In this document: piece by piece, positions 1 through 37,700 of the stretch | Layout of the letters: every line of letters begins with the position of its first letter | Numbering within the stretch: position 1 is the first letter of the stretch | Origin: Spirochaetaceae bacterium | Lineage (GTDB): Bacteria; Spirochaetota; Spirochaetia; Treponematales; Breznakiellaceae | Length of the DNA stretch: 37,700 nt | Reading direction: 5' to 3' | Assembly (NCBI GenBank): GCA_031257255.1 | Contig: JAIROZ010000078.1 | Coordinates: 1-37,700 of the forward strand | Notes under the pieces: generated by a model | Databases searched by the model: none | The model's input: the letters and a program-made list of their open reading frames with translations, nothing else | Told to the model about the DNA's origin: nothing | Position numbers and translations under genes: made by a program

Positions 1-11
1 CTGGAAAAGTT

Positions 12-72
12 AGGGAAAGACTGATTTATGCTCGATTGCATATAAAAGACTCAATTTAATCAGCATTGCCCT
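12..72. repeat. Dispersed palindromic element, copy A
   Basis: The left arm (12-26, AGGGAAAGACTGATT) and the reverse complement of the right arm (58-72) match at 12 of 15 positions, around a 31-nt interior containing ATGCTCG. The same arms recur at 11627-11680, 18221-18290, 22589-22632 and 27821-27862. It looks like a REP- or MITE-like family; no transposase is seen. The CTA beginning at 71 also supplies the TAG stop of the minus-strand ORF remnant at 71-202. Confidence 0.75.
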
Positions 73-202
73 AAACCAGCCCCATCAATACTTTAGCGTT
101 CAAGGAAAAAAGCTCACGCACACGCTTATGCCCAATGTACATAACCCGCCGCAGCCTATTGTCTCTTTTTACGAATTCACTTAAATTCAAAACAATATCC
201 AC
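71..202 (-). CDS. Small ORF remnant, 43 aa, unknown
   Basis: I do not recognise this reading frame. It opens after a stop near 218 and could start at GTG 202. The peptide has a natural-looking composition, with a basic stretch (VKRDNRLRRVMYIGHKRVRE) followed by a hydrophobic end. Its TAG stop is made by the edge of palindromic repeat copy A. There is no obvious ribosome binding site. It lies just upstream of, and divergent from, the GLUG lipoprotein. It may be the 3' scrap of an older gene cut by the repeat rather than a working gene. Confidence 0.3.
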   Translation of the reverse strand: MDIVLNLSEFVKRDNRLRRVMYIGHKRVRELFSLNAKVLMGLV

Positions 203-224
203 AAAATACGGAAGGAGATTTCAA

Positions 225-1686
225 ATGACAACATTATTCAGAATGACGGGGGGGGGGGGGGGGAGTACCACATAAACACCTCACAGCAGCGGCGCTAACC
301 CTAGCGCTGGTATGCGCAGCTTGTAAAGGCGGCATTACCGAGATAATTAGCGGACCCAAGCCGCCTATGCTAACGGAACTTTATTTTACTTTAGCGGACG
401 AGAGCGGCGGCAATGCGGACGAGAAGACGGAGCGGGTTTTGACGGTGCTGGACGCGATAACGCTGGACGAGGCGACCAAAGACGGCGCGGTTATCGTTGA
501 TATAGAAGACTTTAAGATTATTTTGCCGGCGACCCCCTACAGCAAAGTACAGATACACGCAAGCGCCGATAACGCGAAGATTGAGTTTAGCCACAATGGT
601 ATGGAAGTTTCCGGCGATATTACCGATGAGAAAAATGTTAAGGATATATTTACGCCGGCGGCGGGCGGGCACACAAAAATACTGGTAACGGGGAATAATT
701 GGAATCCGCGCCAGTATACAATTACCTACATAGACAAAGACACGGCAGGCGGCGCGGAAGAAAACAAAGAAGGCGCTATGCTAACAAGCGTAACCGTTAC
801 GGCGGTTCAGCCGGAGCAAGTAAAGACGCTTAGATTGGCAGGCGGAGTATTTGAGAACGGGACAAAGAGCGATGTGGTAAACCTGAGCGCCGGGACAACA
901 TCGGTAACGGTTACAGCCGAGCCGGAGGCGGGCGGTAGTGTTACATACAGCGTTCAAAATCCAATTACTTTGACGGCGGGCGGGGTAACGGCGGTGTATA
1001 TATACGCGGCAAAGGACGGCAAGAGCCGGTCGACATACACGCTATTGCTTTCGGCTCCGGCGCAAGGACAGACCACGGTGCCTTCTATTATTGTTGTTCC
1101 GTTCAAGACGATGTACAAAATCGACGAAAGCATTAACCCCACCGTAGACCTTGCTGTATATCTGCGGAAGGAAGACGGAGTAACAGAGAAAGTAAGCGGC
1201 GGGTTTGGCGGCATACCGGCGGCGGTATTTACGGCTGAGGAGACACGGGAAATAACTGTAACCTACACTTACGCGCAGACAAGTTTGAGCGCGAAGTATA
1301 CGGTATGGGTAAGCGATACGCCTGCAATTCCGATAATTCCAAGCATCAAAATCATCGGCTATGACGCGAGCAGTATTGTAGAATTGGAATTGGAATATGT
1401 AGACGGCGGGGTGCTGACTCTTGCGCGGGAGTCTGTGCAAAGCGGAACATATACATATTCGGCAGGGAGGGGGACTCTTGCCGGGGGCGTTATCCGCAGC
1501 GTCAAAATTGGAACAAACCCGGAGATACTTTTGGGGCGTAAAGACAGCGATGGGGCTATTACATTAAAACTGGATGGCGCCGGCGCGTTGGAATTCCGGG
1601 ACGCGGATAGCGCGGGGTATGTTCCGGTGGGGACTTATTGGGCGCGGCAGATTATCAGAACAGGCGGGAAAACTGGACGCGGATAG
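225..1686 (+). CDS. GLUG lipoprotein, 5' part (out of frame at poly-G)
   Basis: A good ribosome binding site (AAGGAG, 211-216) precedes ATG 225. That start reads MTTLFRMT, then glycines from the G tract (248-263), and stops at 273. The long frame, open from 247 to 1686, encodes a lipoprotein signal just after the tract: hydrophobic LTAAALTLALVCAAC with a lipobox cysteine, then KGG. Fifteen Gs instead of sixteen would join the start to this frame. The mature part holds a cadherin-like beta-sandwich domain (about 780-1060) and a bacterial Ig-like stretch (about 1075-1310). Near 1630 the frame breaks again, and the remaining GLUG part lies in another frame. Without the switch, the first ATG in the long frame is 367, which would give a 439-aa product lacking a signal. 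Probably a surface or periplasmic adhesin-like lipoprotein; the substrate is unknown. Confidence 0.7.
248..263 (+). promoter_or_regulatory. G16 homopolymer, likely phase-variation switch
   Basis: Sixteen consecutive Gs lie seven codons into the ATG 225 frame, directly before the lipoprotein signal peptide. As written, translation from 225 ends after 16 codons at the TAA at 273. Loss of one G, or gain of two, opens the full lipoprotein. Slipped-strand mispairing at poly-G is an established phase-variation mechanism, including in Treponema pallidum. A homopolymer sequencing error is the main alternative. Confidence 0.65.
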
Positions 1687-2504
1687 GCGGATTTTACGGC
1701 GAATTTGACGGCGGCGGGCATACGATAGACAACCTGTATATAAGCGGTCTTATCAACCAAGGATTGTTTGGGACTGTTGATGCCACCGGGATGCTAAAAA
1801 ATATCCGTATCGCAAGCGGCTCGGTATCGGGATACAATAATACCGGCGGCGTGGCAGGGGCGAACTACGGCACCATTAACGCCTGCTACAACAACGCTGA
1901 TATATCGGGCAGCATTAATCGTACCGGTGGCGTGGCGGGTTGGAACTTCGGAACCATTAACGCCTGCTACAATACCGGCGCGGTGTCTGGTTCTGGCACG
2001 GTTGGCGGCGTGGTAGGGAACAGCAACGGTACTATTACTGCCTGTTACAATACCGGCACAGTAGATGGCTTTAGTGGTGTCGGCGGCGTGGTGGGGGGTG
2101 CCACACTCTGCGCCATTACCGCCTGTTACAATACCGGCGCGGTGTCCGGCATCGGCTTTGTAGGCGGCGTGGCAGGAGAGGCAAGCGACGGATCCATTAC
2201 CGCCTGTTACAATGCAGGCGCGGTGTCCGGCTCTACCGAGACCGGCGGCGTGATGGGATGTAACGAATACGGCACCATTAACGCCTGTTACTGGGATAAT
2301 TCCGTTACTCCGCATCCCGCCAATGGCATAGGCGAACCTGCCGATGATACAGACGCGGCGCCATTCAACGGCGCGGCGGCTTTCCCTCCCGTAACCGCTA
2401 CAAATGCCGAGTGGGGCGCAGGCGATGGTTCCGGCAGCGGCAAGTACTGGAAAGCCGGTACTACCGGCGGGGGGCAGTTGCCGAAGTTGTGGTTTGAACA
2501 ATAA
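1638..2504 (+). CDS. GLUG lipoprotein, 3' part with GLUG repeats
   Basis: This is the C-terminal half of the same surface protein, in a different frame from the 5' part. It begins with the typical lead-in NWTRIGGFYGEFDGGGHTI, followed by six GLUG-type repeats (TGGVAG.N.GTINACYN.G.VSG, residues 69-218) and ends in an aromatic tail, LPKLWFEQ. GLUG motifs occur in bacterial surface and secreted proteins, including the IgA1 protease region. No ribosome binding site precedes TTG 1638, so it is not an independent gene. Adding one base at the G4 run 1629-1632 would fuse VPVG directly to this frame. It is therefore a frameshifted continuation, from mutation, programmed shift or sequencing error. Confidence 0.65.
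   Translation: MGAADYQNRRENWTRIGGFYGEFDGGGHTIDNLYISGLINQGLFGTVDATGMLKNIRIASGSVSGYNNTGGVAGANYGTINACYNNADISGSINRTGGVAGWNFGTINACYNTGAVSGSGTVGGVVGNSNGTITACYNTGTVDGFSGVGGVVGGATLCAITACYNTGAVSGIGFVGGVAGEASDGSITACYNAGAVSGSTETGGVMGCNEYGTINACYWDNSVTPHPANGIGEPADDTDAAPFNGAAAFPPVTATNAEWGAGDGSGSGKYWKAGTTGGGQLPKLWFEQ
1842..2295 (+). repeat. Six tandem GLUG-encoding repeats
   Basis: The units of about 72-81 bp share runs such as GCCTG(C/T)TACAATACCGGCGCGG. They encode six consecutive GLUG motifs, and their DNA similarity makes recombination-driven copy-number change plausible. Confidence 0.75.
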
Positions 2505-2565
2505 TACACAAGCGAGGCTGGAATTTAACCCGGCGTACCAGCCCCGCGTACATAATTAACACCCA

Positions 2566-2595
2566 TTAACTAAAACAGTGTTTTATCTGTATCAT
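2566..2595 (+). promoter_or_regulatory. Promoter of histidine kinase gene (leaderless)
   Basis: TTAACT (2566-2571), an 18-nt spacer, then TATCAT (2590-2595) preceded by TG. The -10 ends only 5 nt before ATG 2601, and no Shine-Dalgarno sequence is present, so the transcript would begin at about the start codon. Confidence 0.45.
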
Positions 2596-2600
2596 CAGAT

Positions 2601-3818
2601 ATGAATCAATTTATCCGCAAGAGTTTACAAAAATTTGATAAACTTCCCGCCGAGTTGTCGCGGGGACTGGTAGAAAACGCCCTTTCTGTTCTCACGCTTC
2701 TGGAAAATATAGTCGATTCGATACCGCAGGGTATACTTGTCTGCGATGCCCAGCATAACTTAGTGCTGAGCAATGTCTATGCCCGGCATATACTCCCGTT
2801 TGACGGCGAGGAAACCGGCAAACATAAGGCATGGGAGGCGGTAAAAGACAATGGTGTAAAAGATTTTTTATATGAGACGCTAAAGGCGGGAGTGGATATT
2901 GAGGAACACGAGATTGAACTGGAAGGCACGGAAAGAACGCGGCTTGTTTCATTTACGATACATCCGCTTGTGCGCGAGGGGCATATAGCGGGAAGCATTA
3001 TACTGATTAGCGATATTACACAGCGGCGGGTAAAAGAAGCAAAATTAAAACAGATGGAAAGCCTTGCAAGCCTTACTACACTGGCGGCGGGTGTCGCTCA
3101 CGAAATAAAAAATCCGCTTGCGGCAATTTCGATACATGTTCAAATATTAAAAAAATCGGTAGACAAAATCCGTGAATGCTGCGAAAAGGCGGACAAGCAA
3201 TGCGCTCCCGAACTTGAAAATCATCTGGAAGTTGTAAGTGATGAAATCAGGCGGCTAAATAAAATAGTTGTCGATTTTCTATTTGCCGTGCGCCCTATGG
3301 AACTCGTTTTGCGTAAAACAAACATAAATGAACTTGTAAGCGAAGTACTCAGGCTGGAAAAAAGCGAAGCGGAAGCGGCGGGCATAACTTGCGGCGCGGA
3401 ACTTGACGAATCAATTCCGCCGCTCGTTATCGACAAACAGCGAATGCGGGAAGCGCTTGTCAACCTTGTAAAAAACGCGATAGAAGCGGCGGGAACGCAT
3501 GGCGCGGAATTTGATGAGAGTACGCAGAGAGGTTATATACGCTGCGCTACAAAGATGAACGGGGAACGGGTATTGCTCAGTGTTACAGATAATGGACCGG
3601 GTATATCGTCCTGCAACCTCACTCGTGTTTTCGACCCGTACTGGACAACGAAGGCGGACGGCTCAGGTTTGGGGCTTACTCTTGTATTTAAGGTAATTCA
3701 GGCGCATAATGGAGAAATCACGGTTCATTCCAGTCCCGGTGAAGGCGCATGTTTTCTTATCAGTCTGCCTGCGCCGGGCGGAGATATAAAAATGCTGGAA
3801 ACGAACAGCGGGCAGTAA
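2601..3818 (+). CDS. PAS-containing sensor histidine kinase (NtrB/AtoS-like)
   Basis: This is the sensor of a two-component pair. It autophosphorylates a histidine and passes phosphate to the response regulator encoded just downstream. There is no signal peptide or membrane segment, so it is probably cytoplasmic like NtrB. A PAS domain spans about residues 33-142 and the H box (AAGVAHEIKNPLAAI) has His167. The N box (NLVKNAIEAA), the G1 box (DNGPGIS) and the G2 region (TKADGSGLGLTL) follow. Length 405 aa. The stop lies 9 nt before the next ATG, inside an imperfect tandem duplication (GGGCAGTAATG twice). The signal sensed is not evident, and neighbours do not point to nitrogen. Confidence 0.9.
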   Translation: MNQFIRKSLQKFDKLPAELSRGLVENALSVLTLLENIVDSIPQGILVCDAQHNLVLSNVYARHILPFDGEETGKHKAWEAVKDNGVKDFLYETLKAGVDIEEHEIELEGTERTRLVSFTIHPLVREGHIAGSIILISDITQRRVKEAKLKQMESLASLTTLAAGVAHEIKNPLAAISIHVQILKKSVDKIRECCEKADKQCAPELENHLEVVSDEIRRLNKIVVDFLFAVRPMELVLRKTNINELVSEVLRLEKSEAEAAGITCGAELDESIPPLVIDKQRMREALVNLVKNAIEAAGTHGAEFDESTQRGYIRCATKMNGERVLLSVTDNGPGISSCNLTRVFDPYWTTKADGSGLGLTLVFKVIQAHNGEITVHSSPGEGACFLISLPAPGGDIKMLETNSGQ

Positions 3819-3827
3819 TGGGCAGTA

Positions 3828-5234
3828 ATGGAATCTATTGTTTTAATTGTTGATGACGAAAAAAATATACGCGAAGGGTTAGCGGAATTTTTACGGCAGG
3901 AAGGCTTGAATGTTGAAACCTCTCCGGATGGGGAGAGTGCGCTCAAGAGATGCCGGGGCGGCGCGGATATTGCGCTCGTTATTTCAGATTTGAAAATGCC
4001 GGGTATGGACGGCATGGAACTTCTTAAAGCGCTCAAAAAAGAAACCGAAGGCATACAAGTAATAATGCTCACAGGGCATGGCACTATACGCGATGCCACA
4101 GAAGCGATGCGGCTTGGCGCGTGGGATTTTTTTACAAAGCCGATAGAAGACTACGACCGCCTATCCATTATTGTACGCCGTGTTATAGATAATCATAAAC
4201 GTTATATACGGACAAGGCGGCTGGAAGAAGAAGTCGCCGAAAGAACGCGCTTCCGCAGCATTATCGGGAACAGCGCCGCGATACGCGGAGTACTGGATAC
4301 TGTGTCCCGTGTAGCGCCGGCGCGGGCATCGGTGCTTATTACAGGCGAGTCGGGCGTGGGCAAAGAAATGATAGCGGATATGATACATCATCTTTCGCCG
4401 CGTGCGGAAAAGCCGCTTATTAAAGTACATTGCGCGGCGCTTGCCGAAAGCATTTTGGAAAGCGAACTTTTCGGGCACGAGAAGGGGGCGTTCACCGGGG
4501 CGGTCGGGCGCAGGCGCGGCAAGTTTGAACTGGCGCACGAGGGGACTCTCTTTTTGGACGAAATAGGAGAGATTGAACAGAATATACAGGTAAAATTGCT
4601 CCGCGTCTTGCAGGAAAAAAAGTTTGAGCGTGTAGGCGGCGAGGATACCATCGAAGTTGATATACGCCTTATTGCCGCGACCAACAAGAATCTGCTGGAA
4701 GAAATAAAAAAAGGCAGTTTCCGCGAGGACTTGTACTACAGGCTCAATGTTGTATCTGTTCATGTACCGCCGCTGCGCGAGCGCAAAGACGACCTGCCGC
4801 TGCTCATCAACACATTTGTAAAACAATTTGCGCAGGAAAACGCGAAGGTTGTTGACGGTGTTGATGAAGCGGCGCGGGCGCGGCTCTACAACTATTCGTG
4901 GCCCGGCAACATACGCGAACTTAGGAATTGCATCGAAAGCGCCGTTGTAATGACGAAAGGTCCGCTTGTACGCGAGGACGACCTGCCGCCGACACTCCGT
5001 TCAGTTTCGGCGGACGGATTTATACAGATTCCGGCGGGTGTTACTCTGGACGAAGCGGAACAAATTATCGTTGCAAGAACGCTTACGGAACTGCGCGGCA
5101 ACAAAAATGAAACGGCGCGGCAGTTGGGAATAAGCCGGAAGACGCTGTACCGGAAACTTACCGAATGGGGGACTCCGGACGAAGAAATAAATAATTCCGG
5201 CGCGGACAAGGAATCCGCCACGGAAAAAATATAG
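3828..5234 (+). CDS. Sigma-54-dependent response regulator (NtrC family)
   Basis: A transcription activator of RpoN promoters, paired with the upstream kinase. The receiver domain (1-120) has the acidic pocket D9/D10, phospho-acceptor D54 and K104. The AAA+ domain has Walker A GESGVGKE (173-180), the sigma-54 contact loop GAFTGA (220-225) and Walker B LFLDE (241-245). The C-terminal Fis-type helix-turn-helix includes NETARQLGISRKTLYRKL. The full-length 468 aa is normal for the family. Intact GAFTGA implies a true sigma-54 activator, so the genome should carry rpoN. It is probably co-transcribed with the kinase; targets cannot be told from this window. Confidence 0.93.
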   Translation: MESIVLIVDDEKNIREGLAEFLRQEGLNVETSPDGESALKRCRGGADIALVISDLKMPGMDGMELLKALKKETEGIQVIMLTGHGTIRDATEAMRLGAWDFFTKPIEDYDRLSIIVRRVIDNHKRYIRTRRLEEEVAERTRFRSIIGNSAAIRGVLDTVSRVAPARASVLITGESGVGKEMIADMIHHLSPRAEKPLIKVHCAALAESILESELFGHEKGAFTGAVGRRRGKFELAHEGTLFLDEIGEIEQNIQVKLLRVLQEKKFERVGGEDTIEVDIRLIAATNKNLLEEIKKGSFREDLYYRLNVVSVHVPPLRERKDDLPLLINTFVKQFAQENAKVVDGVDEAARARLYNYSWPGNIRELRNCIESAVVMTKGPLVREDDLPPTLRSVSADGFIQIPAGVTLDEAEQIIVARTLTELRGNKNETARQLGISRKTLYRKLTEWGTPDEEINNSGADKESATEKI

Positions 5235-5248
5235 ATAAAGGAAATAAA

Positions 5249-7456
5249 ATGAAAGATTACACATATCACAGCGTTGAAGAATGGCGGCGCTCTATTATTA
5301 CTCTAAATGACGATGTGTTTTTTACGCTTATAAATGGAACTATAGGCAATGTAAAAACGCCCTACAACAAACAAAAACTTGCGGGAGACTTGCAGGCATT
5401 TTTAGCGCGCCCGGATGTACGCGATACAATAGACGCGCTTATAGACGAAAATGACATCGAAATTATATCCGCGCTTGCGTTGCTTGGCGCTCCTGATAAA
5501 CAAGAACTTGTCGAACTGCTTGCCGGCAGCGCCAACAATATAGTACTCCACAACCGCATACAAAATATGGAAGAGCGTCTGTTAATTTACCGCTCACAGG
5601 AAGACGAGTCTGTTACTTTTCATCTTAATCCTGTTTTGGCAGATATACTTAACAAGTATAAAGGCAATTATTCATATCTGCTGCCTGAATATACAATTTT
5701 AGAAGAAACATTTGCGTCTGCCGCAACAAATAATACAGCGGAGGCGGCGCAGGACGCGGACGAGGAATTCCCGCAGGCGCTGTTTAATGATGCCGTTATT
5801 GCCGCCGCGCTCCGGTTTACCGCTTGCCTGCAAGAACCTGTAAAAGGAGACGGCTTATTAAAGAAAAAAGCCCTTGACGAATTTGAGCAGGTTTTCGGCA
5901 AGATTGACGCCGAAACATATACAGGAATCCTTTGCGTACTCGGCTTGATAACAAAAAAAGAAAGCGTTATAGAAGAAGACGAACAAAAAATCGCTTCATT
6001 TGCCGCATTAAGCGCAAACGAAAGGCGCGTCTACTGCGCCGCCGCTCTTTATATATACAAAACCGGCGGCATTGAACCCAAAACCGGAACGCCGTCTATG
6101 TCTTCATATATCGAAAAAGTAAGCATATCAATGGCGGCTTCGTTTATATACTCGCTGCTTACCTGCCTAAAGGAAATAAGCCGGCTTGCGGAAGATGGTA
6201 TTACAAGCGTATTTCCGGCGCGTACGCTTAAACGGATAACGCTTTTGCTCCGTAAAAATTTTTCCAGCAGGTATTATTTTTCAAAACCGTTTGCGCGGGA
6301 CGAGGATTTTCTTTTTTCCATTATTTGTAAATCGGGGCTTTTGCGCCGCGCCGAACTAACGGAAGGCGCTCCGGAATCTGCCGGGATATATTATGCCCTT
6401 CCTTTGAACATGGACTTTAGCGGCGGCGTAAAAACAGGCAAAATTAGTTTTAATGGGGCTTTTTCGTGCATTACAGCGCCCGAAACGCCTTTTAATGAAG
6501 CCGCTAAAATCGCGCTGTTAGGCAGTTTAACCTCGGTTGATATTTCCGGCGGAACACCGTTGATTCAGCACGAAATAAAAAGAACCGGCGTCCAGCGGGC
6601 GCTTGACCGTGGTTTAAGCGCGGATGAAATACTCGATACGCTTAAACGGCTTTCCGGCGGCACCGAAGACGAGTCGCTTATATGGTCAATTAATGAATGG
6701 ACAAAGCGTTCTTCGGAAGTAACGGTGTACGATACATTATGCGTAACTCTTTCCGGCGAACAATTGTTTGCGGCACGCGCCCCTTCGTTCTCCAGACTGA
6801 TACTTAGCAATCCGGCACCCGGTGTTTTTATATTAAATACAAAAAATAAAAAAACGGTTCTTGACGCCCTTGCAAAATGCGGCATTGACACGGTGTCTTC
6901 TCCTTCAGATAAAGAAAACAAAAAGTTTGCCTCCGCATCGTATTACAATGGATATTCACATCTTTCGTACATAGAGGCTTTTGGCGGAATGCGCGGGAAT
7001 GCCTTTACAAATGGCAGGGATGCCGGCGAAATCCGCCGGACTATAGTTGATGCGCGTAAAAATGATTTACAAGCCGCAGTAGACAGCGCTCCGCTTTCCG
7101 AACCGCAAAAAGAAGCGCTAAAAAACCGCATATCAAAACGTCTGATTGTATCGTTAAGCCAAATGGAGGGCATCAAGGTAAACGAAGAGAAACTCGAAGC
7201 CCGCGGAATGGACTATAACGGCAAGATAGCGCTCGCAAAACAGGCGGTGGAAACAAAAGACCTGCTAGAAATAGAAATTAACGGCAGTGAAGAACGCATA
7301 CTTGTAAAGCCAATATCCATAGGCAAGCGTGAAAGCGACACCGTAATAAGCGCGGTTACCGTAAATACCACAGAAGGCGGCGAAAAAAAGAATATATCAT
7401 TCCCTCTCGGAAAAATTAAATATATTAGGCGGCTTAAAAATTCATCATCAATATAA
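5249..7456 (+). CDS. Winged-helix protein resembling XPB/Ssl2 helicase N-terminal region
   Basis: A 735-aa cytoplasmic protein with no signal peptide and no NTPase motif. The N-terminal third looks like a helical winged-helix array. The segment around residues 446-485 (RALDRGLSADEILDTLKRLS, then INEW) followed by a strand with a Val-Thr-Val-Tyr-Asp start resembles the XPB/Ssl2-type helicase-associated region (Helicase_C_3), where an identical helix-turn-helix lies beside a helicase motor. The C-terminus (about 675-731) is a small beta-rich module reminiscent of WYL-type domains. Start ATG 5249 has AAGGAAA 10 nt upstream. It follows the NtrC-like gene by 14 nt, so it is probably in the same operon. 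The assignment is by pattern only and should be treated as a hypothesis. Confidence 0.6.
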   Translation: MKDYTYHSVEEWRRSIITLNDDVFFTLINGTIGNVKTPYNKQKLAGDLQAFLARPDVRDTIDALIDENDIEIISALALLGAPDKQELVELLAGSANNIVLHNRIQNMEERLLIYRSQEDESVTFHLNPVLADILNKYKGNYSYLLPEYTILEETFASAATNNTAEAAQDADEEFPQALFNDAVIAAALRFTACLQEPVKGDGLLKKKALDEFEQVFGKIDAETYTGILCVLGLITKKESVIEEDEQKIASFAALSANERRVYCAAALYIYKTGGIEPKTGTPSMSSYIEKVSISMAASFIYSLLTCLKEISRLAEDGITSVFPARTLKRITLLLRKNFSSRYYFSKPFARDEDFLFSIICKSGLLRRAELTEGAPESAGIYYALPLNMDFSGGVKTGKISFNGAFSCITAPETPFNEAAKIALLGSLTSVDISGGTPLIQHEIKRTGVQRALDRGLSADEILDTLKRLSGGTEDESLIWSINEWTKRSSEVTVYDTLCVTLSGEQLFAARAPSFSRLILSNPAPGVFILNTKNKKTVLDALAKCGIDTVSSPSDKENKKFASASYYNGYSHLSYIEAFGGMRGNAFTNGRDAGEIRRTIVDARKNDLQAAVDSAPLSEPQKEALKNRISKRLIVSLSQMEGIKVNEEKLEARGMDYNGKIALAKQAVETKDLLEIEINGSEERILVKPISIGKRESDTVISAVTVNTTEGGEKKNISFPLGKIKYIRRLKNSSSI

Positions 7457-7570
7457 AAATAAAAAAAGCCATTGCGTACAGAATTTAATTATAAATAAAT
7501 ATTTACCGAAAATATAAAGGTAACGCGCTTATCTTAAACCTTATATATTAAACCGCAATAGATGCGGGGG

Positions 7571-7600
7571 TTGACAAGAAAAATACAAAGTATGTATAAT
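7571..7600 (+). promoter_or_regulatory. Consensus sigma-70 promoter for HTH/H1-like gene
   Basis: A perfect TTGACA (7571-7576), 18-nt spacer and perfect TATAAT (7595-7600) are followed by a 32-nt leader with AGGAG and ATG 7633. It is one of the strongest promoters in the window. The rest of 7457-7570 is AT-rich spacer where I see no gene. Confidence 0.85.
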
Positions 7601-7632
7601 AAGCGCATATTTCTATTTAAGGAGAATTATTT

Positions 7633-8106
7633 ATGCCAAGAGGAACAGGTTCATCCGGTAAAACACCGGGTACAGAGTTGAAGAAACTCATCGAAGAGCA
7701 TGGATTGTCGGTGCGCGCGACTGCGCTGGCGATGGGCGAAACATCTATGTCGCTAAAAGCAGCGTTAGATGGAAAAAAGAAATTCACGCCGGATTTCGCG
7801 CTTAAACTTGAAAAAGTTTTTGGAAAGAAAGCCGATGAATGGGTGCAGATGCAGGTAGCATGTGATTTCGCCGCGGCGAAGAGCAACACATCTCTGCAAA
7901 GCAAACTCGCCGGAATAAAGAAGGCAGGCGACATTAAAAGCGGCAGAGGACCCAAAAAAGAAGCTGGCGCAAAAAAAGGAACTAAAGCGGGCGCAAAAAC
8001 CGCCGCAGGCGCAAAACGCGGACCAAAGGCGGCAGCCAAAACCGCCAAGACTACCGGCGCAAAGCGCGGTCCCAAACCCAAAACTCCGGCTGCATCGGAA
8101 ATGTAA
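7633..8106 (+). CDS. HigA-like XRE regulator with histone-H1-like tail
   Basis: Residues about 12-80 match the HigA/XRE antitoxin family: SVRATALAMGETSMSLKAAL forms the HTH, followed by LEKVFGKKADEWVQMQ, the family's conserved end. From about residue 95 the protein becomes a Lys/Ala/Gly-rich tail with three RGPK motifs (105-108, 129-132, 145-148) like AT-hooks or bacterial H1-like proteins. No toxin gene is adjacent on either side. It has its own strong promoter and terminator, so it is a single-gene unit. The likely role is a DNA-binding, possibly nucleoid-associated, protein derived from an antitoxin. Length 157 aa, against about 100 for HigA. Confidence 0.7.
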   Translation: MPRGTGSSGKTPGTELKKLIEEHGLSVRATALAMGETSMSLKAALDGKKKFTPDFALKLEKVFGKKADEWVQMQVACDFAAAKSNTSLQSKLAGIKKAGDIKSGRGPKKEAGAKKGTKAGAKTAAGAKRGPKAAAKTAKTTGAKRGPKPKTPAASEM

Positions 8107-8117
8107 AACCAACGGTA

Positions 8118-8164
8118 TAAAGGGGCATATTGGAAAGTCAAAGATTTCCCAATATGCCCCTTTA
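8118..8164 (+). terminator. Long hairpin terminator after HTH/H1-like gene
   Basis: Arms 8118-8136 and 8145-8164 (TAAAGGGGCATATTGG and its complement) pair over about 19 bp with one bulge and an 8-nt loop. The A-rich 5' and TTTA 3' ends make it a plausible terminator. It isolates this gene from fliP. Confidence 0.7.
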
Positions 8165-8189
8165 CCAAATACACAGCCGCCTGTAAAAT
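8161..8189 (+). promoter_or_regulatory. fliP promoter (leaderless)
   Basis: TTTACC (8161-8166), 17-nt spacer, TAAAAT (8184-8189) preceded by TG, then 6 nt to ATG 8196. No Shine-Dalgarno sequence is present. The -35 overlaps the edge of the upstream terminator hairpin. Confidence 0.5.
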
Positions 8190-8195
8190 AATTAT

Positions 8196-9035
8196 ATGCG
8201 GCAAAAACTATTCCCCGCTGTTATATTTTTATTTTTGTCCAAAGCAAGTGTTATGTATGCGCAGACGCCGCCTGCCCCTGCCCTGCCCTTTCCCGGAATG
8301 TCAACTCAGGGAACAATGAGCGTCCCGCAAGCGCCGCAGGGTCCTGTTGTGCCATTTATCGACCTTACTGTACGCAATCCGCAGTCCGGGCGGGAAGTAG
8401 CGTTCAGCGTTCAACTGCTGCTGCTGCTTACTGTACTAACGCTTGCGCCAAGTATACTCATTTTGATGACAAGTTTCCTCCGCGTTTCCATTGTCCTCGA
8501 TTTTATTAAACGGGCGCTGTCGCTTCAGCAGGTACCGCCAAATCAGGTAATACTCGGCATATCGCTTTTTCTTACAATTTTTATTATGTGGCCAACATTA
8601 GACACCATAAATACAAACGCGATACGCCCGCTAACCGAAGGGACAATTACCACGCAGGAAGCGTACCGTCAGGCGGAAGCGCCTTTGCGTATGTTTATGT
8701 TTAATCAGATGCAATCCAAAAGCAGCCGTGATAACATAGGGCTTTTTATGGTTATGCGCGGTATGTCCCGCCCTAATACGCTTGCCGATGTGCCCACTTA
8801 TGCGCTAATTCCGGCTTTTATACTGAATGAACTTACGGTCGCGTTCAAAATCGGAATACTGCTGTTTATTCCTTTTATAGTAATTGATATGCTTGTTGCA
8901 AGCGCTCTTATGTCTATGGGCATGATAATGCTGCCGCCTGTAATGATTTCCATGCCGTTCAAACTGATTTTATTCATTATGGTTGACGGCTGGGGGCTTT
9001 TAACACGCCAATTGGCGGCTTCGTTCGCGCTGTAA
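8196..9035 (+). CDS. fliP: Flagellar type III export protein FliP
   Basis: A core membrane subunit of the flagellar export gate, which with FliQ and FliR forms the channel through which axial flagellar proteins are secreted. A cleavable signal peptide (about 1-22, ending YAQ) is followed by a Pro-rich linker and the conserved FliP region: LTVLTLAPSILILMTSFLRV, QVILGISLFLTIFIMWP, then LIPAFILNELTVAFKIG and the C-terminal hydrophobic segments. Length 279 aa, typical. It is followed by fliQ 13 nt downstream. Unlike other treponemes, no fliO/fliN genes lie upstream and no fliR, flhB or flhA follows. Confidence 0.95.
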   Translation: MRQKLFPAVIFLFLSKASVMYAQTPPAPALPFPGMSTQGTMSVPQAPQGPVVPFIDLTVRNPQSGREVAFSVQLLLLLTVLTLAPSILILMTSFLRVSIVLDFIKRALSLQQVPPNQVILGISLFLTIFIMWPTLDTINTNAIRPLTEGTITTQEAYRQAEAPLRMFMFNQMQSKSSRDNIGLFMVMRGMSRPNTLADVPTYALIPAFILNELTVAFKIGILLFIPFIVIDMLVASALMSMGMIMLPPVMISMPFKLILFIMVDGWGLLTRQLAASFAL

Positions 9036-9048
9036 AGAGATTTGATAT

Positions 9049-9318
9049 ATGAGTACAGGATTTGTAACAAGTTTGCTGAGGGACGGCGTTTTTCAAGTAA
9101 TTTCGGTATCTGCCCCGATGCTCTTAACCGCTCTCGCCATTGGGCTAATTGTTGCGATATTGCAGGCGACAACTTCGATACAGGAGCAGACGCTCACATT
9201 CCTTCCAAAATTGGTTGCAATACTCCTAGTGCTCGCTTTTTTGGGAGGCTGGATGTTTACCCGCTTGGGCGAGTATACCATAAGGCTTTTTAGCATGATA
9301 CCGGAAATGACGCGCTAA
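9049..9318 (+). CDS. fliQ: Flagellar type III export protein FliQ
   Basis: A small export-gate membrane protein of 89 aa with two transmembrane helices (about residues 18-38 and 53-73) and the conserved middle ILQATTSIQEQTLTFLPKL. Start ATG 9049 has an AAAGAGA ribosome binding site. It partners FliP and FliR in the export gate. fliR does not follow; instead the next gene begins one base after this stop. Confidence 0.94.
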   Translation: MSTGFVTSLLRDGVFQVISVSAPMLLTALAIGLIVAILQATTSIQEQTLTFLPKLVAILLVLAFLGGWMFTRLGEYTIRLFSMIPEMTR

Positions 9319-9319
9319 T

Positions 9320-10138
9320 ATGGAAACTGTAACAGTCCTGATGATAGGCGATGTTGTCGGCGAGGCGGGAATGGCGCTTGTAAAGGAACGCCTGCGCCCC
9401 CTTTCTCTTGAATACGGCGCGGCGCTGACTGTTGTAAACGGCGAGAACGCCGCCGCAGGTTATGGGCTTACCGAGGCGCTTGCCAACGAAATTTTTGACG
9501 CGGGCGCGGATATAATAACAAGCGGGAATCATATTTGGGAGAAGCGCGAATTCTGGCAATATATGGATGATAATGAGCGCGTTCTCCGACCGGCAAACTA
9601 TCCTCCGCAAACATGCGGGCGCGGCTTGGCTCTTATCGAAAAAGCCGGACTATCTTTTGCCGTTATCAATTTACAGGGACGCAAACACATGACGGCTATT
9701 GACTGCCCATTCAAATGTTTTGATTCGATATACGAAACATTAAGCGCCGGACAGGAAACCGCAAAGAACGGCGCTGCGCAAACCGGCACGCCGCCCTGCC
9801 CTATCATTCTGGTTGACTTTCATGCGGAAGCCTCAGACGAAAAAGAGGCGCTGGGTCTCTATATTGACGGACGCGCCGCCGTCATTGCCGGAACACACAC
9901 ACATGTTCAGACGGCAGACGAAAAAATACTGCCGCATGGAACGGCATACATCACAGACTTAGGCATGACGGGAGCGTCCGGCGCTGTTATCGGAATGAAG
10001 GCTGAGCCGTGTGTATCGCGGTTTGTGTCGCATATACAGGCGCGTATGGAATGCGCGTCCGAAAATCCCGCGCTTCAAGGAATAGCCGTAAAAATAGATG
10101 CCGCAAACGGACGGTCTGTAGAAATCCGGCGCATATAA
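9320..10138 (+). CDS. YmdB-family metallophosphoesterase
   Basis: Belongs to the YmdB/TIGR00282 family of calcineurin-like phosphodiesterases, which hydrolyse cyclic nucleotides (2',3'-cNMP, 3',5'-cAMP) and influence motility and biofilm choices in Bacillus. Metal-ligand motifs are present: D11 (MIGDVVGEAG), NGEN (40-43), GNH (69-71), DFHAE (166-170) and GTHTHVQTAD (191-200). The 272-aa length is normal. It starts one base after the fliQ stop with no clear ribosome binding site of its own, so translational coupling to fliQ is likely. Placement directly behind flagellar export genes is suggestive of a motility link but is inference only. Confidence 0.88.
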   Translation: METVTVLMIGDVVGEAGMALVKERLRPLSLEYGAALTVVNGENAAAGYGLTEALANEIFDAGADIITSGNHIWEKREFWQYMDDNERVLRPANYPPQTCGRGLALIEKAGLSFAVINLQGRKHMTAIDCPFKCFDSIYETLSAGQETAKNGAAQTGTPPCPIILVDFHAEASDEKEALGLYIDGRAAVIAGTHTHVQTADEKILPHGTAYITDLGMTGASGAVIGMKAEPCVSRFVSHIQARMECASENPALQGIAVKIDAANGRSVEIRRI

Positions 10139-10153
10139 GGTTAATCTATAAGT

Positions 10154-10837
10154 GTGAGTTTTGTTTTGAAAACAGTTAAAAAAGCCGTGTCAAAAGCCAT
10201 ACTTTTGACGGGGCTTTTTGCGGCAGGCTGTAAATTCGGAGAAGCGGCGCCTCCGCCGGAGGCTGCCGTAGAAGGGTCTAATGTCAAAATAGAAATAACA
10301 GTTACTCATGCGGAAGGCGACTCAAGCGAGTATTACAATTTTTACAAAGATAAATACATATATATCGAAGGCTACTATAACGAAAACAGAGGGAAGTCCG
10401 GCGCGGAAAGCAGCGCGGAAGAACAGACGCCAAAAATAGAAGGTTTTGTTGACGCATCCTTTAAGTCCGGCATGATACTGCCTAAAACTACGCATGGAAC
10501 AACGGACGATACAGTTACCATACCGTTATACCTAAGAATCGATTATGACGACCTTTCCAGAAAATACACAAAATTTACATACGACCCGTCTATAACTATA
10601 ATTTATTTTTGGATATGGTATTTTTATTACGATACCATGTGGGATAAATTTGTCCCTCCGGTAGGAAGGCATGGACCTTTTACTGTATCGTTCAATAAAA
10701 TTGCGGATACGGAGCCAAATCCAACACCTGTTGACCCGGAAGCCCCGGTAGACTTTACAAAGTACAATTACAGCGGGGCATATTCGTTCAATGTAAATTC
10801 TATAATTCCTTATGACCCCGAAGAATATGCCTGGTAA
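10154..10837 (+). CDS. Treponemal lipoprotein, unknown function
   Basis: A secreted lipoprotein of 227 aa. Signal peptide KTVKKAVSKAILLTGLFAAGC has a clear lipobox (FAAGC, Cys about 26). The remainder is rich in Tyr, Asp and Pro and beta-strand-like, without a family I recognise. It starts at GTG 10154, or possibly TTG 10166; an AAGG lies upstream. It overlaps the next gene by 26 nt, so the two are probably expressed together and may form a lipoprotein/outer-membrane barrel pair. Confidence 0.75.
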   Translation: MSFVLKTVKKAVSKAILLTGLFAAGCKFGEAAPPPEAAVEGSNVKIEITVTHAEGDSSEYYNFYKDKYIYIEGYYNENRGKSGAESSAEEQTPKIEGFVDASFKSGMILPKTTHGTTDDTVTIPLYLRIDYDDLSRKYTKFTYDPSITIIYFWIWYFYYDTMWDKFVPPVGRHGPFTVSFNKIADTEPNPTPVDPEAPVDFTKYNYSGAYSFNVNSIIPYDPEEYAW

Positions 10838-11591
10838 ATTTACGAACAAATCAAGACAAATAATAAAAGCGGCAATAGCGGCGTTATTTTTATTGTTACA
10901 AGACTCTCATTGTTACGGGCAGATAAAATGGGGAATTAGCACTCAAACTGTAATGCTGGACATAGCCCCGGCAGCCGCTACAATTATAGGCGCTATGGCG
11001 ATAGGCATTCCCGAAGGCAATGGGCTGGCAGTAAAAGGCATTGGCTTTGGGCTTAATTATGAATATGTGATTTCCCGTACAATTTCGCTGGGGCTGCGAG
11101 GGGCGTATACAATGGTAGGCTTAGAAAGCCGGGGCTTTACATTAGATATACATTCGGCATGCATCGAAAGTCATGTCCGCTGGTATCCATGGCGTTTGAT
11201 GCCGGGACAGCAGTGGGTATTTTTTGTTGACGGTTTTACCGGCTATTCAAACATAATACTGGATTTGTCCAGTGAATTTACCGAAATGATAGGCTACAGA
11301 GAATTGATAAAGCCTTATATAGAAGACATTAAATTATCGTTTTCTCATTATTTTAAGTCCGGCGTAAAAGCCGGGTTTAAATTTGTTCTGTGGGACAGCG
11401 GACAATACGGCAATCTTGTAGCGGAAGCGGCGCTGGGATATGCGCTTGCGCTTGGCGGCGGCGCGGAAACTGAGGATCACCTCGCGCCTTTTGGCAGCAA
11501 CAGCAGTTTAAGCGGGTTAATTGATATTATAGGCAGCGTTATTTTTGCAGGCGGTCCGCGTCTCTCGCTTAGCATTGGCTGGATGTTTTAA
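10812..11591 (+). CDS. Predicted outer-membrane beta-barrel protein
   Basis: Signal peptide to about residue 36 (hydrophobic AAIAALFLLLQ, then YGQ). The mature part alternates short aromatic/glycine strands (GIGFGLNYEY, GLRGAYTMVGL, HVRWYPW, GVKAGFKFVLW) and ends LSLSIGWMF, the terminal-Phe signature recognised by BamA for barrel insertion. Length is 259 aa from ATG 10812; ATG 10827 is an alternative start. It overlaps the preceding lipoprotein gene. The transported or bound substrate is unknown. Confidence 0.7.
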   Translation: MTPKNMPGKFTNKSRQIIKAAIAALFLLLQDSHCYGQIKWGISTQTVMLDIAPAAATIIGAMAIGIPEGNGLAVKGIGFGLNYEYVISRTISLGLRGAYTMVGLESRGFTLDIHSACIESHVRWYPWRLMPGQQWVFFVDGFTGYSNIILDLSSEFTEMIGYRELIKPYIEDIKLSFSHYFKSGVKAGFKFVLWDSGQYGNLVAEAALGYALALGGGAETEDHLAPFGSNSSLSGLIDIIGSVIFAGGPRLSLSIGWMF

Positions 11592-11626
11592 CGCGGACAT
11601 CCGGCAGCCCGGACAATTCTGCTTCC

Positions 11627-11680
11627 CTAGGGAAAGACTGATTAACTCGATGCTCGTTTGCATTTTCAGTGCTTCCCTAG
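11627..11680. repeat. Dispersed palindromic element, copy B
   Basis: Left arm CTAGGGAAAGACTGATT (11627-11643), interior with ACTCGATGCTCG, right arm TTTCAGTGCTTCCCTAG (11664-11680). It lies between the barrel gene (stop 11591) and the aminopeptidase. Its last bases overlap the -35 of the next promoter, so it may have donated promoter sequence. The remaining spacer, 11592-11626, shows nothing else. Confidence 0.8.
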
Positions 11681-11706
11681 AAAAAAGAACCCGCGTCCTG
11701 TATCAT
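11678..11706 (+). promoter_or_regulatory. Promoter of M29-like gene (leaderless)
   Basis: TAGAAA (11678-11683, partly from repeat copy B), 17-nt spacer, TG plus TATCAT (11701-11706), then 8 nt to ATG 11715. The CTGTATCATCA block is identical to that before the histidine kinase gene. No Shine-Dalgarno sequence. Confidence 0.4.
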
Positions 11707-11714
11707 CATTTACA

Positions 11715-12875
11715 ATGAGCCACAAACTATATTTTTCTAACAAATCGTTTTTTACCAACGGAACACCTAAAGATGTATTTACGCGCCTGTCAAAGGCGGC
11801 TGAGGTTGCCGTTCGTGATGTACTCCGCGTTAAGGCTGGTGAACAGGTACTCATCATAACAAATCCGGATGACGAGGCGGCACCCATAGCGATGTCCTTA
11901 TACGATGCCGCCGGAGCGGCGGGCGGCAAGCCCGTTCTGATGATACAAGACGAAAAAACCCAACTGGATTTTGCCGAAAAAACTGTGCTTGCCGCTTTTG
12001 GCGCAAACCCAGAAGTTGTAATTTCTATCAGTTCCGGCAAACTCGGCAAAGACGCGCAGGGGATAGCGAACCCGTACAAAATCGGCGGCAAGGGTGTGGG
12101 CTATGACCATATCTTTCATCTAAAGCAGTATGGCGAAAAATCATGCCGCGCATTCTGGTCGCCCGGCGTTACCATAGAATCGTTTTGCCGCACCGTCCCT
12201 ATAGACTACGCCGCCCTCCGCGCCGTCTGCGGCAAAATGAGCGCCGTTCTGGATGCGGCGGTCAAAGTTCATGTAACCGCGCCCGGCGGCACAGACATAA
12301 CATTGGGGCTTGCCGGACGCAAGGCAAAATCCGATGACGGGGACTTTTCGTTTATGGGCGCAGGCGGCAACCTTCCCGCCGGAGAAACATTTATCAGCCC
12401 CGAAAACGGCACAGCCTGCGGTACTATCGTTTTTGACGGGTCTATCAGCATAAATACCGGAGATATGCTTGTCCAAACGCCGGTAGTCTGCCAAGTGGAA
12501 GACGGTTTTGTTGTAGGAATTTCGGGCGGCAGAGAGGCGGAACTTCTGCTCGACACAATAACAAAAGCCGAAAACAACGCCATCCTCTTTGAGAAAGAAG
12601 GCAAATTGCTCAAAGGTCAGGGGGAAGTGTATGCCCGCAACGCCCGCAACATAGGCGAACTCGGCATAGGGCTTAACGCGCAAGCGCATATAACAGGCAA
12701 TATGCTCGAAGACGAAAAATGCTTCCACACCTGCCACTTTGCCATAGGACAGAACTATGACGAGGACGCCCCGGCGCTCATACATCTTGATGCCGTAGTC
12801 CGCAAGCCGACCATCATAGCGATAATGCCTGACGGCTGCGAAGTACCAATAGAAAAAGACGGAGAGCCGGTGTAA
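11715..12875 (+). CDS. M29-family aminopeptidase-like protein
   Basis: Resembles the thermophilic M29 metallo-aminopeptidases (AmpS/PepS) and the related NicX fold; it probably trims N-terminal residues from peptides in the cytoplasm. Supporting motifs lie in the second half: PENGTACGTIVFDGSI, IGELGIGLN, then MLEDEKCFHTCHFAIGQNY and LIHLDAVV, matching the family's Glu, His and Asp metal-ligand pattern. The N-terminal region (VKAGEQVLIITNPDDEAAP) fits the family's opening domain. I chose ATG 11715 because an upstream TTG (11658) would put repeat copy B inside the protein; this gives 386 aa, normal for the family. The stop is 2 nt from the convergent glucosaminidase gene. Confidence 0.75.
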   Translation: MSHKLYFSNKSFFTNGTPKDVFTRLSKAAEVAVRDVLRVKAGEQVLIITNPDDEAAPIAMSLYDAAGAAGGKPVLMIQDEKTQLDFAEKTVLAAFGANPEVVISISSGKLGKDAQGIANPYKIGGKGVGYDHIFHLKQYGEKSCRAFWSPGVTIESFCRTVPIDYAALRAVCGKMSAVLDAAVKVHVTAPGGTDITLGLAGRKAKSDDGDFSFMGAGGNLPAGETFISPENGTACGTIVFDGSISINTGDMLVQTPVVCQVEDGFVVGISGGREAELLLDTITKAENNAILFEKEGKLLKGQGEVYARNARNIGELGIGLNAQAHITGNMLEDEKCFHTCHFAIGQNYDEDAPALIHLDAVVRKPTIIAIMPDGCEVPIEKDGEPV

Positions 12876-12877
12876 TC

Positions 12878-13537
12878 CTACTCTCCGCTAAAAGCCACTG
12901 TAGCGCCCGGATTCTTTCCGGCAAGATAGTATGCGCGGTCTATTATGTCTTTTAATTTTTCACCGTAGGCTGTGTCCGCCGCCCATTTGCCGGAAAGGTC
13001 GTATATGGACGGGGCGCTTCCGTAGCGGACATAGTAGTAACGCGGGTCTACCAATTTTTGACGGAGCGGAGCGGTCGAACCGTACGCTTTAAGATGTTGA
13101 ATATGGGCGCGGACTCCTGTACCTACCGTACTGAAGCGTTCCCCCGGCATCGAAGGATTAAGCGCCCCAAGCCCGCCAAAGTTGTTGGCATCCTGTTTTA
13201 CAACCCTGTTAAAACGCAAAAATCCTGTTTCCAGGCACATTTGCGAGAATGCCACATCGTGGTTTACGCCTTCCAGCGCCGCCTCTTGAATATAGAGCGC
13301 CGCAAAATCGCGGGCAAAGTCCATGTCAATTTCATTATTGGCATTGACAAGCCACGCCGCCATCTCGTCCGCGCTAAGGCTGCCTTGTCCCATAACCATA
13401 TAGGATTTGGGGTAAACAACCGGCTGTACAACAGATGCCGGCTGCGTAACAGACGCCGCCGGCGTAGCAGCCGCCCCCTGCGCGAAGCAGGGCAGAGCCG
13501 CCGTCAGGATAATCAAGGTAAAAATCGTATTCCTCAT
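12878..13537 (-). CDS. Secreted glucosaminidase-family protein
   Basis: An exported 219-aa protein with signal peptide (about 1-20, ending CFAQ) and an Ala/Pro/Val linker, then a glucosaminidase (PF01832-type) domain: ARDFAALYIQEAALEGVNHD, FSQMCLETGFLRF, NFGGLGA, then GVRAHIQHLKAYG, matching the lysozyme-like family that cleaves peptidoglycan glycan chains. The catalytic Glu is probably in CLETGF. The likely role is cell-wall turnover, or insertion of periplasmic flagella through the wall (inference). It is convergent with the M29-like gene and divergent from tRNA-Asp, with face-to-face promoters. Confidence 0.85.
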   Translation of the reverse strand: MRNTIFTLIILTAALPCFAQGAAATPAASVTQPASVVQPVVYPKSYMVMGQGSLSADEMAAWLVNANNEIDMDFARDFAALYIQEAALEGVNHDVAFSQMCLETGFLRFNRVVKQDANNFGGLGALNPSMPGERFSTVGTGVRAHIQHLKAYGSTAPLRQKLVDPRYYYVRYGSAPSIYDLSGKWAADTAYGEKLKDIIDRAYYLAGKNPGATVAFSGE

Positions 13538-13543
13538 GGTATC

Positions 13544-13549
13544 AGTATC
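13544..13549 (-). promoter_or_regulatory. Probable -10 of glucosaminidase gene (leaderless)
   Basis: On the minus strand GATACT (13549-13544) ends 6 nt before ATG 13537 and no Shine-Dalgarno sequence is seen. The -35 is poor. The position overlaps the tRNA promoter region on the other strand. Confidence 0.3.
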
Positions 13550-13568
13550 GGAATCTTAGAAAGGGGGG

Positions 13569-13597
13569 TTGACATTTTTTTCCTGCCGCAATACTCT
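13569..13597 (+). promoter_or_regulatory. tRNA-Asp promoter
   Basis: A perfect TTGACA (13569-13574), 17-nt spacer and TACTCT (13592-13597) lie 22 nt before the tRNA. A G6 run precedes the -35. Confidence 0.6.
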
Positions 13598-13618
13598 AAA
13601 AAAAGGCTGTAGCCAAAC

Positions 13619-13693
13619 GGGGGCGTAGCGAAGCTGGTTTATCGCGCTGGCCTGTCACGCCGGAGACCGCGGGTTCGAGTCCCGTCGCTCCCG
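13619..13693 (+). tRNA. tRNA-Asp (GTC)
   Basis: A 75-nt cloverleaf. Acceptor GGGGGCG (13619-13625) pairs with CGCTCCC (13686-13692), with discriminator G. The anticodon stem CTGGC/GCCGG encloses CTGTCAC (anticodon GTC). The T arm GCGGG-TTCGAGT-CCCGT is intact. The CCA end is not encoded. Confidence 0.95.
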
Positions 13694-13702
13694 TTAATTT
13701 TT

Positions 13703-13730
13703 GCGGCAATACTACGAACGCCGCGTTTTT
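13703..13730 (+). terminator. Weak hairpin after tRNA-Asp
   Basis: GCGGC (13703-13707) pairs with GCCGC (13720-13724), followed by GTTTTT. The short stem makes this a tentative terminator for the tRNA. Confidence 0.35.
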
Positions 13731-13746
13731 GGAGCCTTATTTTTCC

Positions 13747-15135
13747 ATGATAGTAATGAAATTCGGCGGCAGTTCTGTCGCAAACGCGGAGCGTATTAAA
13801 AAAGTTATCGAAATTATCCGCGAAAACCTGAAGCAAAAGCCTGTTATAGTCCTATCCGCAATGGGAGACACAACCGACTACCTGCTGGAGGCAGCCGAAA
13901 CAGCCCTGCGCGGCGGTCCCGCGTCAATTAAAAACGCGCTGGAAAAAATTACAGACATTCACTTGAACGCATACACAGGGCTTTCGCTGGGTAAAACACT
14001 CCCGGAGGATATAAACGCCCTGCTCGCGGATTTGAACGCCCTGCTTACCGGAATCTCACTCATAAAGGAATTGAGCGCCCGTTCAAAGGACTTTCTTGTT
14101 TCCTTTGGAGAGCGGCTTTCGGCGCGTATTGTCTCGGCAGCATTAAATAAAGTCGGCATACCCTCTCAATCTTTGGACGCATGGGACGCCGGCATAATAT
14201 CGGACGCGGTTTACGGCGCGGCGGAAATTTTAAGCGAATCCGAAAAAACTGTCGCGGAACGCATACTCCCCCTGTTGGACAAAGGGATAATGCCTGTCAT
14301 CACAGGATTCATTGCCAAAGATGCTGACGGAATTATTACTACGCTTGGACGGGGCGGTTCCGACCTGAGCGCGGCGTTCATTGCGGCGGCGTTAAAGGCG
14401 GAGGAGGCGCAGGTATGGAAGGATGTTGACGGACTTTTGACCGCCGACCCGCGTATTGTGCCGGACGCCGCGCCTGTCGCCGAAGTTACCTACGAGGAAG
14501 CCGCCGAACTTGCCTATTTTGGCGCTCAAGTTCTGCACCCCCGCACTATGTACCCGTGCATTAAAAGCGGAATTCCGGTACGGGTAAAAAATTCCTACAA
14601 CCCATCCGCGCCCGGCACGCTTGTAATTGCCGCAAGAAGCAAAAATTCCAACCTAGCCGAAGGAACTCCTCAACACGAGCGTCCCGTCAGCGGACGGGAT
14701 GTTCGTTCCATTACCACACGCAAAAATGTTACTCTGGTTGACATAATTTCCAGCCGAATGCTGGGGCAGAGCGGCTTTTTGGCGCGGGTTTTTGCCGTCT
14801 TTGCGCAAGAAGGAATTTCGGTCGATATGCTGGCAACGAGCGAAGTGTCCGTATCGCTTACACTGGATGCCGCCTACAATCTGGGGAAGGTATGCGAGGA
14901 ACTTTCCCGCATAGCCGCCGTCCAGATTAACACCCAAAAAGCGATAGTAACAATTATTTGCGATGTTGCCCGCTCGTCATCCATACTGGAAAAAGCGGCA
15001 GGTGTATGCGCCGGCGCTGGAATTACGATTCAGATGGTATCGCAGGGCGCAAGCAAGGTAAACATCAGTTTTATTGTTGACGATACAGAAGCGGACACCG
15101 TTGTCAGACTCCTCCACAAAACGTTCTTTGGTTAG
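13747..15135 (+). CDS. lysC: Aspartate kinase (aspartokinase III type)
   Basis: Phosphorylates aspartate, the first step to lysine/diaminopimelate, threonine and methionine. The kinase domain opens VMKFGGSS and continues with FGERLSARI, TTLGRGGSDLSA and KDVDGLLTADPR. C-terminal tandem ACT domains (about 310-462, e.g. ITTRKNVTLVDIISSRMLGQ, IQMVSQGASKVNISF) imply feedback control by an amino acid. ATG 13747 gives 462 aa; a TTG six codons upstream is less likely. It stands alone, without hom or asd next to it, though dapB of the same pathway lies about 14 kb away in the window. Confidence 0.93.
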   Translation: MIVMKFGGSSVANAERIKKVIEIIRENLKQKPVIVLSAMGDTTDYLLEAAETALRGGPASIKNALEKITDIHLNAYTGLSLGKTLPEDINALLADLNALLTGISLIKELSARSKDFLVSFGERLSARIVSAALNKVGIPSQSLDAWDAGIISDAVYGAAEILSESEKTVAERILPLLDKGIMPVITGFIAKDADGIITTLGRGGSDLSAAFIAAALKAEEAQVWKDVDGLLTADPRIVPDAAPVAEVTYEEAAELAYFGAQVLHPRTMYPCIKSGIPVRVKNSYNPSAPGTLVIAARSKNSNLAEGTPQHERPVSGRDVRSITTRKNVTLVDIISSRMLGQSGFLARVFAVFAQEGISVDMLATSEVSVSLTLDAAYNLGKVCEELSRIAAVQINTQKAIVTIICDVARSSSILEKAAGVCAGAGITIQMVSQGASKVNISFIVDDTEADTVVRLLHKTFFG

Positions 15136-15168
15136 CGGCAGCGCCCAATTCTTCATTAACATGAAAAT

Positions 15169-15197
15169 TTGACATACAAAAAATCCGGCAGTATAAT
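15169..15197 (+). promoter_or_regulatory. Perfect-consensus promoter of rSAM/lipoprotein operon (leaderless)
   Basis: TTGACA (15169-15174), 17-nt spacer and TATAAT (15192-15197) match consensus exactly. The -10 ends 6 nt before ATG 15204, so no room is left for a Shine-Dalgarno sequence. Confidence 0.8.
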
Positions 15198-15203
15198 ATA
15201 AAT

Positions 15204-15644
15204 ATGAAGAAACTACAGCGTAAAGGACGCTTGCTTTTGCGGAAATTCTGGACTCTGCTCGGCTTGCTGCCTATGGGGGCGCTCTTTCAGGCATGCGCGT
15301 ATGGGCAGCCTTATGCGACAGGAGGAGCGCCCGCTTATGGAATGCCGCTCGGTAATATAACAGTTCACGGGAAGGTAGTGGCGGCTTCAACTCAAAAGCC
15401 AATTGCGGGTATCAGAGTCGAGGCTGTCAACTTGGACGGTTCTATATGCTCAAGCCATACATACGAAGACGGAACTTTTTATATCGACTGGAACGGCAAA
15501 GAAGATTCTTATTATATTATATCATTCAAAGACATAGACGGTTCGTTAAACGGCTCATTCGAAGACCTCCAATATCCTTATTACATTTACCATCTTTATG
15601 AAGACGAGAATATAGGTACAATAAAATTGAATGAGAAAAAATAA
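15204..15644 (+). CDS. rSAM-associated putative lipoprotein
   Basis: A 146-aa lipoprotein: a Lys/Arg-rich start (MKKLQRKGRLLLRKF), hydrophobic segment TLLGLLPMGALFQAC with lipobox Cys31, then a short linker with AYG...YATGG...YGMPLG. The mature domain (about 50-120) is a transthyretin/CarboxypepD_reg-like beta sandwich, with GKVVAASTQKPIAGIRVEAV and DGTFYIDW. This layout matches the lipoprotein half of the rSAM/lipoprotein system defined in TIGRFAMs. Its reading frame overlaps the radical SAM gene by 14 nt, so the enzyme is translationally coupled. It is presumably the enzyme's substrate; the modification is not known to me. Confidence 0.8.
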   Translation: MKKLQRKGRLLLRKFWTLLGLLPMGALFQACAYGQPYATGGAPAYGMPLGNITVHGKVVAASTQKPIAGIRVEAVNLDGSICSSHTYEDGTFYIDWNGKEDSYYIISFKDIDGSLNGSFEDLQYPYYIYHLYEDENIGTIKLNEKK

Positions 15645-16731
15645 CGCCTTTACGCGCTTTTGTTTTAATCAATTCAGAAAAAACGAAATAAAACTTCACG
15701 AACTGAATTATCTTTTTTGGGAATGTACACGCCGCTGCAATCTAAAATGCCTCCACTGCGGTTCGGACTGCGAAGCGGAATACGGCATCCCCGATATGCC
15801 TTTTGATGACTTCTACAACGCCGCTCTGCCGCTCATTGATATATACGGAAAAAATACCATTACTGCGGCAATAACAGGCGGGGAGCCGCTCCTGCGCAAA
15901 GATTTAGCCTCTTGCGGAGAGCAACTGCGCAAGGCGGGTTTCTTCTGGGGAATTGTTACCAACGCCCTTCTGTATTCAAAAGAAAAACATACAGAATTGC
16001 TTAACGCCGGAATGGGAAGCATTACTGTAAGTTTGGACGGCTTGCGCGGGTCGCACACTTGGCTGCGCGCAAACGCAAAAGTTTTTGACAAAGCAATAAA
16101 CGCGATAAACCTGATAAGCGCGGAACGCTCTCTCAATTATGATGTGGTAACTTGTGTACATAAAAAAAATATATATGAACTTCCGCGCATAAAAGAATTG
16201 CTGTTATCGCTTAATGTAATGGCATGGCGGCTTTTTGTGGTAGACCCGATAGGACGCGCCCCTCAAAATGAACTGCTAACGCTTAATACGGACGAAACAA
16301 AGGCGCTTTGGGACTTTATCGCGGACTGCCGCGCCCATCCCGAAACCTGCGTCCGCAAAGACGGCGGTTCAATGAATGTAATGTTGTACTGCGGCGCATA
16401 TACAGGCGCGGATGAAGGATACTTGCGGGATTCATTTTTCTTTTGCCGTGCAGGAGTGCATATTGCGTCTATACTCATAGATGGGTCAATTTCGGCGTGT
16501 CCAAACATAAACAGGCATTTTGTACAAGGAAACATTTACCGTGATAATTTGCCGGAAGTCTGGGAACAGCGTTTTGATGTTATGCGCAACCGCTCATGGA
16601 CAAAAACCGGTGCCTGTAAAACCTGCCGCGAATGGAAGCATTGTTTAGGCGGACCTATGCACCTCTGGAACGAAAAACAGGACGCCGTTATGCATTGTGT
16701 ACTCGCTGCCGCCAGTTCTTGTCGGTCTTAA
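15631..16731 (+). CDS. Radical SAM/SPASM maturase of rSAM/lipoprotein system
   Basis: A 366-aa radical SAM enzyme. The [4Fe-4S] cluster motif is C36-x3-C40-x2-C43 (CNLKCLHC), followed by the SAM-binding GGE region (TGGEPLLRKDL). The C-terminal SPASM-type cysteine cluster is visible as FFCRAGVH, SACPNI, then CKTCREWKHCLGG and a last Cys near MHCVL. SPASM enzymes usually modify ribosomally made peptides or proteins. Pairing with the lipoprotein directly upstream places it in the rSAM/lipoprotein family. The 3' end overlaps the convergent era gene by 44 nt. Confidence 0.87.
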   Translation: MRKNNAFTRFCFNQFRKNEIKLHELNYLFWECTRRCNLKCLHCGSDCEAEYGIPDMPFDDFYNAALPLIDIYGKNTITAAITGGEPLLRKDLASCGEQLRKAGFFWGIVTNALLYSKEKHTELLNAGMGSITVSLDGLRGSHTWLRANAKVFDKAINAINLISAERSLNYDVVTCVHKKNIYELPRIKELLLSLNVMAWRLFVVDPIGRAPQNELLTLNTDETKALWDFIADCRAHPETCVRKDGGSMNVMLYCGAYTGADEGYLRDSFFFCRAGVHIASILIDGSISACPNINRHFVQGNIYRDNLPEVWEQRFDVMRNRSWTKTGACKTCREWKHCLGGPMHLWNEKQDAVMHCVLAAASSCRS

Positions 16732-17581
16732 CGCGCATATCAAGTTTAATATTCCAGTCGAAAATCTTTTTTAGTTCCAAAAGAGACGCAGCGCGTATTT
16801 TATGAATCATCTCTCCGTTTTTTCCTACTATCATTCCCTTTTGTGATTCGCGTTCACAACGAATAAATACAGAGACGCTAAGACTTTTGCCTTGTAACTT
16901 CGCGTCCGTAACATCAACATAAACCGCGTGAGGAATCTCCTCGCGCAGAAGCAGACAGCATTTTTCGCGGACAATCTCGCTTATGCGAAACTGAACATCC
17001 TGGTCTGTATAGAATTCACCGTCATAATAAAATGGTCCGGGAGCGGCAAGGCTCTGTAATAAATTTAAAAGAACATCGAGGTTAGTTTTTTCTAAAGCCG
17101 AAATCATAACGATATGCTCTTCCAGAAAGCCGGGAAAACGCATATCAATAAATTCTGTACATTTTTTTGCATTTGACTCTTTCGCGTCAATTTTGTTTAC
17201 GGCAATAATTATGGACTTGCCCGGCAAGCCGGAGTCTATGCCTCCGTATATATCCACCGCTTTCCGCGCTATCTCTTCTTCTTCCGCGCCGGGGGGGCGC
17301 GTGGAATCAATAAGGTAAAGAATTATGTCCGCGTCCGAAAGCGCGGCAACGGCTGTCTGAGTCAGCCGCTTGTTGTACTTCTTATTTGAAATGTGCATAC
17401 CCGGCGTGTCAATAAATACAAGTTGGCAATCATCGCGGGTTACAATGCCGCGCACGGCATTGCGCGTAGTTTGCGGAACAGGGCTTACTATGGACACCTT
17501 AGCGCCGCAGAGGGCGTTAAGCAAACTGGACTTTCCTGCGGAAGGACGCCCTATAATGGTTACAAATGCGCTTTTTGTCAT
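16688..17581 (-). CDS. era: GTPase Era
   Basis: An essential GTPase that binds the 3' end of 16S rRNA and helps mature the small ribosomal subunit. Motifs: G1 GRPSAGKS (11-18), switch region TTR, G3 DTPG (58-61), G4 NKID (129-132), G5 ISAL. The C-terminal KH domain is seen as GMIVGKNGEMIHKIRAASLLELKKIF. Length 297 aa, typical. The start codon lies only 5 nt beyond the flavodoxin terminator, so it is reached by read-through or from a promoter I cannot identify. The 3' end overlaps the rSAM gene. Confidence 0.95.
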   Translation of the reverse strand: MTKSAFVTIIGRPSAGKSSLLNALCGAKVSIVSPVPQTTRNAVRGIVTRDDCQLVFIDTPGMHISNKKYNKRLTQTAVAALSDADIILYLIDSTRPPGAEEEEIARKAVDIYGGIDSGLPGKSIIIAVNKIDAKESNAKKCTEFIDMRFPGFLEEHIVMISALEKTNLDVLLNLLQSLAAPGPFYYDGEFYTDQDVQFRISEIVREKCCLLLREEIPHAVYVDVTDAKLQGKSLSVSVFIRCERESQKGMIVGKNGEMIHKIRAASLLELKKIFDWNIKLDMRVKTDKNWRQRVHNA

Positions 17582-17585
17582 TCAA

Positions 17586-17617
17586 TAAAACAAAAATGGC
17601 GGGGCTGCCCCGCCATT
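17586..17617 (-). terminator. Rho-independent terminator of flavodoxin gene
   Basis: The minus-strand hairpin AATGGCGGGG / CCCCGCCATT (10 bp, 3-nt loop, 17617-17595) is followed by TTTTTGTTTTAT. It sits between the flavodoxin stop and the era start. Confidence 0.85.
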
Positions 17618-17622
17618 ATCAA

Positions 17623-18174
17623 TTACAATTTTACCTTTTTTACCCAATCGGTAACTTTTTTGTCTAAGTCTTTATCGGAACCGGTAAAAACTATGCCGTT
17701 TTCTACAGTCCCATTTTTGACATACTTCTTAAAATCAGAAAAAAAGTTGCCTTCCCCTCCCCCTTTCGTTCCGAAGGTAACCACTTTCTTACCCTTAAAG
17801 TCCGTCTGGTTCAGAAAAGTTACCATAGGGCAGGCAATACCGGCAAACCATACAGGCGAGCCCAGAAAAACGGTGTCAAAGTTGGCTAAATTTATGGAAA
17901 TCGGTTTAAGCGCGGGCCATTTTTTTGTATTCTGCTGATTTTTGACATAATCACGCAGTTTGTTCATGTCCTTTGTATCGTAAGGCTCGCTTGTTTCAAT
18001 GCGGATAAGCACCGCGCCTGTAACATCGGCTATCTTCCTTGCAACCTTGTCGGTGCTGCCGCTAAGCGAATAATAGACAACCGCCGCTTTCTTGCCTTGC
18101 TGCGCATAAACGGCTAACGGCGCGGTAGCACAAAACACCAAAGCCGCTAAACTTAAGAAAACTCTTTTTTTCAT
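17623..18174 (-). CDS. Exported flavodoxin
   Basis: A 183-aa flavodoxin-fold protein with a cleavable signal peptide (about 1-24, ending VYAQ), so it is predicted periplasmic. The FMN phosphate loop is YYSLSGSTDKVA; the later loops FLGSPVWFAGIACP and FGTKGGGEG contact the isoalloxazine ring. Flavodoxins usually act in the cytoplasm, so export suggests an extracytoplasmic electron carrier or an NADPH-dependent FMN-reductase-like role. Good ribosome binding site (AAGGAG). It is monocistronic, ended by a strong terminator. Confidence 0.83.
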   Translation of the reverse strand: MKKRVFLSLAALVFCATAPLAVYAQQGKKAAVVYYSLSGSTDKVARKIADVTGAVLIRIETSEPYDTKDMNKLRDYVKNQQNTKKWPALKPISINLANFDTVFLGSPVWFAGIACPMVTFLNQTDFKGKKVVTFGTKGGGEGNFFSDFKKYVKNGTVENGIVFTGSDKDLDKKVTDWVKKVKL

Positions 18175-18578
18175 TTTATTCTCCTTATGGTTAGTTATAC
18201 TTCAAAGAGTAAGATCCTGTCTAGGGAAGCGCTGATTAGAGTCAATACGGAGTTTTTGCTTTGCAAAAGTCAGAATCAGCGCTGTCCCAGCAGATAATGG
18301 ATAAGCGTATTGCTCAAAACACGCAATAGGTATATACTCTTACTAGGAAAACTAAAGTTCTTTGTTTGATGCGTTTGGTTTTTTAGTTGATTGTTTGCGC
18401 AATGGCGTTAAAGAAGCCTGTGATATGAACGGGAGAAGGAGCATAAAAAAGATTCGTATAGAATAATAATGCCGGTCCAAGTTTTAATTGTTTCAAACAA
18501 AATTAGAAGAATTGGCTCAATAAATACCAAAGATATTTATATTTTGCGGGAGATACAAAAAATAAAGGAGACTTATAT
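18175..18578. other. 404-bp intergenic region with repeat copy C
   Basis: This separates the divergent flavodoxin and pantothenate kinase genes. It holds palindromic repeat copy C (18221-18290). Beyond that it is AT-rich, with scattered short frames and stops but no convincing gene; it may contain decayed coding sequence. A ribosome binding site (AAAGGAG) ends the region before ATG 18579. Confidence 0.6.
18221..18290. repeat. Dispersed palindromic element, copy C
   Basis: Left arm CTAGGGAAGCGCTGATT (18221-18237) and right arm AATCAGCGCTGTCCCAG (18274-18290) match at 14 of 17 positions. The interior has its own hairpin, TTTTGC-TTT-GCAAAA. The flank CCTGT before the left arm is shared with copy E. 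Confidence 0.8.
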
Positions 18579-19385
18579 ATGATAATAGGAATTGATATTG
18601 GCAGTACGATAACAAAGGTTGTCTCGATAGAGAACGGCGCGGTGGTAAACATGGTCAAATCACGCGCTACGGATGCCGTTACATCGGCGGCAGGCGCGTT
18701 TGGCAAACTCGTTCTGGAAAACAATATCGACATTAAAGACATTCAAAAAATAAACATAACGGGAGTCGGCGCAAGCCGGATACGCGGTAATATATTCGGA
18801 ATTGAGACGCAAAAGGTAGCCGAATTTAACGCGATAGGCGCGGGGGCGATGTTTCAGGTAGGGCGCGAAAACATAGTAATTACCAATATAGGCACCGGCA
18901 CCGTGCTTATATATGCGCAAAAGAATGCCATTACGCACATAGGCGGGTCAGGTGTAGGCGGCGGCACAATTCTGGGGCTTGCAAAAAAATTGATACAAAC
19001 CAATACCTTCAACGGCATTATGGACCTTGCGGCATCCGGCGATTTAAGCCGTGTTGACTTGCTGCTCGAAGATATAATGGAAACAGAGTTGAGTTTTTTA
19101 GGGCGCGAATCGACTGCCGCCAATTTCGGCAAGATTCTAGATACGGCAAAAAACGAAGACATCGCGCTTGCAATACTGAATATGGTTTATCAGGTAATTG
19201 GAATGTTGTCCGTGTTTGCCGCCCAATGCAAGGGTTCACGCGCCGTTGTGGTAACTGGTTCAGGCAGCGATAATCCGATAGGCAAAAAAACCCTCGGCAT
19301 TATATCGGGAATGTACGGCATAAGTTTTGAGTTCCCGCCCGGAGCGGAGTACACAACGGCTATAGGCGCGGGACTAAGCGGGTAA
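18579..19385 (+). CDS. coaW: Type II pantothenate kinase (CoaW-like)
   Basis: Phosphorylates pantothenate in the first step of coenzyme A synthesis. Actin-like ATPase fold: GIDIGST (4-10), probable catalytic Glu82 (AEFNAIGAGA), GTGT (105-108), GGSGVGGGT (122-130) and STAANFG (178-184), all in the order found in Staphylococcus CoaW. Length 268 aa, matching the family. The alternative, a BadF/BcrAD-type CoA-dehydratase activator, shares the fold but lacks the GGxGxGGG/AANFG combination and normally has cluster-binding cysteines that are absent here. It is flanked by repeat copy C upstream and flgK downstream, with no pathway neighbours. Confidence 0.85.
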   Translation: MIIGIDIGSTITKVVSIENGAVVNMVKSRATDAVTSAAGAFGKLVLENNIDIKDIQKINITGVGASRIRGNIFGIETQKVAEFNAIGAGAMFQVGRENIVITNIGTGTVLIYAQKNAITHIGGSGVGGGTILGLAKKLIQTNTFNGIMDLAASGDLSRVDLLLEDIMETELSFLGRESTAANFGKILDTAKNEDIALAILNMVYQVIGMLSVFAAQCKGSRAVVVTGSGSDNPIGKKTLGIISGMYGISFEFPPGAEYTTAIGAGLSG

Positions 19386-19393
19386 ACAAACAA

Positions 19394-19454
19394 TAAATGC
19401 GCTTGTCCGGGTGCCGGATAATTCTATTAACTTCGATTTCTCAAATTCCGATAT
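19394..19454 (+). promoter_or_regulatory. Two candidate sigma-28 promoters before flgK
   Basis: TAAA (19394-19397), 15 nt, GCCGGATAA (19413-19421) is the flagellar sigma-28 pattern with one extra G. TAAC (19428-19431), 15 nt, TCCGATAT (19447-19454) is a second match with correct spacing. Either could drive flgK. Confidence 0.45.
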
Positions 19455-19491
19455 ATAGATATAGGAACAGAATTTTATATAGGAGGCGGAT

Positions 19492-21399
19492 ATGACTTCA
19501 ACATTTTCCGGTTTGGAAATAGGCAAACGGGGCGTGATGGCGCATGAAAATGCGCTTCAAGTTACCGGTCATAACTTAACCAACGCTTCCACGGAAGGAT
19601 ATTCACGTCAACGGATTGACTTTAACGAAATGGAACCCATCTATCTGCCCGGACTGAACCGCGAACTAACGGCGGGTCAAATCGGGCAGGGGGTTGTAGT
19701 TGCCCGCATAGAAAGGGCTCGCGACCAACTGCTTGACGCCCGCATCGTGGCGCAGGCAGGCGGCGAAGGCTATTGGGACACCCGCGACAAATATGTACGG
19801 CAAATGGAACAACTCCACATGGAGGTTAGCGAAAACGGCATGCGCCCCAAAATGGATGCCTTTTGGGACGCATGGCAGGAATTGGCAAACAAACCCGCCG
19901 AAATGGCGTCCCGCTCGGCTTTGCTGCGGCGCGGCGAAAACCTTGTAGACAGCATTCACGACCATTACAAGGGGCTAAAAACCCTGCAAAATATGGCAAA
20001 CGAGGACATCATTCTTACGGTTGACCGCGTAAATGAATTGAGCCGCCAGATAGCCGCCCTCAACAATGATATATCGCGCATCGAGGCGCAAGGCGACCGC
20101 CCCAACGACCTCTACGACCGCCGCGACCTTCTGGTTGACAAACTTTCTTCCATAGTAGACATCCGCGTAAACCGCCGCGACCCGGATGAATTTATGATTC
20201 ATACAAACGGCGTCATCCTCGTTCAAGGGAAGGTCGGCAGACAGTTTGAAATCAACTCCGGCGTAGACACACAAGGATATGGACGCATACGCTGGACGGA
20301 CACGCTGGAAGACTTTAGCCCCGCGCCGGGCAGCGGCAGCCTTGCGGCGCTGCTCGAACTGAGGGATAACACGATAAGGGGCGAAATTCAGAGTCTTGAT
20401 AATATGACGATGAATTTTATCGACCTTGTAAACGAAAACCACCGTCCCGGCTATGGGCTTAACGGGCGTACCGGTCTCGATTTTTTCCGCGAGGCGCATT
20501 TTGCTACCAATGTGGCGGGCAACTACGACCGCAACGGGGACGGCGAATTCGATTCGTCATATATATTCCGCATAAACGGCACTAATGAACTTGAAGAACG
20601 CGCGCAAATCGGCATTGCGGGGGTTATCACGCTTTCCGCCGCCACCGCGACAGACCCGAACGGCGTTGTGCAGGTGCCTTACTATGCCGAAGATACCGTT
20701 GCCGAACTGATACAGCGTATCAACAACGCCGGGGCGGATGTCGCCGCCCGCCTGAACCGCGAAGGGCGGCTCTCACTCAAAGGAACTACCACACGGAATT
20801 CGTCCACAGTTGACGGCGAGCCTGCCGCGCCGGATTTTGTTATCCGGCATATTGAGGACAGCGGAATGTTCCTTTCGGACTATGCGGGGCTTTTGGGGCG
20901 CGGTCAGGTTTATGACTGGGCGCAGGCGGACGCGATAAATGTGCTCGCCGGAGACGCAGACCAGTTCTCCACAGCGCCGGTTGCCAACCCCTCGGCATGG
21001 GTGGACATTAACGGCGTTCTAAAAACGGAACTCGCGTCCATTGCCTCCGGCTATGGCGAAAATGGACGCCCCGCGAACCCCGGAAACGGAGAGGCGGCGC
21101 AGGCTATAGCCTCTATACGCAACAACATTGTGATGGTCGGCAGGCTTGGTACTTTTGACGATTATTTTGCCGATGCCACGGGGCGCATAGGGATGATGGG
21201 CGAACAGAGCGAGCGGGCGCTGGAGACGCAAAATCAGATTATGAAACGCCTGCAGGAATTGCGGCAGTCAACATCGGGCGTTAATATGGATGAGGAATTA
21301 TCTAATATGATAAAGTTCCAGCACGGCTATCAGGCGGCGGCGCGTTTTGTTACCACAGTGAATTCCATGCTCGAAGTTCTGATGCGTATGGGGATTTAG
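19492..21399 (+). CDS. flgK: Flagellar hook-associated protein 1, FlgK
   Basis: Joins the hook to the filament, here in periplasmic flagella. The N-terminal rod/hook motif is STFSGLEIGKRGVMAHENAL, then GHNLTNASTEGYSRQRI. A coiled-coil D0/D1 region follows, then a variable centre (about 290-520), and the C-terminal helix VNMDEELSNMIKFQHGYQAAARFVTTVNSMLEVLMRMG (residues approx 598-634) shows the family ending. Length 635 aa. Ribosome binding site AGGAGG before ATG 19492, with candidate sigma-28 promoters upstream. flgL, fliW and csrA, which usually follow flgK in treponemes, are not here. Confidence 0.95.
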   Translation: MTSTFSGLEIGKRGVMAHENALQVTGHNLTNASTEGYSRQRIDFNEMEPIYLPGLNRELTAGQIGQGVVVARIERARDQLLDARIVAQAGGEGYWDTRDKYVRQMEQLHMEVSENGMRPKMDAFWDAWQELANKPAEMASRSALLRRGENLVDSIHDHYKGLKTLQNMANEDIILTVDRVNELSRQIAALNNDISRIEAQGDRPNDLYDRRDLLVDKLSSIVDIRVNRRDPDEFMIHTNGVILVQGKVGRQFEINSGVDTQGYGRIRWTDTLEDFSPAPGSGSLAALLELRDNTIRGEIQSLDNMTMNFIDLVNENHRPGYGLNGRTGLDFFREAHFATNVAGNYDRNGDGEFDSSYIFRINGTNELEERAQIGIAGVITLSAATATDPNGVVQVPYYAEDTVAELIQRINNAGADVAARLNREGRLSLKGTTTRNSSTVDGEPAAPDFVIRHIEDSGMFLSDYAGLLGRGQVYDWAQADAINVLAGDADQFSTAPVANPSAWVDINGVLKTELASIASGYGENGRPANPGNGEAAQAIASIRNNIVMVGRLGTFDDYFADATGRIGMMGEQSERALETQNQIMKRLQELRQSTSGVNMDEELSNMIKFQHGYQAAARFVTTVNSMLEVLMRMGI

Positions 21400-21433
21400 G
21401 GTATTTAAGGGCATTTAGGCATTTAGGCATTTA
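21391..21433 (+). repeat. Short tandem repeat between flgK and next gene
   Basis: About five imperfect 8-10 bp units (GGGATTTA, GGGTATTTA, AGGGCATTTA, then GGCATTTA twice) run from the flgK stop codon to the next start. Copy-number change would alter the spacing of the AAGGG that could serve as ribosome binding site. Confidence 0.7.
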
Positions 21434-21434
21434 A

Positions 21435-22322
21435 TTGAAGAAACTTGCTTGTATAATTTTTTTTAGTATATCAATTTCTCTTTACGCGCAGACTTCGGTT
21501 TCCGGCACTATGGACTGGGAAAAATTAAAGATATACACATCAATGAAACTCGAACTGAAAGGCACGGGAATAAAATTGCCTGCCGGAAGAGCGCTGGCGG
21601 AAGATATGCTTTTTTCCAATTACTTTTCCAAGATTGGGCAGTTTATACTTTCGATACCTGTTGATTCGTCTTCTAATATTGGCGACTGGGTAGAGCGCGG
21701 AACATTGAGTCCGGCGGCGGTTGACGCGCTGGCGGCGGGCGCGGAGCGCGTTCCCGCTGTGTACACAGACGGCTTTAACGCGATTGCCGCCCGCTACACG
21801 CTTGACCTTACCGATGTATCTCAAAATTTGATACACCACAAGCAGCCTGAGGCTATTCCCGGAACGCTTACACCTGTGGAAAGCGCCGCATATACCGGCA
21901 TACTCATCATAGCGCCGGACGAATTGCCGTATCACGGACGGCATATAAGCACACAGCTTGTTCCGTGCCTATTCCCGAAAATCTGGGACACGGAAATGAA
22001 TTTGATATACGAAAAAAATATGATGAATCCCGAAGCGTTCCGCTTAAATACAATGATTCGATATACAAAACGCGCCAATATTTTTATGAATACACCGTCC
22101 GGGCTTGCGCCGGATTTGGAAAAAACGATAGGCAATAAGCCGCTGCGCATAATAGCGCGGGGCGTTTTTGGCGAGTCGCCCACCGACCCCATTATATACC
22201 GCGAGGATGCGCTCAAAATAATTTCGTCAGAAGAAAACAAGCGCCTGCTCCGCGAAGGACGCGCCGCCATTGTATTAAGTGATGATGTACTCATAAAGAG
22301 TATACTCGCTTCTGATATATGA
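21435..22322 (+). CDS. Secreted hypothetical protein after flgK
   Basis: Not a family I recognise. It is 295 aa with a signal peptide (about 1-19, ending LYAQ) and a mostly alpha/beta mature domain opening TSVSGTMDWEKLKIYTSMKL. It then reads like a regular folded domain with no repeats and no cysteine motifs. Start is TTG 21435. The stop codon overlaps the trpR start (ATGA), so the two are translationally coupled. Likely periplasmic and possibly specific to spirochaetes. Its position behind flgK hints at, but does not prove, a flagellar role. Confidence 0.7.
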   Translation: MKKLACIIFFSISISLYAQTSVSGTMDWEKLKIYTSMKLELKGTGIKLPAGRALAEDMLFSNYFSKIGQFILSIPVDSSSNIGDWVERGTLSPAAVDALAAGAERVPAVYTDGFNAIAARYTLDLTDVSQNLIHHKQPEAIPGTLTPVESAAYTGILIIAPDELPYHGRHISTQLVPCLFPKIWDTEMNLIYEKNMMNPEAFRLNTMIRYTKRANIFMNTPSGLAPDLEKTIGNKPLRIIARGVFGESPTDPIIYREDALKIISSEENKRLLREGRAAIVLSDDVLIKSILASDI

Positions 22323-22603
22323 CCGAAATCGAATTTAACATTGATGAACTTTCCGGCGCTCTCGCGCTGGAAAGCGATGCCGCGCATATCAAGGCATTTT
22401 TAAGCGCCTTGTGTACGCCTGCTGAACTTATTGATTTATCAAAACGCTGGGCGCTCGTTAAAGCGCTTCGTAAAAAAGTGCCGCAGCGTCAAATTGCCAA
22501 GACGCTCGGAATTTCGCTCTGCAAAATTACTCGCGGCTCCCGCGAATTAAAAAAGCCGGACTCGGCTTTTGTCCGTATGTTTGAATTGCTAGGGAAAGAC
22601 TGA
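22319..22603 (+). CDS. trpR: Trp repressor family protein (TrpR/YerC)
   Basis: A DNA-binding repressor of the TrpR superfamily, 94 aa. The helix-turn-helix region QRQIAKTLGISLCKITRGSR, followed by ELKKPDSAF, matches TrpR-type proteins; the upstream LSALCTPAELIDLSKRWAL supplies the dimer helices. A tryptophan-binding role is plausible, but YerC-like members exist, so the ligand is uncertain. The start overlaps the preceding stop by 4 nt. The last codons (L-G-K-D, then TGA) are encoded by the left arm of palindromic repeat copy D, so the native C-terminus was probably changed by the element. No trp genes are nearby. Confidence 0.85.
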   Translation: MTEIEFNIDELSGALALESDAAHIKAFLSALCTPAELIDLSKRWALVKALRKKVPQRQIAKTLGISLCKITRGSRELKKPDSAFVRMFELLGKD

Positions 22604-22632
22604 TTTACTCGATGCTAATCAGTCTTTCCCTG
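22589..22632. repeat. Dispersed palindromic element, copy D (perfect stem)
   Basis: AGGGAAAGACTGATT (22591-22605) and AATCAGTCTTTCCCT (22617-22631) form a perfect 15-bp inverted repeat around an 11-nt loop, TACTCGATGCT. It supplies the trpR stop and lies between the convergent trpR and rubredoxin genes, so it could also act as a bidirectional terminator, though there is no T run. Confidence 0.9.
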
Positions 22633-22650
22633 TGTTTGCTATACAGGCGG

Positions 22651-22812
22651 TTAAACCGCAGGTGTAAAGTCGGCTTTACTTACGCCGCATGTGGGGCAAA
22701 TCCAAGTGTCAGGGATTGCGTCAAACGGCGTTCCGGGTTTTATGCCCGAATCCGGGTCTCCTTTTGCCGGGTCGTAAACATAACCGCATACGGTACAAAC
22801 GTATTTCTTCAT
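22651..22812 (-). CDS. Rubredoxin
   Basis: A 53-aa iron-sulfur electron carrier. It has the two CxxC pairs, Cys6/Cys9 ([11 protein letters not shown]) and Cys39/Cys42 ([13 protein letters not shown]), plus the conserved [13 protein letters not shown] loop that completes the FeCys4 site. Ribosome binding site GGAGG lies before ATG 22812. It suggests an anaerobic organism with oxygen or peroxide detoxification chemistry. Its stop lies 18 nt from repeat copy D. It may serve the flavodoxin/oxidoreductase economy of the cell, but no redox partner is adjacent. Confidence 0.96.
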
Positions 22813-22857
22813 ATATATCCTCCATTGTTAGTATACCAAAATACCGGCTGCTGCCGG

Positions 22858-24135
22858 CTACTCGGCTGCTTGTTTTTGCGCCGCCTTCTGCGCCGCTTTT
22901 ATGGCGCGGAAGGTTGGGTCGGCGTTGAACTTCCACGCTTCGGCGGCGCTCTTACAAACAAGATGGTTTTCCTCGCCGTCTATCCCTACAATGCCGCCGT
23001 CCAGCACATTGTTTTCGTAGGAACCAAAGAGCGTTCCATAGTACAGTGTCTTCTCGCGCCTAGCCGGAATCGTTACAGTGCAGGGCGAGCCCAGCACTTG
23101 CTTGGCGGCGCGTGAATATTCGAGTCCGTAGCAATATGCCGCCGTGGAATTTTCCGTGCCGAGGCAATAGGTAAGGTCGGTGCCGCCGTCAAAAGGCGCC
23201 CAAGGTGTAAACGGACGCCCGCCAAACTGCATCCACAGGTCGTTAAAGTAGAGAACGATATCGCCGCTTTCCGCCGCCGCAGGTCCTGTAAAAAAGCAAA
23301 CATACGCCAGTTTAAGGCTGGGGTTTACCAGAGCAGACCAGCCCAGCCGGGCATTTTTGGGAACGCTGCCGCATACAAAGTCCGTATACCCTATGGGACC
23401 GGGGATTATGGTGAGGTCTTCTTTGTTGCCGTAAGAGAGCGGCGCTTTAGAGAGCGCGGGAAATTCCGCCCCAAGCGCGAGCCGCGTTGTCGCGTCAAAT
23501 TCGCCGCCGGCGGGCGGAGTTGTCCAGTCATTGGCGCAAGCCGAGACGCGGCAGCCCTGCTCCAAAAACGGAGCGCCGAGCGTATTATGAAAGCCCGCGT
23601 TAATTTCGATGTCCGCATCCCCGGAATTCTTCACTGTAAGCGCCGAATAATGCACAGGATGTCCCGGAATTATCATATCAATTTTTTTGAATGAAAGTTT
23701 AAAGGATGCCTCCGGGCTTGAAAGTTCAGAAAGAGCCCAGACACCGCCGGAAACATTATCCGAGCCTGTTTTAACAAATTTCCATGCGGAATTCGCCGTC
23801 CAGCCGTGAGGAGGCATCGCTATCCCATCAATAATTTGTCCGGGTCCGAAGTTCGGGATGCACGGAAAGTTCCCTGCTATATTGTAGAGAAGTTTGTTGC
23901 GCCAAAACGGTCCGTGTTTTGAATCGTTAAATGCTTCGCCGGAATTGGAACGGAACCACGGCAGCCAATGCGCGTTTACAATCCGCCCTTCCTGAGCGCT
24001 GGAAAGTTCCGGCACCATGCCGCCCATATCGTCTATCAGTACACGAATCTGGGCATTTTGCAAGAATGTCGCCTCACGATTCCCATGCTCAACGGCGCGG
24101 GTAACAAGCGCTTTTTCGTTCAATTTGTCATTCAT
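22858..24135 (-). CDS. Aldose 1-epimerase-like (galactose-mutarotase fold) protein
   Basis: A 425-aa protein of the galactose-mutarotase beta-sandwich fold. The motif PPHGWTANSAWKF corresponds to the HGFARNxxW signature of sugar epimerases; later segments (ALTVKNSGDADIEINAGFHNTLG) fit the domain core. It is probably a sugar or sugar-phosphate mutarotase, but the substrate is unknown. ATG 24135 is chosen because TATACT ends 6 nt before it; a longer frame beginning at 24231 runs through that promoter. It is divergent from the exported SRPBCC-like gene with 100 bp between starts. An Ala/Gln/Lys-rich C-terminus (KAAQKAAQKQAAE) is odd. Confidence 0.7.
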   Translation of the reverse strand: MNDKLNEKALVTRAVEHGNREATFLQNAQIRVLIDDMGGMVPELSSAQEGRIVNAHWLPWFRSNSGEAFNDSKHGPFWRNKLLYNIAGNFPCIPNFGPGQIIDGIAMPPHGWTANSAWKFVKTGSDNVSGGVWALSELSSPEASFKLSFKKIDMIIPGHPVHYSALTVKNSGDADIEINAGFHNTLGAPFLEQGCRVSACANDWTTPPAGGEFDATTRLALGAEFPALSKAPLSYGNKEDLTIIPGPIGYTDFVCGSVPKNARLGWSALVNPSLKLAYVCFFTGPAAAESGDIVLYFNDLWMQFGGRPFTPWAPFDGGTDLTYCLGTENSTAAYCYGLEYSRAAKQVLGSPCTVTIPARREKTLYYGTLFGSYENNVLDGGIVGIDGEENHLVCKSAAEAWKFNADPTFRAIKAAQKAAQKQAAE

Positions 24136-24141
24136 TTTGAC

Positions 24142-24171
24142 AGTATATACAGTTTGCGGGGCGCTGGACAA
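24142..24171 (-). promoter_or_regulatory. Promoter of mutarotase-like gene (leaderless)
   Basis: On the minus strand TTGTCC (24171-24166), 18-nt spacer, TATACT (24147-24142), then 6 nt to ATG 24135. No Shine-Dalgarno sequence. Confidence 0.55.
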
Positions 24172-24222
24172 GGCTGTTGACAGGGGCGCGTTCACGCTCT
24201 TACTGCCGCCGCGCGCTCTTGC

Positions 24223-24228
24223 TATAAT
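24223..24228 (+). promoter_or_regulatory. Extended -10 promoter of SRPBCC-like gene (leaderless)
   Basis: TGC followed by TATAAT (24223-24228), an extended -10, ends 7 nt before ATG 24236. The -35 is weak. No Shine-Dalgarno sequence. Confidence 0.55.
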
Positions 24229-24235
24229 CATAGTT

Positions 24236-24919
24236 ATGAAAAGACAGATACTACCGGTAATTTTTACCCTTGCGGCATATATTGCCGCGGCTCAAACGCC
24301 GCCTTCTGCGGCGGAGACAACGCGCCCCGCGCCCGGCGCGGAGGAAGCGCTCGAAAGTCTGCTGGAAAAGCCGGCGCTTGTAAAACCGGCGCGGGCTGCG
24401 CCGCTCGGCAAAAATTGGTTCCGTATGGAAACGGATGCCCACATTTTTACCACGCAGGTAACGGTCAAACAGGTTGCCGCTGTATTCATGGACTTGGAAA
24501 ATGTCTCGGAATACTACAATGGCAAAAAAAGCAGCCTTGAAGGTAAAGTTGTAGGACAGCAGGCGGGAGGCACAGTGGTCGATTTTATTACCCGCTCTTT
24601 TGCGGGACCAATAACGATAAAGACGCCGTACCGCGCCCTTGTAACCAACATTGCCAACACTCCCACAAAAGTCGCCAACGAAGTGCGCCAGCAGGCGGAT
24701 GACAGCGCAACCAACAAAGACATAAAAAATCTTTTTGCCACTCGTTATGCCGAGGAAGTAAAAATAGGCGGCAAAACTTATACTTACATCAGGATTTATA
24801 CAATAGACGATGTAAATGCAAGCATACTCCCCGGAGCACAGGGGGCGCTTGAACGGGGCGGCGCTCCCATAAATACCGAAACGCTGGAAATGATTATCGC
24901 GGCGGCAAGGAGGAAGTAA
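24236..24919 (+). CDS. Exported SRPBCC/START-like protein
   Basis: A 227-aa protein with a signal peptide (about 1-19, ending AAAQ) and an Ala/Pro-rich linker to about residue 50. The following domain (TTQVTVKQVAAVFMDLENVSEYY, then VVDFITRS, then a long helix at the end) has the order of the START/SRPBCC helix-grip fold, which binds lipids or other hydrophobic ligands. The protein would be periplasmic. A palindromic hairpin (24931-24958) and a T-rich stretch follow, which may be its terminator. I am fairly sure of the signal and less so of the fold. Confidence 0.6.
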   Translation: MKRQILPVIFTLAAYIAAAQTPPSAAETTRPAPGAEEALESLLEKPALVKPARAAPLGKNWFRMETDAHIFTTQVTVKQVAAVFMDLENVSEYYNGKKSSLEGKVVGQQAGGTVVDFITRSFAGPITIKTPYRALVTNIANTPTKVANEVRQQADDSATNKDIKNLFATRYAEEVKIGGKTYTYIRIYTIDDVNASILPGAQGALERGGAPINTETLEMIIAAARRK

Positions 24920-25010
24920 ATTCTGTTATAGCGGTTTCTGCCGGCAGGCAAAAACCGCGGAGCCTCTCAATTTTTTGTACCACAAGAAGACGGATTACTT
25001 TATATAAACA

Positions 25011-27116
25011 ATGAACAAGAATAAAAAAATAGAGTTGTTCGGAAACTTTAGTTTACAAACAACAACCAAAACAAAGGACTGTTCGGATTACCGGACAAGT
25101 CCTATATATGAACTTGAAGGGCTTATTACACGGCATCAGAATGCGTACTATTCAGGCAAAGCCGAAATAACAGATGCCGAATTCGACCAACTTTGGGATG
25201 AACTAAAACGGCTTGCTCCCGAAAGCCCCGTACTAAAACGCATCGGCGCGGAATTGCGCTTTTTCGACAATCAAACGGAGCGCGGGGCGCTTCAGGACGG
25301 CTTTCCTAAGGTGCCGCATTTAATGCCTATGGGAAGTCAGGACAAGGCGGCAAACGCCGCCGAATTCCGCGCATGGTCGGAAAAAACAGGCATTACACGC
25401 TTCCTTGTTGAGCATAAGTTAGACGGCGTAAGCCTTGAATTACAGTACCGGCGCGGCGTCTTAACACGGGCGGTAACGCGGGGAGACGGCATTATCGGCG
25501 ATGACATAAGCGCCAATGCCCGCAAGGTCAAGGGTGTTATACCTCATATAAAGGATGAGGAATTTTCCGGCGGAGTGCGCGGCGAGGTGATAATACCCCG
25601 CGTCATAGGCGAAAACCGCTACCCGCTTACCAACTGGCGCAATGTCGCAAACGGCTTGCTCCACAGGCTGGACGGCGCGGACTGTGAAACGCTTATGTTT
25701 ATTGCTTACGATGCGGCTTTTGTCCCGGACGGCGCGTCATTTGCGCCGGATTTTCTTAACACAGAAACAGGAAAAATCGGCTGGCTTTCGCGGCAGGGCT
25801 TTGACACAACTCCGGCTTTGGAAATTTCCGGCGCGGAAAATGTTATCAGTTACCGCGACAAAATCGCGGCGGAACGCCCGCAAATTCCGTACAACATTGA
25901 CGGGCTCGTGGTCAAAGACATCGTTACGGACGCCGAAGACCTTAAAGAAAACCGCCCCAAAAAGCAAATAGCCTTCAAATTTCCTATATACCGCGCGGTA
26001 ACGATACTGCGCCGTGTGGAATGGAGCGAAAGCGGCGCTACATATACTCCTGTCGGCTTTTTTGACGAAGTGCGCCTCCACGATACCAATGTAAAACAGG
26101 CAAGCCTTCATAATACAAGAACAATACGGGAATTAGGTATAAAAACCGGAAGTTTCGTTATCGTGGTAAAACGGGGCGAAATCATCCCTAAGATTGAAGG
26201 GCTTGCTTCCGAAGCGGATATACTCGACCCGGAAGTGATACGCCCCGTCATCTCCCGTAACGAAATTACTATCGAAGCAATGCGCAGCCCCGAAAACAAC
26301 CGGGAGATGCGGGATATAGAAATTCCCTCAGTTTGCGAAACTTGCGGGACGGCGCTTGTAGACGCAGGAACGCGGCTTTACTGCCCGAATAAAGACTGTA
26401 AAAAGAAAATCCTGCACAAACTCGAAAAATGGGTAAGCGTAATTGAGATGCGCGAAATGGGCGAAAAATTGCTCCGCCAACTGTTTGCGTCGGGGCGGTT
26501 AAAGCGCATAGCGGATTTTTACACACTAACGCAGAATGAACTTGCCGGTTACGAGCGCATGGGGGCGCTGTCTGCGGAAAAGGTGGCGCGGTACATCAAC
26601 ACGCCGCGTTCCATCCCGCTCGCAAGATTTATAGCAGGTTTTGACTTTGAGGGAGTAGGCGAACTGATAATGGAAAAGGTTGTAGATGCCGGTTTTGACA
26701 CATTGAGCAAATTACGCGCCGCCGGCGTTGAAACCTTAGCCGGTGTTTACGGCTTAGGAGAAATTACAGCGCAGACTATAGCGCAGGGGCTTACCGAATC
26801 AGCCGAAGACATTGACGCGGTGCTAAAGGCGGGCATAATAAGTATTTTGCCGCCGTTAAACGCGGCGGACATGGCGGCGCTCCCGCTTAAAGGCGTCTCC
26901 TTCTGTTTTACCGGCGAATTGCGCGCAATGAAGCGCTCCGAAGCGGAGGCGCGTGTTAAGGAATTGGGCGGCGGGGCAAAATCGTCTGTAGTAAAAGGGC
27001 TTTCGTTCCTTGTTACCAACGACCCGGCATCCAATTCAGAAAAAAATAAAAAAGCCCGCGAACTCGGTATTCCGGTAATAAACGAAGAGGAGTTCCTAAA
27101 AAAGATAGGCTCGTAA
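25011..27116 (+). CDS. ligA: NAD-dependent DNA ligase LigA
   Basis: Seals nicks in replication and repair, using NAD+. Domains in order: Ia domain (about 30-75, with the ITDAEFDQLWDELKRL signature), adenylation domain with catalytic Lys136 in HKLDG, OB fold, zinc finger (about 440-470, CETCGTAL and CPNKDC), helix-hairpin-helix, and a C-terminal BRCT domain (about 625-701). Length 701 aa, normal. The N-terminal extension before residue 30 is Lys/Thr-rich. No Shine-Dalgarno sequence precedes ATG 25011; TATATA ends 4 nt before it, so this may be another leaderless start. tsaB follows 9 nt downstream. Confidence 0.96.
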   Translation: MNKNKKIELFGNFSLQTTTKTKDCSDYRTSPIYELEGLITRHQNAYYSGKAEITDAEFDQLWDELKRLAPESPVLKRIGAELRFFDNQTERGALQDGFPKVPHLMPMGSQDKAANAAEFRAWSEKTGITRFLVEHKLDGVSLELQYRRGVLTRAVTRGDGIIGDDISANARKVKGVIPHIKDEEFSGGVRGEVIIPRVIGENRYPLTNWRNVANGLLHRLDGADCETLMFIAYDAAFVPDGASFAPDFLNTETGKIGWLSRQGFDTTPALEISGAENVISYRDKIAAERPQIPYNIDGLVVKDIVTDAEDLKENRPKKQIAFKFPIYRAVTILRRVEWSESGATYTPVGFFDEVRLHDTNVKQASLHNTRTIRELGIKTGSFVIVVKRGEIIPKIEGLASEADILDPEVIRPVISRNEITIEAMRSPENNREMRDIEIPSVCETCGTALVDAGTRLYCPNKDCKKKILHKLEKWVSVIEMREMGEKLLRQLFASGRLKRIADFYTLTQNELAGYERMGALSAEKVARYINTPRSIPLARFIAGFDFEGVGELIMEKVVDAGFDTLSKLRAAGVETLAGVYGLGEITAQTIAQGLTESAEDIDAVLKAGIISILPPLNAADMAALPLKGVSFCFTGELRAMKRSEAEARVKELGGGAKSSVVKGLSFLVTNDPASNSEKNKKARELGIPVINEEEFLKKIGS

Positions 27117-27125
27117 GCCGCCATT

Positions 27126-27824
27126 ATGACAATACTCGCCGTTGACACATCATCAAGTATCCTTTCCGCAGCGCTTAAAACCGAAAAAGGCGTCTATTCA
27201 ATGTCCGCCGAGGCGGGCAATTCTCATTCTGAACTTTTGTGCGATGCCGTAGACTGCGTACTCAAACTTGCCCGCGTCCGGCGCGAAGACATAGACCTTG
27301 CCGGATGTATGAAGGGACCGGGTTCTTTTTCGGGACTCCGCATAGGTTTTGCTTTTGTAAAAGGGTTTTCGCTCGCTCTGGGAAAGCCCTATATCTCTGT
27401 ACCTACCCTCGAATGTACGGCATTTGCCCATAAAGACTTTGACGGCATCGTTATACCCGTAACGCGGGCATCGCCCTTACAGGCAAGTAAGGCAGGCGGG
27501 CGGTTTTTTTGCCAACTATACCGCAAAGGCGCCGCGCTTGGCGGCGAATTAGACATAGACGCCGCCGCCCTGCTGTCTTTAATCCCTCCGGGAGAGAGAG
27601 CGCTTATTGCGGGACCCGCCGCACAGCCGGCATATACGGAACTAAGCGCCGTATCGGAGGGCTCGCAAAACGGCAGGCAGATAATACTGAATTCTAATTC
27701 TACAAAGAGCGGGGCGCTGGACTTATTGAATATTTTGGTAAACCGCGCTAAGATCAAAGAAAACGGCTATGAATTAGGCGATGATGATTTTTCAAGCCCT
27801 GATTACATACGCCCGCCTGTCTAG
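27126..27824 (+). CDS. tsaB: tRNA t6A synthesis protein TsaB (YeaZ)
   Basis: Partner of TsaD in making threonylcarbamoyl-adenosine at A37 of ANN-decoding tRNAs. The actin-like fold begins ILAVDTSSSILSAAL; the family motif GPGSFSGLRIGFAFVKG is clear. Length 232 aa. It begins 9 nt after ligA with no ribosome binding site, so it is probably co-transcribed. The last codon, GTC, is followed by TAG made by the edge of palindromic repeat copy E, so the element defines the end of the protein. Confidence 0.93.
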   Translation: MTILAVDTSSSILSAALKTEKGVYSMSAEAGNSHSELLCDAVDCVLKLARVRREDIDLAGCMKGPGSFSGLRIGFAFVKGFSLALGKPYISVPTLECTAFAHKDFDGIVIPVTRASPLQASKAGGRFFCQLYRKGAALGGELDIDAAALLSLIPPGERALIAGPAAQPAYTELSAVSEGSQNGRQIILNSNSTKSGALDLLNILVNRAKIKENGYELGDDDFSSPDYIRPPV

Positions 27825-27862
27825 GAAAGCACTGATATAATGATATTTTGAGCATTTTCTAT
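27821..27862. repeat. Dispersed palindromic element, copy E (degenerate)
   Basis: Left arm CTAGGAAAGCACTGAT (27821-27836) clearly matches the family; the right arm is decayed. It supplies the tsaB stop codon. The CCTGT flank matches copy C. Confidence 0.55.
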
Positions 27863-27903
27863 CGGGGCGCTATGCCGGATTTAATTAAAAAAGGTATAAA
27901 GAA

Positions 27904-29241
27904 GTGAAAGAAGAAATCGAAGAATTAGAAGAACTGGAAAAAGTTGAAGATAAGCCGGCAGAGCGTCCTGTTGCGCCGCAAACTGCCAGACCGGTTCCGC
28001 TTCAAGCGCCGGTAAAGGCTGCCCGTCCTGCTGCTCAGGCTAAGCAGACGGCGCAATTTGCGGCACCAAACGCCCGGCAAACAACGCCGCGCCCGGCTGT
28101 TTCTCAGCAAAACGCAAAGGCTCAGACAGTTCCGCGGCAAGGCATAAAAACTCAGGCAGCCGTTCAACAAGGCGCAAAAACTCAGGCAGCCGTTCAACAA
28201 GACGCAAAATCTCCGGCTGCCTCTCAACAAAACGCAAAGGCTCAGGCGGTGGACGCCGCTCTTGTTCGCGCCGGCATACACACGGGCATATACGAAAACG
28301 GACTATTCTCGGTTTTGATGATAAATTCAGAATTACAGATTGTTTACGCAAATAAACAGGCGCGGAATTTTTTTTCCAGTTATATCAAACTTGGGCGGAA
28401 CGCATTTTTTGACCTGTTTGGCAAGTACTTTACCTTTGACGATGTACGCGGCATACGCGCCGCCGTCCTTAAAGGAGAAGGCGGTTTTACATGGCGCGGC
28501 AAAGCGGAAATAAAGTCGCGCAACCATCCCAAAGTTTTTACGCGGGTGTATGTCTTTCCCGCAAACATTACTCCGCAGGCAAAGCCTTCGTACTGGATTG
28601 TGATGTTTGACGATGTAACTGCCGAAAACCGCACCCTCCTTCGTTCCGTATTCGTAAGCCTGCTGGAAGCCTCAAAATTAAAAGACAACGACACAGGTAA
28701 GCATATAGTCCGCGTAAATTATTATTCCGAAGCGCTTGCGCGGCGCTTGTTCAACAGACCGGGCTACCCGGAAGTGGATGCCGAATTCATTGACAACATA
28801 GGTTTTCTTGCGGCGATGCACGATGTCGGCAAAATCGGTACACCGGATGATGTACTCAACAAGCAAGGTCCGCTTTCGGACTGGGAATGGAGCGTAATGA
28901 AGGAACACACAAAGAACGGCGCGTTCATTCTTTCGACATATCCCAATCCTATGGCAAAGGAGATAGCGCAATCGCACCACGAAAAATGGAACGGCACGGG
29001 CTACCCGTTCGGCATAGACGGAAAGCACATACCGCTTGCAGCCCGCATCGTATCCATTGCCGATGTATACGATGCCCTGCGGATGAAGCGTAGTTACAAG
29101 CCTTCGTTTACACACGAAGCGTCAATGGAAAAAATGATAGAAAACAAAGGCACACAATTTGACCCGGAATTGATAAATATATTTATAGAGATGGCGGGCG
29201 AGTTTAACGAAATATACGAAGCCAATAAGGATACCGAATGA
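27904..29241 (+). CDS. PAS + HD-GYP domain phosphodiesterase
   Basis: Predicted to degrade cyclic di-GMP, the motility/biofilm second messenger. N-terminal: acidic start, then Pro/Ala/Gln-rich low-complexity to about residue 117, including a 10-residue tandem repeat. A PAS-like domain spans about 130-240. The HD-GYP domain has HDVGKIG (306-312), HHEKWNGTGYPFG (358-370) and ARIVSIADVYDAL. Length 445 aa. There is no signal or membrane segment. GTG start with AAGG upstream. The stop overlaps the dapB start (ATGA). The PAS domain may sense a cytoplasmic ligand. Confidence 0.9.
   Translation: MKEEIEELEELEKVEDKPAERPVAPQTARPVPLQAPVKAARPAAQAKQTAQFAAPNARQTTPRPAVSQQNAKAQTVPRQGIKTQAAVQQGAKTQAAVQQDAKSPAASQQNAKAQAVDAALVRAGIHTGIYENGLFSVLMINSELQIVYANKQARNFFSSYIKLGRNAFFDLFGKYFTFDDVRGIRAAVLKGEGGFTWRGKAEIKSRNHPKVFTRVYVFPANITPQAKPSYWIVMFDDVTAENRTLLRSVFVSLLEASKLKDNDTGKHIVRVNYYSEALARRLFNRPGYPEVDAEFIDNIGFLAAMHDVGKIGTPDDVLNKQGPLSDWEWSVMKEHTKNGAFILSTYPNPMAKEIAQSHHEKWNGTGYPFGIDGKHIPLAARIVSIADVYDALRMKRSYKPSFTHEASMEKMIENKGTQFDPELINIFIEMAGEFNEIYEANKDTE
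28111..28251 (+). repeat. 30-bp tandem repeat in HD-GYP gene
   Basis: About 4.7 units of 30 bp encode the 10-residue repeat QQGAKTQAAV; two units (28141-28170 and 28171-28200) are nearly identical. Because the unit is in frame, copy number could vary without breaking the gene. Confidence 0.85.
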
Positions 29242-30026
29242 ACATTATTATTTCCGGCTATGGAAAAATGGGAACATTGATAGAGGCGCGTTCTCTCGAA
29301 AAAGGCTGGAATGTTCCGGCAGTAATAGACCCGGTTTACAAAAATCCCAAGCACGGTGAAAACATTACTCCCGCCGGAAGCCGTGTATATTCATCTTTGA
29401 ATGATATTGAATTTGATACATCTGCCTGTACCGCGCTCGATTTTACTCATCCTGATTGTGTATTGAAAAACATTACACAATTTGCTTCCCGTAAAATTCC
29501 GCTGGTTGTGGGTACTACCGGCTGGTATGATAAATTAAATGATGTAAAAAAAATTGTTACAGACGCGGGCGCATGCCTTTTGTGGGCGGGTAATTTTTCA
29601 CTTGGCATAAATTTATTTTACAAACTTGCCGAATATGCCGCCGCCATTTTTGATAAATACGATGAATATGACTGCGCCGGATATGAATTCCACCACAACA
29701 AAAAAGCGGACAGCCCCTCCGGCACGGCAAAAATCATAGCGCAAAAAGTTCTGGAAAAAACTACGCGCAAAAACCACGCCGTTTATGACAAACTCGACAG
29801 CCCGCCCGCTCCGGACGAATTCCACTTTGCAAGCCTCCGCTGCGGCTCCATCCCCGGCATTCACGCCCTTGTTTTTGATAGTGCCGCAGACACTATCGAA
29901 ATAAAACACACCGCCCGCAGCCGCGATGCCCTCGTCTCCGGCGCTCTCTTTGCCGCCCGCTATCTGGCAGACCAAGCCGCCGCCGGAAAATCCGGCATCT
30001 GGACTTTCGAGGATGTGTTGCTCTAA
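29238..30026 (+). CDS. dapB: 4-hydroxy-tetrahydrodipicolinate reductase DapB
   Basis: NAD(P)H-dependent reductase in diaminopimelate and lysine synthesis, feeding peptidoglycan. Rossmann motif GYGKMG (7-12); catalytic signature HHNKKADSPSGTA (152-164). The C-terminal core is intact (GSIPGIHALVFD). Length 262 aa. The start overlaps the HD-GYP stop by 4 nt, giving an unusual operon pairing of signalling and amino-acid synthesis. Aspartokinase (lysC) for the same pathway is elsewhere in the window. Confidence 0.92.
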   Translation: MNIIISGYGKMGTLIEARSLEKGWNVPAVIDPVYKNPKHGENITPAGSRVYSSLNDIEFDTSACTALDFTHPDCVLKNITQFASRKIPLVVGTTGWYDKLNDVKKIVTDAGACLLWAGNFSLGINLFYKLAEYAAAIFDKYDEYDCAGYEFHHNKKADSPSGTAKIIAQKVLEKTTRKNHAVYDKLDSPPAPDEFHFASLRCGSIPGIHALVFDSAADTIEIKHTARSRDALVSGALFAARYLADQAAAGKSGIWTFEDVLL

Positions 30027-30058
30027 GGCAGCGGGGGGTGTTTTCACTATTCAAATCA

Positions 30059-30067
30059 TGCTATCAT
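30059..30067 (+). promoter_or_regulatory. Extended -10 of coiled-coil gene (leaderless)
   Basis: TGC plus TATCAT (30062-30067) ends 6 nt before ATG 30074. No Shine-Dalgarno sequence. Confidence 0.45.
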
Positions 30068-30073
30068 AGCGGT

Positions 30074-30526
30074 ATGGGAATGAGAAATTTTATTTACACG
30101 ATAGTTCAGCAAGCCGTCCGCGAAGTCATCACTAAAGAGGTGAATGTCCGCATAGACAATCTCGAAAACAAGATGAACGAGCGCTTTATCGACCTTGAAA
30201 AAAGGCTTGAAGCGCGGTTCCAAAAGATAGACGAGCGTTTTGAAAGAATGGAGGCGCGGTTCCAAAAGATAGACGAGCGTTTTGAAAGAATGGAAGCGAA
30301 GTTTGACGAGCGCTTTGTCGACCTTGAAAAAAGGCTCGAAGCGCGGTTCCAAAAGATAGACGAACGCTTTGAAAAATTGGAAGCGAAGTTTGATGAGCGC
30401 TTTGAAAGAATGGAGGCGCGGTTTGACAGCGTTGAACAGAATCTGGCAAACATCAAAGGCAACCTCGAAGGCGAAGCCCGCTTTTTCCACATTGCCGATT
30501 ATCTGAAAAAACACGAAGGCTATTAA
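30074..30526 (+). CDS. Coiled-coil repeat protein
   Basis: A 150-aa protein, almost entirely charged coiled coil after a short helical head (MGMRNFIYTIVQQAVREVITK). Units ARFQKIDERFERME, KFDERF and LEKRLEARF repeat, mixing 14- and 11-residue spacings, i.e. heptads and hendecads. It ends GEARFFHIADYLKKHEGY. The style recalls DUF1640-type coiled-coil proteins; no enzymatic motif is present. ATG 30074 is preferred over upstream in-frame starts because of the adjacent promoter. Function unknown; possibly a structural or scaffolding protein. glyQS follows with its own ribosome binding site. Confidence 0.75.
   Translation: MGMRNFIYTIVQQAVREVITKEVNVRIDNLENKMNERFIDLEKRLEARFQKIDERFERMEARFQKIDERFERMEAKFDERFVDLEKRLEARFQKIDERFEKLEAKFDERFERMEARFDSVEQNLANIKGNLEGEARFFHIADYLKKHEGY
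30179..30415 (+). repeat. In-frame 42- and 33-bp repeats in coiled-coil gene
   Basis: A 42-bp unit (30212-30253) is repeated almost exactly at 30254-30295 and, diverged, at 30341-30382, separated by 33-45 bp sub-units. The coiled coil grew by tandem duplication. Confidence 0.8.
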
Positions 30527-30552
30527 AATCTCATAACCAATAAGGACAAACA

Positions 30553-31944
30553 ATGGCAGACCAAACAAACAATGCAGACGGCGCGTACAAAGGCGCGGCA
30601 ACTATGGACAAAATCAGCAGCCTAGCCAAACGGCGTGGCTTTGTGTACCAGTCATCGGAAATTTACGGCGGACAGTCTGGCGCGTGGGACTACGGTCCCC
30701 TCGGCATAGAACTGAAAAACCGTATCGCGCAAAACTGGTGGCGCGAAATGACGCAACTGCGCGATGACATCGTGGGGATAGACGCCGCCATCCTTATGCA
30801 CCCGCGCACTTGGGAAGCCTCCGGGCATGTGGAAAATTTTACCGACCCGCTCGTCGACTGTAAAAAATGCAAGGCGCGGTTCCGCGCCGACCAGATTCCG
30901 CCGGAAAACCTGAGCGCCCGCAAATGCCCGGACTGCGGCGGCGAACTTACCGGCACGCGCAAATTCAACCTGATGTTCAAAACAAACATAGGCGCGGTCG
31001 AAGACTCCTCCAGCGTACTATACCTCCGCCCCGAAACCGCGCAGGGCATCTATGTAAACTACAAAAACGTCATTCAATCGAACCGGATGAAAGTCCCTTT
31101 CGGCATCGCGCAGATTGGCAAAGCGTTCCGCAACGAAATCGTTACCAAAAATTTCATCTTCCGCACCTGCGAATTCGAACAGATGGAGATGCAATTCTTC
31201 GTAAAACCCGGCACGGATGTGGAGTGGTTCAACGAATGGAAAAAGCGCCGCTGGGCGTACTATGAAAAGATGGGCGTCCGCATGGAGAACCTCCGCTGGC
31301 ATCAGCATGGTCCCGATGAACTCGCGCACTACGCGAAGGATGCCTACGACATCGAATATCTGTTCCCGATGGGCTGGAAGGAATTGGAGGGCGTGCATAA
31401 CCGCTCCGATTACGACCTCCGCCGCCACACCGAGTACTCCAAAAAGGACTTGCAGTACATCGACCAGGATGATGGCAACAAAAAATACATTCCGTACATT
31501 ATCGAAACCTCGGCGGGGCTTACCCGCACCCTCCTTATGGTACTCTGCGATGCCTACGACGAAGACACCCCGCCCGCAACAGACGGCGGCGCGGACGGCG
31601 AAACGCGGACGGTACTCCGTTTCCACCCCGCTTTAGCGCCGGTTACCGTTGCCGTGCTTCCGCTCATGAAGAAAGACGGCTTGGCGGAAATCGCGCAGGA
31701 CATACGCGCCGAACTCAAACAGGATTTTTCCGCCGACTACGACCATGCCGGCGCTATCGGCAGGCGCTACCGCCGTCAGGATGAAGCGGGAACGCCGTTC
31801 TGCGTTACGGTAGACTACGATACGAAGGAAGCCGGCACGGTAACGCTCCGTTTCCGCGACTCGATGGAGCAGGCGCGCATCCACAAAAATGAGTTGGCGG
31901 CGCGTATCCGGCAGGAAATCAAGGATTACAAACGGAAAGTGTAA
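30553..31944 (+). CDS. glyQS: Glycyl-tRNA synthetase (alpha2 type)
   Basis: Charges tRNA-Gly. The homodimeric (eukaryote/archaeal-like) class II form is shown by KRRGFVYQSSEIYGG and GAWDYGPLGIELKNRI, the zinc ribbon CKKCKARF ... CPDCGG, then RPETAQGIYVNYKNV, FGIAQIGKAFRNEI and a C-terminal anticodon-binding domain (HPALAPVTVAVLPL). Length 463 aa. AAGGA lies before ATG 30553. It follows the coiled-coil gene. Spirochaetes generally use this form. Confidence 0.96.
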   Translation: MADQTNNADGAYKGAATMDKISSLAKRRGFVYQSSEIYGGQSGAWDYGPLGIELKNRIAQNWWREMTQLRDDIVGIDAAILMHPRTWEASGHVENFTDPLVDCKKCKARFRADQIPPENLSARKCPDCGGELTGTRKFNLMFKTNIGAVEDSSSVLYLRPETAQGIYVNYKNVIQSNRMKVPFGIAQIGKAFRNEIVTKNFIFRTCEFEQMEMQFFVKPGTDVEWFNEWKKRRWAYYEKMGVRMENLRWHQHGPDELAHYAKDAYDIEYLFPMGWKELEGVHNRSDYDLRRHTEYSKKDLQYIDQDDGNKKYIPYIIETSAGLTRTLLMVLCDAYDEDTPPATDGGADGETRTVLRFHPALAPVTVAVLPLMKKDGLAEIAQDIRAELKQDFSADYDHAGAIGRRYRRQDEAGTPFCVTVDYDTKEAGTVTLRFRDSMEQARIHKNELAARIRQEIKDYKRKV

Positions 31945-31973
31945 AAAAATTCCGTGTTGCGCCAAGTTAAAAT

Positions 31974-32165
31974 CTAACTATTGGGCTTGCCTCCGCTGTG
32001 TGGAATAACCGGAATACCTTGCGCGGTTGATAATAAACAGTCAACCGCTTTGTCCATGATTCCTTTCTGTTCGACCAGAGTGCATGTGTCTTTGATGGCC
32101 AGAGCATCATGTTTGCCGCCGTATTCCGCCGTTATCTTTTTCTTTTATGCCATGGTAAACCTCAT
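31974..32165 (-). pseudogene. Small ORF interrupted by in-frame TAA
   Basis: On the minus strand GGAGGAG lies directly before ATG 32165, which reads MRFTMA, then TAA (32147-32145). The same frame continues for 56 more codons (KKKITAEYGGKHDALAIKDT onward) to TAG at 31974. The good ribosome binding site and natural-looking continuation suggest a small gene killed by a nonsense mutation. No family recognised. It sits in the gap between glyQS and the accessory operon; apart from this and the promoter at 32236-32264, the stretch 31945-32291 shows no gene. Confidence 0.4.
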
Positions 32166-32235
32166 TTCTCCTCCAGTTATTCACTGGTTGTATTATTTCC
32201 CATGGTTAGTTTTTTACTTGGCTCAATGCGCCGTG

Positions 32236-32264
32236 TTGACAAGAGTCTAAATGGTCAATACAGT
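32236..32264 (+). promoter_or_regulatory. Promoter of vWA/PP2C/kinase operon
   Basis: TTGACA (32236-32241), 17-nt spacer and TACAGT (32259-32264) are followed by a 27-nt leader with GAGGAG before ATG 32292. Unlike many genes in the window, this one has a normal leader. Confidence 0.7.
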
Positions 32265-32291
32265 TGAGTTAACATTTTAGAGGAGAAATTT

Positions 32292-33047
32292 ATGAGTCCA
32301 GCTTTTAATCCGGCAATTTACACTGCGCCAAAGGCAAAACCGCTGCCCGTTATCCTGCTGCTGGATGTCAGCGGAAGTATGTACGGTGTGAAAATCCAGA
32401 ACCTCAACGAAGCCGTTAAGGATATGCTGGAAACTTTTCGTGATACGGAAAACGGCGAAAGAGAAATCTGGGTTGCGGCCATCACCTTTGGCGCGGAAGT
32501 AAAGCTGCACCAGCCGCTGGTAAGCGCCGGCAGCATCCAATGGCATGACCTTTCCGCAGGGGGCAGTACGCCGCTTGGCACCGCGCTCCAAATGGCGAAG
32601 GCGATGATTGCGGACAAGGATGTCGTGCCGTCGCGCGCCTATCGTCCCACAGTTGTGCTGGTCTCGGACGGACACCCTAATGATGATTGGGAAAAACCGC
32701 TTGCCGATTTCATCGGCGAAGGGCGTTCCGCGAAATGCGATCGGATGGCAATGGCAATCGGCGCGGACGCGGACGAAAGCGTGCTTGGAAAGTTCATTGA
32801 AGGCTCAGATCGTCCGCTCTTTTACGCCGGAAACGCCAGCCAACTGCATGATTTCTTCAAGTTTGTTACCATGTCGGTTACAATCCGTACAAGATCGCAG
32901 AATCCAAACGATGCGCCGGAACTGAGCGGCATTGAAGTCAAACCTGCCACGATTGAAGAGCGGCCAGAGAAACCGGAATCCGGTGAACAAAAACCACCCG
33001 ATGTTAAAGAACAAGATGAAAAGCCGAATGAGGAAGGGTATTGGTAA
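32292..33047 (+). CDS. TerY-like vWA domain protein
   Basis: First gene of the accessory operon. A 251-aa von Willebrand A domain with a complete metal-binding (MIDAS) start, D25-x-S27-x-S29 (LLLDVSGSM), the Thr loop in AGGSTPLGTALQMA, and VSDGHPNDD. This matches TerY-type vWA proteins of tellurium-resistance-related systems. The last about 45 residues are a Pro/Glu/Lys-rich tail, probably disordered. Strong ribosome binding site. vWA proteins usually act as adaptors in complexes; here it would work with the phosphatase and kinase downstream. Confidence 0.85.
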   Translation: MSPAFNPAIYTAPKAKPLPVILLLDVSGSMYGVKIQNLNEAVKDMLETFRDTENGEREIWVAAITFGAEVKLHQPLVSAGSIQWHDLSAGGSTPLGTALQMAKAMIADKDVVPSRAYRPTVVLVSDGHPNDDWEKPLADFIGEGRSAKCDRMAMAIGADADESVLGKFIEGSDRPLFYAGNASQLHDFFKFVTMSVTIRTRSQNPNDAPELSGIEVKPATIEERPEKPESGEQKPPDVKEQDEKPNEEGYW

Positions 33048-33091
33048 TGACTTGACCGGCAAAGCGGAACGATAACCGCGGGGGGGATTAT

Positions 33092-33559
33092 TTGACGCTC
33101 ACTTTGGTTTTGGACACTTCCGGCAGCATGGCAGAGGAGGGGAAATGTTTAATTGCCCGGGGGATTGCGCGGACAGTTGAGCAGTATTTGCGGCTAACCG
33201 ATAGTAACATAGATTTGAAGTTGATTGCATGGGGAACCGAGGCGCGATATGTCGAGTGGAATCGTAATGACGAATTTCCGCCGGAAATGCTTGATTGTAA
33301 GGGCGCGGTGAATGTCGAATCATTAATCACGCTTCTTGGTAAACAACCCGATGGAAAAGTCCTGTTCATCACAGATGGTTTTTGGCCGGTGAATGACGCG
33401 AAAATTTTGAAACGCTGGAAGAACGAACTGTTGCCGGAGACCCTCCATGTTATTAAAGCCGGCGCCGACTCAAACCCGCAGCTAAAAGGGACGGATGTGT
33501 TCTCCGCCGAGGACTTGTTTGCCGCGCTGGACGGCTGGCTGGAAAGGGGCGCCGTATGA
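33092..33559 (+). CDS. Second vWA-like protein
   Basis: A 155-aa single-domain vWA protein with MIDAS residues D8, S10 and S12 (LVLDTSGSM) and ITDGFWP in the second half. It starts at TTG 33092; the frame opens at 33056 and has no ATG before the MIDAS motif. The region just upstream has a G7 run (33080-33086) acting as, or next to, the ribosome binding site. It overlaps the phosphatase start by 4 nt. Two vWA genes in one triad suggest different partners or a heteromeric adaptor. Confidence 0.82.
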   Translation: MTLTLVLDTSGSMAEEGKCLIARGIARTVEQYLRLTDSNIDLKLIAWGTEARYVEWNRNDEFPPEMLDCKGAVNVESLITLLGKQPDGKVLFITDGFWPVNDAKILKRWKNELLPETLHVIKAGADSNPQLKGTDVFSAEDLFAALDGWLERGAV

Positions 33560-34275
33560 CCGTATGGAAAAGTTTCGGCGCGAGCGTCATCGGCCCCGGG
33601 CATATCCGGGCCCGCAAACCGAATCAGGATGCGTGGCTGGCTTTTCATCATACGTGGGGTGATGGCATTGCGGTCTCTGACGGCCTTGGTTCAAAGGCCT
33701 TGTCTGAGTTTGGCAGTTATGCCGCCTGCCTTGCGGCGGCTTCGGCTGTTCACGCCTGTCGTGATATGGCTGAAATGGAATATACCTTCCCGTTTGACCG
33801 AATTAAAAAAAACTGGCTTTCGCTCATTGCCCCGCTTGATTCCCATGATTGTTCGGCTACTTGTTTGCTCGTTTTCCGGCTTGCGGATGGCATAATAAGG
33901 ACGGGAATGATTGGCGATGGACTAATCGCCATCTTAAAAACCGACGGGGCCGTTTTATCGCTTACTGAAAACAAAACATCCGGCTTTTCCAATGTTACAT
34001 CGGCGCTCTCAAAGAACAGCACAGACAAGGAGTGGAGATTCCTGGATATACAGGAAAATATTTGCCGGGCAGTTGTGATTTGTACCGACGGTGTTTCAGA
34101 TGATTTGGAAGACGCGGACGGATTTATCCGTGAATTTGTAGAACACTCCGCTGATCTTGCCTGTGTTTCCGCCGCGCGCAATACACGGAACATGCTTGAA
34201 AACTGGCCAACGCCCGGGCATAGTGACGACAAAACCATTGTGTGTCTTTTTCGGGATGAGGCAGGGGATGAGTAA
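33556..34275 (+). CDS. PP2C-family protein phosphatase
   Basis: A 239-aa metal-dependent Ser/Thr phosphatase. Metal-binding motifs appear in order: NQDAW (Asp25), SDGLG (Asp42), GMIGDGL, CTDGVSDDL and GHSDDKTIV at the C-terminus. It would remove the phosphates placed by the kinase encoded next. The start overlaps the second vWA stop by 4 nt and its end overlaps the kinase start by 8 nt, so the three are translationally coupled. Confidence 0.88.
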   Translation: MTVWKSFGASVIGPGHIRARKPNQDAWLAFHHTWGDGIAVSDGLGSKALSEFGSYAACLAAASAVHACRDMAEMEYTFPFDRIKKNWLSLIAPLDSHDCSATCLLVFRLADGIIRTGMIGDGLIAILKTDGAVLSLTENKTSGFSNVTSALSKNSTDKEWRFLDIQENICRAVVICTDGVSDDLEDADGFIREFVEHSADLACVSAARNTRNMLENWPTPGHSDDKTIVCLFRDEAGDE

Positions 34276-35626
34276 ATCTGACAGAACAGATACCAATAGC
34301 AAGATACCATCTCCGGCGCCTCTCGCCGATGAATACGGCAACATTCACTATCTCGGCGATGAACTCGCCCGCGGCGGACAAGGCGTGGTATTTCGTACAA
34401 AGGATGCGGACCTGGCTATCAAGCGGGCATTAAACGCCGCCGGCGCCCCGGATAAAAGCGCAAATTTGAAAGACCGTTTCAGGAACATCCGCACCCTGCC
34501 ATTGCCGCCGCGTATCCCAATATCAATGCCGCTTTCCATCCTGCGTAACGAGCCCGGTTATGTGATGCGTCTTTTGAATGAGATGAAGCCCTTCGCCGAT
34601 TTCGGCTTAAATGGCAAAACAAAAAATGAACTAAGCGGACAACCGCTCCCTCCATGGCTGACGGCAGTTCCCGGCAAGGATATGGCTTTGGAGCTTCTGC
34701 ATTACGCCAACACCGGTTCAACCCGCCGCCGTCTGTCTGCGCTTTCGAAGTGCGCTTCGATTCTCGCCCGTCTTCATTGCGCGGGATTGGTCTATGGCGA
34801 TATTTCACCGAATAATGTGTTTACCGGCGGTGGGGATGCAGGTAAAGTTTGGCTTATTGACGCCGACAATCTCCGCTTTGAACTGATTAAAGGCGGAAAT
34901 TCCGTATATACGCCATATTATGGCGCGCCGGAAATTGTTCAGAACCGTGACCAATCCCGTCCCCGCACGGATTGTTGGGCGTTTGCGGTAATGGCTTTCA
35001 GGATGCTTTCGCTCTGCCATCCGTTTATCGGAAAAAAAGTGCTGGAGCCTGACAATGACGAAGGCGGCTGGGACGCTGAGCCGGCGGCAGACGGCGTTCC
35101 CGCCGATTTGGACGAACAGGCTTACGCCGGCTATTTGCCGTTCATTGATGACGAGGATGATGATTCAAATGCCTCCGCTTCTGGATTGTCCCGCGTGCTC
35201 GTGGCAACACCGGGTCTTCGCCGGCTTTTTCAGGAGACCTTTGGGGCGGGACGAACGCGGCCGCACCGCCGTCCGGCAATGGCGTTTTGGGCGCTGGAAC
35301 TGGCAAAGGCTTTCGACCATTCGCTCTTCTGCCCAAATTGCAAGATGAGTTATTTCGCGGATGACTATGAAAAATGTCCATATTGTGATACCCCGCGTCC
35401 GGCGTTCCTTCGCGCGCGGACAGAGCGCTGGGAAGTTTTGACCGCTGCGCACACAAAGGAGTTTTCCCTGCCGCATCGTCTCTTTAATCCATTCTCGTTT
35501 GAACACAATGACGACACGGAATACGAGGCGGCCCTGGATTTTTCAAAAAAAACCGCGCGGCCCGTCCGGGGAACGGAACAATTCCCCAAAATTTTACAAT
35601 TTGAATTCGTGGAGGCGAAAAATTAA
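34268..35626 (+). CDS. Ser/Thr protein kinase with C-terminal zinc ribbon
   Basis: A 452-aa cytoplasmic Hanks-type kinase. Gly-rich loop LARGGQGVVFR (33-43), ATP-anchoring Lys52, catalytic loop YGDISPNN with Asp178 (replacing the usual HRDxxxxN), metal-binding DAD in place of DFG (Asp198), and GAPEI in place of APE. A C-terminal zinc ribbon has C355, C358, C370 and C373. The combination of a divergent kinase and zinc ribbon next to TerY-like vWA and PP2C is the TerY-P triad. ATG 34268 is chosen over an upstream in-frame start because it overlaps the phosphatase stop and follows a G-rich ribosome binding site. Confidence 0.85.
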   Translation: MSKSDRTDTNSKIPSPAPLADEYGNIHYLGDELARGGQGVVFRTKDADLAIKRALNAAGAPDKSANLKDRFRNIRTLPLPPRIPISMPLSILRNEPGYVMRLLNEMKPFADFGLNGKTKNELSGQPLPPWLTAVPGKDMALELLHYANTGSTRRRLSALSKCASILARLHCAGLVYGDISPNNVFTGGGDAGKVWLIDADNLRFELIKGGNSVYTPYYGAPEIVQNRDQSRPRTDCWAFAVMAFRMLSLCHPFIGKKVLEPDNDEGGWDAEPAADGVPADLDEQAYAGYLPFIDDEDDDSNASASGLSRVLVATPGLRRLFQETFGAGRTRPHRRPAMAFWALELAKAFDHSLFCPNCKMSYFADDYEKCPYCDTPRPAFLRARTERWEVLTAAHTKEFSLPHRLFNPFSFEHNDDTEYEAALDFSKKTARPVRGTEQFPKILQFEFVEAKN

Positions 35627-37700
35627 TTTTAACGATATTCCCGCCTATGCCTTAATAATCCGTGTCAAACAAACGGATACCCCCTCCGCTTCTTTGGAAG
35701 AACAACCGGTCTTTTCCGTTGCCGCCAGTTCAGCGCGCCCTGATGAGTTTGAGATTCGGCTTAAAGATTCCGTCATCTTTGTCAAACCTGTCGTTGACGC
35801 GGACATCCGCCGTCTGGACAATGAACTCGCAAACGGGCGCGCCATTCTTTCGCGGATTGCTAATCCGGCGGTTGATGGCAGCATAGAACTGCAAATCGCT
35901 TTTTTTGCTGGCGAATGTTTGGAGATGGACAATGTAGAAATAGGCGTGGATGAATATGTGGAAAACTGGATTGAGAAAAATGAACGCAAAAAAATTACCG
36001 GACAGCAGCTCTACAATCACCTGGAACAGAAGTGTTGTTTTATCCGCGATGATGAGGTGTTCTTTTTTATTATGGCTGGACCCGCGATTGACAGCGCAAT
36101 TAAACCGGAACCGGAAGAAAAAAACGAAAATAAAACCGAAGAATTCGACAATACGGAAGAAGCCGAAGCGCCGGATACTGAAATATCTCAATCAACTCCC
36201 GCAGCATCTGCTTCCAAACCGGAACCAACCCGCAGGAATTCGTTCTGTATTATGGGTAACGGCATCCGCTTTATCGCCACGGAAACCCCATTGCGGGATG
36301 GAAAATCTGTCTACATCGCCGCCCGCCTGACTAAAAGCAAAAATGAACCGGATCGCGCCTTGCGTCTTGCCAAAGGAAAACTGAAATTTGTTGACTGGAC
36401 ACAGGCAGGACAGATTCAGCTCCTTGCGAAGGCGCAGCTAAACAGCCTGATAAAAGATGACTCGGGCTATCTGAAGACATGGGACAAATTCGGCGACCTT
36501 GAGGGTGAATTGCTTCTTAAACGCGCCCGTGAAATCGGTTCCTTGCAATATTCCAAAATGGAACAAAACCGCGACGGGACGGTTTCGATTCATATCTCAC
36601 AAGCGCCGGAGTCCGCGTTCAAAGCGCTTGCGGCAGGCAGTGTAGAAGAGGTCGAATATGCCGCTGAATTGCCGGATTATCTGAAGAACCAGGATTTGGA
36701 ATTCTCGGAATTCACGAGCGGCATTGAACGTGATGCGGAAATTGAAGATGTATTGGGAAGGGAAAAAAAGAAGGAACAGCAGGATACGAAATTATATTAC
36801 AAAGTTTCTAATTTTGATCCAGATTCAAAAAAACTTATAGTTGAAACAGAGAATCTTCCTCCTTCCGGGACGCTTATTCTTTCGCTCGCGGGCGAAATCG
36901 CGCAAATAAAAAGGCGAATATTTGCGCGCAGGGCGATTCTTGAAGGCCGTTCCGCCAATCCTCAGCTTGGACTTTTGATTGAAGAGAAAGGCGAAGTTAC
37001 ACCGGCCCGTCCATCGCACAAAATCAAACCGCTCACCGCGTTTGTTCGTGAAAAAGTTTTCAGGAATCAGCCAACCGATAAACAAATAGAAGCGATTGAG
37101 CTTGCGCTAAATACGCCCGACATCGCGCTCATTCAGGGTCCGCCCGGCACCGGAAAAACTACCGTCATCGCCGCGATTCTTGAGCGCCTGAATGAGATGG
37201 CGGATAAGCGCGGAATAAACATTAAAGGCCGGGTGCTGCTGACCGGATTCCAGCATGACGCGGTTGAAAATATGATTGAACGCCTTTGGCTTAACAGTAT
37301 TCCCACCCCCAAATTTGGCAGCCGTTCCGGTTCCGATGAAAACGATACCAATGCTTTTGAAAAAAAACTTGAGGAATGGTGTTCTAAAACCGCCGCAGAT
37401 ATCCGGGGAAAAAATCCGCAGATCGTTGAAGTTGATAAGGAAATCGAAATCAAAAATCTTTGTCTTCAATATATCAAAGTTCCAACACGGCCGCTGGCGG
37501 CGAATCTTGCCGAAAAAATCGCTTCCCTCGATGTTTCTATTCTGGGAGAAGATACATCTCGCTATGCCGCGAATATCGCAGGAAAACTTTCCCTTGAAGA
37601 AAAATTAAACTCCGAATCCAATCCATTACTTGACGCGGTGCGACGTTTGCGTATCAAGCCGGAAAGTTTTGCCGATGACGGTCCGGATCGGGCGGCTGAC
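35622..37700 (+). CDS. UPF1-like SF1 helicase, partial at window end
   Basis: An open frame without stops from at least 35601 to the end of the window, at least 693 codons. The N-terminal about 470 residues begin INFNDIPAYALIIRV, include an acidic Glu/Lys/Pro/Thr-rich linker (about 165-200), and are otherwise unclassified. Then comes an SF1 (UPF1/IGHMBP2, COG1112-like) motor: TDKQIEAIELAL, Walker A GPPGTGKTT (506-514) and LLTGFQHDAVENMI. The 3' motifs lie beyond the window. Start: GGAGG (35611-35615) sits 6 nt before ATT 35622, so AUU initiation is proposed; TTG 35601 is the canonical alternative. It overlaps or abuts the kinase, so it belongs to the same operon and is the likely effector of the triad. 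Confidence 0.82.
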   Translation, partial: MNFNDIPAYALIIRVKQTDTPSASLEEQPVFSVAASSARPDEFEIRLKDSVIFVKPVVDADIRRLDNELANGRAILSRIANPAVDGSIELQIAFFAGECLEMDNVEIGVDEYVENWIEKNERKKITGQQLYNHLEQKCCFIRDDEVFFFIMAGPAIDSAIKPEPEEKNENKTEEFDNTEEAEAPDTEISQSTPAASASKPEPTRRNSFCIMGNGIRFIATETPLRDGKSVYIAARLTKSKNEPDRALRLAKGKLKFVDWTQAGQIQLLAKAQLNSLIKDDSGYLKTWDKFGDLEGELLLKRAREIGSLQYSKMEQNRDGTVSIHISQAPESAFKALAAGSVEEVEYAAELPDYLKNQDLEFSEFTSGIERDAEIEDVLGREKKKEQQDTKLYYKVSNFDPDSKKLIVETENLPPSGTLILSLAGEIAQIKRRIFARRAILEGRSANPQLGLLIEEKGEVTPARPSHKIKPLTAFVREKVFRNQPTDKQIEAIELALNTPDIALIQGPPGTGKTTVIAAILERLNEMADKRGINIKGRVLLTGFQHDAVENMIERLWLNSIPTPKFGSRSGSDENDTNAFEKKLEEWCSKTAADIRGKNPQIVEVDKEIEIKNLCLQYIKVPTRPLAANLAEKIASLDVSILGEDTSRYAANIAGKLSLEEKLNSESNPLLDAVRRLRIKPESFADDGPDRAAD

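Follow-up and report, generated by a model that had tools for sequence, protein, structure and literature searches.

A G16 tract in the predicted signal peptide of a spirochaete lipoprotein gene as a candidate phase switch, and the G-tracts of its relatives

Is the run of 16 G residues at the start of a predicted lipoprotein gene an on/off switch for a surface protein, or a mark of a gene that has broken down? The gene lies in the window, i.e., the whole stretch of 37,700 nucleotides that was analyzed, which is the entire contig C51 of a 2.17-Mb draft MAG (210 contigs, 71% complete). Its glycyl-tRNA synthetase is 78 to 85% identical to records named Treponema sp., Spirochaetaceae bacterium, or Spirochaetia bacterium, many of which we take to be of termite origin, judging by their isolate codes and partly by the nature of those survey projects; this comparison places termite-gut treponemes as the nearest relatives of the organism. 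We consider it reasonably probable that G16 is a slippage-prone simple-sequence contingency tract in the part of a lipoprotein gene that encodes the signal-peptide n-region. Slippage during replication would alter the length of the tract by one or two Gs. Lengths that are multiples of three (15 and 18) would be read into the signal peptide and the body, giving the ON state, and other lengths would meet a stop in the first 20 codons or so, or not far beyond, giving the OFF state; the length in the window is an OFF length. On this proposal, the length would change at a high rate in living cells and expression would follow the frame. G16 belongs to a large set of G-tracts in the genome and the family, many of them at the 5' ends of exported proteins.

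Anatomy of the G16 locus

Inspection of the sequence puts the tract at positions 248 to 263, at most 8 codons after the ATG at 225, with a length of 16 that is taken from the draft assembly, i.e., one assembly of one strain. It is a long, pure tract in a coding frame and far above chance, as is characteristic of SSR contingency loci; zero G16 runs occurred in 100 dinucleotide-preserving shuffles of the window. The features of the locus are as follows.

212 to 217, forward strand: Shine-Dalgarno sequence AAGGAG, 7 nt 5' of the ATG; GGAAGGAG is conserved in the C203 paralogue
225 to 227, forward strand: ATG start codon, which aligns with the ATG of the C203 paralogue
225 to 275, forward strand: predicted OFF-state frame as assembled, 16 residues, with the stop TAA at 273 to 275
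248 to 263, forward strand: G16 tract, inside the predicted signal-peptide n-region
265 to 324, forward strand: remainder of the signal peptide as read with 15 Gs, VPHKHLTAAALTLALVCAAC; the codon for the lipobox Cys is at 322 to 324, and a further Cys at -3 makes the lipobox irregular
265 to 1686, forward strand: predicted ON-frame body, P0001, which ends with TAG at 1684 to 1686
1631 to 1638, forward strand: GGACTTAT, the junction of a 67- to 76-bp deletion relative to two paralogues; the frame is shifted
1638 to 2504, forward strand: C-terminal half with GLUG repeats, in a frame that differs from that of the front half

The start codon and ribosome binding site are as good as the initial annotation had described them, and its reading of the phase is also borne out. 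The ATG frame as assembled encodes MTTLFRMTGGGGGSTT and then stops at the TAA, whereas with 15 Gs it would read MTTLFRMTGGGGGVPHKHLTAAALTLALVCAACKGG... and merge into the frame of 265 to 1686; a change of one unit toggles the long frame between a stop at 273 and an opening to 1684. The long frame opens with VPHKHLTAAALTLALVCAACKGG, is without a start codon of its own ahead of the lipobox, and has a stop (TGA, 244 to 246) just 5' of the tract. The placement of the tract immediately before the lipobox of a surface lipoprotein, as first described, stands in part: in the G15 frame a hydrophobic core and a Cys follow the tract, but VCAAC is an irregular lipobox, whose Cys at -3 takes it outside a strict PROSITE-type pattern. 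Matches of the P0001 body to beta-sandwich/Ig-like domains are weak and under the cut-off, and a scan of named genomes with P0001 returned zero relatives.

Two other repeats were observed in the window. A coding internal repeat at 30038 to 30526, RFERMEARFQKIDE, is coiled-coil-like, and an AAVQQGAKTQ coding repeat at 27904 to 29241 lies ahead of an apparent HD-GYP-type domain.

Damage in the window copy, and comparison with its paralogues

The closest readable paralogue, on contig C203, is 77 to 78% identical and reads through 743 residues, GLUG motifs included, in a single open frame. A second paralogue, on C47, has its 5' end cut off, and the comparison at the tract site rests on C203. At that site, C203 reads GGC GGT GGC, i.e., mixed glycine codons without a tract, and its lipobox, AITAC, is regular and passes the strict pattern; the window copy is 6 nt shorter at the lipobox, which results in VCAAC. 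At about 1631, the window copy lacks 67 nt relative to C47 and 76 nt relative to C203, so that the frame is shifted, and the predicted ON product ends at 1684 with its GLUG half lost. With this second frame break, at about 1631 to 1638, a G15 tract leaves the full-length product of about 740 amino acids unrestored. No orthologue of the window gene bearing a tract was found among the genomes compared.

These features bring in the chief rival explanation, that the window copy is a pseudogene in a redundant paralogue and that its tract switches nothing useful here, even if the class does so elsewhere. The off-frame tract, the frameshifting deletion, and the damaged lipobox all speak for it, as does an omega of 0.71 (0.35 to 2.67; P(omega >= 1), 0.25) on the window branch, compared with 0.21 to 0.23 on the other two branches; the window-branch value does not show constraint on the front half. 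The interval is wide, however, and the value for the back-half branch (0.41) leaves a hint of constraint; moreover, the front frame of 473 codons is still free of stops, the start, ribosome binding site, and front half are intact, and the front domains could be displayed alone. We judge the pseudogene explanation to be somewhat unlikely and regard the window gene as a plausible but damaged member of the class. Because the second frameshift leaves even the ON state with the front part only (about 485 residues), this may be a repertoire member in partial decay.

G-tracts in this genome and its relatives

G runs of at least 8 number 74 in the genome, and their lengths are bimodal, with 25 of 8 to 10, none of 11, and 49 of at least 12. 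A general homopolymer effect was rejected, as the number of A/T runs of at least 12 is 0, compared with 49 such G/C runs. For 13 of the 26 tracts that lie 150 nt or more from either end of a stretch read, a long open frame follows on the G strand, versus 4.6 expected from random positions; only 2 of the 26 are inside a long frame. Both sides are readable for 16 coding tracts, 7 in frame and 9 out of frame, where random phase would place about 5 in frame. The tract is out of frame in 9 of the 13 exported proteins, and the tracts of the three cytoplasmic or inner-membrane cases (TetR-like, YidC-like, and a methyltransferase) are all in frame. Two of these have features of their own: a C15 (proline) at L070:2238-2252 (G000 C155) joins, in frame, two TetR-like halves of one frame, and an in-frame G16 at L077:616-631 (G000 C172) lies within the gene for the YidC-like membrane insertase, which is odd for a presumably essential protein.

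The layout of the window locus recurs. At least four other predicted lipoproteins of the genome have their tract after the start and ahead of the hydrophobic core: those on C37 (G16) and C166 (G15) are in frame, that on C189 (G13) is out of frame, and for C73 (G18) the upstream sequence is unreadable. On C83, C118, C143, C208, and partial copies, the tract follows the lipobox Cys by a few residues (CSSNVNDN-Gn) and is always out of frame. On C139 and C161, an in-frame tract lies within a cleavable signal peptide or directly behind it, and that of C111 is ahead of Big_2 domains, out of frame, where its glycines would fall at a VGG turn.

Across 59 genomes, G runs of at least 12 often number 10 to 142 in other members of the family and 0 to 7 in other families of the order. 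A search of 200 family genomes for SD-ATG-(3-33)-G12, counted only on the strand that registers each tract once and with a few duplicates or one repeated leader included, gave about 71 matches; the pattern in reverse gave about 25. Lipoproteins with a tract before the hydrophobic core were found in G076, G107, G110, G108, and G003, and G076 has two paralogues, one with G16 in frame and one with G15 out of frame. In the genus g54, the tract is kept pure at the same site in G107 C68 (G14), G103 C169 (G14), G110 C196 (G15), and G110 C247 (G14), and the last three are 46 to 51% identical in protein sequence to the first. G108 C35 (G14) is more distant (33%) with the same layout, and the homologue on G106 C103 is without a tract. 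Three of the tract-bearing g54 lipoproteins are out of frame and two are in frame. Survival of a pure tract at this level of identity argues for selection or for a strong local growth bias. Conservation of the tract among relatives, on which the initial annotation had made its proposal depend, was not observed for the window gene, where C203 is the readable comparison, and is present in the g54 lipoprotein family.

A leader-plus-tract arrangement was also observed. At least six loci of G222 (C4, C53, C81, C88, C93, and C104; L343 to L348) share a leader, CGTAAGTCGTTACAGGATAAGGAGTTACAT, roughly 30 nt long and identical but for one or two differences; a G17 or G18 that takes in the start codon follows the leader directly, and the contigs end there or soon after. 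The arrangement on G116 C107 (L278) is similar. The G222 loci resemble a multigene family whose members share one switchable start.

A growth bias of this kind could act alone: a mutational bias of the clade would lengthen G runs, which would be kept wherever loss of frame is tolerated, as in intergenic DNA or surface genes that can be dispensed with, and switching itself would be under no selection. The excess is indeed of G and not of A runs. G002, of the same genus, has 142 G runs of at least 12, the most of the 59 genomes, and G-runs can evidently grow without coding selection, because most of these are intergenic, which counts against a switch. G002, though 94% complete, is also the sole genome without a MutL match among the 14 tested; MutL was matched in this genome and most others tested, which speaks against neutral growth, and loss of mismatch repair was rejected as the cause. 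The 5'-end bias of the tracts in this genome, the excess of the SD-ATG-tract order over its reverse, and the retention of an unbroken tract at one position in homologues of about 50% identity likewise make neutral growth rather unlikely.

The tract length could instead be in error, 15 being the true value, always ON and encoding a fixed poly-glycine, and 16 an error of draft assembly or stutter. Short reads cope poorly with long G runs, the genome is a fragmentary draft, and many contigs end at tracts; on C33, C61, C73, and C151 a long run at the contig end is followed by GC-rich junk, probably an artefact of sequencing through the tract. Yet the tract itself is real and recurs in homologous contexts, and the contrast in phase between the exported proteins and the three cytoplasmic or inner-membrane cases, small as the numbers are, is not expected of pure error; we hold this explanation to be improbable. 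There is also little likelihood of a leaky switch, in which slippage of RNA polymerase or the ribosome on G16, of a kind known in general on long homopolymers such as this one, would give some ON product from an OFF length and the tract would tune the level, in view of the stop at 273 close downstream.

Assembly bears on one further observation. C83 (L055) and C118 (L061) have 106 identical nt followed by G13 or G14; taken together with the end of G000 C178 (L080), the shared 106 nt and G13 continue into either of two distinct lipoprotein bodies, one with G13 and one with G14. A reading of the flanks as recent duplicates was doubted. The three may represent paralogues with a common 5' end or an assembly-graph fork at the tract, the latter because 106 + 13 = 119 matches the k-mer in the contig names of related MAGs (k119).

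The proposed contingency tract is best considered at two levels. A poly-G contingency-locus class is well supported, among other things by g54 homologues that keep pure G14 to G15 tracts in both phases at 46 to 51% identity; its members would function as switches. The lipoprotein switch first proposed for G16 holds up as a class, with several unrelated lipoproteins of this genome and of relatives carrying a tract ahead of their hydrophobic core, but less well at the window locus itself, given the second frameshift, the irregular lipobox, the tract-free C203 paralogue, and a length read from a draft assembly. More tentatively, though as a serious possibility, termite-gut treponemes may have a family-wide phasome, with tens to more than 100 long G-tracts in each genome. 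Unrelated lipoproteins would repeatedly have gained a switch between the start codon and the hydrophobic core, and entire surface repertoires would vary at random in a host that has no antibodies.

Possible selection and comparison with known systems

The switching was first described as antigenic, which is doubtful with termite-gut treponemes as the nearest named genomes. Insects are not known to have antibodies, and selection by phage, protist, or niche is therefore likelier than antibody escape. Most work on phase variation concerns pathogens of vertebrates; if symbionts of the insect gut do carry a large set of G-tract switches, this would point to pressures other than antibodies, such as phages, attachment to gut protists, and niche change. 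Many surface genes in these draft genomes would then look broken or vanish, the latter because contigs end at tracts. The idea can be checked with read data of the kind already deposited. A search of the open-access literature turned up nothing on phase variation in termite-gut treponemes; SSR phase variation is already known as a kind, and its scale in insect-gut treponemes appears to be undescribed in the literature searched.

In Neisseria, Campylobacter, and Helicobacter, poly-G/C contingency loci in the coding frame are reported to be numerous in each genome (PMC5084427, PMC8355987, PMC2823697). The present loci resemble them in having a G/C homopolymer near the 5' end of a surface gene, where unit changes shift the frame; unlike them, they are from an uncultured termite-gut spirochaete, with tracts 13 to 18 long, and we infer their switching from sequence. 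The pilus genes of bifidobacteria are reported to switch ON and OFF by replication slippage, and the switching was measured (PMC9187656). These are likewise genes of gut commensals, but they belong to another phylum and encode pili. The precedent in Treponema pallidum is looser than first suggested: poly-G is likewise tied to putative outer-membrane proteins in another treponeme, but its switches (tprE/G/J/L and tp0126) act via promoter spacing or strength (PMC7864442). A promoter switch of that type was rejected for G16, with no promoter-like site detected that spans the tract. The T. pallidum tract is in the promoter and alters transcription, whereas that of the window is 3' of the ribosome binding site and ATG, in the reading frame inside the predicted signal peptide.
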